From contig NZ_JAGEMK010000003.1 of the NCBI RefSeq assembly GCF_017565425.1, positions 310,001-374,000 of the forward strand: 64,000 nt of DNA, in the 5' to 3' direction. This stretch comes from Actinotalea soli (GTDB taxonomy: Bacteria; Actinomycetota; Actinomycetes; Actinomycetales; Cellulomonadaceae). Positions 1 to 64,000 of this stretch are shown here, piece after piece (position 1 is the stretch's first letter; each line of letters opens with the position of its first letter). The translations under genes and the position numbers were made by a program. The notes beneath the pieces are model-generated. The model ran no database searches and was not told the DNA's origin. It saw only the letters and a program-made list of their open reading frames with translations.

Positions 1-1
1 C

Positions 2-511
2 GCGGCCGCGGCCGGGGTCGCTCCGCGCACCTTCTTCAACCACTTCGCGACCAAGCGCGACGCCCTGCTGAGCTGGACGACCCGGCTCGAGCCCGCCGCG
101 GTCGAGACATTCCTCTCCCCCGAGGCCCCCGACCTCGCCGCGAGCCTGCAGGAGCTGCTCCTGGCCTACGTGGCGAGCGCCGAGCGGGACGAGCTCGGCC
201 GCATGCACGAGCTGCTCGACACCAACCCCGAGCTGCGCCCCCAGGTCCGTGACCTCTTCCGCGAGTTCGAGGCCTCGCTGGCCGAGGCCATCGGCCGCCG
301 GCCCGAGGTGGACGCCCGCTCCCCCGAGCCCCGGGTCCTGGCAGCCCTGAGCACCGCCGTCTTCCGGGCCTCCTTCTCGGAGTGGACGGGGTCGCAGGGC
401 AGCACGACCCTGGCCGAGTCCGTGGCGAGCTCCTTCGCGATCGTCCGCCGCGCGCTCGGCCGTGCCGACACCTCGCAGCGGGGCACCGACGGGGACGGCA
501 CCGTCGCATGA
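2..511 (+). CDS. TetR-family transcriptional regulator, 5' end outside window
   Basis: The frame is open from base 2, so the start and most of the DNA-binding domain lie outside the window. The first visible residues, GVAPRTFFNHFATKRDALL, are the end of a TetR helix-turn-helix (recognition helix plus the F..HF..K..L signature). The remaining 150 or so residues are an alpha-helical C-terminal ligand domain that cannot be assigned to a ligand. The stop codon overlaps the ATG of the following efflux gene (ATGA), so the two are cotranscribed. By analogy with other TetR/DHA2 pairs it probably represses the pump and is released by a pump substrate; that is inference. Confidence 0.88.
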   Translation, partial: AAAAGVAPRTFFNHFATKRDALLSWTTRLEPAAVETFLSPEAPDLAASLQELLLAYVASAERDELGRMHELLDTNPELRPQVRDLFREFEASLAEAIGRRPEVDARSPEPRVLAALSTAVFRASFSEWTGSQGSTTLAESVASSFAIVRRALGRADTSQRGTDGDGTVA

Positions 512-2115
512 CCGCCCTGGCCACCGACGCGACGTCGGTCCCGACCCCCGCGCGCCACGGACGACGTGAGATCACCCTGCTGTTCGCCGGGCTGATGGTG
601 ACGATGCTGCTCGCCTCGCTCAACCAGACCGTCCTGAGCACCGCACTGCCGACCATCGTGGGCGAGCTCCACGGTGTCGAGCACATGCTCTGGGTGATCA
701 CGGCGTTCATCCTGGCCTCGACCGTGACCATGCCGATCTACGGCAAGCTCGGCGACCTCCTCGGGCGCAAGCCGCTGCTGGTCGGCGCGATCGGGCTGTT
801 CATGGCCGGCTCGGTGATCGGCGGCCTCGCGCAGGACATGACCTGGCTCGTCGTCGGCCGGGCGGTGCAGGGCCTCGGAGGCGGCGGGCTGATGATCCTG
901 TCGCAGGCGACCATCGCCGACGTCGTCCCGGCCCGCGAGCGCGGTCGGTACATGGGGATCATGGGCGGGGTCTTCGCGGTCTCCTCGGTGGCCGGACCCC
1001 TGCTCGGCGGCTGGTTCACCGAGGGGCCGGGCTGGCGCTGGGCCTTCTGGATCAACCTGCCGCTCGGCGTCCTGGCGATCGTCGCGGCGCTGCTCTTCCT
1101 GCACCCCCGGCGCGACCCCGTGGCCCGGCCCCGGCTCGACTGGGCCGGGATGGCATCGATGACCGTGGCCACCACCGGACTGGTGCTCGTCGCGACCTGG
1201 GGTGGCGCGCAGCACGCCTGGACCTCGCCGATCATCCTCGCCCTGGCGGGGACGACCCTGGTCGCCGCCGCGCTCTTCGTCCTCGCCGAGAGCCGGGCCG
1301 CCGAGCCGATCGTGCCGCTGCACCTCTTCGCCGACCGCAACTTCAACCTCACGACCGCAGCCGGGCTGCTGACCGGCGTCGCGATGTTCGGTGCGATCTC
1401 CTACCTGCCCACCTACCTGCAGATGACCGCCGGGGTCGACGCGACCCACGCAGGCCTGCTCATGGTGCCGATGATGGCCGCGCTGCTGCTGACCTCGGTC
1501 CTCACCGGCCGGGCCGTGAGCCGCACCGGCCGCTACAAGTGGCTCCCCGTGGGCGGCTCGGTGCTCGTCGCGATCTCCCTCGTGCTGCTCTCGACGATGT
1601 CCCCGCAGACCTCGCTCGTGCTCATCGGCGTGTACATCGCGGTGCTCGGCACGGGGCTCGGGTCGACCATGCAGCTGCTCGTGCTGATCGTGCAGAACTC
1701 CTTCTCCGTGCGGCAGGTGGGGACGGCGACCGCGAGCAACAACTTCTTCCGGCAGATCGGCGCGACCCTGGGCTCGGCCGTCGTGGGCAGCGTCTTCGCG
1801 ACCCGGCTCACGGCCCTGGTGGCCGAACGCCTCCCTGCGGGTGCCGGGCCGACGGACGGCACGAGCTCGCTGACCCCGGCCCTCGTCAACGCGTTGCCCG
1901 ACGCCCTGCGCCTCCCGATCGTCGAGTCCTACAACGACGCGCTGACCCCGGTCTTCCTGGTCATGGCCCCGCTCGGGCTGCTCGCGGCGCTGCTGCTCTG
2001 CTTCGTGGTCGAGAGACCCCTCGCGACCACCGTCGAGGACGGGCCGGTCAGCGCTGAGACAGGAACGTCTCCAGACTCCTCACAGACGGGCGGTACCGGC
2101 CGATCTCGGACATGA
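508..2115 (+). CDS. DHA2-type (14-TM) MFS drug/proton antiporter
   Basis: A 535-residue membrane protein with alternating hydrophobic segments throughout. Motif D1 (LNQTVLSTALPTI) is in TM1, motif A (GKLGDLLGRKPLL) is between TM2 and TM3, and the antiporter motif C (SVAGPLLGGWF) is in TM5. These motifs and the length fit the EmrB/QacA group of proton-driven multidrug exporters. The start ATG at 508 overlaps the TetR stop by four bases; an in-frame ATG at 382 lies inside the regulator gene and is rejected. The hydrophilic tail (SAETGTSPDSSQTGG) is cytoplasmic and uninformative. The substrate is unknown. Confidence 0.92.
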   Translation: MTALATDATSVPTPARHGRREITLLFAGLMVTMLLASLNQTVLSTALPTIVGELHGVEHMLWVITAFILASTVTMPIYGKLGDLLGRKPLLVGAIGLFMAGSVIGGLAQDMTWLVVGRAVQGLGGGGLMILSQATIADVVPARERGRYMGIMGGVFAVSSVAGPLLGGWFTEGPGWRWAFWINLPLGVLAIVAALLFLHPRRDPVARPRLDWAGMASMTVATTGLVLVATWGGAQHAWTSPIILALAGTTLVAAALFVLAESRAAEPIVPLHLFADRNFNLTTAAGLLTGVAMFGAISYLPTYLQMTAGVDATHAGLLMVPMMAALLLTSVLTGRAVSRTGRYKWLPVGGSVLVAISLVLLSTMSPQTSLVLIGVYIAVLGTGLGSTMQLLVLIVQNSFSVRQVGTATASNNFFRQIGATLGSAVVGSVFATRLTALVAERLPAGAGPTDGTSSLTPALVNALPDALRLPIVESYNDALTPVFLVMAPLGLLAALLLCFVVERPLATTVEDGPVSAETGTSPDSSQTGGTGRSRT

Positions 2116-2154
2116 GGCCCAGGCGGGCCCACATCCCCCGAGGAGGGACGCCCC

Positions 2155-3195
2155 GTGCCCGAGCGCGTCGTGAGTCTCGCCCAGGAGGTCGGCGCGGTCA
2201 CCGCCGAGAAGCTCCGCGGCATCGAGAAGGTCGCGAGCAGCACCAAGATGCTGGCCCTGAACGCGCTCATCGAGGCGTCCCGGGCGGGTGAGCACGGCGC
2301 AGGCTTCGCCGTCGTCGCCCGCGAGGTCGGGCTGGTGGCCGACCAGGCGCGCGAGCTCTCGGAGGCCCTGACCAACGAGCTCGGCCCGCGGATCACCGAG
2401 CTGACCGAGCTCGGTCACGAGCTCGTCGCGCGGGTGCGCGGCCAACGGCTCGCCGACCTGGCCCTCAACGTCATCGACGTCCTGGACCGCAACCTCTACG
2501 AACGCAGCTGCGACGTGCGGTGGTGGGCCACCGACTCCGCCCTCGTCGACGCCCTCACCCCGTCCGAGCCGACCGACCCCGAGGGCGCGGCACGGGTGGC
2601 CCGCGCCCGGACCGTCGCCGGGGAGCGCCTGGCCGTGATCCTGCGCAGCTACACCGTCTACCTGGACCTCTGGCTCGCCGACGCCTCGGGGACGGTGGTC
2701 GCCCACGCCGCCGGTGGTCGCTCGGGGGTGATCGGCACCGACGTCAGCCGCGAGTCGTGGTTCCAGGCCGCGATGCAGACCTCCGACGGCGACCAGTACA
2801 CGGCCCAGGACGTCGAGCGACACCGGGTCCTCGGGTCGACCGTCGCCACCTACGCCACCGCGGTCCGCACCGACGGCGAGACCCACGGCACCCCGCTGGG
2901 GGCCCTCGGCATCTTCTTCGACTGGGACAGCCAGGCCCAGACCGTCGTCGACAGCGTGCGCCTCTCCTCGTCCGAGCGGGAACGCACCCGCGTGCTCGTG
3001 GTCGACCGCCAGGGCCGGGTGCTCGCCGCCTCGGACCGCTCCGGGGTGCTGTCCGAGGCCCTCACCCTGCAGACCCACGGGCGACCGAGCGGCCACTACG
3101 CCGAAGGCAGCCGCACGGTCGCCTTCGCCCTCACCCCGGGCTACGAGACCTACGCCGGACTCGGCTGGTCCGGGGTGATCCTCCAGGAGGCGTGA
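2155..3195 (+). CDS. Soluble chemoreceptor-tip protein with C-terminal Cache-like sensor
   Basis: The protein has 346 residues and no signal peptide or membrane segment. Residues about 30-60 are a methyl-accepting chemotaxis protein signalling tip ([15 protein letters not shown] then GFAVVAREV), followed by heptad-rich helix to about 100. A conserved [15 protein letters not shown] stretch (about 113-127) leads into a Cache/PAS-like sensory domain to the end, with [12 protein letters not shown] typical of the Cache ligand pocket rim. Most chemoreceptors have the sensor first and a long coiled coil around the tip; here the order is reversed and the coil is short. No cheA/cheW is in view. Start GTG 2155 is set by the GAGGAGGGA ribosome site just upstream. 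The output is probably cytoplasmic sensing, partner unknown. Confidence 0.8.
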
Positions 3196-3235
3196 GCGGG
3201 CGTATCGTGCGAAGCCGCCTGCCCAGGAGGTCACC

Positions 3236-4129
3236 GTGCCCGTCGACACCCCCTCTCATCAGGGCGCGGCCGCGAGCGACCCCCTGCCGGAGGGCGCCGC
3301 GACCCGCACCCGGCTCGACCTGGTCGCGGACTGCTCGAGATGCCTGGCCCTGTGCTGCGTGGCGCTGCCCTTCGAACGGTCGGCCGAGTTCGGCCTCACC
3401 AAGGCCGGCGGGACGCCCTGCCCGAACCTCGACGACGGCCTCGGCTGCTCGATCCACGCGCGGCTGCGGCCCGCCGGGTTCGCGGGGTGCGCGACCTACG
3501 ACTGCCTGGGCGCGGGCCAGCACCTGACCCAGGTCACGTTCACCGGCCGCGACTGGCGCACCGACCCGACGACCGCCGGCCCGATGTTCGCCGCCCTGCC
3601 CGTCATGACGCAGCTCCACGAGATGCTCTGGTACCTCACCGAGGTGCTGGACCTGGCCGCCGCCCGTCCCGTGCACGCGGAGGTCCGCTCGGCCGTGGCC
3701 CACGTGGAGCACCTCACCGACCTGGGTGCCGAGGAGCTGCTCACGGTCGACCTCCCCGAGCAGCGCTCCCTGGTGGGCGAGCTCCTCTCCCGAGCCAGCT
3801 CCCTCGCCCGGGCTCACCCCCGCGACGGCACAGACCCCTCGCCGGTCCGATCGTGCCCGGACCTTCGGGGCGCCGACCTCGTCGGAGCCACGTTCCCGGA
3901 AGCCGACCTGCGACGGGCGGACCTGCGGGGGGCGCTCCTCGTCGGCGCCGATCTCCGCGGGGCGGACCTGCGTGGCGCCGACCTCCTGGGGACCGACCTG
4001 CGCGGGGCCGAGCTCGCCGGGGCCGACCTGCGCGAGACCCTGTTCCTCACCGGCACCCAGCTCGACGCCGCGCACGGGGACAGCACGACCCTCCTGCCTC
4101 AGGACCGGACCCGCCCACGCCACTGGTGA
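3236..4129 (+). CDS. YkgJ-like Cys-cluster domain fused to pentapeptide repeats
   Basis: A 297-residue fusion. Residues 33-90 carry eight cysteines in the order CxxCxxxCC, then [18 protein letters not shown], then two more Cys. This is the layout of the YkgJ/UPF0153 zinc- or iron-binding family. After a helical middle region, residues about 206-268 are roughly a dozen A(D/E)LRG-type pentapeptide repeats, which fold as a right-handed quadrilateral beta helix. The GTG at 3236 has AGGAGG ten bases upstream. The gene follows the Cache protein by 40 bases and may be cotranscribed with it. Function unknown; metal binding and a protein-interaction or DNA-mimic role of the repeats are inferences from the families. 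Confidence 0.8.
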
Positions 4130-4162
4130 CCCAGCCCAGACCTCAGCAGTGTCGGGAAACCC

Positions 4163-4178
4163 ACCCTCTCGTGAGGGT
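4163..4178. terminator. Short hairpin in gap before acyltransferase gene
   Basis: ACCCTC and GAGGGT form a 6-bp perfect stem with a TCGT loop, 33 bases after the pentapeptide gene. No T-tract follows on the + strand. It may be a weak terminator or an operator, because TTGATATG and the acyltransferase ribosome site lie directly downstream. Confidence 0.35.
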
Positions 4179-4220
4179 TGATATGAGACATTTGTCCGGT
4201 TCGACGACCCAGGGGGGCAG

Positions 4221-5423
4221 ATGAGCACGACGGAACGACCGACTCGGGTCGCACCGACCAGACGCCGCCTCGCCAGCCTCGACGGGCTGCGCGGAGCCGC
4301 TGCCGTCGTCGTCCTGGTGCACCACGCCCTCCTGGCGATCCCGGTCCTGGCCAGGATCCAGGCGGACGGCACGGCCACCGGCACCGGGCCCCTGCTGTGG
4401 CTCTTCACCCACACTCCGCTGCACCTGGTGTGGGCCGGGGAGGAGGCCGTCATCGTCTTCTTCGTGCTCAGCGGCCTCGTGCTGACCTTGCCTGCCCTGG
4501 CACGGCCGGTGGTGTGGCGCGAGTACTACCCCCGACGCCTGGTGCGCCTCTATCTCCCCGTCTGGGGTTCGCTCGCGGTCGCCGTGGTGCTCGCGGTGGT
4601 CCTCTCGGGGCGCTCCGGCGCGGGCCGGTCCACCTTCGTCCAGCTCTGGCAGACGGCCTCGGCCCAGGACGCCTGGCACGACGCGCTCCTGCTCGGCGGC
4701 GTCGGCCCGCTCAACGTCGCGCTGTGGTCCCTGCAGTGGGAGCTCGCCTTCTCCCTCCTGCTGCCCGCCTTCCTCCTGCTCGTGCGCCGCGGGCGCTCGC
4801 TGTGGCCGATCACCGTGCCCGCCTCCCTCGTCCTCATCGCCGCCGGGACCCTGCTGCAGTCCGCCGCGCTGCGCTACCTGCCGATCTTCGCCCTCGGCGT
4901 GATCCTGGCGGCGCACCTCGACGACGTCGAGCGCGCGGCACGGCGGATCGACGAGCACCGGTACCACCGGCTGATGTGGACCACCCTCGCCCTGACAGCC
5001 ACGGCCCTGGTCACGGCCCGGTGGACGGTCGGCGGGCTCCCCGTCGGCTCCCCGGCGCTCAGGGCCGTCGCCAGCGGGGCGTCGATCCTGGGCGCCTGCC
5101 TCGTCGTCGTCCTCGCCCTGCACTGGGACCCCGTGCGCCGGGCTCTCGAGGGGCCGGTGTGGCAGTGGGTCGGAGTGCGCTCCTTCAGCCTCTACCTCAT
5201 CCACATCCCCGTGATCGCCGCCGTCGCCCTCCTGCTGCCGAGCGCCCATGCCGGCCTCGCGGCGACCCTCGCCATCCCGGTGGCGGTGGTCCTCGCGGCC
5301 CTCTTCTACCGCCTGGTCGAGCGACCAGCCCATCACCTCTCGCAGCGGGTCGGCGCCCGTGCCGCGTCGAGCCCGGCACAGGACGACCCGATCCGCTCCC
5401 CGGTGCAGCGCTCGGCAGGCTGA
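4221..5423 (+). CDS. Acyltransferase 3 family membrane protein (OafA/YrhL type)
   Basis: A 400-residue integral membrane acyltransferase. The family signature is near the N-terminus (LASLDGLRGAAAVVVLVHH, with the RG and HH pair), and about ten hydrophobic segments follow, ending with SFSLYLIHIPV and a basic RLVERPAHHL motif typical of the last segment. Members O-acetylate or O-acylate cell-surface sugars, peptidoglycan or exported antibiotics. No partner SGNH hydrolase domain is fused and no glycan cluster surrounds it, so the acceptor cannot be named. The ATG at 4221 follows an AGGGGGG ribosome site and matches the family start. The gene has a 90-base leader, unlike many neighbours. Confidence 0.88.
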   Translation: MSTTERPTRVAPTRRRLASLDGLRGAAAVVVLVHHALLAIPVLARIQADGTATGTGPLLWLFTHTPLHLVWAGEEAVIVFFVLSGLVLTLPALARPVVWREYYPRRLVRLYLPVWGSLAVAVVLAVVLSGRSGAGRSTFVQLWQTASAQDAWHDALLLGGVGPLNVALWSLQWELAFSLLLPAFLLLVRRGRSLWPITVPASLVLIAAGTLLQSAALRYLPIFALGVILAAHLDDVERAARRIDEHRYHRLMWTTLALTATALVTARWTVGGLPVGSPALRAVASGASILGACLVVVLALHWDPVRRALEGPVWQWVGVRSFSLYLIHIPVIAAVALLLPSAHAGLAATLAIPVAVVLAALFYRLVERPAHHLSQRVGARAASSPAQDDPIRSPVQRSAG

Positions 5424-5523
5424 CCCTCGCACCACCGGGGCCCGCTGCACCCAGCGCCTGCGCGGGACCGCCCTGTGGTCCACCATGGAGGCGGACCACG
5501 ATGCGCAGCCGGGGGGGGACCAG

Positions 5524-6360
5524 ATGGGACTGACGCTCGTCACGGCGATGCGATCGGTGACCGGACCGCACCGCAGCAGCAACCAGGACTCGGTCGGCGC
5601 GTCGGAGGAGTACGTCTTCGTGACCGACGGGGTCGGTGGTCACGCCGGGGGTGACGTCGCCTCCTGGACGGTCACGCACCGGCTCATGTCGCTGCTCGCC
5701 CCGACCGGCAGCCGCGACCTGTCGACCGAGGAGCTGCAGGGGGTGCTCGCCCAGGCCAACGCCGAGATCGGGCAGCGCGCCCGCCGCGAACCTGCCCTGA
5801 CCGGCATGTCGACCACCTTCACCGGGCTCTTCTGCACCCACGACGCCGCGCGGGTGGCGCACATCGGCGACTCGCGCGCCTACCTCGTCCGGGACGGCGA
5901 GGGGCGACGCGTCACCCGGGACGACTCCCTGGTGCAGATGCTGGTCGACCAGGGAGCCATCGGGGCCGACGAGGCCTACGGCCACCCGCGGCGCAACGTC
6001 ATCCTCCGCTCCCTGGCCGGGTCGCTCGAGGACGGCGACAACATCACGATGCTCGAGGTCGCGACCACCCCCGGGGACCGCTGGCTGCTCGCGAGCGACG
6101 GGCTCACCGACTACGTCCCCGAGGCCGAGGTCCTGGCCCTGCTGGCCGAGGCCGCAGGGCCTGAGGAGGCGGCGGACGCCCTGGTGGCCGCCGCCGAGGC
6201 TGCCGACGCCGGCGACAACATCACGGTGGCCGTGAGCGACGTGGTCGACGGCCCCACGCCCGACGTGGGCACCGAGCGCTCGTACCGGTACCTCGGCGCC
6301 GCGGCCGACCCGGGCCAGCCTGGGGTGGGCGACCTCGGAGGCGGCGCCGCTCAGGCCTGA
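5524..6360 (+). CDS. PP2C-family serine/threonine phosphatase
   Basis: A 278-residue single-domain, soluble PPM phosphatase. The metal-binding and catalytic motifs are all present: RSSNQDSVG, DGVGGHAGGD, IGDSRAYL, ASDGLTDYV and GDNITVAV. NQD replaces the usual NED in motif 1. It would dephosphorylate phosphoserine/threonine proteins in the cytosol, but no kinase gene is nearby. Start ATG 5524 has a GGGGGGGA ribosome site; an in-frame ATG at 5485 is possible but has no such site. The tail after residue 235 is low-complexity. Its last ten bases overlap the 3' end of the convergent ArsA-like gene, so the two mRNAs are antisense at their ends. Confidence 0.9.
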   Translation: MGLTLVTAMRSVTGPHRSSNQDSVGASEEYVFVTDGVGGHAGGDVASWTVTHRLMSLLAPTGSRDLSTEELQGVLAQANAEIGQRARREPALTGMSTTFTGLFCTHDAARVAHIGDSRAYLVRDGEGRRVTRDDSLVQMLVDQGAIGADEAYGHPRRNVILRSLAGSLEDGDNITMLEVATTPGDRWLLASDGLTDYVPEAEVLALLAEAAGPEEAADALVAAAEAADAGDNITVAVSDVVDGPTPDVGTERSYRYLGAAADPGQPGVGDLGGGAAQA

Positions 6361-7358
6361 AGGACGTCTGCGAGACGCTCGACCCCGTCGACACCCACGA
6401 CCTCGCCAGCGAGCAAGGGCACCTCGACGAGCGGAACCCCGGGCAGCGCGCTCCGGATCGCCGCGAGCTGACCGTCCTCGACCGCGCGCCGCGCCGTCAG
6501 GAGATCGCCCTGGGCGGGCGAGCGGCGGTTCACGACGAGGCCTGCGACCGGCACCCCCGTGCCCCCCAGCTGCTCCACCAGCTCGACCGACTCGAGCACG
6601 GGCAGGTGTTCGGCGACGAGAACCACCACGAAGGCCGTCGTCGAGGGGTCGGTCAACGTTCCCCGGAGCCGCGTGAGCAGTGCACGTCGTCGCTCCAGGA
6701 CCTCACGGATCTCGAGGCCGCGAGACTCGCGCCCTCGAGCCCTCGCACCGCGCGCGAACCGGCCCGCACGCGCAGGACCGAGGACCGCCGCAGCCTCCTC
6801 GTCTCCCAGGTTCGCTCGAGCGACGTCCAGCCGTCGGGTCCTCTCGTGCCGACGGAGCAGCCCGTCGGTCCACCGCCCCATCTGTTCGGGAAGGCCCAGC
6901 AGGTGCGCCGTGTGCCCGGAGGGTGCGGTGTCCACGACGACGAGATCTGCCTCGGCAGCGCCCCGGTCGATCACCTCCCCCAGTCGCTCAAGCACAGCGG
7001 CCTCGTGCATGCCCGGCGCATCCCGCGCGAGCTCGAGGTGCCTGTCGACCTCTCGCGTGAGGTGCTCGGGGACCGCGCGGCGCAGCGTCTCGCGCACTGC
7101 GGCGAGGTGACTCGCCGTCGCTCGCGCCGGGTCGATCTCGACCGCCTCGAGCCGGGGCGCCACCCGTGCACCCTGGTCCCCCACCGGTACCCCCCACAGG
7201 TGCGCCAGGTTGTGCGCAGGGTCGGTCGAGACCAGCAGGACCCGGCGACCCGTCCGAGCCTGGTCCAGCGCCACGGCCGAGGCCACGGAGGTCTTGCCGA
7301 CACCTCCCTTGCCACCGACGACCAGGACGCGGCGCCGTGCCGCCAGGCTCAGCAGCAC
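6351..7358 (-). CDS. ArsA/GET3-like ATPase of the CstA/cory-CC-star operon
   Basis: A 335-residue SIMIBI-class ATPase. It has a deviant Walker A (GGKGGVGKTS, residues 15-24), the adjacent STDPAHNLA motif and the switch DTAPSGHT near residue 147, all hallmarks of ArsA/GET3. Only one ATPase half is present, so it would act as a homodimer. I see no arsenite-binding cysteine triad and no ars genes around it, so arsenite export is unlikely. Its GTG start (7358) overlaps the end of the cory-CC-star gene by ten bases. This ATPase and the small CC-tailed protein recur together in many genomes; a role in maturing or inserting the partner or the CstA transporter is a guess by analogy with tail-anchored protein targeting. 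Confidence 0.87.
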   Translation of the reverse strand: MLLSLAARRRVLVVGGKGGVGKTSVASAVALDQARTGRRVLLVSTDPAHNLAHLWGVPVGDQGARVAPRLEAVEIDPARATASHLAAVRETLRRAVPEHLTREVDRHLELARDAPGMHEAAVLERLGEVIDRGAAEADLVVVDTAPSGHTAHLLGLPEQMGRWTDGLLRRHERTRRLDVARANLGDEEAAAVLGPARAGRFARGARARGRESRGLEIREVLERRRALLTRLRGTLTDPSTTAFVVVLVAEHLPVLESVELVEQLGGTGVPVAGLVVNRRSPAQGDLLTARRAVEDGQLAAIRSALPGVPLVEVPLLAGEVVGVDGVERLADVLQA

Positions 7359-7621
7359 GCGACCGTGTCGAACGGCGAACGCTCGAGCCCGGCCCGGCGG
7401 TGCCAGGCATGCATCTCGCCGTAGACCGCCGGAAGCAGCTCGAGGGTGTAGAAGGCGGCAGGGTTCGGCACGCCCAGCTCCTCGGCGAGAACCACCATCA
7501 TGAGGAGGTCCTGCTCGTCGCGTGCGCTGCGTGCGAGACGTCGCCGGTAGGGCCCCGCGTAGTAGTCCCGGAACCCCCGCGACACGCGCGCACGCAGGTC
7601 ACCTCGGCCCCTCGGGGTCAC
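7349..7621 (-). CDS. cory-CC-star family small protein
   Basis: A 90-residue protein that starts at a GTG overlapping the CstA stop (GTGA). It contains GFRDYYAGPYRRRLARSARDE, split here as GFRDYYAGPYRRR plus LARSARDEQDLL, and ends in two cysteines directly before the stop (TVACC). These two features define the cory-CC-star family. No membrane segment or signal peptide is seen; residues 30-75 are probably helical. It lies between the CstA transporter and the ArsA-like ATPase with overlaps on both sides, so the three are translationally coupled. The biochemical function of the family is unknown. The terminal CC could bind metal, be lipidated or be handed to the ATPase; these are hypotheses. Confidence 0.82.
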   Translation of the reverse strand: MTPRGRGDLRARVSRGFRDYYAGPYRRRLARSARDEQDLLMMVVLAEELGVPNPAAFYTLELLPAVYGEMHAWHRRAGLERSPFDTVACC

Positions 7622-9348
7622 CCTGTGCCCTCGTCCTCGGACGCAGCCGTCCGCCCCGTGGCGACCCCGAGCTCGCCGGGACCCTCCTGCTGCCCGTCGG
7701 AGCCTCTGGAGCCGGAGGCCATCGCGATGGCCGCCTCGAGGGCCACCCAGACGGCCGCGACCAGGATGACCACGTCCATGCCGAGGAGCAGCCAGTTCTG
7801 GTCCTCGTAGAACTGCACCGCCTGGACCACCAGCGCGTACACCGACATCACGACGAGGAAGGCCAGGGGGACGAGGGCCGGCCAGGCGCTGCGCCCCAGA
7901 CGGACCAGGATCACGGCGACGATCGCGAGGGTCAGGGCGGCGAGCAGCTGGTTGGTCGTCCCGAAGAGCGGCCAGATCACCATGCCGCCGCTTCCGTCCG
8001 CCCCCGCACCGAAGGCCAGCGCGAGGCACACCACCAGAGCGATGACCGTCCCGAGGAGCTTGCCGATCCGGACGCCTGCCAGCCCTGCGGCTTCCTGGAC
8101 GACGAAGCGCTGGAGACGGAGACCGGTGTCCATGGTGGTCGCCGCGAAGAGGATCGCCATCGTCGCGAGGACCGTGGCGGCCAGCCCCGAGGACACCGGG
8201 AGCCCGGCGCTGAGGATCGTCGCCCCGCCGGTCACGAAGGCGTCGACCCCGCCCGCCCCGAACTCGGCGTAGACCTCCTGCCAGTCGGCGAGGGTCGCGA
8301 AGCCCGCGGTGCAGGCGATGATCGCGCCGAGGGCGAGCAGGCCCTCGCCGACCGCTCCGAAGTAGCCGACGAACCGTGCGTCGCTCTCCTTGTCGAGCTG
8401 CTTGGACGTGGTGCCCGAGGCCACCATGCCGTGGAATCCGGAGATCGCACCGCAGGCGATCGTCACGAACAGCAGAGGCACCAGGCTGGGCGTACCGGCG
8501 GGGATCGCGGTGTTGACGCTCGGTGCCACGATCGTCGGACCTGCGACGAGGACCGCCCCGTAGAGGATCCCGAGCCCGACGAAGAGCTGCAGGCCGTTGA
8601 TGTAGTCCCGAGGCTGCAGCAGCACCCACACGGGGAGCACCGAGGCGACCCCCGCGTAGAGGAACAGGACGATGATCCAGACGGACTGCGCGCCCAGGCC
8701 GAGAACCGTCTCAGGGAGCTCGACGGGCACCTGGTTCCCCACGAGGATCAGCGCGTAGAGGGCCACGATGCCGCCGACGGAGGGCCAGAGGAGCCCGACC
8801 CGGTACCGGTAGATGAGCTGGCCGATGACCAAGGCCACCGCGATGGCACCCCAGGTGGGGATGACGGCCGAGGGGCGCGAGACCAGCAGTCCGCTGATGA
8901 CGACGGCGAAGGCCGCGTTCACCATGAGCAGGAGGAGGAAGATGACGACCAGGAAGAGGTTGCGGCCGCGGGCACCGATGTAGCGCCCGGACAGGGCCCC
9001 CATGGACTGGCCCCGGTTGCGCACGCTCGCCCAGAGCGCGCCGAGGTCGTGCATGCCGGCGAAGAAGACCGTGCCGAGGGTCACCCAGAGGAAGGCAGGC
9101 ACCCAGCCCCAGATCACCGCGACGGCCGGACCCACGATGGGCGCGGCGCCCGCGACCGAGGTGAAGTGGTGGCCCCAGAGGACGAGCCTGTGGGTGGGGA
9201 CGAAGTCCACGCCGTCCTCGAGCTCGTGGGCCGGGGTGCGGAAGGCGGGGTCCAGCCGGTAGATGCGGTTCGCGAGGAAGCGCGAGTAGAGCAGGTAGCC
9301 GAGGGTCATCATCACGATCCCGACGACCAGGAGTACGAGCGCGTCCAT
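7618..9348 (-). CDS. cstA: CstA-family carbon starvation (pyruvate/peptide) transporter
   Basis: About 576 residues with some 15 hydrophobic segments. The CstA N-terminal block is clear: DFVPTHRLVLWGHHFTSVAG then PIVGPAVAVIWGW. The family includes E. coli CstA and BtsT, which import pyruvate or peptides when carbon is limiting; this is the shorter Gram-positive-like form. ATG 9348 is preferred to an upstream ATG at 9390 because GGAG stands six bases before it and the family starts there. The 3' end overlaps the cory-CC-star gene. A 258-base gap separates it from the divergent acylphosphatase gene. Substrate specificity cannot be read from the sequence. Confidence 0.92.
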   Translation of the reverse strand: MDALVLLVVGIVMMTLGYLLYSRFLANRIYRLDPAFRTPAHELEDGVDFVPTHRLVLWGHHFTSVAGAAPIVGPAVAVIWGWVPAFLWVTLGTVFFAGMHDLGALWASVRNRGQSMGALSGRYIGARGRNLFLVVIFLLLLMVNAAFAVVISGLLVSRPSAVIPTWGAIAVALVIGQLIYRYRVGLLWPSVGGIVALYALILVGNQVPVELPETVLGLGAQSVWIIVLFLYAGVASVLPVWVLLQPRDYINGLQLFVGLGILYGAVLVAGPTIVAPSVNTAIPAGTPSLVPLLFVTIACGAISGFHGMVASGTTSKQLDKESDARFVGYFGAVGEGLLALGAIIACTAGFATLADWQEVYAEFGAGGVDAFVTGGATILSAGLPVSSGLAATVLATMAILFAATTMDTGLRLQRFVVQEAAGLAGVRIGKLLGTVIALVVCLALAFGAGADGSGGMVIWPLFGTTNQLLAALTLAIVAVILVRLGRSAWPALVPLAFLVVMSVYALVVQAVQFYEDQNWLLLGMDVVILVAAVWVALEAAIAMASGSRGSDGQQEGPGELGVATGRTAASEDEGTG

Positions 9349-9606
9349 GTGTCTCCGATCAGCGATCCGGAGGACGTCGGACTGCACCACCCACCCCGGA
9401 CCGACCGCGGCCGGGCGCCCCGACCTCCTCGTCCGGGCCCAACCCGGCGGAGACTAGCAGCGCTCGCGCCGCCCCGCCTGCCGTGCTTCTCGTGCCAGGA
9501 CGTGGGATCCGCGGGCGCGGGCGTCAGCGCAGCGAGTGGTGGCCTTGTTCGCGACGTACCCCTGTGCGGTGTTGTCCACCGCGGCGGTGCTGGGCATGCT
9601 TGCCTG

Positions 9607-9876
9607 GTGATCCGACGTCGAGTGCTCGTCCGGGGTCGCGTGCAAGGGGTCGGGTACCGCTGGGCCTGCGAGGCCGAGGCCACGCGACGCGGGGTCGCGG
9701 GCTGGGTGCGCAACCGGGCCGACGGCGCGGTCGAGGCGGTGCTCGAAGGGCCGGAGGCCGAGGTCGAGCAGGTGCTGGCCTGGACCCGGCACGGGCCGGG
9801 TCAGGCTCGGGTCGAGGAGGTCGTGGTCGAGGCCGCGGAGCCCGAGGGTCTCGTCGGCTTCCGCATCACGGGATGA
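9607..9876 (+). CDS. acyP: Acylphosphatase
   Basis: An 89-residue protein spanning the whole acylphosphatase fold. It has the phosphate-loop motif VRGRVQGVGYRW (catalytic Arg in the loop) and the second signature GWVRNRADGAVEAVLEG containing the catalytic Asn. It hydrolyses the carboxyl-phosphate bond of acyl phosphates such as acetyl phosphate or 1,3-bisphosphoglycerate in the cytosol. The GTG start gives a protein beginning VIRRRVLVRG, the normal family length. It is monocistronic, divergent from cstA. Confidence 0.93.
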   Translation: MIRRRVLVRGRVQGVGYRWACEAEATRRGVAGWVRNRADGAVEAVLEGPEAEVEQVLAWTRHGPGQARVEEVVVEAAEPEGLVGFRITG

Positions 9877-9892
9877 GGTGGGGCGGTCTGCG

Positions 9893-9964
9893 TCAGTCCC
9901 AGAAGGGCGGCAGCTCGTCGTCCATCTCGTCGACGGGGATGTGGTCCAGGGTGGGTGCGCTCAT
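9893..9964 (-). CDS. Candidate 23-residue acidic peptide
   Basis: A tiny open frame, ATG to TGA, encodes MSAPTLDHIPVDEMDDELPP then FWD. The composition is acidic with an aromatic C-terminus. It lies between the acylphosphatase gene and the end of the luxS operon, on the operon strand and 110 bases downstream of it. There is no convincing ribosome site, and the -10-like CACTAG is too close to the ATG for a leaderless start. I do not recognise a family. It could be chance, but the frame has clean codon usage and a plausible start. Confidence 0.3.
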   Translation of the reverse strand: MSAPTLDHIPVDEMDDELPPFWD

Positions 9965-10050
9965 GCCTAGTGTCTTCGGCAGGTCTACCCCCGGACTTCA
10001 GGGACCTTTGGCGCAGAGGATGTGAACAGTCTGTTACGACGCCTCCGGCA

Positions 10051-10068
10051 CGGCGCCTCGTGGCGCCG
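10051..10068 (-). terminator. Hairpin downstream of luxS operon
   Basis: CGGCGCC and GGCGCCG form a 7-bp perfect stem around TCGT, seven bases beyond the Rieske stop codon in the direction of transcription. There is no U-tract, which is usual for actinobacterial terminators. Confidence 0.5.
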
Positions 10069-10074
10069 CAGACC

Positions 10075-10497
10075 TCAGGCCTCGTAGACCTGGCCGTCCT
10101 CGAGCCTCAGTTCGATCGTGGCCAGCGGCTCGGTCGCCGGCCCCTCGAGGTTCTCCCCCGTCGCCGGGTCGAAGACCGACTGGTGGCACGGGCACACCAG
10201 CTCCTCACCCTCGGCTGCCACGGTGCAGCCCTGGTGGGTGCAGACCCCGCTGAGCCCTACGACGTCGTCCTGGCCGGTCCGGCTCACCACGACCGGGCCG
10301 CCGGCCGACCCGGTCACGACCACGGCCCCGCCGATCGGGACGGCGTCGAGGGCGACGAGGGCCCCTGACGCGGTCGGGGCGTCGGGGTCGGGGGCGGCGG
10401 GCCCGGGGCCACCCCTCGCACAGGCGGCCAGCGCCCCCACGCCCACGACCATCCCCGAGACCGCGAGGGCCTCGCGGCGGTTCAGGGCCGGGCTCAT
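10075..10497 (-). CDS. Rieske 2Fe-2S lipoprotein, Tat-type signal
   Basis: A 140-residue protein with the two Rieske cluster boxes CTHQGC and CPCHQS (two Cys and two His ligands) in the C-terminal half. The N-terminus has a twin-arginine-like LNRREALAVSG run, a hydrophobic stretch and a lipobox-like LAAC. It is therefore probably folded with its cluster in the cytosol, exported by Tat and lipid-anchored outside. Stand-alone Tat Rieske proteins of this size are common in actinobacteria, but their electron partner is unknown. Its ATG overlaps the stop of the nucleosidase gene (ATGA), making it the third gene of the luxS-mtn unit. The link between a Rieske protein and methyl-cycle enzymes is unexplained. 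Confidence 0.87.
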   Translation of the reverse strand: MSPALNRREALAVSGMVVGVGALAACARGGPGPAAPDPDAPTASGALVALDAVPIGGAVVVTGSAGGPVVVSRTGQDDVVGLSGVCTHQGCTVAAEGEELVCPCHQSVFDPATGENLEGPATEPLATIELRLEDGQVYEA

Positions 10498-11192
10498 GAC
10501 ACCGCCGTCAGGACGCTCAGGACCACCGCCGCCGAACGGTCCGCGGCGTCGTCCACGTGGGTGAGGAAGTCCTCCCCCGCGACCGGGCCGCACAGGTCGG
10601 AGATGCCCCGCACCGCGAGGAACGGCACGTCGTACAGGTGGCAGGTCTGGGCGAGGGCCACCGACTCCATGTCGGTCGACAGGCCTGACGGGAAGGCGGT
10701 CCGCACGCCGTCGACCATCGCGGCGTCGATGAAGGAGTCCCCCGAGAGCATCGCCCCCGTCAGGACGCGCAGCCCCTCGGGTCCCGGGGTCGGCACGGCT
10801 CCGAGCAGGGCCTGACCGGGGGCGTAGGTCGGCGGCATGCCGGGCACCTGGCCGAGCGCGTACCCGAAGGCGCGGGCGTCCGCCCCCGAGTACACGTACT
10901 CGCTCCCGACGACGACGTCCCCGACGCGCACCTCGGCGCCGATCCCGCCGGCGCTGCCCGCGCTGATCAGCGCCCGCGGCCGGGTGCCGCCGATCGCCAC
11001 GGCCGCCGCGGCGGCGGCACTGACCAGGCCGATCCCGCTGCGCACCAGCAGCACGCTGCGGCCCTCGACCGACACCACGCGGTGCTCGGCCCGGCCCACC
11101 TGCGTGGCGCTCCCCACCGCCTGGGCGCGCTCGAGGAACGGCGCCGCCTCGTCGGCCATCGCCACGACGACGATCGCGTCCACGGAGATCAT
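10494..11192 (-). CDS. mtn: 5'-methylthioadenosine/S-adenosylhomocysteine nucleosidase
   Basis: A 232-residue member of the PNP/UDP family. Features are the N-terminal [12 protein letters not shown] with the catalytic Glu region, SAGSAGGI in the phosphate-like loop, DMESVALAQ (substrate-binding Met-Glu) and GISDLCG with the catalytic Asp. It cleaves S-adenosylhomocysteine to S-ribosylhomocysteine and adenine, and also methylthioadenosine. The product is the substrate of LuxS, whose gene is directly upstream; the ATG overlaps the luxS stop by four bases. The overlap means stoichiometric synthesis of the two consecutive enzymes. Confidence 0.93.
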
Positions 11193-11656
11193 GCGGAGAC
11201 CGTGCTCCATCCCTCGCGCCCGGCCAGGAAGGCCCGCGCGGCGTCCTGCGCACCCTCGAGGGTGTGGTTCGCACCCCAGCCGCACTGGACCTCGTTGGCT
11301 GCGGGGACCTCGCCGGCCTCGATCACGTCCTGGAGGGTGCGCTCGACGAGGGTCATGACCTCGTCGAGCTCCCACTCCCCTTGGAGGATGAGGTAGAAGC
11401 CCGTCTGGCACCCCATCGGCGAGAAGTCGATCACCCGGTCGCTGTGGTTGCGCGAGTGCTCGGCGACCATGTGCTCGAGGGAGTGCACCACGGGCATCTC
11501 GAGGTGGCCGTGGTTGGGCTGGCTGAAGCGGAGGTCGTACTTGGTGATCACGTCCCCCGCGGGCAGGGTCTTGGTGTCCGCGAGCCGCACGTAGGGCGGC
11601 GTGACGGTGCGGTGGTCGAGGTTGAAGGACTCGACGTTCATGCGGGGCTGGTTCAC
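11189..11656 (-). CDS. luxS: S-ribosylhomocysteine lyase LuxS
   Basis: A 155-residue LuxS of normal length. The iron ligands are visible in [12 protein letters not shown] (HxxEH) and in the late Cys of ANEVQCGWG; the catalytic Cys is in GCQTGF. It converts S-ribosylhomocysteine to homocysteine and DPD, the precursor of autoinducer-2. No Lsr or LuxP receptor gene is in the window, so a methyl-cycle role is better supported than signalling. It heads the luxS-mtn-Rieske operon. ATG 11656 is followed by family-typical residues. Confidence 0.95.
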
Positions 11657-11759
11657 GGTGCGGTCCTCACATCGGTGGTGCGCGGTAACCCTGAGTGTTC
11701 CTCAGGACGGCGGGGGGCGGCCACTCCGACGACCGTCCCCTGGGCTGCGGCCCCCGAGG

Positions 11760-13400
11760 TCACCGCCGCCCGAGCTGCCCGGGGTAGAAGCCGAGCCGGG
11801 CGAGGGGCTCGACGAGCTGGGCCTCCTCGTAGGCGAAGTGCGAGTGCAGCGTGTCGGTGAGCGCGTCGACGGCGTCCTGCAGCTCCTCGAGATCCTGGGC
11901 CTCCTGGCGGATCACCGCGACGAGCGACCGGTCGAGGTTCTCGAGCACCTCGTGGATCACGTGGTGCTCGGCCTCGAGCCGGGCGATCACCGGCTCGAGG
12001 GTGGGCTCTGCCGAGCGCAGGTGCGGGAAGATCTGCGCGTCCTCGAGGCTGTGGTGCTGGGTGACCACCCGGCAGTAGGAGGCGCAGTACGCGCCCAGGG
12101 TCCACTGGTTCTGCCGCATGGTCATCGCGTTGATCGCCGACCGCGCCCGCCCGGCGTCGAGGGACCCGGCCCGCACCTGGTCGACCACGTCCCGGACCTG
12201 GGTGAGCTCGGCACGGAGCATGTCGTGCACCTCGACCAGGTGCCGACCCGCGGCGCGCCCCTCCTCGGTGTAGGTGACGGCCTCGGGGGGTGCCGCCTGG
12301 GGTCGGGTCTCCTCGTCGAGCAGGCTCTCCTCGCGCAGCCGCGCGGGGGCCGCCGTGACCGTGACCCCGAGGGCGGACTCCCGGACGGCAGACCCCGCGC
12401 CCGCCGCGACCTGGACCGATCCCCCGTCCGCCGTCTCCTCACGCCGACCCGACCTCGCCTCCGAGGGCTCGAGGTCGGCATCCGTGGCGACGGGCCCGCC
12501 GGACTGCCGTCGCTCGCGCTCGGTCCCGACCTGCTCACGGACCGCGGGCGCGACCTCCTGGGCCAGCACCTCGAGGGCGCGGGGATCGTCCCCGCCGAGG
12601 ATGAAGGTGCTCATGCCGTGCTCGAGCACGAGGTCCACGAGCTCGGCGACCCACTGCGCAGGAGGCCCCTGGAAGGGCCCGCCCCGCGAACCCTGGAACC
12701 GGCCCGAGATGTTGATCAGGCGGCGCACGGCCGCGGGGTCGCGCTCGGCGGCGGCCGCCGCCTCGTCGATCCGCGCGTTGGCCGCCGGCAGGTCGGCGAG
12801 CTCGAGGTACCCGAGGGAGGGCAGCCACCCGTCGGCGAGCCGACCGGTCAGGGCCAGCATCCGCGGCTTGTAGGCACCGAGCCAGATCGGGATGTCGTGG
12901 GCGGGGGCCGGGCCCCGCTTGGCGCCGTCCACCCGGTGGTGCTCGCCGTGCACCCGCAGCGGGCTGCGCTCCCCCTCGGCCCAGATCCCGCGGATGATCT
13001 CGATCGCCTCGGCCAGGGCGCGCACGCCCTGCCCCCCGGTGAGCCGCGACCCTCCCATGGCGACGATGGCGTCCCAGAAGGCACCGGCGCCCAGCCCGAG
13101 GTCGAGCCGTCCGCCGGTGAGCAGGTCCAAGCTCGCGGCGCTGCGTGCGAGCACCGCGGGCGGACGCAGCGGCAGGTTGATGACGTTGGGGGCGAGGTGG
13201 ACGGTGCCGGTCCGCGCCCCGACGTAGGAGAGCAGGGTCCAGGTGTCGTGGAAGCCCGGCTGGTACGGGTGGTCCTGGAAGGTCACCAGGTCCAGGCCCA
13301 CCTGCTCGGCGTGGACGGCGAGGTCGACCACGCGGGCGGGCTCGGCGTTGCTCGGGGTGAGGAAGGCGCCGAAGCGCAGGTCGTGCCCGTAGTCCGCCAC
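11760..13400 (-). CDS. LLM-class flavin/F420 oxidoreductase fused to hemerythrin HHE domain
   Basis: A 546-residue two-domain protein. Residues about 8-320 are a luciferase-like monooxygenase barrel (RFGAFLTPSN, LAPNVINLPLR, GLGAGAFW, IPIWLGAYKP). A charged, probably disordered linker covers about 325-405. Residues about 410-546 are a hemerythrin HHE four-helix bundle with HLVEVHDML, HHSLEDAQIFPHL, EAEHHVIHE and HSHFAYEE supplying di-iron ligands. The barrel would bind FMN or F420; the bundle would bind O2 or sense iron or redox state. GTG 13400 has GGAGGTGA eight bases upstream, the best ribosome site in the window. The substrate is unknown, and no F420 genes are nearby to settle the cofactor. 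Confidence 0.87.
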   Translation of the reverse strand: MADYGHDLRFGAFLTPSNAEPARVVDLAVHAEQVGLDLVTFQDHPYQPGFHDTWTLLSYVGARTGTVHLAPNVINLPLRPPAVLARSAASLDLLTGGRLDLGLGAGAFWDAIVAMGGSRLTGGQGVRALAEAIEIIRGIWAEGERSPLRVHGEHHRVDGAKRGPAPAHDIPIWLGAYKPRMLALTGRLADGWLPSLGYLELADLPAANARIDEAAAAAERDPAAVRRLINISGRFQGSRGGPFQGPPAQWVAELVDLVLEHGMSTFILGGDDPRALEVLAQEVAPAVREQVGTERERRQSGGPVATDADLEPSEARSGRREETADGGSVQVAAGAGSAVRESALGVTVTAAPARLREESLLDEETRPQAAPPEAVTYTEEGRAAGRHLVEVHDMLRAELTQVRDVVDQVRAGSLDAGRARSAINAMTMRQNQWTLGAYCASYCRVVTQHHSLEDAQIFPHLRSAEPTLEPVIARLEAEHHVIHEVLENLDRSLVAVIRQEAQDLEELQDAVDALTDTLHSHFAYEEAQLVEPLARLGFYPGQLGRR

Positions 13401-13483
13401 GAGGCGTCACCTCCGTGATAGTTGATTGCTCAACCATACGCCTCGCGGAGGCCTGGGGTCTCCCGCGGGCGGGACCGGCCCCG

Positions 13484-15952
13484 TCAGGCCCTGTCGTCCC
13501 TGAGCCGGACCACCGCGAGCGCGACGTCGTCGGTCGGACGCTCGGGGACGAGCTCCTGGAGCAGGGCGTCGCACAGGTCCTCGACGCCGAGGTCGGCGAG
13601 CCCGCCGAGCACGGTCCGGAGCCGGTCGAGCCCCGTCCGGTACCCCTCGTCCCGTCGCTCGAAGAGGCCGTCGGTGAAGAGCACGAGGGTCGAGCCCTCC
13701 GCGATCTCAGACTCGTGGTCCACCCGCTGACGCGCGTGGTCGATCCCCAGGAGCAGGTCGGGGCGGCTGGTCGCACCGAGCTCGATCACGTCCCCCTCCG
13801 CGGTCAGGACCAGCGGGGGCGGGTGGCCCGCGCTCGACCAGCACAGCCGGGCGCGGTGCAGGGTCCTGTCCTCCGGGGTCCGGACCAGGTTCGCGACCAG
13901 GACCGTCGCGGAGAGGCCCGCCTTGAGCACGTCGAGGGCCTCGTCCAGGCGCCTCAGCACCGAGGCAGGGTCCTCGCCCGTGGTCGCGGCGATGCCCCGC
14001 AGCAGCGCCCGGGCCTGGCCCATGGCCGCGGCGGCCTCGAGGTCGTGCCCGACGACGTCCCCGATCACCAGCGTGGTGACGTCCTGCTGGGCGACGAAGG
14101 CGTCGTACCAGTCTCCGCCGATGCGGGCCGCCTCGGCCGCAGGCTGGTAGCGCACCGCGATCTCGAGCCCTTCGACCTGCGGCGGCTCGGTCAGCAGGGA
14201 GCGCTGGAGGGTCTCGGCGACCTGGCGCTGCTGGGTGTAGAGCCGGGCGTTGTCGAGGGCCAGGGCCGCGCGTGAGGCGACGTCGAGGGCCGTGCCGAGG
14301 TCAGGCTCGGCCTGCCCCACCTGGGCGAGGCCGGCACGCCCGGCCACGCCGTAGAGGCTGAGCAGTCCGAGGGTCCGCCCCTGGGCACGCAAGGGCAGCA
14401 CGACGACGTCCTCGGGGGCGAGCTCGAGCAGGAGGTCGCGAGCCTCGCCCGGCTCGAGCATCGCGGCGATGCCCTCGGTAGCCCCTGCACGGTTCACCGT
14501 CGGCTCCCCCGAGGCCAGGGTCTGGGCGACGAAGGACGGGCCGCGGAGCGCGCCCAGGCGCAGCGCCGCGTAGCGCTCGACCGACGCCCGCCGGGCCGGG
14601 TCCTCGTGCCACGAGCCGAGGTCCTTGAGGCGCCGCCACTCGGGCCCCGGGCCGTCCTGCTCGACCAGGGACACGATGCACCACTCGGCGAGGGTCGGGA
14701 CGACGAGCTGGGCCAGGCGACCGACGGCCTCGTGCGCGTCCAGGGTGCCGGCGAGCTCCGAGGCGACGGCCGCGATGAGCTCCGAGCGTGCGACCGCGAG
14801 CCTGATCCGCGCCTCGTCGGCCCGGCGCTCGGTGATGTCGTGGAAGTAGACCGCGAGGCCGTCGACGTCGGGCCACGCACGCACCTCGTACCACCGGTCG
14901 AGCGGTGCCGGGTAGTACGCCTCGAAGGCCGTGGGGCGGCCGCTGTCCATCGCCCCGCGGTACTCGCGCTCGAAGGTCGAGCCGAGCGCCAGGGGGAAGA
15001 GCTCCCACAGGTCGTTGCCGAGCATCTCCTCCCGCGGCAGGCCGAGCAGCGTCTCGGCCCCGCGGTTGATGTAGCTGAACCGCCACTGCCGGTCGACCGA
15101 GAAGAACGCTGTCGTCATCGACTCGAGGATGCGCGCGACCCGCGCCTCCCCCTCGCGCAGGTCGGTCGTGTCGTAGGCGGCACCGATCACCCGTACCGCG
15201 GCGCCGTCGAGCCCGGGCAGCGCGCGTCCGCGGGCCTCGACCCGGCGCACCGAGCCGTCGGGCCGGACCACGCGGTACTCGGCGTCGTAGTCCCCGCAGG
15301 CGGCGATCGCTCCGTCCAGCGCCTCGCGGGTGTGCGGCAGGTCCTCGGGGTGCAGGCGCGCCTCGAACTCCTCGATGGTGCCCACGAACTCCTCGGGGGT
15401 GTACCCGAAGAGGGCCGTCAGCCGCTCGTCCCACACCAGGTGGCCCGTGGTCAGGTCCCAGTCGAAGCTGCCGATCCCGGCAGCAGCGAGGGCGAGGTCC
15501 GACCGTGCCCGGGTGGCCCGCAGGTCCCGCCACAGCGCGGCCTGCTCGACCTGAGCGACGACCGGGGTGGCGAGGCGGAGGAGCAGGTCGACCTCGGCCG
15601 GGGTCCAGGAGCTCTCAGCGGCCGCGTGCACCCCCAGGGCCCCCAGCGTGGCGCCGTCGGCCGGGGCGATCAGCGGGACCGCGAGCAGCCCGGCCTCGCC
15701 GACGGCGCCACGCCCCTGCGTCGCGCGCTCGAGCAGCGCGGACAGCTCGTGGGACCGGGGGCCGTGGACGACCTCCGGCCGACCGACCAGACGACGAGCC
15801 GTGGGCGTCAGGTGGACGGCGGCGCCGTGAGCGTCGAGGAGCTCGGCGGCCAGCGCCACGTGCACGGCGATCGCGTCCGCGGTCGGCGCCAGGCCGGCGT
15901 CGTTGCCCACACCGAGGAAGGCGTCGTCGGAGCCGTGCACGCGCCACCTCAC
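13484..15952 (-). CDS. GAF-PAS-PAS-GAF-SpoIIE multidomain PP2C phosphatase
   Basis: An 822-residue cytoplasmic signalling protein. In order: a degenerate GAF (about 1-160), a PAS with PAC (about 165-290, WDLTTGHLVWDERLTALFG), a second PAS (about 295-420, SVDRQWRFSYINRGAETLLG), a GAF (about 430-590) and a SpoIIE/RsbU-type PP2C domain (about 600-822). Phosphatase motifs include RIGGDWYDAF, IGDVVGHDLEA, SSAGHPPPLVL, LVLFTDGLFERRD and RPTDDVALAV. Such proteins dephosphorylate anti-anti-sigma factors to switch stress sigma factors. GTG 15952 is chosen for its GAGGAG site; ATG 15982 is the alternative. The open frame continues upstream but overlaps the divergent PBP gene. No anti-sigma kinase is nearby, so this is an orphan. 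Confidence 0.9.
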   Translation of the reverse strand: MRWRVHGSDDAFLGVGNDAGLAPTADAIAVHVALAAELLDAHGAAVHLTPTARRLVGRPEVVHGPRSHELSALLERATQGRGAVGEAGLLAVPLIAPADGATLGALGVHAAAESSWTPAEVDLLLRLATPVVAQVEQAALWRDLRATRARSDLALAAAGIGSFDWDLTTGHLVWDERLTALFGYTPEEFVGTIEEFEARLHPEDLPHTREALDGAIAACGDYDAEYRVVRPDGSVRRVEARGRALPGLDGAAVRVIGAAYDTTDLREGEARVARILESMTTAFFSVDRQWRFSYINRGAETLLGLPREEMLGNDLWELFPLALGSTFEREYRGAMDSGRPTAFEAYYPAPLDRWYEVRAWPDVDGLAVYFHDITERRADEARIRLAVARSELIAAVASELAGTLDAHEAVGRLAQLVVPTLAEWCIVSLVEQDGPGPEWRRLKDLGSWHEDPARRASVERYAALRLGALRGPSFVAQTLASGEPTVNRAGATEGIAAMLEPGEARDLLLELAPEDVVVLPLRAQGRTLGLLSLYGVAGRAGLAQVGQAEPDLGTALDVASRAALALDNARLYTQQRQVAETLQRSLLTEPPQVEGLEIAVRYQPAAEAARIGGDWYDAFVAQQDVTTLVIGDVVGHDLEAAAAMGQARALLRGIAATTGEDPASVLRRLDEALDVLKAGLSATVLVANLVRTPEDRTLHRARLCWSSAGHPPPLVLTAEGDVIELGATSRPDLLLGIDHARQRVDHESEIAEGSTLVLFTDGLFERRDEGYRTGLDRLRTVLGGLADLGVEDLCDALLQELVPERPTDDVALAVVRLRDDRA

Positions 15953-16022
15953 CCTGGCTCCTCGGTAGAGCCTCCGGATCATTGTCCACGACGGACCCGA
16001 CCTCCAGCGCCAGGGGGGTGCG

Positions 16023-17951
16023 ATGCGGCAGGGTGAACCCATGACGATCAGCAGGGGGAACCGTCCGACCTCGCGCGCCGCCGTCGTCGGCGCCGTCGCC
16101 GTCCTGGTGGGCGCCGGCCTGGTGGGCTGCACCGCCGAACCACCGGCACCCGACGACACCGCCGCGGCCCTCGCCACGGGCATCTCCCGGGGCGACCTGA
16201 CCGGCGTCCCCCTCGGCGACACCGACCCGACCGTGGCCGAGGCCCAGATCGAGGCCGTGGCCGAAGGGCTCGGGGTGCTGCCCGTGGTCGCGGTCGGCGA
16301 GGTGACGGTCGACGCCGAGGACCCGTCCCTCGCGACCGCGACCCTGGACCTCACCTGGGACCTGGACGACTCCCCCGAGGACTGGACGACGAGCACCACG
16401 GCGGACCTGACCCTGGTCGAGGACGAGTGGCAGGCCACGTGGGAGCCTGCGTTGCTCGCCCCTGACCTGCGGGAGGACGAGGTCCTCACCCTGAGCCGGA
16501 CCGCGGCCGAGCGGGCCGACGTGCTGGGCGCCGACGGTGCGGTGCTCGTCGAGGACCGCCCCGTCCTGCGCCTGGGCCTGGACAAGACCCGCGTCGACCC
16601 CTCAGGGGTCGCCGACGCGGCCCGCGAGATCGCGAGCTACCTCGAGCTCGACCCCGAGGCCTTCGCCGAGCGTGCGACGGCGGCCGGCGAGCGCGCCTTC
16701 GTCGAGGCCCTGGTGGTCCGCGAGGAGGACCCCGGGGTCGACGTCGGGGCCTTCCAGCTGCTCACCGGGTCCAACGCGGTCGGGGACTCGCTGCCCCTGG
16801 CCCCGTCCCGGACCTTCGCCCGCCCCCTGCTCGGCACCGCGGGCCCCGCCACCGCCGAGATCGTCGAGGAGTCCGGCGGCGAGATCTCCGCGGGGGACAT
16901 GACCGGCCTGTCGGGCCTGCAGCGTCAGTACGACGCCCAGCTGCGGGGGGCGCCCGGGCTCACCGTGCGCGCGGTGGCCGAGGAGCGCGGCGTCGAGCGG
17001 CTTCTCTACGAGCGCGAGCCAGTTGCGGGCGAGCCGCTGCTCACCACCCTGGACCCAGCGGTCCAGAACGACGCCGAGGCGGTGCTCAGCGGCGTCCCCT
17101 CCGCGAGCGCGGCGGTCGTGGTGCAGCCCTCGACCGGGGCGGTGCTCGCCGCGGCGAGCGGCCCGGGCAGCGACGGCTACTCCACCGCGACCCTGGGCAC
17201 CTACGCCCCGGGCTCGATCTTCAAGGTGGTCAGCGCGCTGGCCCTGCTGCGCGAGGGGGTCGAGCCGAGCACCACCGTGAGCTGCCCGACGACCATCGAG
17301 GTCGAGGGACGCACCTTCACCAACTTCCCGGGGTACCCGGCCGAGGCCACGGGTGAGGTCCCGTTGAGCACCGCCGTCGCCCACTCGTGCAACACGGCCT
17401 TCATCGGCGAGCGCGACCTCGTCCCGGACGCGGCCCTGGCCGAGGCCGCCGCGAGCCTCGGGCTCGGTGGCGAGCCCGAGGTCGGCTACCCGGCCTTCCT
17501 CGGGTCGGTCCCGCAGGACCTGGCCGGCACCGACCACGCCGCCTCCATGATCGGCCAGGGCCGGATCCAGGTCTCCCCCCTCGCCGCGGCCACCATGATG
17601 GCCTCGGTGGTGCGCGGCGAGACCGTCGCCCCGTGGCTCGTCGGCTCCGAGCCCCCTGCCGCCGTCGAGGCCGAGTCCGTGACGGCGCAGGAGGCCGAGC
17701 AGCTCGGCGGGATGCTCCGCGGGGTCGTCACCGAGGGGGGAGCGACCTTCCTGGGTGAGGTACCGGGCGAGCCCGTCATCGCCAAGACCGGCACCGCGCA
17801 GTTCGGCAGCGGCGAGGAGGCCGGCAACCACGCATGGATCGTGGCGGCCCAGGGCGACCTGGCCGTCGCGATCTTCGTCGAGGACGGCGACTACGGGTCG
17901 ACCACCGCGGGCCCGCTGCTGGCCCAGCTCCTGGGCCTGCTCGGCGGCTGA
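16023..17951 (+). CDS. Lipoprotein penicillin-binding protein (MecA_N plus transpeptidase)
   Basis: A 642-residue class B-type PBP. The N-terminus is an export signal ending in a lipobox-like LVGC (about residue 38). An NTF2-like MecA N-terminal domain, a dimerisation domain and a transpeptidase domain follow. Catalytic motifs are SIFK (Ser398), SCN (Ser455) and KTGT (Lys588). It would crosslink peptidoglycan outside the membrane; architecture and lipid anchor resemble M. tuberculosis Rv2864c. Starts at 16023 and 16041 are both possible (AGGGGGG before the first, AGGGTGA before the second). It is divergent from the SpoIIE phosphatase gene and convergent with malQ. Lower sensitivity to beta-lactams is possible for this subfamily but not shown here. 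Confidence 0.92.
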   Translation: MRQGEPMTISRGNRPTSRAAVVGAVAVLVGAGLVGCTAEPPAPDDTAAALATGISRGDLTGVPLGDTDPTVAEAQIEAVAEGLGVLPVVAVGEVTVDAEDPSLATATLDLTWDLDDSPEDWTTSTTADLTLVEDEWQATWEPALLAPDLREDEVLTLSRTAAERADVLGADGAVLVEDRPVLRLGLDKTRVDPSGVADAAREIASYLELDPEAFAERATAAGERAFVEALVVREEDPGVDVGAFQLLTGSNAVGDSLPLAPSRTFARPLLGTAGPATAEIVEESGGEISAGDMTGLSGLQRQYDAQLRGAPGLTVRAVAEERGVERLLYEREPVAGEPLLTTLDPAVQNDAEAVLSGVPSASAAVVVQPSTGAVLAAASGPGSDGYSTATLGTYAPGSIFKVVSALALLREGVEPSTTVSCPTTIEVEGRTFTNFPGYPAEATGEVPLSTAVAHSCNTAFIGERDLVPDAALAEAAASLGLGGEPEVGYPAFLGSVPQDLAGTDHAASMIGQGRIQVSPLAAATMMASVVRGETVAPWLVGSEPPAAVEAESVTAQEAEQLGGMLRGVVTEGGATFLGEVPGEPVIAKTGTAQFGSGEEAGNHAWIVAAQGDLAVAIFVEDGDYGSTTAGPLLAQLLGLLGG

Positions 17952-17952
17952 C

Positions 17953-17992
17953 CCGCGCCCTGGCGCGCAGCGGCGCCGGTGGGCGGGCGCGG
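17953..17992. terminator. Bidirectional hairpin between PBP gene and malQ
   Basis: CCGCGCCC and GGGCGCGG pair across a 24-base GC-rich loop that can itself fold (GGCGC repeated). It fills the 52-base gap between two convergent stop codons, as expected for a shared terminator. Confidence 0.45.
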
Positions 17993-18003
17993 CCCGCGGA
18001 CCG

Positions 18004-19830
18004 TCAGTGCCGTCGCGCGTCCATCACCTCGGCGAGGTGCACCGCGAGGGGCTCGGTCAGGATGTCCTCGACCGGTCGCGGCAGGCTCAGGCACCAGTTG
18101 GGCCACTCGGTGACGGTGCCCGGCATGTTGGGGCGCTCGGCCACCGCGCCGGCGTCGTCCAGGGAGGCCAGCACCACGCGGGCCTTGCAGGCAGCGAGCC
18201 GCGTGTACTGGGCGATCACGGCCTTCTCGACCTCGGCGGGGCCGATCGGGGCGTCCGGGTCGACCCCCGCGGCGGCCGCGAGCTCGCGCCGCACGCCCTC
18301 GAGCTGCTCGAAGTTGGCCGACTTGCCGATCCGTCGCAGGTCCTCCATGTCCGAGCCGGTGAGCGTCCCCGCGACGGTCGCCTGGTCGTGGGTCGACGAC
18401 GCACCCATGACGCCCTCGGGGAACTGGTCCACGGGGAGGCGCAGGGCCGCCCGGTAGCCGAGCATGCCGTCGGAGGCCATGGACTCCCGGACCCCGGCCG
18501 CGACCGTTCCCATGTCCTCGCCGACCACCCAGGCGCCGGTGCGCCCGGCCTCGAGCCGAAGGATCGCCAGCAGCGCGTCGGTCGGGTAGTGCACGTAGGC
18601 GCCACCGGCGGGGTGCCCGCCCAGCGGCACCCAGTACAGGCGCCACAGCTGCATCACGTGGTCGATGCGCAGGGCACCGGCGTGCCGCAGCGCGGAGCGG
18701 ACCATCCCGATGAAGAGGTCGAAGTCCGCGGCGACGAGGGCCGCGGGGTTGATGGCCGGGAGCCCCCACTTCTGACCGTCGAGGTTGTGCCGGTCGGGCG
18801 GGCACCCCACCTCGTAGTCGAAGGAGACCATGCTCTGGTGCACCCAGGCGTCCGCCGAGGAGGAGTCGAAGCCCACGGCGATGTCCGCGACGATCGTCGC
18901 CCCCGCGGTGCAGGCGGCTGCGAGCTGGACGTCCGCGACCCACTGGGCCCAGCTGTAGAAGGCGACCCGGTCGGCGTGCTCGGCCGCGAAGGCCTCGGCC
19001 CCGGCGGGGGTGCGGTACTGCTCGGGCCAGCCCCGCCAGTGCGCGGTGCCGAACTTCTCGGCGAGCACGCACCAGACGGAGAACAGGTGCAGGTCCCTGC
19101 CGCCGGCACCGACGAAGACGTCGTGCTCGACGGGCAGGCGGTCCTTGGTCGCGTCCCAGATCCGCTGGAGGGCCGACCGCTTGAGCTCCCAGACCGAGTC
19201 GCGGTAGATCCGGCGCTCGGCGTTGAGGGCCCGCCCCCGCTTCGCGAGGTCCGCGAGGTCGACCTCGGCCGCACCAGGGACGTCGTCGATCGCGATGTGC
19301 AGCAGCTGCAGCCACTGCCGGGAGGCAGGCGAGTAGGGCGAGGACTGCTGGGCGGGCACGGGCGCAGCCGCGTGCACGGGCGAGATGAGGACCGACCCGG
19401 CTCCCGCGTGCGCGGCCGACCTGGCGATGGTCGCGAGGTCGCCGAAGTCGCCGATCCCCCACGAGTCGCGGGACCGCGCCGCGTACAGCTGGACCGCCCA
19501 GCCCCAGCCGCGCTCGGGCTGGGAGAAGCGCTCGGGGGCGCTGATGACGAACCGGGTCGAACCGTCAGGGCGCCGCAACCGGTAGTAGCCCGCCTCGGGG
19601 CCGACGCCGCCGATCTCACCGACCTCCTCACCCTCGAGGGTCAGAAGGCTTCCCTCGACCCCTTCGAGGGCCTCACCGGGGTGGCACACCAGAGGTGGCG
19701 TGGGGCGACCGCCGTCGGCGATCACGGCCATCACGGCCTCGCGGGTGCTCGGGTCGAGCTCCTGCACGACCTCGTGCGCGTCCACGTAGGACGCTGGGAC
19801 GATCTCGGGGAGGGTCACGGTGGTGTCCAT
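18004..19830 (-). CDS. malQ: 4-alpha-glucanotransferase
   Basis: A 608-residue GH77 enzyme. Family blocks are visible: GWAVQLYAARSRDSWGIGDF, SPYSPASRQ, VVADIAVGFD, GQKWGLPAINP, ALRIDHVMQLWR (catalytic Asp), GAWVVGEDMGTV (acid/base Glu) and SSTHDQATVAG (third acidic residue in the HD pair). It moves maltodextrin segments between chains and releases glucose, in glycogen and maltose breakdown. It is somewhat shorter than the roughly 700-residue actinobacterial forms, with a reduced N-terminal domain. It stands alone, facing away from the S4-domain gene. The 214-base gap upstream has the lowest GC of the area and must hold its promoter, but I cannot place the -10. Confidence 0.92.
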   Translation of the reverse strand: MDTTVTLPEIVPASYVDAHEVVQELDPSTREAVMAVIADGGRPTPPLVCHPGEALEGVEGSLLTLEGEEVGEIGGVGPEAGYYRLRRPDGSTRFVISAPERFSQPERGWGWAVQLYAARSRDSWGIGDFGDLATIARSAAHAGAGSVLISPVHAAAPVPAQQSSPYSPASRQWLQLLHIAIDDVPGAAEVDLADLAKRGRALNAERRIYRDSVWELKRSALQRIWDATKDRLPVEHDVFVGAGGRDLHLFSVWCVLAEKFGTAHWRGWPEQYRTPAGAEAFAAEHADRVAFYSWAQWVADVQLAAACTAGATIVADIAVGFDSSSADAWVHQSMVSFDYEVGCPPDRHNLDGQKWGLPAINPAALVAADFDLFIGMVRSALRHAGALRIDHVMQLWRLYWVPLGGHPAGGAYVHYPTDALLAILRLEAGRTGAWVVGEDMGTVAAGVRESMASDGMLGYRAALRLPVDQFPEGVMGASSTHDQATVAGTLTGSDMEDLRRIGKSANFEQLEGVRRELAAAAGVDPDAPIGPAEVEKAVIAQYTRLAACKARVVLASLDDAGAVAERPNMPGTVTEWPNWCLSLPRPVEDILTEPLAVHLAEVMDARRH

Positions 19831-20044
19831 GCCTGCATCTTCGGTCGGGGGCCCGGGAGCCGCTGCGGTCAGGATGAGCGACGCTGCTGAGGTGCTGGAG
19901 GCTACTCCTGCAACTTACAGAAACATATCGGCGATTCTCGGTCCGACTGTAGGACGCCGAACCTCCCAGTTCCTCCGTGCCCGGGACGGGCCAGTCCACT
20001 CTGTGACCTCTGAGGGGTCCGGGGCAAGTGCACAGGCCGGTGGG

Positions 20045-20428
20045 TCACCGGCCACGGAGCCTGTCGATCTCGCGCCGCTCGCGCTTGGTCGGCCGCCCGG
20101 CCCCACGGTCCCGCTGAGCGGCCACCGCGACGTGCTCGCGCGGCGGTGGCGGTGGGGTCAGGTCCGTGCACGCCTCGGCCGCGACCGTCGCCGAGGCCCG
20201 CTTGGCCAGCAGCCGTCGCACCACCAGGATCCGCTCGACCCCCTCGCGCCGCACCCGCACCTCGTCCCCCACCACCACGGGGGTGGCCGGCTTCGCACGC
20301 TCACCGTTGACCTTGACGTGACCGGCCCGGCACGCGGTAGCCGCCGCCGACCGCGTCTTGAACACACGCACCCCCCAGGTCCACGCGTCCACGCGGACAC
20401 GCCCACCGCCCTCGATGCCTGCTGCCAC
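20045..20428 (-). CDS. S4-domain RNA-binding protein (Hsp15-like)
   Basis: A 127-residue protein with an N-terminal S4 fold: VRVDAWTWGVRVFKTRSAA, CRAGHVKVNGERAKP, VGDEVRV. A basic C-terminal tail contains RGAGRPTKRERREIDRL. This is the layout of heat-shock protein 15 (HslR), which binds free 50S subunits with a stalled nascent chain and recycles them. The GTG start has no ribosome site but a -10 box six bases upstream. It is divergent from the amidohydrolase gene, with start codons only 30 bases apart. Confidence 0.88.
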   Translation of the reverse strand: MAAGIEGGGRVRVDAWTWGVRVFKTRSAAATACRAGHVKVNGERAKPATPVVVGDEVRVRREGVERILVVRRLLAKRASATVAAEACTDLTPPPPPREHVAVAAQRDRGAGRPTKRERREIDRLRGR

Positions 20429-20434
20429 CCGCCC

Positions 20435-20440
20435 AGCCTA
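20435..20440 (-). promoter_or_regulatory. -10 box TAGGCT of S4-domain gene
   Basis: TAGGCT on the minus strand ends six bases before GTG 20428, so transcription should begin at or next to the start codon. Confidence 0.6.
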
Positions 20441-20446
20441 GGCGCG

Positions 20447-20452
20447 TACGGT
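20447..20452 (+). promoter_or_regulatory. -10 box TACGGT of amidohydrolase gene
   Basis: TACGGT is followed by six bases and ATG 20459. It decides this start over upstream in-frame codons. It lies six bases from the opposite-strand -10 of the S4 gene, so the two promoters overlap. Confidence 0.6.
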
Positions 20453-20458
20453 GCTCCG

Positions 20459-21694
20459 ATGACTCAGCCGACCCCCTCCACCGTCGTCGCCGTCACCGGC
20501 GGCTACGTCGTCCCGATCACCTCCGACCCTCTCGACGGCGGCACCGTCCTGCTCGTCGACGGACGCATCACCGCCGTCGGGCACGACGTCGAGATCCCCG
20601 AGGGCGCCCGGGTGGTCGACGCCACCGGCCGCTGGGTGCTGCCCGGGCTGGTCGAGGCCCACGGCCACGTCGGCGTCGCCGAGGAGGGCGAGGGCCGCGA
20701 GGGTGACGACGTCAACGAGATGACCGGCCCCGACATGGCCGGGGTGCGCGCCCTGGACGGCATCAACGTCGACGACGAGGGCTTCCGGGACGCCCTGTCG
20801 GGCGGGATCACCACGGTCGTGGTCAAGCCCGGCTCGGGCAACCCGATCGGCGGGCAGACCGTCGCGATCAAGACCTGGGGCGGGCGCACCGTCGACGAGC
20901 AGGTGATCAGCGAGGCCGTGAGCATCAAGTCCGCCCTCGGGGAGAATCCCAAGCGGGTCTACGGCGACAAGAAGCAGCTGCCCTCGACCCGGCTCGGCAC
21001 GGCCAAGGTCATCCGCGACGCCTTCGTCGAGGCCCAGCACTACCGGGCCGCCCGCGACGCGGCCGAGGCCAAGGGCGAGCCGTTCGCGCGGGACCTGGGC
21101 CTCGAGGCCCTCGCCCGGGTCCTGGACGGCGAGCTCGCCTGGGACCAGCACTGCCACCGCCACGACGACATCGCGACCGCCCTGCGCCTGGCTGACGAGT
21201 TCGGGTACCGCCTGGTGCTCAACCACGGGACCGAGGGCCACAAGCTCGCCGACGTGCTCGCCGAGCGCGACGTCCCGGTGATCTACGGCCCGATGTTCAC
21301 CTCACGGTCCAAGCCCGAGCTGCGCGACCGCGCGATGACCAACCTGGCCGCGATGGCGGCCGCGGGGGTCCGGGTCGCGATCACCACCGACCACCCCGTG
21401 GTGCCCATCAACTACCTCGTGCACCAGGCGACGATGGCGGTCAAGGACGGTCTGCCGCGCACCACGGCCCTCGAGGCGCTCACCACCAACCCGGCGGCCT
21501 TCATGGGCCTCGAGGCACGGGTCGGGGCCCTCGAGCCAGGCCGGGACGGCGACGTCGTGCTGTGGTCCGGGGACCCGCTCGACGTGCACTCACGGGTCGA
21601 GCACGTCCTGCTCGAGGGGGTCACGGTCTACACCTGGGACGCCGAGGCCGCCCGCGGGCGCGTCGTGGAGCGGGCCGCGCGCTTCACGGCCTGA
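20459..21694 (+). CDS. Amidohydrolase, imidazolonepropionase-like
   Basis: A 411-residue metal-dependent amidohydrolase. Metal and active-site motifs are EAHGHVG (HxH), WDQHCHRHDD, LNHGTEGHKL and ITTDHPVVPI (late Asp), on a barrel flanked by the small beta domain (VLLVDGRITAVG at the front, GDVVLWSGDPL at the end). It should hydrolyse a C-N bond in a cyclic amide, imidazole or amino-acid derivative in the cytosol. The family is broad, and neighbours (S4 protein, pgi) give no pathway. The ATG at 20459 is set by the -10 box; the preceding open frame overlaps the S4 gene and is spurious. Confidence 0.87.
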   Translation: MTQPTPSTVVAVTGGYVVPITSDPLDGGTVLLVDGRITAVGHDVEIPEGARVVDATGRWVLPGLVEAHGHVGVAEEGEGREGDDVNEMTGPDMAGVRALDGINVDDEGFRDALSGGITTVVVKPGSGNPIGGQTVAIKTWGGRTVDEQVISEAVSIKSALGENPKRVYGDKKQLPSTRLGTAKVIRDAFVEAQHYRAARDAAEAKGEPFARDLGLEALARVLDGELAWDQHCHRHDDIATALRLADEFGYRLVLNHGTEGHKLADVLAERDVPVIYGPMFTSRSKPELRDRAMTNLAAMAAAGVRVAITTDHPVVPINYLVHQATMAVKDGLPRTTALEALTTNPAAFMGLEARVGALEPGRDGDVVLWSGDPLDVHSRVEHVLLEGVTVYTWDAEAARGRVVERAARFTA

Positions 21695-21701
21695 GCACGC
21701 A

Positions 21702-21746
21702 CGACGGCGGGCGGGGGAATCCCGAGGGGTCACCCGCCCGCCGTCG
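21702..21746. terminator. Strong bidirectional terminator between amidohydrolase and pgi
   Basis: CGACGGCGGGCGGG and CCCGCCCGCCGTCG make a perfect 14-bp stem around a 17-base loop that can form a small inner stem (CCC/GGG). It lies centrally between the two convergent stop codons. Confidence 0.75.
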
Positions 21747-21767
21747 GTCAGGGCCGGGGGCGCGTCC

Positions 21768-23459
21768 TCAGCGCGTGCGGTGCGCCAGGTAGTACTCGAT
21801 CAGGCCGCGGGTCGACGGGTCCTGCTCGGCCACCGCCCCCCGGTCCCCCGCGACCGCCGGGGCGATCTCCAGGGCGAGCTTCTTGCCGAGCTCGACCCCC
21901 CACTGGTCGAAGGAGTCGATGCCCCACACCACGCCCTGCACGAAGGTGATGTGCTCGTAGAGGGCGATCAGCTGCCCCAGCACGCCCGGGGTCAGGGCCG
22001 GCGCGAGGACGGAGGTGGTCGGGCGGTTCCCGCTGAAGACGCGGGCCGGCACGACGTCCTCGGCGGTGCCCTCGGCGCGGACCTCCTCGGCGGTCTTGCC
22101 GAAGGCCAGGGCCTTGGTCTGGGCGAAGAAGTTCGCGAGGAAGAGCTCGTGCACGTCGACGTCCCCCGCGGCGGCGTCGCGCAGCGGGTGGGCCGGGGTC
22201 GCCACGGCGATGAAGTCCGCCGGGATCAGCCGGGTGCCCTGGTGGATGAGCTGGTAGAAGGCGTGCTGGCCGTTGGTGCCGGGCTCGCCCCAGAAGATCT
22301 CCCCGGTGTCGGTGGTGACCGGGCTCCCGTCCCAGCGCACCGACTTGCCGTTGGACTCCATGGTCAGCTGCTGCAGGTAGGCCGGGAACCGGTGCAGGTG
22401 CTGGGCGTAGGGCAGCACCGCGTGGGTGTGGGCGCCGAGGAAGTTCACGTACCAGACGTTGAGCAGGCCCATGAGGACGGGCACGTTCTGGTCGAAGGGG
22501 GCCGTCCGGAGGTGCTCGTCGACCGTGTGGAAGCCCGCGAGCATCTCGCCGAAGGCCGCCGGGCCGACGGCGATCGCGAGCGAGGTGCCGATCGCCGAGT
22601 CGAGGGAGTAGCGTCCCCCGACCCAGTCCCAGAAGCCGAAGGCGTTGGCGGGATCGATGCCGAAGGCCGCGACCTTGTCCAGAGCGGTGGAGACCGCGAC
22701 GAAGTGCCGGGCGACGGCCTGGGTGCGCGCCTCGTCGGTGTCACCGATCGCGCCGGCGGCGGCGAGCCGCTCCCAGAGCCACGCCCGGGCCAGCCGCGCG
22801 TTGGTGAGGGTCTCGAGGGTCCCGAAGGTCTTCGACGCGACGATGAACAGGGTGGTCTCGGGGTCCAGGCCGGCCACCGTCTCGGCGACGTCGGAGGGGT
22901 CGATGTTCGAGACGAACCGCACCTCGAGCCCGTCCTGCACGTACGGCGCCAGCGCCTCGTAGGCCATGACCGGCCCGAGGTCGGAACCGCCGATCCCGAT
23001 GTTCACGACCGTCCGGACCGGCTTGCCGGTGATCCCGGTCCAGCGACCGCTGCGCACCTCGTCGGCGAAGGCGTACATCTTGGTCAGCTCGGCCTGCACG
23101 TCGGCGTCGACGTCCTGCCCGTCCACCACGAGGGGCGGCTCGGCGCCGGCCGGTCGCCGCAGGGCGGTGTGGAGCACGGCGCGGTCCTCGGTGACGTTGA
23201 TCCGGTCCCCGCGGACCATCGCCTCGATCCGGTCCTCGAGGCCGACCTGGTCGGCCAGCGCCACCAGGAGCCGCAGGGTCTCGTCGGTGACGAGGTTCTT
23301 CGACAGGTCCACGTGCAGGTCGCCGACGGTCCGGGTGAGCCTCTCGGCCCTCGCCGGGTCGGTGGCGAACCAGCCACGCAGGTCAGGGACCAGCTCCTGC
23401 TGGTGGCCGGTCAGGCTCGTCCAGGCGTCGGTGGTCGTCGCGTCGATCGGGGTGTTCAC
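21768..23459 (-). CDS. pgi: Glucose-6-phosphate isomerase
   Basis: A 563-residue isomerase. Signatures are [40 protein letters not shown] with the catalytic region, and [13 protein letters not shown] near the C-terminus. It interconverts glucose-6-phosphate and fructose-6-phosphate. GTG 23459 is selected because AGGAGG lies nine bases upstream; the ATG at 23513 would add 18 atypical residues. It is monocistronic and divergent from the DUF72 gene. Confidence 0.95.
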
Positions 23460-23563
23460 GGGCAGCCTCCTGTGGTCGTCGGCACCACCGTAGTGACACC
23501 CGGAGCCCTGCACGGCGGACCTCGGGCCCGACGGGTGGTCGTGCGGTCCGGGCAGGGGCGACC

Positions 23564-23569
23564 TAGCCT
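23564..23569 (+). promoter_or_regulatory. -10 box TAGCCT of DUF72 gene
   Basis: TAGCCT, then CAGGAG, then ATG 23576. The six-base gap fits a leaderless start. The AGGAG between box and ATG would not be in such an mRNA. Confidence 0.6.
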
Positions 23570-23575
23570 CAGGAG

Positions 23576-24412
23576 ATGGCTCAGATCAGGGTCGGCATCT
23601 CGGGGTGGCGCTACGCCCCGTGGCGGGGGACGTTCTACCCGCCGGGCCTGCCCCAGCGTCGCGAGCTCGAGCACGCCGCGAGCCTGCTCTCGAGCATCGA
23701 GGTCAACGGCACCTTCTACGCGCTGCAGCGGCCGACGAGCTTCGAGGCGTGGCGCGAGGCCGTGCCCCGGGACTTCCTCTTCTCGGTCAAGGGTGGCCGC
23801 TACCTGACCCACATGCTCCGGCTCCAGAACTCCGACCAGGCCCTGGCGAACTTCCTCGCCTCGGGGGTGCTCGCCCTCGGGCCCGCTCTGGGACCGCTGC
23901 TGTGGCAGCTGCCGCCCACCCTCACCTTCGACGCCGCCGTGCTGGACCGGTTCCTCGGCTCCCTGCCCCGCACGACCGCTGCGGCGGCCGAGCTCGCGCG
24001 AGGCCACGACGACCGCCTCGAGGGACGGTCGTGGACGGCCGTCGAGGAGGACCGTCCGTTGCGCCACGTGCTCGAGGTGCGCCATGCGAGCTTCGCCGAC
24101 CCCGCAGCACTGGACCTGCTCCGCACGCACGGGACAGGCCTGGTCGTCTCCGACTCGGCAGGTCGGTTCCCGGCCCTCGAGGAGGTCACCAGCGACCTCG
24201 TCTACGTGCGCCTGCACGGCTCCGAGGAGCTCTACGTCAGCGGGTACGACGACGCGACCCTCGCACGCTGGGCCGAGAAGGTGCGGGGCTGGGCGGATCG
24301 CGGGCTCGACGTCCTCGTGTACTTCGACAACGACGTCAAGGTGCGCGCCCCCGTCGACGCGCAGCGCCTGGGGGCGATGCTCGGCCTGGGCCCCGCAGCA
24401 GCCTCGGCCTGA
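23576..24412 (+). CDS. DUF72 family protein (YecE-like)
   Basis: A 278-residue TIM-barrel-like protein. DUF72 blocks are [74 protein letters not shown] and [12 protein letters not shown]. The family is widespread and has no agreed activity; the conserved charged residues suggest an enzyme. It ends 92 bases from the convergent aminotransferase gene. Confidence 0.9.
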
Positions 24413-24504
24413 TCACAGGCTCCCTCCCGCGCGAGGCGAAACGGACATCTGTGGCGAAATCCACATCCGTGGACAAACCTGGGGATCAAGATCACACCCC
24501 GCGC

Positions 24505-25755
24505 TCAGCGCGCCCCGCTCGTCCCCTGCCGCCGCAGACCCTCGAGACGCTGGACGGCCTCGCGGAGCACGGCCTCCCGCTTCACGAAGGTGAACCGCAC
24601 CCGCGAGGCCAGAGCGGCCGAGGTCGCCGTCCCGTCCTGGCAGAAGGCACTGACCGGGACGCCGGCGACGCCGACCCGCGCAGGGAGCTCCCGCGCGAGA
24701 CGCGCGCCGTCCTCCGCCCCGAGCGGTGCCGCGTCGGCGACGACGAAGTAGGTGCCCCGGGGCACCACGACGTCGAAGCCGGCAGAGACCAGCCCCTCGC
24801 ACAGCAGGTCCCGGCGCGCCGCGAGGGAGGCAGCGAGCCCGGCCACGTAGGCGTGCGTCGCACCGTCGGCGTCGAGCAGGGCCTCGGCGACCGCGGGCTG
24901 GAACGGGGCACCGCTGGTGTAGGTGAGGAACTGCTTGACCGTGCGCACGGCGGTGACGAGCTCGGCGGGGCCGGTCACCCAGCCGACCTTCCACCCGGTG
25001 AAGGACAACGTCTTGCCCGCCGAGGAGATCCGCAGGGTGCGCCCGGCCATGCCGGGCAGGGTCGAGATCGGCACGTGCTCGGCACCGTCGTAGGTGAGGT
25101 GCTCGTACACCTCGTCGGTGACCACGAGCAGGTCGTGGTCACGGGCCACCTCTGCCAGGGCCTCGAGCTCGGAGCGGCTCAGGACCGTCCCGGTCGGGTT
25201 GTGCGGGGAGTTGAGGAGCAGCATGCGGGTCCGCGGACCGACGGCCCGCCGCACGGCCTGGACGTCGAGCGCGAAGGCGCCCTCCTCCACCGCGAGACCG
25301 ACCGGCACGTGCACGGCCCCGGCGAGGGCGATCACCGCGGCGTAGGAGTCGTAGAAGGGTTCGAGGGTGAGCACCTCGTCCCCCGGCACGAGCAGGCCGA
25401 GCAGGGCCGCGGCGACACCCTCGGTGGCCCCTGTCGTGACGAGCACCTCGGTGTCGGGGTCGAGGTCGAGGCCGTAGTGGCGTGCGGCGTGGGCGGCGAC
25501 GGCCTCGCGCAGCGCGGGGATCCCCGCCCCCGGCGGGTACTGGTTGTGGCCTGCCTCGATGGCGGCGACCGCCGCCCGGGAGACGTGGGCCGGGCCGTCG
25601 ACGTCGGGGAACCCCTGACCGAGGTTGATCGCGCCGGTGCGGGCGGCCAGGTCGGTCATCTCGGCGAAGACGGTCTGGCGCACCGCACCTGCGGCGTCGA
25701 CCAGGCCTGTGCGCCGGGCGACCTCGGACCATCGACCTGCGGGGAGGGAGCTCAT
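24505..25755 (-). CDS. PLP-dependent aminotransferase, class I/II
   Basis: A 416-residue fold-type I aminotransferase. It has [12 protein letters not shown] near the N-terminus, the PLP-contacting [27 protein letters not shown] with the pyridine-binding Asp, and the Schiff-base lysine in [15 protein letters not shown]. The C-terminal [10 protein letters not shown] supplies the substrate-carboxylate Arg. It most resembles the succinyldiaminopimelate or methionine/kynurenine aminotransferase group; the exact substrate is not readable. ATG 25755 follows a -10 box by six bases. The MFS exporter gene is immediately upstream on the same strand (29-base gap), but the start has its own promoter. Confidence 0.9.
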
Positions 25756-25761
25756 CAGCTC

Positions 25762-25767
25762 ACCCTA
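25762..25767 (-). promoter_or_regulatory. -10 box TAGGGT of aminotransferase gene
   Basis: TAGGGT on the minus strand ends six bases before ATG 25755, within the short gap after the MFS stop codon. Confidence 0.55.
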
Positions 25768-25784
25768 GGCACTCGCGCGCTCGC

Positions 25785-27062
25785 TCAGCCGTGGACGGGG
25801 ACCGGCTCGGCCTGGCCGGCCGTCTCGAGCTCGACCCAGCCACCGCGGCGGTACGCCGGGGTGCCCACCACGAGGATCACGAGGGCGAGGACGACGCTCG
25901 CGAGCATCACACCCGTCATCGCGAGCGCGTCTCCGCCCACGAGCCCGACCACGGGGCTCACGATCCCGGCGAGCCCCGCCTGGAGGAACCCGATGACGGC
26001 GGCGGCCGTCCCTGCCCGCTCCCCGTGCCGTGACAGGGCGAGGGCAGAGGCGTTGGCCATGACGAAGCCCAGCAGCGCCGTCGTGACCCACAGCACGGCC
26101 ACGAAGCCGGTGACCCCACCCGCCTGCGTCGCGGCCACGGGGACCAGGACCGCGGCGGCGACCACGACCGCCGGCAGGCCGGCGCGCAGCAGCCGGAGGG
26201 GACCGATCCGCCGCACGAGCGCGGCGTTGACCTGCGAGCCCGCGACGAGGGAGGTCCCTCCGATGCCGAAGACGAGGGCGAACTGCTGCGGGTTGAGCCC
26301 GTACTCGTTCTGGAGCACGAACGGGGAGCCGGCGACGTAGCTCATGATCAGCGCCATGGACAGCCCGGGGATGACCGCGAGGGCCACGAAGCGTCGGTCG
26401 CGCAGCAGGCCCGCGTAGCCCCGCAGCGAGGCGCCCAGGCCGTGGGCGATGCGTCGCTCGACGGGCAGCGTCTCGGGCAGGAACCGCGCGACCACGACCA
26501 CCAGCACCACCGCGAAGAGCGCGAGGGCCACGAAGACCGCGCGCCAGTCCCAGATGTCTGCGATGACGCTCCCGATGGTGGGGGCGAGCAGCGGCGCCGC
26601 GGCGATGACGAGCATGAGCCGCGAGATGATGCGCGCGGCCTCGGCCCCGGAGTACCGGTCCCGCACGACAGCCATCGCCACGACCGTGGCCCCGGCGCTG
26701 ACCAGACCCTGCAGCACCCGCAGGGTCGCGAGCTGCTCGATCGACGTCGCGACGACGCACAGCAGCGAGATCACCACGTGCAGGGAGACGCCGATGAGCA
26801 CCGGGCGACGGCGCCCCACCCGGTCCGAGAACGGCCCGACCAGCAGCTGCCCGAGGGCCGCGCCGATGAGCATCCCGGTGATGGTGAACTGGGCGCCGGC
26901 CTCCGAGGTCCCCAGGTCACGGGCCACCTCGGGCAGCGAGGGCAGGTACATGTCGGTCGTGACGGCCGGCAGGAGGGTCAGCGAGCCGATGAGCAGCACG
27001 AAGAGCGCGGTCCGCTCGCGCGGGGGCCCGACGGGGGCAGGCTCGGGGGTCGTAGGTCGCAC
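25785..27062 (-). CDS. Bcr/CflA-type MFS drug exporter
   Basis: A 425-residue, 12-TM major facilitator. TM1 has TTDMYLPSLPEVARDLG, characteristic of Bcr/CflA. Motif A reads GQLLVGPFSDRVGRRRPVL and motif C follows in TM5 (APLLAPTIGSVI). Family members export bicyclomycin, chloramphenicol or sulphonamides by proton antiport; no substrate is indicated here. GTG 27062 has TGGAGCA immediately upstream, so either a weak ribosome site or a leaderless start (CATGAT six bases before) could serve. It is divergent from the SRAP gene. Confidence 0.9.
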   Translation of the reverse strand: MRPTTPEPAPVGPPRERTALFVLLIGSLTLLPAVTTDMYLPSLPEVARDLGTSEAGAQFTITGMLIGAALGQLLVGPFSDRVGRRRPVLIGVSLHVVISLLCVVATSIEQLATLRVLQGLVSAGATVVAMAVVRDRYSGAEAARIISRLMLVIAAAPLLAPTIGSVIADIWDWRAVFVALALFAVVLVVVVARFLPETLPVERRIAHGLGASLRGYAGLLRDRRFVALAVIPGLSMALIMSYVAGSPFVLQNEYGLNPQQFALVFGIGGTSLVAGSQVNAALVRRIGPLRLLRAGLPAVVVAAAVLVPVAATQAGGVTGFVAVLWVTTALLGFVMANASALALSRHGERAGTAAAVIGFLQAGLAGIVSPVVGLVGGDALAMTGVMLASVVLALVILVVGTPAYRRGGWVELETAGQAEPVPVHG

Positions 27063-27068
27063 TGCTCC

Positions 27069-27074
27069 ATCATG
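27069..27074 (-). promoter_or_regulatory. Possible -10 box CATGAT of MFS exporter
   Basis: CATGAT on the minus strand ends six bases before GTG 27062. It departs from TANNNT at the first base, so confidence is lower. Confidence 0.35.
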
Positions 27075-27158
27075 CCATCAAATCGATTCGACCGTCGTGG
27101 TGATCCCCGCCACGCCGGTCGTCACGCGTGTGTCGGCGGGCCGCGGGATGCTGGACCC

Positions 27159-27929
27159 ATGTGCGGACGCTACGCCTCGTTCCGCGAGGCCCAGGACCTC
27201 GCCGACACCTTCGACATCGCCCCCGGCGCGGTCGCGGAGGACGCCGCCGGGCTGCCCCCGTCCTGGAACCTCGCCCCGACCGACCCGGTGCGGATCGTGG
27301 TCGAGCGCGCACCGCGCCCGGAGCCAGGGGACGGCGCCTCCGAGGCCCCGCCCGAGGTCGAGCGGTCGCTGCGACTGGCCAGGTGGGGCCTCGTCCCGGG
27401 CTGGGCCAAGGACCCCTCGGTCGGGGCCCGGATGATCAACGCCCGCAGCGAGTCCCTGGTCGACAAGCCCGCCTTCCGCAAGGCCCTCGCGGTGCGGCGC
27501 TGCCTGGTCCCTGCCGAGGGCTACTACGAGTGGCAGCAGCCCCCCGCGGGGTCACCGCGTCGCACGCCCAAGCAGCCGTTCTGGATCCACCCCGCGCAGG
27601 ACGAGCCGATGGCCTTCGCAGGGCTCTACGAGTTCTGGCGGGATCGCACCCGCGCCGACGACGACCCGGACCGGTGGCTCGTCACCACGACCATCGTGAC
27701 CGCGTCCGCCGAGGGAGACCTCGCCGCGATCCACGACCGTCGGCCCGTGGTGCTGCCCCGCAGCGCGTGGGACCAGTGGCTGTCCCCGGCCCGGCAGGAC
27801 CCCGAGGGGGCGGTCGCCCTCCTGGGCCGGACGCCCCCTCCCCTGCTGCCGACCGCGATCTCGACCGCGGTCAACAAGGTCGGCACCGACGGACCCGAGC
27901 TTCTCGCCCCCGTCGAGCCGGCGGGCTGA
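27159..27929 (+). CDS. SRAP-domain protein (HMCES/YedK), abasic-site crosslinker
   Basis: A 256-residue SOS-response-associated peptidase domain. Cys2 (MCGRYASF) is the nucleophile that links covalently to abasic sites in single-stranded DNA. The other active-site elements are NLAPTDPV, RMINARSES, PAEGYYEW (Glu) and IHDRRPVVL (His). It shields abasic sites and is later self-released. The start must be ATG 27159 because the initiator Met is removed to expose Cys2. No LexA box is evident upstream. Confidence 0.93.
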   Translation: MCGRYASFREAQDLADTFDIAPGAVAEDAAGLPPSWNLAPTDPVRIVVERAPRPEPGDGASEAPPEVERSLRLARWGLVPGWAKDPSVGARMINARSESLVDKPAFRKALAVRRCLVPAEGYYEWQQPPAGSPRRTPKQPFWIHPAQDEPMAFAGLYEFWRDRTRADDDPDRWLVTTTIVTASAEGDLAAIHDRRPVVLPRSAWDQWLSPARQDPEGAVALLGRTPPPLLPTAISTAVNKVGTDGPELLAPVEPAG

Positions 27930-27959
27930 CCACGCCCCCGAGGACGAGACGCCCTGGGG

Positions 27960-28985
27960 CTAGGCCTCGTCGAGGAGCACGGGCCGCAGCACGCCCAGCC
28001 CGGGGACCTCGCGACCCTCGAGCACCGTCCGGGTGTAGCGCGGGCCGGCCGCGAGGAGCACCGCCGTCGCCTCGTCGAGGAGGACGGTGCCCGGCTGCGC
28101 CTCGTCGGTCAGCCGGGCCGCGAGGTTGACCGAGGGGCCGAACACGTCCCCGAAGCGGGACAGCACCCGGCCCCACACCATGCCGACCCGCACGGGGGAC
28201 TCCGTGCCCCGGAAGGCGTGGGCGAGACCGACGGCCACGCGTGCCCCGGTCACCGCGTCGTCGGCGACGAAGAGCACCGCGTCACCGATGGTCTTGACCA
28301 CCCTGCCCCCGGCCGCGGTGACGACGTCTCGCGCCCGGGCCTCGAACTGCTGGACGAACTCGGCCAGCTCGTGCGGCCCGAGCTCGGCCGTCCGGCGGGT
28401 GAAGGACACCACGTCCGCGAAGCCCACCGCCCGTGCGAGCGGGAGCTCGTCCTCCCCCGGCCCCTCGACCCGGGCCGAGCCGAACTCTGCCGCGAACCGG
28501 CCGGCGATCGCCGCGAGCTGGCGACGCCAGGCATGGATCAGCTGGTCCTCGAGCACGGGCACGATGTCTCCGAGCCTGTCGAGCAGCGCCAGGCGGGCGC
28601 TCACGTCGTCCAGGCCGTGCCGCTCGGCGAGCTGCTCGACCAAGGCCTCGACCTGCCACAGCACGAGCCGGTCGGTGGTGTGCCCGATGGCCCGGACCAG
28701 GGACACCGCGGTGCGCGGAGAGACCTCGTACCGACCCGCGACCTCGTGGAGCCGCCGCAGGGCCTGGGCGTCGGCCTCGGTGTAGGCAACGGCCTCGGCC
28801 TCGCCCGTCGGCAGCCCCAGCGTGTGCCAGAAGAGCCGGGCCTCCTCGACGCTGGTCCCCGCCTGCTCGGCCATGGCCGTCAGGGTCAGGGTGCGCGGCC
28901 CGCCCAGCAGCCGGTCCTCGAGCTCCGAGATCGTCGACGAGAGCCCCGCCCCCCGGGCGTCCTGGGTGTGGTCCGCGTCACTCAC
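27960..28985 (-). CDS. Class III adenylate cyclase with Rv1264-like regulatory domain
   Basis: A 341-residue soluble cyclase. The C-terminal catalytic domain (about 185-340) has both metal-binding Asp residues (FADVVSFTRR and TIGDAVLFV), a substrate-specifying Lys just before TIGD, and the transition-state Asn/Arg in PSVNLAARL, so it should be active as a homodimer. The helical N-terminal region (about 20-180) begins with a MerR-like AMAEQAGTSVEEARLFW and resembles the pH-sensing autoinhibitory domain of M. tuberculosis Rv1264. It makes cAMP. GTG 28985 follows a -10 box by six bases. It lies 27 bases downstream of birA on the same strand. Confidence 0.9.
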   Translation of the reverse strand: MSDADHTQDARGAGLSSTISELEDRLLGGPRTLTLTAMAEQAGTSVEEARLFWHTLGLPTGEAEAVAYTEADAQALRRLHEVAGRYEVSPRTAVSLVRAIGHTTDRLVLWQVEALVEQLAERHGLDDVSARLALLDRLGDIVPVLEDQLIHAWRRQLAAIAGRFAAEFGSARVEGPGEDELPLARAVGFADVVSFTRRTAELGPHELAEFVQQFEARARDVVTAAGGRVVKTIGDAVLFVADDAVTGARVAVGLAHAFRGTESPVRVGMVWGRVLSRFGDVFGPSVNLAARLTDEAQPGTVLLDEATAVLLAAGPRYTRTVLEGREVPGLGVLRPVLLDEA

Positions 28986-28991
28986 GCCGCC

Positions 28992-28997
28992 AGGCTA
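28992..28997 (-). promoter_or_regulatory. -10 box TAGCCT of adenylate cyclase
   Basis: TAGCCT on the minus strand ends six bases before GTG 28985, inside the 27-base gap after birA. It gives the cyclase its own promoter. Confidence 0.6.
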
Positions 28998-29012
28998 GTT
29001 CACCCCGCCGGC

Positions 29013-29930
29013 TCACCCGGGCGAGCGGACGTGGTGCACGTCCCCCGCCAGCACCACCCGGCGCCGCCCCCCTCTGTCGATCACCTCGAGGGCCCCGTCC
29101 CCGGCGAGGCCGCTCGCGGTGCCCTCGAGGCTCTCCCCCCCGGGGAGGTCCACCACGACGGGCTCACCCAGGGTCGAGCAGACTGCCGCGCAGTCGCTCG
29201 CGAGCTGCTCGTGCCCGCCCGCCCGCCACCGCGCGTCGATCGCGAGGAGCCTCCCGACCACCGCCCCGAGGAGGTGCGCCCGGTCAACGCCGCGGCCCCC
29301 GGCGAGCGCCACCGAGGACGCGCTCGGCACGGGGAGCTCGTCGCGGGTCTGGTCGACGTTGATGCCGATCCCCACGACCACCGCGGGCCCGGCCGGGGTC
29401 GTGACCAGCTCGCTGAGGATCCCCGCGACCTTGCGCCGAGCCCCCCATCCGGCCTCCGGAGGCAGCCCCGGCACCTCGACCAGCACGTCGTTGGGCCACT
29501 TGACGGTCGCGACCACGCCGACCTCGCGCAGCGCCTGGACCACCGCGAGGCCGGTGAGCAGCGGCACCCAGCCCCACCGCTCGACCGGCCCGGTGGGTCG
29601 GAGCACCATCGAGAAGGTCAGGGCCGCGGCCCGCGGCGTGGTCCAGGTCCGTCCGGAACGACCGCGGCCCGCCTCCTGGTGGTCGGCCACGAGCACCGCG
29701 TGGTCGGGCCACGCGTGGGGCTGCGCGGCGAGCCCCGCGACCAGGTCCGCCGAGGTCGAGGCCGCCCGGTCGACCACCTCGACGCGCCCGGCCCCGAGGG
29801 CCAGCAGCATCTCGGTGACGGTGCTCGCGTCGAGGGGAGGACGCCCCGAGCCGCCGTCGGGCCCGTCGGAGACGGCTGGCCCGTCAGGGCCGTCAGGGCC
29901 GTCAGGGCCGGGCTCGGGGTGGGTGCTCAT
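29013..29930 (-). CDS. birA: Biotin--[acetyl-CoA-carboxylase] ligase
   Basis: A 305-residue class I biotin protein ligase. The biotinyl-AMP loop is GRGRSGRTWTTP, followed by KWPNDVLV, RKVAGILSEL and VVGIGINVDQ. It lacks the DNA-binding domain of E. coli BirA, so it is purely an enzyme. It attaches biotin to the carboxylase alpha subunit encoded at 36926. ATG 29930 is set by the -10 box; the protein begins with a low-complexity GPD tract. It is divergent from accD with 137 bases between starts. Confidence 0.93.
   Translation of the reverse strand: MSTHPEPGPDGPDGPDGPAVSDGPDGGSGRPPLDASTVTEMLLALGAGRVEVVDRAASTSADLVAGLAAQPHAWPDHAVLVADHQEAGRGRSGRTWTTPRAAALTFSMVLRPTGPVERWGWVPLLTGLAVVQALREVGVVATVKWPNDVLVEVPGLPPEAGWGARRKVAGILSELVTTPAGPAVVVGIGINVDQTRDELPVPSASSVALAGGRGVDRAHLLGAVVGRLLAIDARWRAGGHEQLASDCAAVCSTLGEPVVVDLPGGESLEGTASGLAGDGALEVIDRGGRRRVVLAGDVHHVRSPG
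29881..29907. repeat. Three tandem 9-bp units in birA 5' coding region
   Basis: CCGTCAGGG occurs three times in a row, encoding a Gly-Pro-Asp repeat near the N-terminus of BirA. A partial, diverged copy precedes it. In-frame slippage would change protein length by three residues. Confidence 0.85.
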
Positions 29931-29937
29931 GCCGCCC

Positions 29938-29943
29938 ACGGTA
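29938..29943 (-). promoter_or_regulatory. -10 box TACCGT of birA
   Basis: TACCGT on the minus strand ends seven bases before ATG 29930 and decides this start over an ATG at 30053. Confidence 0.58.
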
Positions 29944-30054
29944 GCCAGCACGCAGCCCGCGGGCGCGACCTGAGGACCGGTGTTGTGGGAAGCCCTGCAC
30001 TGCAGGGCCACGACACGGTCGGGTGCCGCACCCGGCATGTCGGGACCCGACAAC

Positions 30055-30060
30055 TACCCT
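30055..30060 (+). promoter_or_regulatory. -10 box TACCCT of accD
   Basis: TACCCT is followed by seven bases and GTG 30068. It excludes an upstream ATG at 30023. Confidence 0.58.
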
Positions 30061-30067
30061 CGTCCAC

Positions 30068-31696
30068 GTGACCGACGCACAGACCCCAGCCACGCCCGCG
30101 GACCGCGGGCCCGGGGCCGGCCCGACCGGCACCGCCGCCAAGCTCGCCGACCTCGAGGCCCGGACCGCCGCCGCCGTCGACGAGCACGAGGAGGCCGCAC
30201 GCGCCAAGCAGCACCCCCGCGGCAAGAAGACCGCCCGCGAACGCATCGCGGCCCTGCTCGACGAGGGCAGCTTCGTCGAGCTGGACGCCTTCGTCCTGCA
30301 CCGCTCGACGAACTTCGGCCTCGACGCCCGGCGCGTCCCGGGCGACGGCGTCGTCACCGGTCACGGCACGATCGACGGTCGCCAGGTCGCCGTCTACAGC
30401 CAGGACTTCACCGTCTTCGGCGGATCCCTCGGCGAGATGCACGGCCACAAGATCACCAAGGTGATGGACCTCGCCCTGCGCACCGGGGTCCCCCTGATCG
30501 GGATCCTCGACGGCGGCGGCGCCCGCATCCAGGAGGGGGTCGCGGCCCTCACCCAGTTCGCCGAGATCTTCCGTCGCAACGTCGCGGCCTCCGGGGTGAT
30601 CCCGCAGATCTCGCTCATCCTCGGCCCGAGCGCGGGCGGGGCGGTCTACTCCCCCGCCCTGACGGACTTCATCGTCATGGCCGACGGGACCTCGAACATG
30701 TTCATCACCGGCCCCGACGTGATCCGTGCGGTCACCGGCGAGGAGGTGGGCTTCGAGGAGCTCGGCGGCGGCCACACGCACAACGCGACCTCGGGGGTCG
30801 CGCACTACCTGGGCACCGACGAGGACGACGCGATCGACTACGTCAAGGCCCTCGTGGGCTACCTCCCGTCGAACAACCTCGCCGATCCCCCGCTGTGGGA
30901 GGAGGAGCACGGCGAGCTCGAGGTCACCGACCTCGACCGTGAGCTCGACGCCGCCGTGCCTGACGCGGACTCCCAGCCCTACGACATGCGCGCCGTCGTC
31001 GAGCACGTGCTGGACCATGGTGAGCTGCTCGAGGTGCAGCCCCTGTACGCGCAGAACGTCCTGGTGGGCTTCGGCCACGTCGAGGGGCACCCGGTGGGCG
31101 TGGTCGCGAACCAGCCCCTGCACATGGCCGGGACCCTCGACATCAACGCCGCCGAGAAGGCCGCGCGCTTCGTCCGGACCTGCGACGCCTTCAACATCCC
31201 GGTGCTGACCTTCGTCGACGTGCCGGGGTTCCTGCCCGGGACGGACCAGGAGTGGAACGGGATCATCCGGCGCGGGGCCAAGCTCATCTATGCCTACGCC
31301 GAGGCCACCGTCCCGCTCGTCACCGTCATCACGCGCAAGGCCTACGGCGGGGCGTACATCGTCATGGGGTCCAAGCAGCTCGGGGCCGACGTCAACCTGG
31401 CGTGGCCCACCGCCCAGATCGCCGTGATGGGCGCCGGCGGCGCGGTCAACATCCTGCAGCGCGGCGCCCTCAAGAAGGTCGCCGAGGCGGGCGGGGACGT
31501 CGAGGCCGAGCGGGCCCGCCTGACCCAGGAGTACGAGGACGCGATCGTCAACCCCTACGACGCGGCCCAGCGTGGCTACGTCGACGCCGTCATCGCCCCC
31601 TCCGAGACCCGGCTGCAGGTCCTGCGCGCCCTGCGCGCGCTGCGGACCAAGCGGGCCAGCCTGCCCGCCAAGAAGCACGGGAACATCCCGCTGTGA
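30068..31696 (+). CDS. accD: Acyl-CoA carboxylase beta (carboxyltransferase) subunit
   Basis: A 542-residue carboxyltransferase of the AccD5/PccB type. Signatures are [18 protein letters not shown], the first oxyanion block [31 protein letters not shown], the second CoA/biotin block [20 protein letters not shown] and [17 protein letters not shown]. It transfers carboxylate from biotin to acetyl- or propionyl-CoA for fatty-acid or methylmalonyl-CoA synthesis. Its stop overlaps the epsilon-subunit start (GTGA). With the alpha subunit at 36926 and BirA next door it completes the holoenzyme; chain-length preference is not certain from sequence. Confidence 0.94.
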
Positions 31697-31929
31697 GCCC
31701 CGACGTCCGCGTCGTGCGCGGCGCCCCCGACGACGACGAGCTCGCAGCCCTCGTCGCGGGGCTCGCCGCGGGGGGGCAGCCCGGGGCCGCGGACTCCGGG
31801 GCCGACGTCGTCGCGGCGCGGACGGTCCACGAGGCGGCGGCGCGGCGGCGCTGGCGGGACCACGCGGCACCGCACCCGGGACCTCCGCGACCCGGTCCGG
31901 ACGCCTGGCGGTGGAGCCTTCGCGGCTGA
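31693..31929 (+). CDS. accE: Acyl-CoA carboxylase epsilon subunit
   Basis: A 78-residue protein with the small epsilon pattern: an N-terminal [20 protein letters not shown] helix-forming segment, a variable linker, and a C-terminal DAWRWSLRG. In mycobacteria and Streptomyces this subunit increases activity and stabilises the alpha-beta complex. Its GTG overlaps the accD stop by four bases. It is too diverged to claim more than the family. Confidence 0.85.
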
Positions 31930-31989
31930 ACGCACGGGCCTCGCCACGCGCGGACCGACCAGGGGGTCCCGCTGACGCCCGGATTGTCC

Positions 31990-31995
31990 TATTCT
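31990..31995 (+). promoter_or_regulatory. -10 box TATTCT of DivIVA-like gene
   Basis: TATTCT, six bases, then ATG 32002. It is the most A/T-rich -10 in the window and probably a strong promoter. Confidence 0.62.
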
Positions 31996-32001
31996 CTGCC
32001 C

Positions 32002-32589
32002 ATGTCCACACCGAGCGCCGCGGCCTTCGCCCCCACGGCCTCCGGCCACCTCCCCGACACCACCTCCTCCGCGCCGAGCACGCCCCCGGCGATCACGTCG
32101 GTCGCCGGCTGGCAGCCCGGGATGCCCCCGCTGCAGCACGTCCTGGCCGACGACGTCCGCTTCGCCCGCTTCCGCACCACCCCCGAGGGCGGCTACGTGC
32201 AGGAGGACGTCGACGCCTTCCTCGACCAGGTCGAGGGCACCCTGCGCCGGTGGGAGGAGCAGCACGCCTCGCCCGGGGGCGCGACGGGGACCTCGAGCGG
32301 ACCGGGCGCCCACGGCGACCCTGCTGCCACCGCGGGCCCGGTCTCGCGCCCGGCCGGGACCTCGGGGCTGACGCGGGTCGTGAGCGGTCCGGGCTACGCC
32401 GAGGAGGAGGTCGACACCCTGCTCGAGCACGCCGCGGTCGCCCTCGAGCTGCTGCGCCAGGGCGTGGCCCCCGAGATGACCGCGGCGATGGTCGACGCGG
32501 CTCGGTTCCGGACGACCTGGAACTCGGGCTACGACCAGCGCGAGGTCGACGTCCTGCTCGACCAGGTGGCCGCCGTCCTCCGCGGCTGA
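32002..32589 (+). CDS. DivIVA-like domain-repeat protein
   Basis: A 195-residue cytoplasmic protein. It contains three related segments: RFRTTPEGGYVQEDVDAFLD (about residues 54-73), VVSGPGYAEEEVDTLLEHA (about 127-145) and RFRTTWNSGYDQREVDVLLD (about 169-188). Each follows the F..t..GY...eVD.fLd pattern of the DivIVA N-terminal lipid-binding domain, but no long coiled coil follows. The N-terminal 40 residues and the linkers are Pro/Ser/Thr/Gly-rich. It may recognise curved membrane or another DivIVA protein at the pole; that is inference. It lies between accE and a peptidase gene with its own promoter. Confidence 0.78.
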   Translation: MSTPSAAAFAPTASGHLPDTTSSAPSTPPAITSVAGWQPGMPPLQHVLADDVRFARFRTTPEGGYVQEDVDAFLDQVEGTLRRWEEQHASPGGATGTSSGPGAHGDPAATAGPVSRPAGTSGLTRVVSGPGYAEEEVDTLLEHAAVALELLRQGVAPEMTAAMVDAARFRTTWNSGYDQREVDVLLDQVAAVLRG

Positions 32590-32622
32590 CCGAGACCCCG
32601 AGGGTCGGCCTCCCGCTGCACC

Positions 32623-32628
32623 TAGGCT
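32623..32628 (+). promoter_or_regulatory. -10 box TAGGCT of DUF885 gene
   Basis: TAGGCT is followed by eight bases and ATG 32637; a second TAGG overlaps the gap. A leaderless or 1-2 base leader transcript is expected. Confidence 0.5.
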
Positions 32629-32636
32629 CTAGGCCC

Positions 32637-34352
32637 ATGAACTCTGCGCGCCCCACCCGCACCCCCAGCGCGATCGACGCGATCGCCGACGCCTACGTCA
32701 CCACCGCGGCCCGCCTCAACCCCCTGGCGGCCACCGCGATGGGCCTCGACGGCTACGACCACCTCATGGTGGACCTCTCCCCGGCGGGCTGGCAGGCCCA
32801 GGCCGACGCGGCCCGTGCGGTGCTGGCCGAGCTCGACGAGCAGACCCCCGTCGACGAGGTCGACCGCGTGACCCTCGCCGCGATGCGTGAGCGGCTGGGC
32901 CTCGAGCTCGAGCTGCACGAGGCCGACGAGCTGCTCGGCGCCCTCAACAACATCGCCTCCCCCGTGCAGGAGCTCCGCGACGTCTTCGACCTCATGCCCA
33001 CCTCGACCCCTCGACACTGGGAGAACGTCGCGGCCCGCCTGCACGCCCTGCCGGGGGCCGTGGCGGGGGTCGTCGAGTCGCTCCGTCTCGCGGCCTCCCG
33101 CGGACGGGTCGCGGCCGTGCGTCAGGTCGACGAGTGCGTGCGCCAGTGCGAGGAGCTCGCCGGGGCCGGGTCCTTCTTCACCGAGCTCGTGACGAGCGAC
33201 GCCCTCGAGCAGGCCCTCGAGGGGGCCGCCCAGGGCGAGACCCTGCGCGACGAGCTCGCCGCCGGGGCCGGCGCGGCCCGCGAGGCCTACGCGACCCTCG
33301 GAGCCTTCCTGCGCGAGGAGCTCCGCCCGCAGGCCCCCGAGGCCGACGGCGTGGGCCGCGAGCGCTACTCCCTGTGGTCGCGCTACTTCCTCGGGGCCAC
33401 GGTCGACCTCGAGGAGACCTACGCCTGGGGCCTGGCCGAGCTCGACCGGGTGATCGCCGAGCAGGAGGCCGTCGCAGCCCAGGTCGCCGGCCCCGGGGCG
33501 AGCCTCGAGCAGGCCATCGCGGTCCTGGACGCCGACCCCAGCCGCGTCCTGGACAGCACCGAGGCGCTGCAGGCCTGGATGCAGTCCACCTCCGACGCCG
33601 CCCTGCACGCCCTCGACGGGGTGCACTTCGACATCCCCGAGGCGCTGCACGCCCTCGAGTGCCGGATCGCCCCGACCCAGACCGGCGGGATCTACTACAC
33701 CGGCCCCTCGGACGACTTCTCCCGGCCAGGCCGGATGTGGTGGTCGGTGCCGGCCGACGTCACGAGCTTCACCACCTGGCGCGAGAAGACGACCGTCTAC
33801 CACGAGGGGGTCCCGGGGCATCACCTGCAGATCGCCCAGGCGGTCCACGAGCGGGACAGGCTCAACCGCTGGCGCCGGCTCGCCTGCTGGGTCTCGGGCC
33901 ACGGCGAGGGCTGGGCCCTCTACGCCGAGCGGCTCATGGCGGACCTGGGCTTCCTCGACGACGCCGGCGACCGCCTCGGCATGCTCGACGGCCAGCGCAT
34001 GCGCGCGGCCCGCGTGGTGCTCGACATCGGCGTGCACCTGGGGCTGCCGCGCCCCGAACGCTGGGGCGGGGGCACGTGGGACCACGACACCGCCTGGGAG
34101 TTCCTGGTCGCGAACGTGGCCATGCCCGAGGCCTTCCTGCGCTTCGAGCTGACCCGCTACCTGGGCTGGCCGGGACAGGCGCCCGCGTACAAGATCGGCC
34201 AGCGGCTGTGGGAGACCGCCCGCGACGAGGCCGCCGAGGCCGCGAGGGCGCGCGGCGAGGCCCACGACCTCAAGGCCTTCCACGCCCGCGCGCTGGGCCT
34301 GGGCTCGGTCGGTCTCGACGTGCTGCGTGAGGCACTGCGCGCGCCCCGCTGA
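32637..34352 (+). CDS. DUF885 metallopeptidase-like protein
   Basis: A 571-residue soluble protein of the DUF885 family, related in fold to M32/M3-type metallopeptidases. The zinc-binding-like motif VYHEGVPGHHLQ is near residue 390 and the third-ligand region SGHGEGWALYAERL follows near 425. Conserved YYTGPS and WREKTTVYHEG flank the site. No signal peptide is seen, so it would act in the cytosol on small peptides. The family has few characterised members. It has its own promoter and ends at a strong hairpin. Confidence 0.88.
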   Translation: MNSARPTRTPSAIDAIADAYVTTAARLNPLAATAMGLDGYDHLMVDLSPAGWQAQADAARAVLAELDEQTPVDEVDRVTLAAMRERLGLELELHEADELLGALNNIASPVQELRDVFDLMPTSTPRHWENVAARLHALPGAVAGVVESLRLAASRGRVAAVRQVDECVRQCEELAGAGSFFTELVTSDALEQALEGAAQGETLRDELAAGAGAAREAYATLGAFLREELRPQAPEADGVGRERYSLWSRYFLGATVDLEETYAWGLAELDRVIAEQEAVAAQVAGPGASLEQAIAVLDADPSRVLDSTEALQAWMQSTSDAALHALDGVHFDIPEALHALECRIAPTQTGGIYYTGPSDDFSRPGRMWWSVPADVTSFTTWREKTTVYHEGVPGHHLQIAQAVHERDRLNRWRRLACWVSGHGEGWALYAERLMADLGFLDDAGDRLGMLDGQRMRAARVVLDIGVHLGLPRPERWGGGTWDHDTAWEFLVANVAMPEAFLRFELTRYLGWPGQAPAYKIGQRLWETARDEAAEAARARGEAHDLKAFHARALGLGSVGLDVLREALRAPR

Positions 34353-34399
34353 TCCTGGCGCGCGCCCGAGGACCGTGCCCACCGGCCGGCCCTCGCCCA

Positions 34400-34440
34400 G
34401 CGACGGGGTGGCTGACCGGCCGGTCGGACCACCCCGTCGC
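34400..34440. terminator. 12-bp stem with palindromic loop before cysteine leader
   Basis: GCGACGGGGTGG and CCACCCCGTCGC pair perfectly. The 17-base loop contains the perfect palindrome GACCGGCCGGTC (34414-34425). It lies 47 bases after the DUF885 stop and 6 bases before the next -10 box, so it may be a terminator, an operator or both. Confidence 0.6.
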
Positions 34441-34446
34441 AGGACG

Positions 34447-34452
34447 TAGGAT
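34447..34452 (+). promoter_or_regulatory. -10 box TAGGAT of leader peptide/symporter unit
   Basis: TAGGAT, nine bases, then the leader ATG 34462. The mRNA would begin at or within a few bases of the leader peptide start codon, as reported for mycobacterial cysteine leader ORFs. Confidence 0.58.
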
Positions 34453-34461
34453 GACTCCGCC

Positions 34462-34560
34462 ATGCGCAACCCCTGGAACCTCTCCGCACGCCTGCACGTC
34501 GATCTGCGACGTCAGGCGAGCGCGTCGTGTCCGGGTGCCCCGGCCGTCCGGCCCGCCTGA
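34462..34560 (+). CDS. Cysteine leader peptide (RxHVDL type)
   Basis: A 32-residue peptide with RLHVDLRRQASASC followed by a short Pro/Ala tail. This matches the actinobacterial leader-peptide pattern R-x-HVDL-R-x-x-S-A-x-C, in which a Cys codon follows the conserved block. In mycobacteria such leaderless ORFs sense charged tRNA-Cys: slow translation at Cys codons exposes the ribosome site of the downstream sulfur gene. Here the Cys is residue 23, and the stop is 68 bases before a DAACS symporter ATG. The gap contains the symporter ribosome site (GGAAGG), which could be masked by upstream G/C-rich pairing. The peptide itself is probably non-functional. Confidence 0.85.
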   Translation: MRNPWNLSARLHVDLRRQASASCPGAPAVRPA

Positions 34561-34628
34561 GCGACCCCCGCTCGCGAGCCCGCCCGACGGCCTTCCCGCA
34601 CCCTCGACACGACCCCGGAAGGTCCACC

Positions 34629-36053
34629 ATGGCTTCGCCCCGCTCTCGTCTGCGCCTGCCCTCCTTCGGCGTGCAGATCCTCGTCGCCCTCGTCCTGGGC
34701 ATCGGCCTCGGGCTGCTCGCCCGAGCGATCCAGGTCCCTGACGCGCCCGACAACGGGCTGACCGTCACGCTCCAGACCATCGGCAGCTCGTTCGTCCAGC
34801 TCCTGCGTGCCCTGGTCCCACCGCTGATCCTCACCGCGATCATCGCCTCGATCGCCAACCTCGGGAAGGTCACCAACGCGGCACGGCTCGCGGGCCGCAC
34901 GCTGCTCTGGTTCGGGATCACCGCCCTGGCCTCGGTCGCGATCGGCATCACCCTGGGCCTGGTGCTGCGCCCCGGCCTGAGCACCACCCTGTCCCCCGAG
35001 TCGGCGGCGCCTCCCGCCCGCACCGGCTCCTGGCTCGACTTCATCACCGGCCTGCTGCCCGCGAACTTCCTCGGCCTGAGCGCGAGCACGACCCTCCAGA
35101 CCGGCGACGACGGCACGATCACCGGCGCCGGGACCGGGCTCACCTTCAACGCCCTCCAGCTCGTCGTGATCGCCCTCGTCGTGGGCTTCGCGGCCCTCAA
35201 GGTCGGTCCGGCCGCCGAGCCCTTCCTGTCCTTCAACCGCTCGGTCCTCGCCGTGGTGCAGAAGGTCCTGTGGTGGCTGATCCGCCTGGCCCCTCTCGGC
35301 ACCCTCGGCCTCCTGGGCAACGCCGTGGCCACCTACGGCTGGGAGTCCCTCGCCCCGCTGGGGACCTTCACCCTCGCGATGTACCTGGGCCTGGCCCTCG
35401 TGCTGTTCGTCCTCTACCCCGTGGTCCTCACGGCGAACGGCCTGTCCCCGATCCGCTGGTTCGCCGGTGCCTGGCCGGCCATCCAGCTGGGCTTCGTCTC
35501 GCGCTCCTCCCTCGGCACGCTGCCGGTGACCGAGCGGGTCACGGTGCGGAACCTGGGAGTGCCCCGCGAGTACGCCTCCTTCGCGGTGCCCTTCGGAGCG
35601 ACCACCAAGATGGACGGCTGCGCCGCGGTCTACCCGGCCCTCGCGGCGATCTTCGTGGCCCAGTTCTTCGGCCTCGAGCTCACGGTCTGGGACTACCTGC
35701 TCATCGCCTTCGTCTCGGTGGCCGGATCGGCCGCGACCGCCGGGCTCACCGGCGCGCTGGTCATGCTCACGCTGACGCTGTCGACCCTGGGACTCCCGCT
35801 CGAGGGGGTCGGGCTGCTCCTCGCGATCGACCCGATCCTCGACATGGGGCGCACCGCGGTCAACGTCGCCGGGCAGACGCTGGTCCCGACGGTCGTGGCC
35901 AAGCGCGAGGGCATCCTCGACCAGGCCGCCTTCGCGGCGTCCAACGCCGCGGACCCGTTCGCCGAGGAGGACGATGCCGAGGTGCACCAGAGGACCGGGG
36001 ACGAGCCCCCGGCCGAGCACGAGACGACCGCCGAGGCGCAGACCGGCCGCTGA
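34629..36053 (+). CDS. DAACS-family dicarboxylate/amino acid symporter, probable L-cystine importer
   Basis: A 474-residue membrane transporter with eight or so TM segments and the two re-entrant loops of the GltPh fold. Substrate-loop motifs are SRSSLGTLPVTERV, VPFGATTKMDGCA (the family NMDGT-like site) and DPILDMGRTAVNVAGQT (the DxxRTxxNV motif). The family imports glutamate, aspartate, C4-dicarboxylates or, in the TcyP branch, L-cystine. The upstream cysteine leader makes cystine the best guess; this is context-based. ATG 34629 has GGAAGG upstream; earlier in-frame codons overlap the leader. The acidic tail (AEEDDAEVH) is cytoplasmic. Confidence 0.88.
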   Translation: MASPRSRLRLPSFGVQILVALVLGIGLGLLARAIQVPDAPDNGLTVTLQTIGSSFVQLLRALVPPLILTAIIASIANLGKVTNAARLAGRTLLWFGITALASVAIGITLGLVLRPGLSTTLSPESAAPPARTGSWLDFITGLLPANFLGLSASTTLQTGDDGTITGAGTGLTFNALQLVVIALVVGFAALKVGPAAEPFLSFNRSVLAVVQKVLWWLIRLAPLGTLGLLGNAVATYGWESLAPLGTFTLAMYLGLALVLFVLYPVVLTANGLSPIRWFAGAWPAIQLGFVSRSSLGTLPVTERVTVRNLGVPREYASFAVPFGATTKMDGCAAVYPALAAIFVAQFFGLELTVWDYLLIAFVSVAGSAATAGLTGALVMLTLTLSTLGLPLEGVGLLLAIDPILDMGRTAVNVAGQTLVPTVVAKREGILDQAAFAASNAADPFAEEDDAEVHQRTGDEPPAEHETTAEAQTGR

Positions 36054-36095
36054 GGTCAGGCCCGGTCCGGGCACGCGGGGAGGTCCTCCGGGCGC

Positions 36096-36101
36096 TAGCC
36101 T
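36096..36101 (+). promoter_or_regulatory. -10 box TAGCCT of maf
   Basis: TAGCCT, seven bases, then GTG 36109, which fixes the start of the Maf protein at VTSLLLASASPARLE. Confidence 0.6.
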
Positions 36102-36108
36102 GCCGCGG

Positions 36109-36783
36109 GTGACCTCCCTGCTGCTCGCCTCTGCCTCCCCGGCCCGTCTCGAGACCCTTCGCCGCGCCGGCATCGACCCGCACGTCCAGGTCTCCGGGGT
36201 CGACGAGGACCTCGTCCTGGCCGAGGCCGCCCGGCGGTTCGGGTCCCTCGAGGTCGCCGACGCCGTGCTCGTCCTCGCCCAGGCCAAGGCACAGGCCGTG
36301 ACAGCCCGCATCGAGGAGCTCGGGCTGCCCGAGGACGTCCTGGTGCTCGGCTGCGACTCCTTGCTCGAGCTCGACGGCGAGCCGTGGGGCAAGCCGACCG
36401 ACGCCGCGGACGCGGTGAGCCGCTGGCAGCGCATGCGGGGCCGCAGCGGCGTGCTGCACACCGGGCACTGGCTGGTCGACACGCGCCCCGGCACGGAGGA
36501 GGGCGGTCAGGGCACGGGGGCGACCATCGGCACGACGGCCTCGACCACCGTGCACTTCGCCGACCTCACCGACGAGGAGGTCCGCGCCTACGTGGCCACC
36601 GGCGAGCCCCTCGCCGTCGCCGGCGCCTTCACGGTCGACGGCCTGGGCGGGCCCTTCGTGGACCGGGTGGACGGCGACCACCACAACGTGGTCGGACTGA
36701 GCCTCCCGGTGCTCCGCAGCCTGCTCGCCGAGGTGGGCCTGACGGTGCCCGACCTGTGGCGCAGCACAACGCCAGCCCCCTGA
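36109..36783 (+). CDS. maf: Maf-family nucleoside triphosphate pyrophosphatase
   Basis: A 224-residue Maf protein: LLLASASPARLETLRRAGI at the N-terminus, LGCDSLLELDGEPWGKP with the catalytic Asp, and STTVHFADLTDEEVRAYV. It hydrolyses non-canonical or modified NTPs to monophosphates and belongs to the YhdE/YceF group linked to growth arrest. It sits between the carboxylase beta/epsilon genes and the alpha gene, an arrangement known from other actinobacteria. Confidence 0.92.
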   Translation: MTSLLLASASPARLETLRRAGIDPHVQVSGVDEDLVLAEAARRFGSLEVADAVLVLAQAKAQAVTARIEELGLPEDVLVLGCDSLLELDGEPWGKPTDAADAVSRWQRMRGRSGVLHTGHWLVDTRPGTEEGGQGTGATIGTTASTTVHFADLTDEEVRAYVATGEPLAVAGAFTVDGLGGPFVDRVDGDHHNVVGLSLPVLRSLLAEVGLTVPDLWRSTTPAP

Positions 36784-36914
36784 CCAGCCCTCTGAGAGCT
36801 CCTGAGACCGGCCGCGCTGGGGAACTCGACAAAGCGCAGCGCACCCGCGTTGCCGATTCGACCAAACCTGGGAACCGCCCCGAGCCATGGGTGATCCCCC
36901 GGGCCCGGTGACGT

Positions 36915-36920
36915 TACGGT
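36915..36920 (+). promoter_or_regulatory. -10 box TACGGT of carboxylase alpha gene
   Basis: TACGGT, five bases, then GTG 36926. The 142-base gap after maf also contains AAACCTGGG, shared with 24475-24483. Confidence 0.55.
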
Positions 36921-36925
36921 GAGCC

Positions 36926-38725
36926 GTGCCCGAGATCCGCAAGGTCCTCATCGCCAACCGCGGCGAGATCGCCGTCCGCATCGCCAGAGCGTGCGCCGAC
37001 GCGCGCATCGCGAGCGTCGCGGTCTACGCCGACCCCGACCGCGAGTCCCTCCACGTACGCCTGGCCGACGAGGCCTTCGCGCTCGGCGGGAACCGCGCTG
37101 CCGAGACCTACCTCGACGTGGCGAAGCTGCTCGAGGTGGCCCGGCGCAGCGGCGCTGACGCCGTCCACCCGGGGTACGGCTTCCTCGCCGAGAACGCCGG
37201 GTTCGCCCAGGCGGTCCTCGACGCCGGCCTGGTCTGGATCGGACCGCCGCCGTCGGCGATCGACGCCCTGGGCGACAAGGTGAGCGCGCGGCACATCGCC
37301 CAGCGGGCGGGCGCGCCCCTCGTGGCCGGCACGCCGGATCCCGTGACCGGGGCCGAGGAGGTCGAGGCCTTCGCGGCCACGCACGGCCTGCCCATCGCGA
37401 TCAAGGCCGCCTTCGGCGGCGGAGGGCGCGGCCTCAAGGTCGCCCGCGAGGCGGACGAGATCACCGAGATGTACGACTCGGCCGTCCGCGAGGCCGTGGC
37501 GGCCTTCGGCCGGGGCGAGTGCTTCGTCGAGCGCTACCTCGACTCCCCGCGCCACGTCGAGACGCAGTGCCTCGCCGACGCCCACGGGACCGTCGTCGTG
37601 GTCTCCACCCGGGACTGCTCGCTCCAGCGGCGCCACCAGAAGCTCGTCGAGGAGGCACCTGCCCCGTTCCTGACTCCCGAGCAGGAGCAGCTGCTCACCG
37701 AGTCCTCGATCGCGATCCTGCGCGAGGCAGGCTACGTGGGGGCGGGGACCTGCGAGTTCCTGGTCGCGGCCGACGGCACGGTCTCCTTCCTCGAGGTGAA
37801 CACCCGCCTGCAGGTCGAGCACCCGGTGACCGAGGAGGTCACGGGGATCGACCTGGTGCGCGAGCAGCTGCGGATCGCCTCGGGTGAGCCCCTCGGCTAC
37901 GAGAGCACCACGGTGCGTGGTCACTCGATCGAGTTCCGGATCAACGGCGAGGACCCTGCCGCGGGCTTCCTCCCGGCCCCGGGTCGGATCAGCAGGCTCC
38001 GCTTCCCGGCGGGCCCTGGCGTGCGCGTCGACAGCGGGGTGGTCGAGGGGGACACGGTCTCCGGGGCCTTCGACTCGATGATCGCCAAGCTCGTCGTGAC
38101 CGGCGCCACCCGCACCCAGGCCATCGAACGTGCCCGCCGGGCGCTCGCCGAGCTCGAGATCGTCGGGCTGCCCACCGTGGTCCCCTTCCACCGGGCGGTG
38201 CTCGACGCCCCGGCCTTCGCCCCGGCCGACCCGGACCAGCCCTTCAGCGTGCACACCCGCTGGATCGAGACCTCCTTCACCGAGGAGCTCGCCGCCCTGG
38301 GCCGGACCACCGGCACCGCGGGCGCCACCGAGGAGCCGGCGGCCGAGGAGGCCGTGACCGAGCGCGTCGTGGTCGAGGTCGGCGGCAAGCGGATCGAGGT
38401 CGTGCTGCCCGCGGGCCTGGGCGGACTGGGCGGCGGCCGCGGACGTCCTGCGCCCGCGCGGTCCTCCCGGGCGCGGCGCACCAGCACCCGGAGCGCGGCG
38501 AGCGCCAACGGCACGACCCTGGCCTCCCCCATGCAGGGCACGATCGTCAAGGTCGCGGTGGCCGAGGGCGCCGAGGTCGCCGAGGGGGACCTGGTCGTCG
38601 TCCTCGAGGCGATGAAGATGGAGCAGCCCCTCGTCGCGCACCGCGCCGGCACCGTGCAGAGCCTCGCGGCCGGCGTCGGGGCGAGCGTCAGCGCCGGCAC
38701 CGCGATCTGCGAGATCGTCGGCTGA
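36926..38725 (+). CDS. accA: Acyl-CoA carboxylase alpha subunit (biotin carboxylase plus BCCP)
   Basis: A 599-residue AccA3-type protein. Residues about 1-450 are biotin carboxylase: [31 protein letters not shown], the glycine-rich ATP loop [29 protein letters not shown] (given here as [15 protein letters not shown]). Residues about 525-599 are the biotin carrier domain with the biotinylated lysine at 564 in EAMKMEQP. A Pro/Arg/Ser-rich linker joins them. It charges biotin with CO2 for the beta subunit at 30068. GTG 36926 gives the normal family start. The Nudix gene follows with one base between stop and GTG, so the two are coupled. Confidence 0.95.
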
Positions 38726-38726
38726 G

Positions 38727-39212
38727 GTGAGCGGGCCACCGCGCCAGGGCACGCACCGTCAGCCCGGCGACGGCTGGCTCGACTGCGCCTGCGGCGCGCA
38801 GCACTGGGGCCTGCTCGGTGCGGCGGGCCTGCTCCTGCACCGCCGCACCGCCGCGGGGGCGCAGGTGGTCCTGCAGCACCGGGCGACGTGGAGCCACCAC
38901 GGCGGCACCTGGGGCATCCCCGGGGGCGCGCTGGCCCCAGGGGAGACCGCCGTCGAGGGGGCCGTCCGCGAGGCGACCGAGGAGGCCGGGGTCGACCCCG
39001 AGGCCCTCGAGGTGCTGGCCACCCGGGTCCTGGACCACGGCACCTGGGCCTACACGACGGTGGTGGCACGGGCCACCGGCGTGCAGAACCCTCGCGCGAC
39101 AGACCCCGAGAGCCTCGAGGTCCGGTGGGTCGACGTCGAGGAGGTCGCCACGCGCCCGCTGCTCCCGGCCTTCGCCGAGGCCTGGCCGGCGCTGCGGGCG
39201 CTGCTCGACTGA
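38727..39212 (+). CDS. Nudix hydrolase
   Basis: A 161-residue single-domain Nudix protein. The Nudix box GGALAPGETAVEGAVREATE then EAGV is complete (GX5EX7REUXEEXGU). The preceding TWGIPGG and the CACGAQHWGLLGAAGLLL N-terminus resemble the MutT-like group next to carboxylase genes in Micrococcales. It hydrolyses a nucleoside diphosphate-X, possibly an oxidised nucleotide. The GTG begins one base after the carboxylase alpha stop. Confidence 0.92.
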   Translation: MSGPPRQGTHRQPGDGWLDCACGAQHWGLLGAAGLLLHRRTAAGAQVVLQHRATWSHHGGTWGIPGGALAPGETAVEGAVREATEEAGVDPEALEVLATRVLDHGTWAYTTVVARATGVQNPRATDPESLEVRWVDVEEVATRPLLPAFAEAWPALRALLD

Positions 39213-39244
39213 GCCGCCTCGGGGCTCAGGCCCCGGGCCCGCCG

Positions 39245-40717
39245 CTACGCCCGGCGCTGGTGCAGCACCCGCGCGACCTCCGCGATCGAGCCCGAGAGGG
39301 ACGGGTACACCGTGAAGGACTGCGCGACGTCGTCGGCGGTCAGCCGGTGGCTCACCGCAAGGGTCAGCGGGAAGATCAGCTCCCCGGCCCGCGGCGCGAC
39401 CACCACGCCGCCGAGCACGATGCCCGTGGTGGCGTGGGCGAAGATCTTGACGAACCCGTCCTTGATCCCGAGCATCTTGGCGCGCGGGTTCCGGGCCAGC
39501 GCGAGGGAGGTCGAGACGTACCGCACCCCGGACTCCTCGAGGGAGGCCTGGGAGGCACCGACCGTGGCGATCTCGGGGGCGGTGAAGATGTTGGCCGCGA
39601 CCGTCTCGAGGTCCAGCGGCACGACGGCGTCGCCCAGGGCGTGCGCCATCGCGATGCGCCCCTGCATGGCCGCGACCGAGGCCAGCGGCAGCACCCCGGT
39701 GCAGTCCCCGGCCGCGTAGACACCGCGCACGCTCGTCCGCGAGACGCGGTCGACGTCGACGTGGCCCCGCTCGGTCAGCCGCACCCCGGCCTCGACCAGT
39801 CCGATGCCCTGCGTGCTCGGCACCGAACCCACGGCCATGAGGCAGTGCGACCCGGTCACGACCTCGCCGCCCTCGAGGGTGACCTCGACCCCGGTGGCGG
39901 TGCGCCGGGCGGACACCGCACGGGACTGCCCCTTGACCACCATGCCGCGATCCCGGAAGACGTCCTCGATGACCTGCGCGGCGTCGGCGTCCTCCCCCGG
40001 GAGCACGCGGTCCCGGGAGGAGATCAGCACGACCTCCGAGCCGAGGGACCGGTAGGCCCCGGCGAACTCGGCCCCGGTGACCCCCGAGCCCACGACGATG
40101 AGGCGCTCGGGCAGCGTGTCGAGCCCGTAGAGCTGGGTCCAGGTGAGGATGCGCTCGCCATCGGGCTCGGCCTCGGGCAGGGTCCGCGGGGTCGAGCCGG
40201 TCGCCAGGAGCACGACGTCGGCGTCACAGCGGCGCTCCGGGGCCTCCCCGTCGCTCGGGGTGATGACCACGCACTGGGGCCCGTCGAGGCGACCTGTGCC
40301 GTCGACGACGTCGACCCCCTCGTCGACCAGACGGGTCCGGATGTCTGCGGACTGCGCGCGGGCCAGGCGCACCACCCGCTCGTTGACCTGGTCGAGGAGC
40401 ACCTGGTGCCCGCTCGCCGGGCTGTCGGCGTGCTGCCCCAGGCTGCGGATGCCGAGCTCGGGGGCGCGGTCCGCGATGGTCATCCACTCAGCGGTCGCGA
40501 TCAGCGTCTTGGAGGGCACCACGTCGGTCAGCACCGTGGCCCCGCCCAGCCCTTGACGCTCGACGAGGGTGACGTCGGCACCGGCACGGCGCGCCACCAG
40601 GGCGGCCTCGTAGCCCCCGGGGCCGCCTCCGACGACCACCACCCGCGGGGAGCGCCTGCCGTCCGGGACCTCGGGGGTGGTGGGGGGCTCGGCCAGGCCA
40701 GGGGTCGTCGCAGTCAC
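39245..40717 (-). CDS. lpdA: NAD(P)H-quinone reductase of the lipoamide-dehydrogenase fold (LpdA, Rv3303c-like)
   Basis: A 490-residue flavoprotein with an FAD motif (VVVVGGGPGGYEAALVAR), an NAD(P) motif (IVVGSGVTGAEFAG), RVYAAGDCTG-type FAD motif (RGVYAAGDCTG) and a C-terminal dimerisation domain. The redox CxxxxC of true lipoamide dehydrogenases is replaced by GLGGATVLTDVVPSK, so disulfide chemistry is impossible. This matches M. tuberculosis LpdA (Rv3303c), a two-electron quinone reductase. The GTG at 40717 is preferred over upstream codons in the punA promoter region. It is divergent from punA with 58 bases between starts. Confidence 0.9.
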   Translation of the reverse strand: MTATTPGLAEPPTTPEVPDGRRSPRVVVVGGGPGGYEAALVARRAGADVTLVERQGLGGATVLTDVVPSKTLIATAEWMTIADRAPELGIRSLGQHADSPASGHQVLLDQVNERVVRLARAQSADIRTRLVDEGVDVVDGTGRLDGPQCVVITPSDGEAPERRCDADVVLLATGSTPRTLPEAEPDGERILTWTQLYGLDTLPERLIVVGSGVTGAEFAGAYRSLGSEVVLISSRDRVLPGEDADAAQVIEDVFRDRGMVVKGQSRAVSARRTATGVEVTLEGGEVVTGSHCLMAVGSVPSTQGIGLVEAGVRLTERGHVDVDRVSRTSVRGVYAAGDCTGVLPLASVAAMQGRIAMAHALGDAVVPLDLETVAANIFTAPEIATVGASQASLEESGVRYVSTSLALARNPRAKMLGIKDGFVKIFAHATTGIVLGGVVVAPRAGELIFPLTLAVSHRLTADDVAQSFTVYPSLSGSIAEVARVLHQRRA

Positions 40718-40723
40718 CCGGCC

Positions 40724-40729
40724 ATTGTG
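40724..40729 (-). promoter_or_regulatory. -10 box CACAAT of lpdA
   Basis: CACAAT on the minus strand ends six bases before GTG 40717. Only the first base differs from a perfect TANNNT. Confidence 0.45.
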
Positions 40730-40763
40730 CCGTGGGTGGCCAGCCGGTGCTCCGCGGGGCCGA

Positions 40764-40769
40764 TAGCCT
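40764..40769 (+). promoter_or_regulatory. -10 box TAGCCT of punA
   Basis: TAGCCT, six bases, then ATG 40776. It is 34 bases from the divergent lpdA -10 box. Confidence 0.6.
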
Positions 40770-40775
40770 CGGGGC

Positions 40776-41621
40776 ATGAGCGCTCACGGAGGAGCCGGCA
40801 CCCCGGCGATCGACGACCCGACCACCGATCCCCTCGAGGTGGCCCGCGAGGCCGCGGCGACGATCGCCGAGCGGACGGGGGTGACCCAGCACGACGTCGC
40901 CCTGGTGCTCGGCTCCGGCTGGGGCGCCGCCGCCGAGCTGCTCGGCGAGACCGTCGCCGAGATCCCGAGCCACGAGATCCCCGGCTTCAGCCGGCCCGCG
41001 GTGGCAGGTCACGTCGCGACGACCCGGTCCGTCCGCCTCGCCGGGACCGACCGGCACGCCCTCGTCCTCGGCTCGCGCACCCACCTCTACGAAGGCCTCG
41101 GCGTGCGCCGCGTCGTCCACGGCGTGCGGACGGCCGCCGCCGCCGGGGCCCGGTGCGTGGTCCTGACCAACGGGTGCGGCGGCCTGCATCCTGACTGGGC
41201 ACCGGGCACCCCGGTGCTCATCCGCGACCACCTCAACCTCACGGCCACCTCGCCCCTCGAGGGCGCGACCTTCGTGGACCTCACCGACCTGTACGCCCAG
41301 CGCCTGCGGGACGTGGCCCGTGAGGTCGATCCCAGCCTCCCCGAGGGGGTCTACGCCCAGTTCCGCGGCCCCCACTACGAGACCCCGGCCGAGGTCACCA
41401 TGGCCGGCCGCCTCGGTGCGGACCTGGTCGGGATGTCCACGACGATCGAGGCCATCGCGGCCCGGCACGTCGGGCTCGAGGTGCTCGGCATCTCCCTGGT
41501 GACCAACCAGGCGGCCGGCATCAGTCCGGTGCCGCTGTCCCACGCCGAGGTGATCGAGGCCGGTCAGGCGGCTGCGCCGCGGATCAGCCGACTGCTCGCC
41601 GACATCACGGGGAGGATCTGA
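40776..41621 (+). CDS. punA: Purine-nucleoside phosphorylase
   Basis: A 281-residue trimeric-type PNP. Signatures are [10 protein letters not shown] (phosphate), [32 protein letters not shown] (catalytic Glu region), [12 protein letters not shown] (ribose) and SLVTNQAAG (purine-binding Asn). It splits inosine, guanosine and their deoxy forms to base plus (deoxy)ribose-1-phosphate. The next gene, two bases after the stop, encodes a sugar-phosphate mutase that can use that product. Confidence 0.94.
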
Positions 41622-41623
41622 CC

Positions 41624-43453
41624 GTGGCAGACCTGATGGACCCCGACCTGACCGCGACCGTCGAGGCGTGGATCACCGATGACCCGGACCCTCGGACCGC
41701 GGAGCACCTCCGTGAGCTCCTCGCCGTCGCGCAGGACGAGGACCCCGAGGACCGCGCGCTGCGCGACGTGGCCCGTGCCGAGCTCGCCGACCGCTTCCGG
41801 GGCACCCTCGAGTTCGGCACCGCGGGTCTGCGCGGGGCCCTGGGTGGCGGGCCGAACCGGATGAACAGAGCCGTCGTGATCCGGGCGGCGGCCGGGCTCG
41901 TCCGCTACCTCACCGACGCCCTGCCGCCACGGTCGCCCGAGCACGGCTTCGACGTCGCCGGCCCGCGCGTCGTCATCGGGTACGACGCACGCCACAACTC
42001 CGACGTCTTCGCCCGGGACACCGCCGCCGTCGTGACCGCCGCGGGGGGGCACGCCCTGCTGCTGCCCGATCCGCTGCCCACCCCCGTGCTGGCCTTCGCC
42101 GTGCGGCACCTGGGGGCCGACGCCGGCGTCATGGTCACCGCGAGCCACAACCCGCCGCAGGACAACGGCTACAAGGTCTACCTGGGCGGGCGGGTCGTGA
42201 CCGACAGCGGTCAGGGGGCCCAGATCGTGCAGCCCTACGACGCCGAGATCGCCGCCCGCATCGCCGCGATCCCCTCGGTGGCCTCCGTGCCGCGCACCGA
42301 GAGCGGGTGGACCGTCCTCGGCGAGGAGATCCTCGAGGCGTACCTGGGCGCCGTCGGCGCCCTGGCCGAGCCCGAGACCCCCCGCGAGCTGCGGGTGGTC
42401 CTGACCCCCCTGCACGGGGTCGGCGGACGGGTCGCCGAGCTCGTGCTGCGGGGGGCAGGGTTCAGCGACCTGCACGTGGTGCCCGAGCAGGCCGTTCCCG
42501 ACCCGACCTTCCCGACCGTGGCCTTCCCCAACCCCGAGGAGCCCGGGGCGATCGACCTGGCTCTCGCCCTGGCCCACGAGCTCGACGCCGACGTGGTGCT
42601 CGCCAACGACCCCGACGCGGACCGGTGCGCGGTCGCGCTGCGGGACGCACGGACCATGACCCACGCGGGCCCCGGGGACGCACGGGCCGAGGGGTGGCGC
42701 ATGCTGCACGGGGACGAGGTCGGCGCCCTGCTCGGGGAGGAGGTCGCCCGACGGGTCGCCGGCACGTCCCACGACGGAGGGGTCCTCGCGAGCTCGATCG
42801 TCTCCTCGCGCCTGCTCGGCAAGATCGCCGCGGCCCACGGCCTGACCCACCGGGCGACCCTCACGGGGTTCAAGTGGATCTCCCGGGTCGAGGGCCTGGT
42901 CTTCGGCTACGAGGAGGCCCTCGGGTACTGCGTGGACCCGGCCCAGGTCCGCGACAAGGACGGCCTGAGCGCCGCCCTCCTGCTCGCCCAGCTCGCCGCG
43001 AGGGTCCGCGCCGAGGGCCGCACCCTGGTCGACCTCCTCGACGACCTCGCCCGAGAGCACGGCCTGCACCTCACCGACCAGGTCTCGGCGCGGTTCTCCG
43101 ACCTCGGGCAGATCCCCGCGACCATGGCCCGGGTCCGCGAGCAGCCCCCGGCGACCCTCGCCGGGTCCCCCGTGGTCGAGACCACCGACCTGTCCCTGGG
43201 GAGCCTCGACGGTCCCGAGGGCCTGCCGCCCACCGACGGGCTGCGCCTGGTCGCCGAGGACGGCACCCGCGTGATCATCCGGCCGAGCGGCACCGAGCCC
43301 AAGGTCAAGTGCTACCTCGAGGTGATCGTGCCGATCCCGACCGGGCGGGACGGCGAGCCGTCCGACCTGGTCGGGGAGGCCCGGCGCACGGCCCGGGAGC
43401 GGCTCGACGCCGTCCGCGCAGACGTCACGGCAGTCCTCGGGCTCGCGGGATGA
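41624..43453 (+). CDS. Phosphohexomutase/phosphopentomutase (PGM2/PmmB-like)
   Basis: A 609-residue alpha-D-phosphohexomutase. It has the phosphoserine loop VTASHNPPQDNGYKVY, the metal loop NDPDADRCAVA, the sugar loop FGYEEALGYCV and the phosphate loop RPSGTEPKVKCY. The long form and the GTAGLRG N-terminus fit the PGM2/PmmB group, several of which convert ribose-1-phosphate to ribose-5-phosphate. Placed two bases after punA, the phosphopentomutase role in nucleoside salvage is more likely than a glucose or mannose role; this is inference. Start GTG 41624. Confidence 0.92.
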   Translation: MADLMDPDLTATVEAWITDDPDPRTAEHLRELLAVAQDEDPEDRALRDVARAELADRFRGTLEFGTAGLRGALGGGPNRMNRAVVIRAAAGLVRYLTDALPPRSPEHGFDVAGPRVVIGYDARHNSDVFARDTAAVVTAAGGHALLLPDPLPTPVLAFAVRHLGADAGVMVTASHNPPQDNGYKVYLGGRVVTDSGQGAQIVQPYDAEIAARIAAIPSVASVPRTESGWTVLGEEILEAYLGAVGALAEPETPRELRVVLTPLHGVGGRVAELVLRGAGFSDLHVVPEQAVPDPTFPTVAFPNPEEPGAIDLALALAHELDADVVLANDPDADRCAVALRDARTMTHAGPGDARAEGWRMLHGDEVGALLGEEVARRVAGTSHDGGVLASSIVSSRLLGKIAAAHGLTHRATLTGFKWISRVEGLVFGYEEALGYCVDPAQVRDKDGLSAALLLAQLAARVRAEGRTLVDLLDDLAREHGLHLTDQVSARFSDLGQIPATMARVREQPPATLAGSPVVETTDLSLGSLDGPEGLPPTDGLRLVAEDGTRVIIRPSGTEPKVKCYLEVIVPIPTGRDGEPSDLVGEARRTARERLDAVRADVTAVLGLAG

Positions 43454-43490
43454 GCGGCAGCCCGAGGCGCGCGGCGCGGGGTGAGGTGCG

Positions 43491-43527
43491 AGGAGCTCGG
43501 CGCCGCCGCTAGGAGCTCGGCGCCGCC
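43491..43527. repeat. 17-bp direct repeat across the DUF5997 stop codon
   Basis: AGGAGCTCGGCGCCGCC occurs at 43491-43507 and again at 43511-43527, period 20. One copy is in the last codons of the DUF5997 gene and one is just beyond, suggesting a recent local duplication. Confidence 0.8.
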
Positions 43528-43925
43528 TCGCCCTCGTCGGCGGAGGAGCGCTCGCGGAGCCGCTGCTCCTCGCGACGCACCTCGGCGAAGCTCGCCCGCT
43601 CGCGCCGCAGCCATCCAGGCGGGTCGGCCATGAGCGCGTCGAGCTCGGCGGTCGTCAGCGGATCGGTCATGCCGGCACGGGCGAGCCCGCTCGTCGACAC
43701 CCGCAGCCGCGCCGCGACGACCTGGCGCGGGTGAGGGCCCTCCTTGCGCAGGGCGCTCAACCAGGCCGGAGGGTTCTGCTGCAGCTCGTCCAGCTCGTCG
43801 CGGCTGATCACGCCGGCCTGGAACTCCTCAGGGGTCGCGGGCAGGTAGACCCCGAGCTTGGCCGCCGCCGTCGCGGGCTTCATGGTCTGGGGCTTCCGGT
43901 TCCGCCGGGGCGCGCTGTCGCTCAC
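43509..43925 (-). CDS. DUF5997 family protein
   Basis: A 138-residue soluble protein. The family hallmark is near the N-terminus: KPATAAAKLGVYLPATPEEF, followed by two WL-containing segments (QQNPPAWLSALRKEG and ADPPGWLRRERA) that look like an internal repeat of a helical hairpin. Function unknown; it looks like a small DNA- or protein-binding helical protein. GTG 43925 follows a -10 box. It is divergent from the LysR-like sensor gene, a pairing seen repeatedly in actinobacteria as far as I recall. Confidence 0.85.
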   Translation of the reverse strand: MSDSAPRRNRKPQTMKPATAAAKLGVYLPATPEEFQAGVISRDELDELQQNPPAWLSALRKEGPHPRQVVAARLRVSTSGLARAGMTDPLTTAELDALMADPPGWLRRERASFAEVRREEQRLRERSSADEGEAAPSS

Positions 43926-43931
43926 CCGCCC

Positions 43932-43937
43932 AGGATA
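43932..43937 (-). promoter_or_regulatory. -10 box TATCCT of DUF5997 gene
   Basis: TATCCT on the minus strand ends six bases before GTG 43925. Confidence 0.6.
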
Positions 43938-44046
43938 GGTGCCCGCGCGGCTACCCTGGCCCCAGCCTCACCGGTCCCGCCTCAGATCCTCGCGGCTCGG
44001 GTCACGCGAGGGACACGGACGGGACCGGGACGGTCCGGACAGGGGG

Positions 44047-44829
44047 ATGGACGTGGTGGAGGACGGCGACGGGACGACCCAGGCACCAGCGCCCGCGGCC
44101 TTCCGGCTCGCGATGGTGCCAGGCACCACCCCCGGTCGCTGGTTGCGGACCTGGGGCGAGCGCAGCGACCTCCCGGTCGAGCTGGTCCACGTCGAGGTCG
44201 CCGACCAGCTCACGGCCCTGCGCGAGGGCCTGGCCGACGCCGCCCTGGTCCGGCTGCACGAGCGCCCCGAGGACCTCAGCGCGATCCCGCTCTACACCGA
44301 GACCTCGGTCGTGGTGGTCCCCCGCGACCACCTCGTGACCGCGGCCGAGGAGGTCACCGCGCAGGACCTCACCGAGGAGACGCGCCTGGTCCCCGCGGAC
44401 GACGTGCTCGCCTGGACGGACGGACCGGGCGAGCCGAGCCTGCTCCCGACGCCGCCGAGCACCGCCGAGGCCGTCGAGCTCGTCGCAGCGGGGGTCGGGG
44501 TCCTCGTGGTGCCGCAGTCCCTCGCCCGCCTGCACCAGCGGCGCGACCTCGCCTCCCGGCCCGTCGCGGACGCCCCCACCTCGACGGTGCAGCTCGCCTG
44601 GTGCACCGACCGCACCACCGAGGAGGTCGAGACCTTCGTGGGGATCGTGCGCGGGCGCACCGCGAACAGCTCGCGCGGACCCCGCCCCACCAGCTCGGAC
44701 GAAGGCCCCAGCACGCCGGCCACGGGTCGGGGCAGCGCCTCGGCCGGCCGAGGGAGACGCGCCGCGACGACCCGCCGGGGCGGTGCGGGCCGGTCGGGCG
44801 GGACCACGGGCCGACGCCGGTCACGCTAG
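44047..44829 (+). CDS. LysR-type substrate-binding domain protein without HTH
   Basis: A 260-residue protein. Residues about 15-205 form a LysR effector-binding fold: FRLAMVPGTTPGRWLRTWGE, LREGLADAALVRL, VVVVPRDHLV, VAAGVGVLVVPQSLARL. The usual N-terminal winged helix is missing, and upstream sequence does not encode one. The C-terminal 50 residues are basic and Gly/Ser/Arg-rich (GRGRRAATTRRGG) and could bind nucleic acid. ATG 44047 has AGGGGG just before it. It probably works with the divergent DUF5997 protein, perhaps as separated sensor and DNA-binding parts; that is a hypothesis. Confidence 0.78.
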   Translation: MDVVEDGDGTTQAPAPAAFRLAMVPGTTPGRWLRTWGERSDLPVELVHVEVADQLTALREGLADAALVRLHERPEDLSAIPLYTETSVVVVPRDHLVTAAEEVTAQDLTEETRLVPADDVLAWTDGPGEPSLLPTPPSTAEAVELVAAGVGVLVVPQSLARLHQRRDLASRPVADAPTSTVQLAWCTDRTTEEVETFVGIVRGRTANSSRGPRPTSSDEGPSTPATGRGSASAGRGRRAATTRRGGAGRSGGTTGRRRSR

Positions 44830-44899
44830 CCCGGGAGCGGAGCACGCACCGCTCCACACCCGCGGCCCGGGACGGGCGGCCGCGGACGGTCCGTCGTCG

Positions 44900-45604
44900 T
44901 CAGTACCCCGAGGTCGCGGCACCGTCCTCGACGGCGGGCTCGTCGAGCCCGTCGAGCACGGCTGCGGTGCCCGAGAGGCCGAGGCGCGTCGCACCGGCGG
45001 CGATCATCTCGCGGGCCGCCGCCCCGGTCCGGACCCCTCCCGAGGCCTTGACCCCGAGGCGCCCACCCACGGTCTGGGCCATGAGCCGCACGGCGTGAGC
45101 CGAGGCGCCCCCGGCAGGGTGGAACCCGGTCGAGGTCTTGACGAAGTCCGCCCCCGCGGCCTCGGCGGCACGGCAGGTGCCCACGATCTGCTCGTCGCTG
45201 AGGGCCGCCGACTCGATGATGACCTTGAGCACGACGGGCGCGGGTGCCGCGGCGCGGACTGCGGCCACGTCGCGCTCGACGGCGGCGAAGTCCCCGGCCC
45301 GGGCCGCGCCCAGATCGATCACCATGTCCACCTCGTGCGCGCCGTCGGTGACGGCGCGAGCAGCCTCGGCGGCCTTGACCTCGCTGTGGTGCTTGCCCGA
45401 CGGGAACCCGCACACCGTCGCGACGAGCACCGGCCCCGCGTCGACCGGCAGCATCGAGGGCGAGACGCAGATCGAGTAGACGCCCAGGGCCTGGGCCTCG
45501 GCCACGAGGGCCTCGACGTCGGCCTGCGTCGTCTCGGGCTTGAGGAGGGTGTGGTCGACCATGCGGGCGACCGCTGCACGGTCCAGGGGGGTGGGGGTGG
45601 TCAT
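44900..45604 (-). CDS. deoC: Deoxyribose-phosphate aldolase
   Basis: A 234-residue class I aldolase. It has [11 protein letters not shown] at the N-terminus, [24 protein letters not shown], the Schiff-base lysine in [14 protein letters not shown] and the second active-site lysine in [10 protein letters not shown]. It cleaves deoxyribose-5-phosphate to glyceraldehyde-3-phosphate and acetaldehyde, the last step of deoxynucleoside breakdown. The ATG overlaps the add stop (ATGA). Confidence 0.95.
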
Positions 45605-46731
45605 GCGCGGTGCCGTCCGTTCGAGGTGGTGTAGGCGGGCAGGAGGACGTCCTCGACGAGAGCCTCGCGCTCGTCGTGGTGGATGAAGGCGTTCCAGGCG
45701 GCTGTGAGCGTCGCGTCACGCAGGTCGACCAAGGACCAGCCCGCCTCCTCGACGAGGCGGGTCATCTCCCGGGTCATCGAGGTGGCTGACATCAGCCGGT
45801 TGTCCGTGTTGACGGTGACCGCGAAGCCGAGGTGCGCGAGCAGGGTGATCGGGTGATCGGCGACCGAGGAGGCCACGCCGGTCTGGAGGTTGGAGGTCGG
45901 GCAGAGCTCGAGGGGCACCTGCTGATCACGCACCCAGTGCGCGACCTGGCCCAGCCGGGTCTCCGCGATCCCGCTCGGGTCCTCGGCCGTGGGCTCCCCC
46001 GGCGTCAGGTCCTCGACGAGCCGCGCGCCGTGCCCCAGGCGCAGGGCGCCGGCGAGGTGCAGGGCGTCGGCGACCGACTCGACCCCCGCCGCCTCACCGG
46101 CGTGCACGGTCACGGGGAAGCTCGCCGCGCGCAGCATCCGGAAGGCGCGCTCGTGGCGCCCGGCCGGGTGCCCCGACTCCGCCCCGGCCAGGTCGAACCC
46201 GACCACCCCCCGCTCCCGGTTGGCCAGCGCCAGCTCGGCGACCTCCCGGCTGCGGTCGGCGTGCCGCATGGCGGTGAGGAGCTGGCCGACGCGGATGCTG
46301 CGCCCCTGCTCGGCGGCCAGCGCGACTCCCTCGTCGATGCCGGCGCCGACCGCGTCGACCACCTGCTGCAGGCTGAGACCTCCAGCGAGGTGCTGCTCGG
46401 GTGCGTAGCGCTGCTCGGCGTACACCACGCCGTCCTCAGCCAGGTCGACCACGGCCTCGCGGGCGACGCGCCGGAGGTTCTCCGCGGTCTGCATCACGGC
46501 CACCGTGTGCGCGAAGGTCTCCAGGTACCGCTCGAGGGACCCTGCGCTCGCGGTGGCCTCGAACCACGCGCCCAGCTCGGGGGCGTCCGCAGCCGGGAGC
46601 GGATGGCCGATCTCTGCGGCCAGCTCGAGCACCGTGCCCGGGCGGAGCCCTCCGTCGAGGTGGTCGTGCAGGACCACCTTCGGCAGTGCGGCGATCTCCT
46701 CGGCGGTGGGCGGGGCTGCTGCACGACTCAT
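45601..46731 (-). CDS. add: Adenosine deaminase
   Basis: A 376-residue deaminase. Zinc ligands are in HDHLDGG and TVHAGEA; the catalytic Glu follows His in the latter; SNLQTGV and VNTDNRLMS carry the late Asp residues. It converts (deoxy)adenosine to (deoxy)inosine, the substrate of PunA. ATG 46731 is preferred over a GTG three codons upstream because of the -10 box spacing. It forms a two-gene unit with deoC. Confidence 0.94.
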
Positions 46732-46738
46732 GGGCACC

Positions 46739-46744
46739 ACGCTA
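46739..46744 (-). promoter_or_regulatory. -10 box TAGCGT of add-deoC
   Basis: TAGCGT on the minus strand ends seven bases before ATG 46731. Confidence 0.55.
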
Positions 46745-46808
46745 CTGCCCGTCGGGCGGGGGCCGGGCCCCGCTGCGACTCCCTCGCCGCAGCGCGGCCC
46801 CGTCCCGG

Positions 46809-47030
46809 TCAGCTCTCGGGGTACTCGTCCGCGTCGTCCTCGGCCAGCACCTGCGCCTGGTCGACGACGTCGGGCTCGTCGGCCTCGCCGCGCAGGTCGG
46901 GCCGGGGAGCGGCGGGCTGGTGCTCAGGCTCGACCGGGACCGTCGTCCGGCTCGGGTCGGGGACCTCGGAGCTCTCCGGGGGGACCAGGCCCGCGTCGGC
47001 CCAGGTGCTGTCGCCGGGGGTCGTGCTCAT
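46809..47030 (-). CDS. Small acidic hypothetical protein
   Basis: A 73-residue, Asp/Glu/Pro-rich protein with no hydrophobic core, hence probably disordered. It begins MSTTPGDSTWADAG and ends DDADEYPES. The ATG at 47030 has AAGGGAG eight bases upstream, a good site that argues for translation. It lies 67 bases downstream of the cysteine-peptidase-like gene on the same strand and before add. No family recognised. Confidence 0.62.
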   Translation of the reverse strand: MSTTPGDSTWADAGLVPPESSEVPDPSRTTVPVEPEHQPAAPRPDLRGEADEPDVVDQAQVLAEDDADEYPES

Positions 47031-47097
47031 GATGGCTCCCTTCACTCGCTCGAGCCTCCATCGTGACGCCGCGGCACCGGGCCCGCCAACGCTGGGC

Positions 47098-47991
47098 CTA
47101 GCGGGGCAGGACGACCCAGGCGCTGTGCCGCCACCCGCCGAGGGCTGCGCTGCCGAGGGCGTCCGCGACGAGACGCGCCCCGGTCGCCGGGCAGGTCCTC
47201 CCGCCCGCCGGCTCCCAGACGACGGGGCCCTGCGGCGCGGGCAGGACGAGGACGACGTGCCGCGGCAGCACCGGGGCCGGGCCACGCACCGCCGACCGTC
47301 CCCCGCTGTAGAGCAGGACGGGGCCCCCGGCGTCCAGGGCGTGCGCAGCCTGCTGCAGACCCACCGACCCCGTGCCGGTGACGGGCCGGTGGGCGAACCG
47401 CAGGCCTACCCACCGCGCGACCGCGGCGGCCCCCCAGGGCGGGGTGCCCCACCGTCGGGGCCAGGGCGGCGTCGGGGGCCGAGCAGTCGTGGTCGCCCGG
47501 TGCGCGGCGCGGTGCAGGGCGGCTGCCCGGGCGGTGACCGTGCGGCGGGCGAGCCCGTCCAGCTCCTCCGCGGTGGCCCGCGCGAGCTCAGGGGGCAGGT
47601 GCGGTCGACCTCCGGGTTCGACGAGCAGCGTGCCGCTGGCGAGCCACAGCGCGAGCGCAGGGTCCCCGGTGGCCGCGAGCATGGTGAGGACCGCCGAGCC
47701 GCAGGTCGTCCCGTCCTGCTGACGCAGGGCAGGGCCGATCCGCAGCGGGTCGAGCACCGCGGCCTGGGTCTGCCGCCCGAGGCCCGACCACACGGAGGCG
47801 AGCCCCTCGACCGCCCCGACCGACGCCCCGGCAGCGAGCATGCGGTGGACCAGCCCTCGCGCGGCGGGCGGCAGGCGCTCCTCGGCCGTGTCGACCTGCT
47901 CCCGCTGGTCGGCGGGGAGCAGGGCCCGCCGCCGCGCCCCCGTCAGGACCGGCAGGTCCGGCCGGGCGGGGCGTGCGGCGGGCGAGCCCAT
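47098..47991 (-). CDS. Hypothetical protein with C39/papain-like Cys and His motifs
   Basis: A 297-residue protein I cannot assign to a named family. DGTTCGSAVLTMLAATG (about residues 93-109) looks like the Q...D.TTCG..s nucleophile helix of C39-like and papain-like cysteine peptidases, and LPRHVVLVLP (about 244-253) supplies a matching His strand, with WEPAGG after it. An Arg/Ala/Pro-rich insertion separates the two. No signal peptide is evident. Its ATG is six bases after the deoA stop, and GAGGT overlaps that stop, so it is translationally coupled to deoA. Peptidase activity is a hypothesis; it could be an inactive relative. Confidence 0.7.
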   Translation of the reverse strand: MGSPAARPARPDLPVLTGARRRALLPADQREQVDTAEERLPPAARGLVHRMLAAGASVGAVEGLASVWSGLGRQTQAAVLDPLRIGPALRQQDGTTCGSAVLTMLAATGDPALALWLASGTLLVEPGGRPHLPPELARATAEELDGLARRTVTARAAALHRAAHRATTTARPPTPPWPRRWGTPPWGAAAVARWVGLRFAHRPVTGTGSVGLQQAAHALDAGGPVLLYSGGRSAVRGPAPVLPRHVVLVLPAPQGPVVWEPAGGRTCPATGARLVADALGSAALGGWRHSAWVVLPR

Positions 47992-47997
47992 GCGACC

Positions 47998-49305
47998 TCA
48001 GTCGGGGACGACGCGGTCGATGATGAGGGGCCTCTCCGGGGCGCGCGATCCCTCGGGCAGGATGGTCACCGCGTGGGCGAGCGCCTCGCGGGCCCGCTCG
48101 AAGCGCTCCGGGGTGTCGGTGTGCAGGGTCATGATCGGCTGGCCGGCCCGCACGACCGCCCCGGGCTTGGCGTGCATCTCGACCCCGGCACCGGCCTGCA
48201 CCTGGTCCTCCTTGCGGGCACGGCCGGCACCCAGTCGCCAGGCTGCGACGCCCACCGCGAGGGCGTCGAGCTCGGCCATGACGCCGTCAGCCGGGGCCAG
48301 GACCTGCTCGGTCTCCCGGGCCGTGGGCAGCGCGGCGTCAGGGTCTCCGCCCTGGGCCGCGATCATGCGGCGCCAGGCGTCCATGGCCCGCCCGTCCTGC
48401 AGCGCGTCGGCCGGGTCGACGTCGGTCCGTCCGGCGCCGGCGAGCATCTCGCGGGCCAGGGCGAGGGTCAGCTCGACGACGTCGGCCGGTCCGCCCCCCG
48501 CGAGGACCTCGACCGACTCGCGGACCTCGAGGCCGTTGCCGGCCGTGAGCCCGAGGGGGGTCGACATGTCGGTGAGCAGCGCGACGGTCCGGACCCCGGC
48601 GTCGGCCCCCAGGGCGACCATGGTGCGGGCGAGCTCCGAGGCCTGCTCGACGTCCTTCATGAACGCCCCCGAGCCGACCTTGACGTCCAGGACGAGGGTG
48701 TCGGTGCCCTCGGCGATCTTCTTGCTCATGATCGAGCTCGCGATGAGCGGGATGGCCTCGACCGTCCCCGTCACGTCACGCAGCGCGTAGAGCTTGCGGT
48801 CGGCGGGGGCGAGCCCCGAGCCCGCCTGGCAGATGACCGCGCCGACGTCCTCGAGCTGGCGCATCATCTCCTCGTTGCTCAGGGCCGCGCGCCAGCCGGG
48901 GATCGCCTCGAGCTTGTCGAGGGTGCCCCCGGTGTGGCCGAGCCCTCGGCCCGAGAGCTGGGGCACCGCCACGCCGCAGGCCGCGACGAGCGGGGCCAGG
49001 GGCAGGGTGATCTTGTCCCCCACGCCACCCGTCGAGTGCTTGTCGGCGGTCGGCCGGCTCAGCCCCGAGAAGTCCATCCGCTCGCCCGAGGCGATCATCG
49101 CGCTGGTCCAGCGGGAGATCTCCGCGCGGTCCATCCCGTTGAGGAGGATCGCCATGGCGAGGGAGGCCATCTGCTCGTCGGCGACCACGCCGCGGGTGTA
49201 GGCGTCGATCACCCAGTCGATCTGGCCGTCGGTGAGCCGGGCGCGGTCCCGCTTGGCGTGGATCACGTCGACGGCGTCGAAGAGCTCGGGGGTCGTGCTG
49301 GTCAT
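47998..49305 (-). CDS. deoA: Thymidine phosphorylase
   Basis: A 435-residue pyrimidine-nucleoside phosphorylase. It has the phosphate-binding DKHSTGGVGDKITLPLAP, QLSGRGLGHTGGTLDKLE, SSIMSKKIAEGTD and VLDVKVGSGAFMK. It releases thymine or uracil plus (deoxy)ribose-1-phosphate. ATG 49305 is preferred to ATG 49329, which lies inside cdd and lacks a ribosome site. The gap to cdd is ten bases. Confidence 0.95.
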   Translation of the reverse strand: MTSTTPELFDAVDVIHAKRDRARLTDGQIDWVIDAYTRGVVADEQMASLAMAILLNGMDRAEISRWTSAMIASGERMDFSGLSRPTADKHSTGGVGDKITLPLAPLVAACGVAVPQLSGRGLGHTGGTLDKLEAIPGWRAALSNEEMMRQLEDVGAVICQAGSGLAPADRKLYALRDVTGTVEAIPLIASSIMSKKIAEGTDTLVLDVKVGSGAFMKDVEQASELARTMVALGADAGVRTVALLTDMSTPLGLTAGNGLEVRESVEVLAGGGPADVVELTLALAREMLAGAGRTDVDPADALQDGRAMDAWRRMIAAQGGDPDAALPTARETEQVLAPADGVMAELDALAVGVAAWRLGAGRARKEDQVQAGAGVEMHAKPGAVVRAGQPIMTLHTDTPERFERAREALAHAVTILPEGSRAPERPLIIDRVVPD

Positions 49306-49315
49306 GAGGGGCCTC

Positions 49316-49726
49316 TCAGGCTCGTTCAAGCAGGTCGTCCGGGCCGAAGGCGTCCGGCAGGACCTCGGTCATGGGCTTGATGCCGCTCACGGTGTCCACC
49401 AGGAGCGCGGCGCCCCCGTGCTCCCACAGCAGCTGGCGGCACCGGCCGCAGGGCATCAGGGCGTTGCCGTGGCCGTCCACGCACGCGAAGGCGACGAGGC
49501 GGCCGCCCCCCGAGCCGTGCAGAGCGCCGATGAGGCTGCACTCGGCGCAGAGGCCGACCCCGTAGGAGGCGTTCTCCACGTTGCACCCGACGACCACCCG
49601 ACCGTCGTCGACGAGGGCCGCGGCGCCGACCGGGAAGCGGGAGTACGGCGCGTACGCCGTGCTCATCGCCTCCCGGGCGGCGGCCCGCAGGGCGTCCCAG
49701 TCCACCGTGGCGGCAGGGTCGGTCAT
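49316..49726 (-). CDS. cdd: Cytidine deaminase
   Basis: A 136-residue homotetrameric-type deaminase. Zinc ligands and the catalytic Glu are in LCAECSLIGAL and MPCGRCRQLLWE; NVENASYGVG binds the nucleoside. It converts (deoxy)cytidine to (deoxy)uridine for the next enzyme, DeoA. ATG 49726 has GGGAG upstream, and only 12 bases separate it from the permease stop. Confidence 0.95.
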   Translation of the reverse strand: MTDPAATVDWDALRAAAREAMSTAYAPYSRFPVGAAALVDDGRVVVGCNVENASYGVGLCAECSLIGALHGSGGGRLVAFACVDGHGNALMPCGRCRQLLWEHGGAALLVDTVSGIKPMTEVLPDAFGPDDLLERA

Positions 49727-49738
49727 GAGGTGCTCCCG

Positions 49739-51028
49739 TCAGGACTTGGCATAGTGCGTGCCGTTCGCGGCCGGGGGGCGTACCCGACCCACCAGGCCGG
49801 CGACGGCGAAGATGGTCACGAGGTAGGGCGTCATCAGCATGAACTGGCTGGGGATCCCGGTACCGACGATCCCGAGGGAGATGCGCAGCTGCTCGGCGAA
49901 GCCGAAGAGCAGCGCCGCCCCCAGGGCACCCTTGGGGCTCCACCTGCCGAAGATCATCGCGGCGAGGGCGATGTACCCCTTGCCCGCCGTCATCTCCTTG
50001 CCGAAGGCCAGCCCGGCGCCGATCGTGAAGAAGGCGCCACCCAGGCCCGCGATGGCCCCACCGAGCAGCACGTTCTTGAACCGTGTCGCGTTGACCTTGA
50101 TCCCGACGGTGTCCGCAGCGCGCGGGTGCTCCCCGACGGCCCGGACCCGCAGGCCCCACTTGGACCGGAAGAGGGCGATGTTCGCGACGATCACCGCGGC
50201 ATACATCAGGTAGACGATGAGGTTCTGCCGGAAGAGCACCGGGCCGAGCACGGGGATCTCGGAGAGCAGGGGGATCGCGATGCGCTGCAGGCCGGGGGGC
50301 TGGTTCCAGCTCGAGGCGTTGACCGTGAGGACCGTCGAGTACAGGAAGCCGGTCACTCCGACCACCAGCACGTTGAGCACCACGCCGACGATGATCTGGT
50401 TGACCGCGTAGGTGATCGTGAAGACCGCGAGCAGCAGGGCCACGAGCACCCCGGCGATCGGGGCGGCGATCAGGCCCGCGTAGACGTTCCCGCTGAGCGA
50501 AGCCGCGACCGCGGCGAGGAACGCCCCCGCCAGCAGCTGGCCCTCGATCGCGATGTTGATGACGCCCACCCGCTCGCACATCACGCCCGAGAGCGCACCG
50601 AAGACGAGCGGTACCGCCAGGAAGAGCGTGCCCTGGAGCAGGCCCGTGAAGGGGATGCTCTCCCCTGCGACCGCCCAGGTCAGGAACGCCAGGACGAAGG
50701 CGGCGGCGAAGGTGCCGGCGACCCAGCCGGGGGTGCGCCGCCCCTCCTTGGCCCGGAGCGCCGCGAAGGCCGCCAGGCCGAGGCAGACGAGGGCCAGGAC
50801 GATCGCCGTCAGACGGGAGGGGACCCCGATCGGCGTGATCTGGAAGAGGTCCGTCCGGGTCGAGACGCTGAAGGTCGAGGAGCCTGGCTGACCGAGCAGG
50901 CCGAAGACGACGAGGGCGAAGAGGCCCAGGACCGCGTAGGTGATGGGAGCCTTGCGGGAGCCTGGCGTGGACCCGCCGACGGCGCCCTGGCTGGCAGCCC
51001 CTTGGGTGGGTGCGGTGACGGTGCTCAT
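49739..51028 (-). CDS. Nucleoside ABC transporter permease 2 (YufQ/NupQ-like)
   Basis: A 429-residue permease of the BPD_transp_2 family with ten or so TM segments. It includes ERVGVINIAIEGQLLAGAF, typical of nucleoside (BmpA-linked) permeases, and GLRVRAVGEHPRAADTVGIK, the cytoplasmic coupling loop. The N-terminal 80 residues add one or two extra hydrophobic segments. Its ATG overlaps the stop of permease 1 (ATGA). The frame runs further upstream but overlaps that gene. Confidence 0.92.
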   Translation of the reverse strand: MSTVTAPTQGAASQGAVGGSTPGSRKAPITYAVLGLFALVVFGLLGQPGSSTFSVSTRTDLFQITPIGVPSRLTAIVLALVCLGLAAFAALRAKEGRRTPGWVAGTFAAAFVLAFLTWAVAGESIPFTGLLQGTLFLAVPLVFGALSGVMCERVGVINIAIEGQLLAGAFLAAVAASLSGNVYAGLIAAPIAGVLVALLLAVFTITYAVNQIIVGVVLNVLVVGVTGFLYSTVLTVNASSWNQPPGLQRIAIPLLSEIPVLGPVLFRQNLIVYLMYAAVIVANIALFRSKWGLRVRAVGEHPRAADTVGIKVNATRFKNVLLGGAIAGLGGAFFTIGAGLAFGKEMTAGKGYIALAAMIFGRWSPKGALGAALLFGFAEQLRISLGIVGTGIPSQFMLMTPYLVTIFAVAGLVGRVRPPAANGTHYAKS

Positions 51029-52380
51029 GCCTGCGCCTCCTTGACGGCCGCGGGGCGCGCGGACCGGGGCCTGCTGTTCGGTGCGGGTAGCCGGAAGATC
51101 GCCCGGACCAGCGGCGGTGCCGCGATGAGCAGGACGATCACCGACTGGACCACCAGGACGATGTCGATGGGGGTGCCGGTGCGTGCCTGCATGGTCACGC
51201 CGCCGGCCCGCAGGGCCCCGAAGAGGAGCCCGGCGAAGAAGACCCCGATCGGGCGCGAACGGCCGAGCAGGGCCACCGTGATCGCGTCGAAGCCGAAGCT
51301 CGCCGCGATGCCCGCGGTGAGGTACTTCTCGGTGCCCATCACCTGCGCCGTGCCCGCGAGGCCCGCGAGGCCGCCGGCCACGATCATGACGAGGACGTAG
51401 GCCCACTCGACCTTGATCCCCGCGGTCCGTGCGGCGTGCGGGTTGAGCCCGACCGCCCGGAACCGGAAGCCGACGGTGCTGCGGTTGAGCAGCCACCAGA
51501 CGAAGGCCGTGGCCGCGATGGCGACGAGGAACCCGGCGTGCAGCCGGAAGCCCGAGCCGAGGAGCAGCGGGTACAGGGCCGTGTCGTCGAGCAGCGGGCT
51601 GACCGGGTTGGACGAGCCGGGGCGCTGGAAGGCGGGGGTGATCAGCAGGTAGGAGATCAGGTAGACGGCGATGTAGTTGAGCATGATCGTGACGATCACC
51701 TCGTGCGCGCCGGTGCGTGCCCGCAGGAAGCCCGGGATCGCCCCCCAGAGGGCGCCGCCGAGGATGCCCGCGAGGACCGCGACGACCACGTGCACGCCGA
51801 CCGGCAGGTGCCAGGTGAAGCCGACCCAGGCCGCGAAGGTCGCGCCCATGATGATCTGGCCCTGGGCGCCGATGTTGAACAGGCTCGCGCGGAAGGCGAG
51901 GGCCACGCCGAGACCCGCGAGGATCAGCGGGGTCGAGACCGTGAGGGTCTCGGTGACCGAGCGGATGGACCGCGTGAAGGTCGCCGACTGACCGTCGAAG
52001 ACGGCCCCGTGGAACAGGGCGACGTAGGCCTCGGAGACTGCGCTCCACGCGGCGCCGATGAAGTCGGTCGGCCGGGCGAAGAGGTAGCCCGCGGCCTCCT
52101 GCACCTGCTCGTCGGCTGCCGCGATGAGCACACCGCCGACCGCGAGGGCGACGACGAGGGCGAGCAGCGACAGCAGCCACGAGCTCGAGAGGATCTCGTG
52201 GACGAGGTTCGCCGAGCGGTCCTCCTCGGACCGTCCGACATGCCCGGGCTGACCGGACCCCGTCTGCGCCGGGGCCGCCTGCTCGGCCGAGGTCTGGGCG
52301 GTGCCCTCCCGCGCGGCTCCGGGTCGTGGCGCTCCCGGCATGGGCTCCCCCGCGTTCTGGTGGTCCTCGGGGGTGCTCAC
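51025..52380 (-). CDS. Nucleoside ABC transporter permease 1 (YufP/NupP-like)
   Basis: A 451-residue permease. After a 55-residue hydrophilic Pro/Ala/Gln-rich N-terminus come the TM segments, with ASLFNIGAQGQIIMGATFAA and the coupling loop FRFRAVGLNPHAARTAGIK. The GTG at 52380 overlaps the ATPase stop (GTGA). Together with permease 2 it makes the heterodimeric channel. Confidence 0.92.
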   Translation of the reverse strand: MSTPEDHQNAGEPMPGAPRPGAAREGTAQTSAEQAAPAQTGSGQPGHVGRSEEDRSANLVHEILSSSWLLSLLALVVALAVGGVLIAAADEQVQEAAGYLFARPTDFIGAAWSAVSEAYVALFHGAVFDGQSATFTRSIRSVTETLTVSTPLILAGLGVALAFRASLFNIGAQGQIIMGATFAAWVGFTWHLPVGVHVVVAVLAGILGGALWGAIPGFLRARTGAHEVIVTIMLNYIAVYLISYLLITPAFQRPGSSNPVSPLLDDTALYPLLLGSGFRLHAGFLVAIAATAFVWWLLNRSTVGFRFRAVGLNPHAARTAGIKVEWAYVLVMIVAGGLAGLAGTAQVMGTEKYLTAGIAASFGFDAITVALLGRSRPIGVFFAGLLFGALRAGGVTMQARTGTPIDIVLVVQSVIVLLIAAPPLVRAIFRLPAPNSRPRSARPAAVKEAQA

Positions 52381-53951
52381 AGCACTCCTCCCTGCTCGGT
52401 GCCTGCTGCTGTGGTCTCGGTGCGGTGCACGGCTGCCTGGGCGACGGCCTCGTCGACGGGGACGCCGGCCATCATCAGGCCGAGGACGTCGCGGTCCGTG
52501 CTCCCCGGGACGAGACCGACGATGCGACCGCGGTACATCACGAGGATCCGGTCGGCCAGGGCCACGACCTCGTCGAGCTCGGTCGAGACGATGATCACGG
52601 GGGTGCCGTTGTCGCGCTCGGTCACGATGCGCTCGTGCACGAACTCGATGGACCCGACGTCGAGCCCGCGGGTCGGCTGGCTCGCGATGAAGAGCTCGAG
52701 GGGCCGGGAGAGCTCTCGGGCGAGGACGACCTTCTGCTGGTTGCCCCCCGAGAGGTTGGCGGCCGCGAGCTCGACCCCCGTGGTGCGGATGTCGAACTCC
52801 TGCACGCGGCGCTCGGCGTTCTCACGGATCACCCGCGGGCGCATCGACCAGCCCTGGGCGTAGGGCTGCTTGTCGTGCAGGTCGAGGACCAGGTTCTCGG
52901 CGATCGAGAACTCCTTGACCAGTCCGTCCTTGCTGCGGTCCTCGGGGACGAACCCGACCCCGGCCTCGAGGACCTGGTCGACGGTGCGCCCGACCAGCTG
53001 CGTGCCACGGAGCTCGATCGAGCCGTGGACGTGCGCCTGCAGGCCGAGGATCGCCTCGGTGAGCTCGGTCTGACCGTTGCCCTGGACCCCCGCGACCGCG
53101 AGGATCTCGCCGGAGGCGACGTCGAAGCTGATGCCGTCCACCACGCGCTGCCCGGTGGCCGAGCGCACGACGAGGTCACGGACCTGGAGGCGGACGTCGC
53201 CGGCCCGGGCCGGGGACTTCGCGACGCCGAGGGAGACCGCCCGGCCGACCATGAGCGAGGCGAGCTCGGTCTCGGCGGCATCGGGCCGTGCCGAGCCGAC
53301 GACCGCACCGCGGCGGATCACCGTGATCCGGTCGGCCACGGCGCGGACCTCGCGCAGCTTGTGGGTGATGAAGACGATGGAGGTGCCCGCGGCCTTGAGC
53401 TGGCGCATGATGCCGATGAGCTCGTCGGTCTCCTGCGGGGTCAGCACCGCGGTCGGCTCGTCGAGGATGAGGACCTTGGCGTCGCGGCTCAGCGCCTTGA
53501 TGATCTCGACCCGCTGCTGGACACCGACGGGAAGGTCCTCGACGAGGGCGTCGGGGTCGACGTCGAAGCCGAAGCGGTCGGAGATCTCCCGGACCAGACG
53601 CCGGGCCTCGGCCAGGTCGAGCAGCCCGCCACCGCGGGTCGGCTCGTGGCCGAGCACGACGTTCTCGGCCACGGTGAAGACCGGGACGAGCATGAAGTGC
53701 TGGTGCACCATGCCGATGCCCGCGGCCATCGCGTCCCCGGGGCCGGCGAAGGTCCTGGCCGTCCCGTCGACGAGGATCTCGCCCTCGTCGGGGTCGTAGA
53801 GGCCGTAGAGCACGTTCATCAAGGTGCTCTTGCCCGCCCCGTTCTCGCCGAGGAGTGCGTGGATCTCGCCCGGCTCGATCACCAGGTCGATGTGGTCGTT
53901 GGCCACGAGCGGTCCGAACCGCTTCGTGATACCGCGAAGCTCGAGCTTCAC
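52377..53951 (-). CDS. Nucleoside ABC transporter ATP-binding protein (two ABC domains)
   Basis: A 524-residue tandem ATPase of the YufO/sugar-nucleoside type. The first domain has an intact Walker A (GENGAGKST), Q-loop MVHQHFMLV and Walker B ILDEPTAVLTPQE. The second has the usual degenerate loop GVQGNGQTEL and an intact signature LSGGNQQKVVLAREL. It powers nucleoside import. The start is GTG 53951 with GAGGAGG upstream; earlier codons lie in the bmpA-ATPase gap. A hairpin in that gap may reduce its expression relative to BmpA. Confidence 0.93.
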   Translation of the reverse strand: MKLELRGITKRFGPLVANDHIDLVIEPGEIHALLGENGAGKSTLMNVLYGLYDPDEGEILVDGTARTFAGPGDAMAAGIGMVHQHFMLVPVFTVAENVVLGHEPTRGGGLLDLAEARRLVREISDRFGFDVDPDALVEDLPVGVQQRVEIIKALSRDAKVLILDEPTAVLTPQETDELIGIMRQLKAAGTSIVFITHKLREVRAVADRITVIRRGAVVGSARPDAAETELASLMVGRAVSLGVAKSPARAGDVRLQVRDLVVRSATGQRVVDGISFDVASGEILAVAGVQGNGQTELTEAILGLQAHVHGSIELRGTQLVGRTVDQVLEAGVGFVPEDRSKDGLVKEFSIAENLVLDLHDKQPYAQGWSMRPRVIRENAERRVQEFDIRTTGVELAAANLSGGNQQKVVLARELSRPLELFIASQPTRGLDVGSIEFVHERIVTERDNGTPVIIVSTELDEVVALADRILVMYRGRIVGLVPGSTDRDVLGLMMAGVPVDEAVAQAAVHRTETTAAGTEQGGVL

Positions 53952-54022
53952 CGGTGGGTCCTCCTCAGCAGGGGCCGCTGTCGGTACGCCGTCGTACCTC
54001 GGCGACAGGATATCCACGCCGC

Positions 54023-54054
54023 GGTGGCGGGCCGGGGACCCCCGACCCGCCACC
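54023..54054 (-). terminator. Stem-loop between bmpA and ABC ATPase gene
   Basis: GGTGGCGGG and CCCGCCACC form a 9-bp stem; the loop can extend it with CGGGG/CCCCG. It lies in the 142-base gap after bmpA in the direction of transcription, without a U-tract. Partial termination or mRNA 3'-end protection would raise binding-protein levels over the ABC core. Confidence 0.5.
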
Positions 54055-54093
54055 TGGCGTCGTGCACGTGCTAGCCGCGATGTGCGGCAGGCG

Positions 54094-55179
54094 TCACGGG
54101 GTCGACTGCGACTCCACGACGATCTCACCAGCGATGATCTGCGCCTGGATCTCCTCGAGCTCAGACTTCAGCTCGGCCGAGACGCTGCTGTCCAGGTCGT
54201 GGAACGGTGCGAGGGCGACGCCCTCGTTCTCGAGCGTGCCGACGTAGGCCTCGTTGCTGAAGTTGCCCTGGACCGACTCGTTGATGACGTCGAAGACGGC
54301 CGGGCCCATCTGCTTGAGCACCGAGGTCAGGATGATGTCGGCGTACTCGGGCGAGGTGTCGAACCAGTCGGAGTCGACGCCGATGAAGGCGACGTCCCCG
54401 GCCTCCTGGGCGGCCGAGGCCGCGCCACCGCCGACCGGGCCGGCGACCGGCATGATCACGTCGGCACCGGCGTCGATGAAGGCGTTCGCCACGTTCTGAC
54501 CCGCGGCGATGTCCTCGAAGTTGCCCGTGAACTCGCCGGACTGCTCGTCCTTGTTCCAGCCGAGCACCGTGACCTCGGCGCCCTTGACCTCGTTGTAGTG
54601 CGCGACCCCGTCGACGAAGCCGTCCATGAAGATGGTGACGGGCGGGATGGCCATGCCACCGAAGGTCGCCACGGTGCCCGTGGTCGAGTAGCCCGCGGCG
54701 AGGTAGCCCGCGAGGAAGGCGGCCTCGGCCGTGTTGAAGACGATGGGCTTGACGTTCGGCAGGTCGATCGACTGGTCGTCGATGATCGCGAAGGTCGCGT
54801 CCGGGTTGGCCTCGGCGGCCTCGCCCGTGGCCCCGGCCAGCAGGAAGCCGACCGTCACGGTCAGGTCGCAGGCCTGGTTGACCATCGAGTCGATGTTCGG
54901 GACGAAGTCGGTCTCGGCGGTCGACTCGGCCTGGGCGGTCTCGATGCCGAGGGACTCCTGGGCGAGCTGGAGCCCCTCGTACCCGGCCTGGTTGAACGAG
55001 CGGTCGTCGAAGCCGCCCTGGTCGGAGACGATGCAGCCCTTGAAGTCGATCTCGTCGACCGTCTCCTCCTCGCCGCCCGCCGTGGTCTCTTCGGGCTCGT
55101 CCTCGGGGGCAGCACCGCAGGCCGCCAGGGCCAGAGCCGAAGCGGTGACCAGCACCGCTGCTCGAGTCGCAATCTTCAC
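54094..55179 (-). CDS. BmpA-family nucleoside-binding lipoprotein
   Basis: A 361-residue exported lipoprotein. Its signal peptide ends in the lipobox LALAACG, followed by an acidic Glu/Thr linker (about 22-45) and a PnrA/BmpA periplasmic-binding fold: GGFDDRSFNQAGYEGLQLA, VTVGFLLAGATGEAA, GTVATFGGMAIPPVTIFMDG and FIGVDSDWFDTSPEYADI. PnrA relatives bind purine nucleosides. It is first in the importer operon and feeds the adjacent permeases. GTG 55179 has AGGAG upstream. Its 174-base upstream gap contains TACTGT as a possible -10 but no clear -35. Confidence 0.93.
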   Translation of the reverse strand: MKIATRAAVLVTASALALAACGAAPEDEPEETTAGGEEETVDEIDFKGCIVSDQGGFDDRSFNQAGYEGLQLAQESLGIETAQAESTAETDFVPNIDSMVNQACDLTVTVGFLLAGATGEAAEANPDATFAIIDDQSIDLPNVKPIVFNTAEAAFLAGYLAAGYSTTGTVATFGGMAIPPVTIFMDGFVDGVAHYNEVKGAEVTVLGWNKDEQSGEFTGNFEDIAAGQNVANAFIDAGADVIMPVAGPVGGGAASAAQEAGDVAFIGVDSDWFDTSPEYADIILTSVLKQMGPAVFDVINESVQGNFSNEAYVGTLENEGVALAPFHDLDSSVSAELKSELEEIQAQIIAGEIVVESQSTP

Positions 55180-55353
55180 GTCGTCACTCCTGTTTCATCC
55201 GTCGACGCCGGGGCTGACCAGGACAGATCGCGGCGCACCCGTGACGCGTCGTCGCGATCCGGGGGCAGCCCGCACCTGACCAGCGGCTGTGGGTCGAACA
55301 GTAGCCGGGCGTCGTGTCGCGGGTGTTACCGACGCGTAGCACGGCCCCTGTTG

Positions 55354-56592
55354 TTACGCATTCGGAATGTTCCGAGGCACGGCGTCGGTCGAGCCGGCGA
55401 GCAGCGCGGTGCGCGCGAGCAGCCTCGCCCCGACCCCGATGGCCCGCTCGTCGACCTCGAAGTCGCCCTGGTGGATGTCGAAGGTCCGTCCCCCGGGGGT
55501 GCGGGTGCCCAGGCGTGCCATCGCCCCGGGGGCGCGGGTCAGCAGCCACGCGAAGTCCTCCCCGCCCAGGGACTGCTCGGTCAGCGTGACCGCGTCAGGA
55601 CCCAGCACCTCGCGCGCAGCGGCGTCGAGCAACCGGGTCGAGGCCGCGTCGTTCTCGACCGGAGGCACCCCGCGGTGGTGGTGCACCTCGACCTGCACGT
55701 CGTAGGCCGCGACCGCGTGGTGCACCGCATCGCGGAGCACGCGGGCGGCGTCCTCCCACGAGCGGCCCTCGAGGCAGCGCAGCGTGCCGCGCAGGGTCCC
55801 GCTGCCGGGGATCACGTTGTGGGCCGAGCCGGACTGCACGAGCCCCCACGTGAGGTTGACCCCGGCCCGGGGGTCGAGCCGGCGCCCCAGGACGGCCGGC
55901 ACCTGGGTGATGACCTGCCCGAGGGCGAAGACCACGTCGCCGGTCAGGTGCGGGCGGGAGGTGTGCCCTCCTGCCGCGGTGAGGACGACCGTCACGGCGT
56001 CCGAGGCCGAGGTGATCGGTCCGATCCGCGAACCGATCTGCCCGACGTCGAGCTTGGGGTCGCAGTGCACCGCGAAGACCTGGGCCACGCCGTCCATCGC
56101 CCCCGCCTCGACGGCGTCCAGGGCGCCCCCGGGCTGGACCTCCTCGGCGGCCTGGAACAGCAGCCGCACCCCCGTGGGCAGCTCACCGGCCTCGGCGGCC
56201 TCGGCCAGGACCAGGCCCGCGCCGAGGACGGCCGCGGTGTGGACGTCGTGCCCGCAGGCGTGGGCGACCCCCGGGACGGTCGAGCGCCAGGGCTCGGTGC
56301 ACTCGTCGGGGATGGGCAGCGCGTCGAGGTCGGCCCGCAGCGCGATGCGTCGACGACCGGTGGTGACCGCCCCCGGTCCGATGTCGCAGATCAGACCGGT
56401 CCCGGGCAGCCGCTGCGGCTCGAGGCCCGCGGCACGCAGCCGGTCCAGCACCAGATCGGTCGTGCGTCGCTCGGTCCGTCCCACCTCGGGGTGGGCGTGG
56501 ATGTCGCGGCGCAGGGCCACGAGCTCGTCGTCGAGGGCGTCGACACGCGCGTTGACGCGGTCGGCGGTCATGGTCCTGGCGTCGTCGAGCAC
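55354..56592 (-). CDS. M20-family amidohydrolase (hippurate/IAA-amino-acid hydrolase type)
   Basis: A 412-residue metallo-amidohydrolase. Metal ligands and catalytic residues are in HACGHDVHTAAVL, FQAAEEVQPGGA and GGEDFAWLLTRAPGA; DIHAHPEVG is the N-terminal family mark and GGHTSRPH lies in the dimerisation domain. It removes acyl groups from amino acids or cleaves related amides. The GTG 56592 has its own -10 box. The next gene downstream on this strand is bmpA, 174 bases away, so it is not clearly part of the importer operon. Confidence 0.9.
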   Translation of the reverse strand: MLDDARTMTADRVNARVDALDDELVALRRDIHAHPEVGRTERRTTDLVLDRLRAAGLEPQRLPGTGLICDIGPGAVTTGRRRIALRADLDALPIPDECTEPWRSTVPGVAHACGHDVHTAAVLGAGLVLAEAAEAGELPTGVRLLFQAAEEVQPGGALDAVEAGAMDGVAQVFAVHCDPKLDVGQIGSRIGPITSASDAVTVVLTAAGGHTSRPHLTGDVVFALGQVITQVPAVLGRRLDPRAGVNLTWGLVQSGSAHNVIPGSGTLRGTLRCLEGRSWEDAARVLRDAVHHAVAAYDVQVEVHHHRGVPPVENDAASTRLLDAAAREVLGPDAVTLTEQSLGGEDFAWLLTRAPGAMARLGTRTPGGRTFDIHQGDFEVDERAIGVGARLLARTALLAGSTDAVPRNIPNA

Positions 56593-56598
56593 CCCCCG

Positions 56599-56604
56599 AG
56601 ACTA
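56599..56604 (-). promoter_or_regulatory. -10 box TAGTCT of M20 amidohydrolase
   Basis: TAGTCT on the minus strand ends six bases before GTG 56592. Confidence 0.58.
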
Positions 56605-56627
56605 GGCGCCCCCGGCGCGGACCGTCG

Positions 56628-57767
56628 TCAGAGCAGGTCCTCGCGACCCCGCTCGCGCACGGCGTCGACCACGGAGCGCAGCTCCTGGGCCCGGGCCCGC
56701 GTCGTCACGAGCAGCGCGTCCGGCGTGTCGACCACCACGACGTCGTCGAGCCCGAGGACCGTCACGACGCGACCGCTGCCGGCCACGACGACCCCGCCCT
56801 CGGCGTCGAGGCTGACCACGTCCGCGGCGTCACCGAGGACCCTCGGCCCGGTGCCGCGCTCGGGCAGCAGCGTCGAGAGCGAGGCGAAGTCACCCACGTC
56901 GTCCCAGGCGAAGTCCCCGGGCACGACCGCGACCCCTCCGGCCGCGGCGACGGGCTCGGCGATCGCGTGGTCGATGGCGATCTTCTCGAGGGTGGGCCAG
57001 GTCTCGGCCAGCAGGCGTCCTCGTCGGTCGGAGTCCCAGCCCGAGGCGATCCGGAGCAGCCCCTCGTGAAGGGCGGGCCGCTGCTCGGCCAGGTGGTCCA
57101 GCAGCACCTGGGCCCGGGTGACGAACATCCCGGCGTTCCAGCGGTACTCCCCCGTCGCGAGGTACGCGGCCGCGGTCTCGGCGTCGGGCTTCTCGGTGAA
57201 GCCGCGCACGTGCCGGGCCGACGGCGCCCCGGCCACGCCCAGGGGCTCCCCCGCTCGGACGTACCCGAAGGCCGTCGACGGGCCCGTGGCCCGGATGCCG
57301 ACCGTCACCACGTACCCCGCCCGGGCAGCGACGACAGCCTCGCGCACCGCGGCGGCGAACCCCGGACCCTGGTCGACGACCTGGTCGGCGGCGAAGGACC
57401 CCAGGACGACGTCGCCCTCCCGTTCGAGCAGCACGGCGGCGGCCAGGCCGATCGCCGCCATCGAGTCCCGGGGAGAGGGCTCGGCGAGGACCGCGGAGGC
57501 GTCGAGGCCGGGCAGCTGGGCCAGGACGGCCTCGCGGTGCCGCTGGCCGGTGACGACCACCACCCCCCCGGGACCGGTCAAGGGCTCGAGCCGGTCGACC
57601 GTCGCCTGGAGCAGGGTGCGCCCCGAGCCGGTGAGGTCGTGCAGGAACTTGGGCGCGCCGGCCCGGGACAACGGCCACAGTCTCGTCCCGGCACCACCGG
57701 CGGGGACGACGGCCCGGAAGCCGAGGGCAGGGTCGGTGGCGTCGGCGGAGGCCTCGCGGGGGGTCAT
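56628..57767 (-). CDS. manC: Mannose-1-phosphate guanylyltransferase
   Basis: A 379-residue nucleotidyltransferase. It has the GTP-binding loop PAGGAGTRLWPLSR with the catalytic PKFL lysine, GYVRAGEPL (sugar), FTEKPDAETA and WNAGMFVTRAQVLL. It lacks the C-terminal isomerase domain of bifunctional ManC. It makes GDP-mannose for cell-wall and lipid glycosylation. ATG 57767 is preferred; an ATG at 57824 adds 19 atypical residues. Confidence 0.92.
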   Translation of the reverse strand: MTPREASADATDPALGFRAVVPAGGAGTRLWPLSRAGAPKFLHDLTGSGRTLLQATVDRLEPLTGPGGVVVVTGQRHREAVLAQLPGLDASAVLAEPSPRDSMAAIGLAAAVLLEREGDVVLGSFAADQVVDQGPGFAAAVREAVVAARAGYVVTVGIRATGPSTAFGYVRAGEPLGVAGAPSARHVRGFTEKPDAETAAAYLATGEYRWNAGMFVTRAQVLLDHLAEQRPALHEGLLRIASGWDSDRRGRLLAETWPTLEKIAIDHAIAEPVAAAGGVAVVPGDFAWDDVGDFASLSTLLPERGTGPRVLGDAADVVSLDAEGGVVVAGSGRVVTVLGLDDVVVVDTPDALLVTTRARAQELRSVVDAVRERGREDLL

Positions 57768-57775
57768 GCCGAGGC

Positions 57776-57781
57776 ATCCTG
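57776..57781 (-). promoter_or_regulatory. Possible -10 box CAGGAT of manC
   Basis: CAGGAT on the minus strand ends eight bases before ATG 57767; first base deviates from TANNNT. Confidence 0.35.
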
Positions 57782-57915
57782 CCACCGGGACGTCACGGGC
57801 CCAGCAGCCTGTGGGATTGGTCACAATGCATGCCGCGGAGGGACCGAAGACCCATGCCCACCACGGCGGGGACGCCCGGGGCAGTTAGAGTCGAGACGTA
57901 CAGTGACATGACCCG

Positions 57916-57933
57916 GGAGACGCAGACGTCTCC
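57916..57933 (+). promoter_or_regulatory. Leader hairpin of sdhCDAB
   Basis: GGAGACG and CGTCTCC form a perfect 7-bp stem with a CAGA loop. It lies between the likely -10 (TACAGT, 57899-57904) and the sdhC ribosome site (GGGAGG at 57943-57948). The stem does not cover the ribosome site directly. Confidence 0.4.
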
Positions 57934-57956
57934 TCGACCTGCCGGGAGGACCCCCA

Positions 57957-58340
57957 GTGCCCGAAGCGCCGGCTGGCACGCTCTACCGCGGCCGCGAGGG
58001 GATGTGGTCCTGGGTCGCCCACCGGGTGACCGGGTTCCTGATCTTCTTCTTCCTGCTCGTCCACGTGGCCGACACGTCCTTGGTCCGGGTCTCTCCCGAG
58101 GCCTACAACGTCGTCATCGGCGCCTACAAGAACCCCGTCATGGGTCTGGCCGAGGCCGGCCTGGTCGCCGCCATCGTCTTCCACGCCTTCAACGGCATCC
58201 GGGTGATGCTCGTCGACTTCTGGTCCTCGGGTCCGCGCTACCAGCGCGTCATGCTGTGGATCGTGCTCGGCCTCGTCGTCGTGACGATGGCCGCCTTCCT
58301 GCCCCGCCACCTCATGAACGTGTTCGGAGGGGGGCACTGA
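57957..58340 (+). CDS. sdhC: Succinate dehydrogenase cytochrome b556 subunit
   Basis: A 127-residue, three-TM membrane anchor. The family mark REGMWSWVAHRVTGFLIFFF includes the quinone-site Ser/Arg region; the heme-ligand His candidates are in LLVHVAD and VFHAFNGIRVM. It anchors the SdhAB catalytic dimer and helps reduce menaquinone. GTG 57957 has GGGAGG upstream. The stop TGA shares one base with the sdhD ATG (TGATG). Confidence 0.93.
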   Translation: MPEAPAGTLYRGREGMWSWVAHRVTGFLIFFFLLVHVADTSLVRVSPEAYNVVIGAYKNPVMGLAEAGLVAAIVFHAFNGIRVMLVDFWSSGPRYQRVMLWIVLGLVVVTMAAFLPRHLMNVFGGGH

Positions 58341-58798
58341 TGAGCGACACCACGACGGCTCCCGAGCTCGCGGCGCCCCGCGCCCCGCGCAACCGCAGGT
58401 CGACGAGGACCAACTACGAGCTCTACGGCTGGCTCTTCATGCGAGCGTCCGGCGTGCTGCTGCTCGTGCTGATCTTCGGCCACCTCTACATGAACCTCAT
58501 GGTCGGGGACGGCATCAACGCGATCGACTTCGCGTTCGTCGGCGGCAAGTGGTCCTCGCCCCTGTGGCAGACCTGGGACCTGCTGATGCTGTGGCTCGCG
58601 ATGATCCACGGCACCAACGGGGTCCGCACGATCATCAACGACTACGCCGAACGCAGCGGGACCCGCGTGGTGCTCAAGAGCGCCCTCTACCTGGCGTTCA
58701 CCATCACCGTCGTGCTCGGCACCCTGGTGATCTTCACCTTCGACCCGTGCCCGGTCGGCGCGGATCCCGAGCTGCTCGCCTCGATCTGCTTCCCCTGA
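58340..58798 (+). CDS. sdhD: Succinate dehydrogenase hydrophobic membrane anchor subunit
   Basis: A 152-residue, three-TM subunit with FMRASGVLLLVLIFGHLYMN and WLAMIHGTNGVRTIINDYAE, carrying conserved His, Asp and Tyr near the quinone and heme sites. The hydrophilic N-terminus is basic. It pairs with SdhC. A 67-base gap precedes sdhA. Confidence 0.93.
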   Translation: MSDTTTAPELAAPRAPRNRRSTRTNYELYGWLFMRASGVLLLVLIFGHLYMNLMVGDGINAIDFAFVGGKWSSPLWQTWDLLMLWLAMIHGTNGVRTIINDYAERSGTRVVLKSALYLAFTITVVLGTLVIFTFDPCPVGADPELLASICFP

Positions 58799-58865
58799 GC
58801 ACCGGTGCCCCTGGCCCTGAGATGCCCCCGCTGACCTACCCGATCGACGAAGGACTGATCCCCTG

Positions 58866-60647
58866 ATGCAGACCCACCAGTACGACGTCGTCATCGTCGG
58901 CGCGGGGGGCGCGGGGATGCGAGCAGCGCTGGAGTCCTCCACGCGCGCCCGCACCGCGGTGCTGACCAAGCTCTACCCCACGCGGTCCCACACCGGCGCG
59001 GCCCAGGGCGGCATGTGCGCAGCCCTCGCCAACGTCGAGGAGGACAACTGGGAGTGGCACACCTTCGACACCGTCAAGGGCGGCGACTACCTGGTCGACC
59101 AGGACGCCGCGGAGGTCATGGCCAAGGAGGCCATCGAGGCGGTCCTGGACCTCGAGCGGATGGGCCTGCCCTTCAACCGCACCCCCGAGGGTCGCATCGA
59201 CCAGCGACGGTTCGGCGGCCACACGCGCAACCACGGCGAGGCGGCCGTCCGCCGCTCCTGCTACGCCGCGGACCGCACCGGCCACATGATCCTGCAGACG
59301 CTGTACCAGCAGTGCGTCAAGCAGGAGGTCTCGTTCTTCAACGAGTTCTACGTGCTGGACGTCCTGCTCACCGAGGACCTCTCGACCGGGGAGGTCCCCG
59401 AGGGCACCCCCGTCCGGGCCTCGTGCGTGGTCGCCTACGAGCTCGCCACGGGCGAGATCCACGTGTTCCGGGCCAAGTCGGTGGTCTTCGCGACCGGTGG
59501 TGCGGGCAAGATCTTCAAGACCACCTCGAACGCCCACACCCTCACCGGGGACGGCATGGCCCTGGCCCTGCGCCGGGGCATCCCCCTCGAGGACATGGAG
59601 TTCTTCCAGTTCCACCCGACAGGCCTGGCCGGGCTCGGCATCCTGCTGTCTGAGGCCGCCCGCGGCGAGGGCGGGATCCTGCGGAACAGCGAGGGCGAAC
59701 GCTTCATGGAGCGCTACGCCCCGACCATCAAGGACCTCGCCCCGCGGGACATGGTCGCCCGGGCGATGGCCAACGAGGTCAGGGAGGGACGCGGGTGCGG
59801 TCCCGAGAAGGACTACGTCCTGCTCGACCTGACCCACCTCGAGCCGGCCCACATCGACGCCAAGCTCCCGGACATCACCGAGTTCGCCCGCACCTACCTC
59901 GGCGTCGAGCCCTACACCGAGCCGGTGCCCGTCTACCCGACGGCCCACTACGCGATGGGCGGGGTGCCGACGACCATCGACGCCGAGGTGCTGCGCAACC
60001 CGACGGACGTGGTCGGCGGGCTCTTCGCCGCCGGCGAGGTCGCCTGCGTCTCGGTGCACGGCGCCAACCGGCTGGGGACCAACTCGCTGCTCGACATCAA
60101 CGTCTTCGGCAAGCGGGCCGGCATCGCCGCCGCGGCCTACGCCGCGACCGCCGACTGGGTCGACCTGCCCGAGGACCCGACGGCCCTCGTGATCGGGGAG
60201 ATCGAGCGGATGCGGGACAAGGCCGCGGGCGAACGGGTCGCCGACGTGCGCCGTGAGCTGCAGGAGACGATGGACGCCAACGCCCAGGTCTTCCGCACCG
60301 CCGAGTCCCTCGAGAAGGCTCGGGACGACGTCCGTGCCCTCAAGAAGCGCTACCTCTCGGTGAGCGTCCAGGACAAGGGGCGGCGCTTCAACACCGACCT
60401 GCTCGAGGCCATCGAGCTCGGCTTCCTCCTCGACCTCGCCGAGGTCGTCGTCGCCGGGGCCCTGGCTCGTGAGGAGTCGCGAGGAGGCCACTTCCGTGAG
60501 GACTTCCCCACCCGCGACGACGAGAAGTTCCTGCACCACACCATGGCTTACCTGCGCCGGGGCGCGACCCCTGACGAGACCGAGGTCACCCTCGGGACCA
60601 AGCCGGTGACCATGACCCGCTACCAGCCGATGGAGCGTAAGTACTGA
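58866..60647 (+). CDS. sdhA: Succinate dehydrogenase flavoprotein subunit
   Basis: A 593-residue flavoprotein. It has the FAD fold [18 protein letters not shown], covalent-FAD His in [46 protein letters not shown] and the C-terminal [18 protein letters not shown]. It oxidises succinate to fumarate on the cytoplasmic face. Its stop shares one base with the sdhB ATG (TGATG). Confidence 0.96.
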
Positions 60648-61420
60648 TGACCGCAGTCCTGGAGAACTCCGCAGCGCCCGACGCCACGCCCGAGGTGGGC
60701 GCCGTGCCGAGCTTCGACGTCACCCTGCGCATCCGCCGCTTCAACCCCGAGGCGAGCGAGGCTGCGGCCTACTGGGAGGAGTTCACGGTCACGGCCTACG
60801 GCACGGACCGCGTGCTCGACGCCATGCACAAGATCAAGTGGGAGGTCGACGGCTCGTTGACGTTCCGTCGGTCCTGCGCCCACGGCATCTGCGGCTCGGA
60901 CGCGATGCGCATCAACGGGCGCAACCGCCTGGCCTGCAAGGCCCTGCTGAAAGACCTCGACCCGAGCAAGCCGATCACCATCGAGCCCATCAAGGGCCTG
61001 CCCGTGGTCAAGGACCTCGTCGTCGACATGGAGCCGTTCTTCGCCTCCTACCGCGAGATCATGCCCTTCCTCATCACGAGCGGGAACGCCCCCTCGGCCG
61101 AGCGGCTGCAGTCCGCCGAGCAGCGTGAGCGCTACGACGACACCACCAAGTGCATCCTGTGCGCGGCGTGCACCTCGGCCTGCCCGGTCTTCTGGAACGA
61201 CGGCCAGTACTTCGGGCCCGCGGCGATCGTCAACGCCCACCGCTTCATCTTCGACAGCCGCGACGAGGGTGCCGAGCAGCGCCTCGAGATCCTCAACGAC
61301 AAGGAGGGCGTGTGGCGCTGCCGCACGGTCTTCAACTGCACCGAGGCGTGCCCACGGGGCATCGAGGTCACCAAGGCGATCCAGGAGGTCAAGCGGGCGA
61401 TGATCACCCGCGCCTTCTGA
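60647..61420 (+). CDS. sdhB: Succinate dehydrogenase iron-sulfur subunit
   Basis: A 257-residue protein with three cluster sites: 2Fe-2S in CAHGICGSDAMRINGRNRLAC (shown here as CAHGICGSDAM and RNRLAC), 4Fe-4S in CILCAACTSACP, and 3Fe-4S in CRTVFNCTEACPRGI. It passes electrons from FAD to the quinone site in SdhCD. Last gene of sdhCDAB, followed by a strong terminator. Confidence 0.96.
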   Translation: MTAVLENSAAPDATPEVGAVPSFDVTLRIRRFNPEASEAAAYWEEFTVTAYGTDRVLDAMHKIKWEVDGSLTFRRSCAHGICGSDAMRINGRNRLACKALLKDLDPSKPITIEPIKGLPVVKDLVVDMEPFFASYREIMPFLITSGNAPSAERLQSAEQRERYDDTTKCILCAACTSACPVFWNDGQYFGPAAIVNAHRFIFDSRDEGAEQRLEILNDKEGVWRCRTVFNCTEACPRGIEVTKAIQEVKRAMITRAF

Positions 61421-61436
61421 GCTCCCTCAGCACCCC

Positions 61437-61470
61437 CTGAAGGGCCCGTCAGCAGCCGCTGACGGGCCCT

Positions 61471-61474
<4 letters not shown>
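61437..61474. terminator. 17-bp perfect-stem terminator after sdhB
   Basis: CTGAAGGGCCCGTCAGC and GCTGACGGGCCCTTCAG form an unbroken stem with an AGCC loop. It is shared by the convergent RNA-ligase-like gene, whose stop codon (61471-61473) lies within the right arm. Confidence 0.82.
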
Positions 61475-63101
<1,627 letters not shown>

Positions 63102-63509
63102 TCAGGTGGCCTCGTCGTCGAAGGGGGCGCCTGCGTCGCTCGGGACCTCCTCCTGGGGGTGGCCCGCCGTCACGGCCGCGCCGGCACCGACGGCCGCGGC
63201 GGCGCCGGCCGACCTCGAGCCGTGCCCCCAGGGCCGGGGCTGGGCGGGGGGCGCGGGGTCGTCGAGGAGCGCCTCGCGGACGATCCGGCGCGGGTCGTAG
63301 CGCCGCGGGTCGAGGGAGGCCCAGTCGACGTCCTCGGCCTCCTCGCCCAGCTCGGCGGCGACGCGCTCCTTGGCCGTGCCGACGAAGCCGCGCGCCGACC
63401 GGACCCAGGTCCCGAGCTGCTCGGCGTAGCGCGGCAGCCGCTCCGGGCCCACCACCAGGAGACCGACGACGAGGAGGACGACGAGCTCCGCCCCGTTGAT
63501 CCCGAACAC
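63102..63509 (-). CDS. tatB: Sec-independent protein translocase subunit TatB
   Basis: A 135-residue protein with one N-terminal TM helix and the TatA/B signature GINGAELVVLLVVGLLVVGP followed by ERLPRYAEQL, then an amphipathic helix and a long hydrophilic tail. The Glu at position 8 and the GPERLP turn favour TatB over TatA. With TatC elsewhere it receives twin-arginine substrates; the Rieske protein at 10075 could be one. GTG 63509 follows a -10 box. It lies next to htrA as in mycobacteria. Confidence 0.9.
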   Translation of the reverse strand: MFGINGAELVVLLVVGLLVVGPERLPRYAEQLGTWVRSARGFVGTAKERVAAELGEEAEDVDWASLDPRRYDPRRIVREALLDDPAPPAQPRPWGHGSRSAGAAAAVGAGAAVTAGHPQEEVPSDAGAPFDDEAT

Positions 63510-63515
63510 CGCGTC

Positions 63516-63521
63516 AGCCTA
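63516..63521 (-). promoter_or_regulatory. -10 box TAGGCT of tatB
   Basis: TAGGCT on the minus strand ends six bases before GTG 63509, in the 26-base gap after the htrA stop. Confidence 0.58.
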
Positions 63522-63535
63522 ACCCCGTCACGCCG

Positions 63536-64000
63536 TCACCCTCCGGACAGCTCGGAGAGCACCACGCGGACCTCGCGCGCCTCGTCCTCCGAGCGCAGGG
63601 TCAGGACGACGGCGTCGCCCGGGGCCTTGGCGCGGATCGCCACGATCAGCTCGTCGGCCTCGGTGACGGGTCGTCCGTCGATCGCGAGGATCACGTCCCC
63701 CGGCTGGATCCCCGCGCGGTCGGCGGGGCCGTCGGGGGTCACCGGCTCCTGACCCTGCTGGGCCTCGGTCGAGACCTGGACCCCCTCCCCCGTGTACCGC
63801 GAGTCGAGGAGCACGCCGATCACGGGGTACGTCGCCGTCCCGGTCTCGATGAGCTCCTCGGCGGTCCGGCGTGCCTGGTTGGAGGGGATCGCGAAGCCGA
63901 GGCCGATGCTGCCCCCGGTGGCGCTCAGGCCGGGGGGCTGGGCGATCGCCGAGTTGATGCCGATGACCTCCCCGGTCGCGTCGACCAGCGGGCCTCCCGA
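63536..64000 (-). CDS. HtrA-type trypsin-like serine protease with PDZ domain, N-terminal part outside window
   Basis: The visible 154 residues begin at SGGPLVDATGEVIGIN, the end of the GNSGGPL box, so the first residue seen is probably the catalytic serine. SIGLGFAIPS follows, then a PDZ domain with AGIQPGDVILAIDGRP and IRAKAPGDAVVLTL. The His and Asp of the triad and the expected N-terminal membrane anchor are beyond the window edge. It degrades misfolded envelope proteins. The pairing with tatB mirrors the mycobacterial htrA-tatB locus. Confidence 0.9.
   Translation of the reverse strand, partial: SGGPLVDATGEVIGINSAIAQPPGLSATGGSIGLGFAIPSNQARRTAEELIETGTATYPVIGVLLDSRYTGEGVQVSTEAQQGQEPVTPDGPADRAGIQPGDVILAIDGRPVTEADELIVAIRAKAPGDAVVLTLRSEDEAREVRVVLSELSGG

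Follow-up and report, generated by a model that had tools for sequence, protein, structure and literature searches.

A cysteine-type leader peptide recurs upstream of a DAACS importer subfamily and probably acts as a cysteine-responsive attenuator

A short ORF of the actinobacterial cysteine-leader type precedes a DAACS symporter gene in the window (the whole stretch of 64,000 nucleotides analysed here), and sequence comparisons identify it as a real and recurrent cysteine leader on one importer subfamily, which carries the signature TTKMDGC. This leader is almost certainly cis-regulatory, and regulation is likely to follow cysteine supply as its signal. Taken as a whole, the locus is probably a cysteine-responsive leader-peptide attenuator that controls the DAACS importer, and its mode of action is likely to be attenuation of either the Rho-type or the translational kind.

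The leader ORF (Table 1) exceeds the cut-off (27 bits) of the NCBIfam model NF042934 'putative leader peptide', and when the whole genome was searched with this model the window leader, there at 27.3 bits, was the sole match over the cut-off. A second match on contig 11 (26.5 bits) shared with the window leader an E-value below 1e-4, and four further matches were weak (12-16 bits). The contig 11 match lies before an ORF that reads, from its translation, as 2OG-Fe(II) oxygenase-like. Searching 14 control genomes with NF042934 returned matches in 10 of them at a loose E<=10 and in none over the cut-off. The original prediction, made from the letters of the window, had described a 32-codon ORF with the actinobacterial Cys-leader signature, a Cys at codon 23 and a gap of 68 bases between the leader stop and the symporter gene, and all three features were borne out: the Cys codon is TGT and lies 10 codons upstream of the leader stop codon, and the importer ATG at 34629 follows that stop after 68 nt. 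The motif RxHVDLRxxSAxC that it had given names the right type of leader but not its exact form, as the motif in the window is RLHVDLRRQASASC, one residue longer.

The leader had also been called probably leaderless, which we would now word as plausible. The position of a TAGGAT hexamer upstream of the leader ATG plausibly fits a leaderless or nearly leaderless transcript, and no Shine-Dalgarno was seen by eye before the ATG; on the other side, a generic sigma-70 scan of the window locus was negative. At the hexamer site the close relatives L162 and L161 have TAGGAT or TACGGT (2 of the 3 close relatives whose alignment covers the site, L136 being too short there) and L036 has CAGGTT. Rfam gave three matches at 34389-34451 (E 0.62-0.92), each to a microRNA model and short of that model's gathering score; they were taken as chance.

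Table 1. Positions of the leader, spacer and importer features in the window
Feature	Position	Strand	Basis
-10-like hexamer TAGGAT (candidate)	34447..34452	+	sequence reading; 9 nt upstream of leader ATG
Leader peptide ORF, MRNPWNLSARLHVDLRRQASASCPGAPAVRPA	34462..34560	+	32 codons plus TGA; NF042934 28.4 bits, E 8.9e-7
Predicted helix of GTCGTGTC (34524-34531, over the Cys codon) with GACACGAC (34606-34613, before the Shine-Dalgarno)	34524..34613	+	fold prediction
TGT at codon 23, proposed as the regulatory Cys codon	34528..34530	+	TGT in all 64 Cys-bearing distinct cores
Untranslated spacer, candidate Rho-loading stretch	34561..34628	+	C 0.56 and G 0.24 when the final 14 nt are excluded
Shine-Dalgarno GGAAGG of importer gene	34617..34622	+	predicted pairing with leader codons (ACCUCUCCG)
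Symporter of the DAACS/SDF family (TTKMDGC subfamily, 474 aa), with cystine or a related cysteine source as proposed substrate	34629..36053	+	PF00375 E 1.4e-95, pocket signature, trees

The pairing of leader and importer was followed through two sets of genomes, which share members. In the host's genus an SDF gene is present in 5 of 19 genomes, and the leader ORF accompanies it in each of the five, the profile detecting four of these ORFs. Across 150 genomes of the host's family we obtained 95 SDF matches and 55 NF042934 matches (E<=0.005), and 42 of these 55 lie 98-435 nt upstream of an SDF match on the same strand, measured from match to match. A search of DAACS genes for upstream leaders, as the original prediction had suggested, was run on 94 of these 95 SDF loci (left out was G142:C3, whose score and frame length equal those of another match of its genome). 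The TTKMDGC signature is found in 55 of the 94, and the leader motif precedes 51 of these 55 versus 0 of the 39 DAACS loci outside the subfamily. The remaining four TTKMDGC loci have ORFs that end in 3-6 Cys codons (0/4 in the reverse-strand control); these polycysteine ORFs were first spotted by eye and the detection rule was written afterwards. Applied to the relatives described below, the same rule scored at chance level, both in actinobacterial loci without the leader (3/18, decoy 4) and in alphaproteobacterial ones (4/26, decoy 2). At one of these actinobacterial loci, L186, an ORF closes with three TGT codons.

The second set comprises the best 80 of at least 586 confirmed relatives of the importer, namely 54 from Actinomycetota and 26 from Alphaproteobacteria, an assignment taken from the record titles and matched by the tree. 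Among these best 80, the leader stands before 36 of the 54 actinobacterial genes and before none of the 26 alphaproteobacterial ones. Leader-bearing genera include Cellulomonas, Cellulosimicrobium, Georgenia, Nocardiopsis, Nocardioides, Jiangella and Blastococcus; the 18 actinobacterial loci without it include rows from Micrococcaceae, Microbacteriaceae, Ruaniaceae and Beutenbergiaceae and two Cellulomonas species. The count of 36 was reached in two steps, as a first scan with a scoring table built on 14 peptides placed 31 of the 54 actinobacterial loci above every decoy (maximum 18.2), and the motif was then widened post hoc, after the translations had been read, which added five Geodermatophilaceae rows (L183, L185, L191, L231 and L235). 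The widened motif gave no hit on 87 reverse strands, at the 39 other DAACS loci or in the 26 alphaproteobacterial loci. Plasmid copies account for 17 records. As far as these sequence comparisons reach, the cysteine leader of known actinobacterial type that had been noticed before a single DAACS gene is thus a recurrent arrangement, specific to the TTKMDGC subfamily.

The cysteine codon of the leader is strikingly uniform. The last motif position is Cys in 64 of 69 distinct leader cores, always encoded by TGT, and the five other cores have TGA (3), TAG (1) or TGG (1) at this position; only identical 66-nt cores were removed to obtain the 69, and many genera are spanned. Related loci are not independent, and a p-value for the contrast with window genes can serve as a rough guide only. 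The last motif Cys is likewise TGT in all nine non-DAACS leaders inspected from the host's family. For comparison, the Cys codons of 33 gene-like ORFs in the window are TGC 93 times and TGT 3 times, and those of the DAACS ORFs at leader loci are TGC 87 times and never TGT, most of the 87 being taken as one invariant DAACS Cys. One tRNA reads both Cys codons, UGU by wobble. Judged by these counts, codon-level selection acts on the leader Cys codon.

The stretch between leader and importer has its own signature. An excess of C over G is a mark of Rho loading, and the spacers from leader stop to Shine-Dalgarno have C 0.52 and G 0.26, with C>G in every one of 39 clusters (a fortieth was left out, its spacer being too short), as compared with C 0.36 and G 0.35 upstream of the leader and C 0.38 and G 0.33 within it; the C bias begins at the leader stop codon. 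When only the 45 nt before the Shine-Dalgarno are considered, C exceeds G in 53 of the 55 leader loci with sufficient spacer length, versus 10 of the 18 homologues from actinobacteria that have no leader (C 0.33, G 0.30) and 7 of 14 further genes in the window (C 0.38, G 0.35). DAACS coding starts are C-biased too (C 0.44, G 0.28), the upstream stretches of the alphaproteobacterial genes show C above G in 20 of 26 cases (C 0.30, G 0.25), and the 100 nt after all nine non-DAACS leaders, which in most cases extend into the following gene, range over 0.45-0.56 in C and 0.18-0.34 in G. No intrinsic terminator was found between leader and importer in the window, and a simple hairpin-plus-T rule marked terminator-like sites in 2 of 79 spacers (the 87 leader loci minus 8 with a repeated leader-to-start sequence; DAACS start codons were picked by a simple rule). 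The leader-spacer RNA of the window is strongly structured. We regard it as an even question whether control is of the Rho type rather than purely translational.

Translational attenuation alone, in which the leader RNA masks the importer Shine-Dalgarno until ribosome stalling exposes it, without Rho, is the alternative that survives best, and we hold it to be possible if somewhat doubtful. According to the available text of PMC13236596, which cites Canestrari 2020, several M. smegmatis cysteine biosynthetic genes are under translation attenuation. The leader RNA is moreover unusually stable in the Actinotalea group, with a z of -6.02 against shuffles for the leader-spacer RNA of the window (0 of 200 as stable), -5.66, -4.13 and -2.01 for close relatives and -1.95 for L136, and in the window the Shine-Dalgarno is predicted to pair with leader codons. 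Pairing of leader and Shine-Dalgarno is, however, not conserved across genera (matched -10.53 versus permuted -10.39, p 0.35, 48 clusters; p 0.24 for the Cys region and 0.64 for a control segment in side tests), nor is the fold exceptional across genera (median z -0.98 versus -0.39 in coding controls, p 0.12, 40 clusters). The predicted helix over the Cys codon reached p 0.020 against spacer shuffles in the window and 0.027, 0.113, 0.080 and 0.107 in four close relatives, and fell below 0.05 in 1 of 11 loci outside this close group and in 3 of 16 overall (L001, L161 and L044).

A modelled stall likewise does not, on average, release the Shine-Dalgarno, which had a mean unpaired probability of 0.34 in the free RNA versus 0.35 with a ribosome on the Cys codon (24 loci from the 79); unpairing rose by more than 0.2 in 2 of the 24 (L187 and L065). 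Nor does a control that is translational only have any need of a C-rich spacer. Folding the leader RNA with and without a ribosome, as had been suggested, thus recovered the stable structure in the window and left the Shine-Dalgarno unfreed when the modelled ribosome sat on the Cys codon; together with the lack of a terminator-like site in the window, this leaves the fold switch that the original prediction had envisaged, set off by a ribosome standing on codon 23, unsupported in the form given. On these models the window fold is possibly a local elaboration and not the mechanism.

The peptide itself could also contribute. Motif residues Arg3 (68 of 69 cores, five codons), Asp7 (69 of 69, two codons) and Arg10 (63 of 69, four codons) vary synonymously while Ser13 is AGC in 54 of 56, and for this reason peptide and nucleotide constraint seem to be mixed in the leader. 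In four Geodermatophilaceae leaders (L183, L185, L231 and L235) a stop codon occupies the Cys position and, counted from the presumed start, no other Cys is present, yet the peptide body is kept; L191 has Trp at the Cys position and a Cys earlier. These five leaders could be degenerate or tuned in another way; alternatively, the body of the peptide could be functional in its own right. An arrest peptide, in which the conserved nascent chain (R..VDL.R..S..C) stalls the ribosome with cysteine or Cys-tRNA as co-signal, would accommodate both the synonymous freedom at Arg3, Asp7 and Arg10 and the persistence of the body in Cys-less leaders. We nevertheless find it unlikely, as a pure peptide effect has no need of a Cys fixed at the codon level (UGU in 64 of 64), the near-invariant AGC at Ser13 points to nucleotide constraint as well, and four loci have polycysteine ends instead.

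The reading that we prefer, cysteine-responsive attenuation, would work as follows; in it we infer ribosome stalling, the direction of control, the part of Rho and the substrate. The short leader would be translated while the mRNA is being made. With ample Cys-tRNA, the ribosome would pass the slow UGU codon, get to the nearby stop and depart, whereupon Rho would act on the bare C-rich, G-poor RNA and end transcription, or the importer start site would stay closed, and little importer would be made. Under cysteine shortage the ribosome would pause at UGU beside the C-rich stretch and block or remodel it, so that the importer is made. The importer would then most likely take up cystine or some other compound from which cysteine can be obtained.

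DAACS substrates are hard to assign from sequence. The importer scores 321 bits against PF00375 (cut-off 27.9), is the only SDF match in the window genome (3.63 Mb, 32 contigs) and falls far under the cut-offs of all four NCBIfam models that it matched, the best scores being those for DctA (166.7 bits, cut-off 513) and GltP (157.9 bits, cut-off 638). Its nearest named relative among the best 80 of at least 586 is from Actinotalea sp. C106 (96% identity). In a comparison with four E. coli proteins, TcyP being represented by one, TcyP is closest (31%) and GltP next (27%), and in the NMDGT loop the importer and E. coli TcyP both have a Cys and an insertion of one residue (GCA..YP), which GltP, DctA and SstT lack. 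SRSS and DMGRTA.NV of the importer also match TcyP but are nearly matched by SstT (TRSS) and GltP (DMARTALNV), and because two of the three TcyP marks are thus nearly matched elsewhere we lowered our estimate for cystine, which had stood slightly higher. In trees the TTKMDGC subfamily forms its own clade and is not grouped with TcyP; a union with TcyP is absent from the best tree (p-AU 0.295), and neither it nor a union with GltP/DctA (p-AU 0.266) is rejected. Two genomes (G072 and G096) hold a TTKMDGC importer together with a TcyP-like paralogue. The proposal of L-cystine as substrate therefore draws on the GCA..YP mark in common with E. coli TcyP and is weakened by the separate subfamily, which does not group with TcyP, and by these paralogues; cystine is plausible, and cystine or a close cysteine source is slightly favoured.

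A transporter for glutamate, aspartate or C4-dicarboxylates, tied only indirectly to cysteine status, would agree with the best NCBIfam profiles being DctA and GltP (though far under their cut-offs), the GltP/DctA grouping that was not rejected (p-AU 0.27), the last-helix Arg kept in the importer and the aspartate and glutamate transporters that are its closest solved structures, but it is improbable given the TcyP-like GCA..YP loop and the lack of a leader at 39 further DAACS loci in the host's family, several of them DctA-like (44-48% identity). What we take to be Na+-site residues are changed in the importer (N to K and D to Q, GltPh numbering), which hints at proton coupling. No substrate clue was seen in the flanking ORFs of 19 relatives, whose translations were read by eye. 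A PAPS reductase was looked for in the window genome and gave no match at E<=0.001, so that reduced sulfur taken up from outside may be of importance to it. A link between the importer and loss of sulfate reduction was considered and rejected, since genomes without DAACS mostly miss the reductase too: it is missing in 4 of 5 genomes with DAACS and 10 of 12 others (17 of the 19 genomes of the genus compared).

A cysteine leader at all 55 TTKMDGC loci fetched in one family (51 single-Cys, 4 polycysteine) defines a testable substrate class, which would cover a large, unassigned group of at least 586 relatives. The invariant UGU and the C-rich spacer offer simple marks by which cysteine attenuators could be found in genomes of high GC content. 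Leaders that lack the Cys provide natural controls that separate sensing of codon supply from nascent-peptide arrest. More speculatively, and with little confidence, these elements could be joined in a cysteine-tuned arrest peptide that is no mere tRNA gauge: slowed by the conserved nascent chain, the ribosome would need just one UGU near the stop, read by wobble, to report cysteine supply through a Rho-type C-rich spacer, and the leader would mark an unrecognised family of cysteine-source importers (the TTKMDGC DAACS proteins) across Actinobacteria, with alphaproteobacterial members controlled otherwise.

Leaders matched by NF042934 (cis_reg_atten) usually precede sulfate or cysteine synthesis genes. 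The window leader resembles them in motif, in a score over the cut-off and in being a short upstream ORF on the same strand, and differs in being tied to a DAACS importer subfamily. A literature search, which reached few subscription papers, found no cysteine leader before a DAACS gene. Cysteine leaders as such are known, and within the literature searched the DAACS importer as their target seems to be the new part. In the accessible parts of the papers on actinobacterial cys/cbs leaders (PMC1262725, PMC4633059), these too are short ORFs with one or more Cys codons near the stop, and the polycysteine ends at four TTKMDGC loci recall their runs of Cys; the DAACS leaders differ in that most have a single UGU, the body of the peptide is conserved and the gene that follows encodes an importer. 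Mycobacterial cysteine uORFs are described, as far as these sources were available to us, by Shell 2015 (PMC4633059) and in PMC13236596, PMC9094748 and PMC9031893, and these mycobacterial examples are leaderless, a trait that the window leader plausibly shares. From what could be consulted of Seliverstov 2005 (PMC1262725), the cys leaders there are without conserved terminators and Rho is suggested, in a prediction called rather weak.

The cystine symporters E. coli YdjN/TcyP (PMC4383340) and B. subtilis TcyP belong to the same Pfam family, and the E. coli protein has the GCA..YP loop in common with the importer, which at 31% identity to it forms the separate TTKMDGC subfamily; CysB control is proposed for ydjN, in place of the leader peptide found here. 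According to PMC4383340, E. coli K-12 without ydjN and yecS fails to grow when cystine is its only source of sulfur. For the toiL-topAI uORF of E. coli (PMC12121999, available text), a uORF stall is proposed to alter the structure of the ribosome-binding site, with Rho termination as the consequence, and as this system answers ribosome-targeting drugs and not an amino acid it is a precedent for the mechanism only. Leaders on importers, finally, have a precedent in S. lividans, where one is listed upstream of metNIQ, a methionine importer, in the accessible part of PMC8079986.

Among the 79 TTKMDGC-bearing relatives of the window's DAACS importer that remain in the best 80 of at least 586 confirmed once Actinotalea sp. 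C106 is excluded, identity to the query over the best segment is 61-80%, a high value for an unassigned transporter, and these relatives include members of the Rhizobiales and Caulobacterales. At four loci from Blastococcus, Klenkia and Modestobacter (L183, L185, L231 and L235) the leader lacks cysteine: a stop codon stands where the Cys codon would be, yet the peptide body is retained. At four other loci (L052, L067, L119 and L121) genes of this DAACS subfamily are preceded not by the single-Cys leader but by ORFs ending in a run of cysteines (e.g. STCCLPCCCC).

Between the DUF885 gene and the presumed promoter of the window's leader lies a strong inverted repeat (arms GCGACGGGGTGG and CCACCCCGTCGC), perhaps the terminator of this upstream gene.

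A search for PAPS/APS reductase (PF01507) in the window's own genome returned no match at E<=0.001; a match is absent from 14 of the 17 listed genomes of the genus, whereas 117 of the 150 family genomes have one.

A second leader type, RVHVDL.RT...LC, occurs at seven loci in the genus, each time before a putative isopenicillin-N-synthase-like 2OG-Fe(II) oxygenase ORF, as judged from translations alone in an inspection that left out locus L015. Two more NF042934-type leaders (loci L009 and L078) precede ORFs of which, judged by translation alone, one looks thioredoxin-like and the other resembles a secreted lipoprotein.

Positions of the inverted repeat and of the second leader type
Feature	Locus	Coordinates
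Inverted repeat	Window	34394-34446
Second leader type	L003, contig 11 of the window's own genome	1501-1554
Second leader type, other loci	L008, L010, L012, L013, L014, L023
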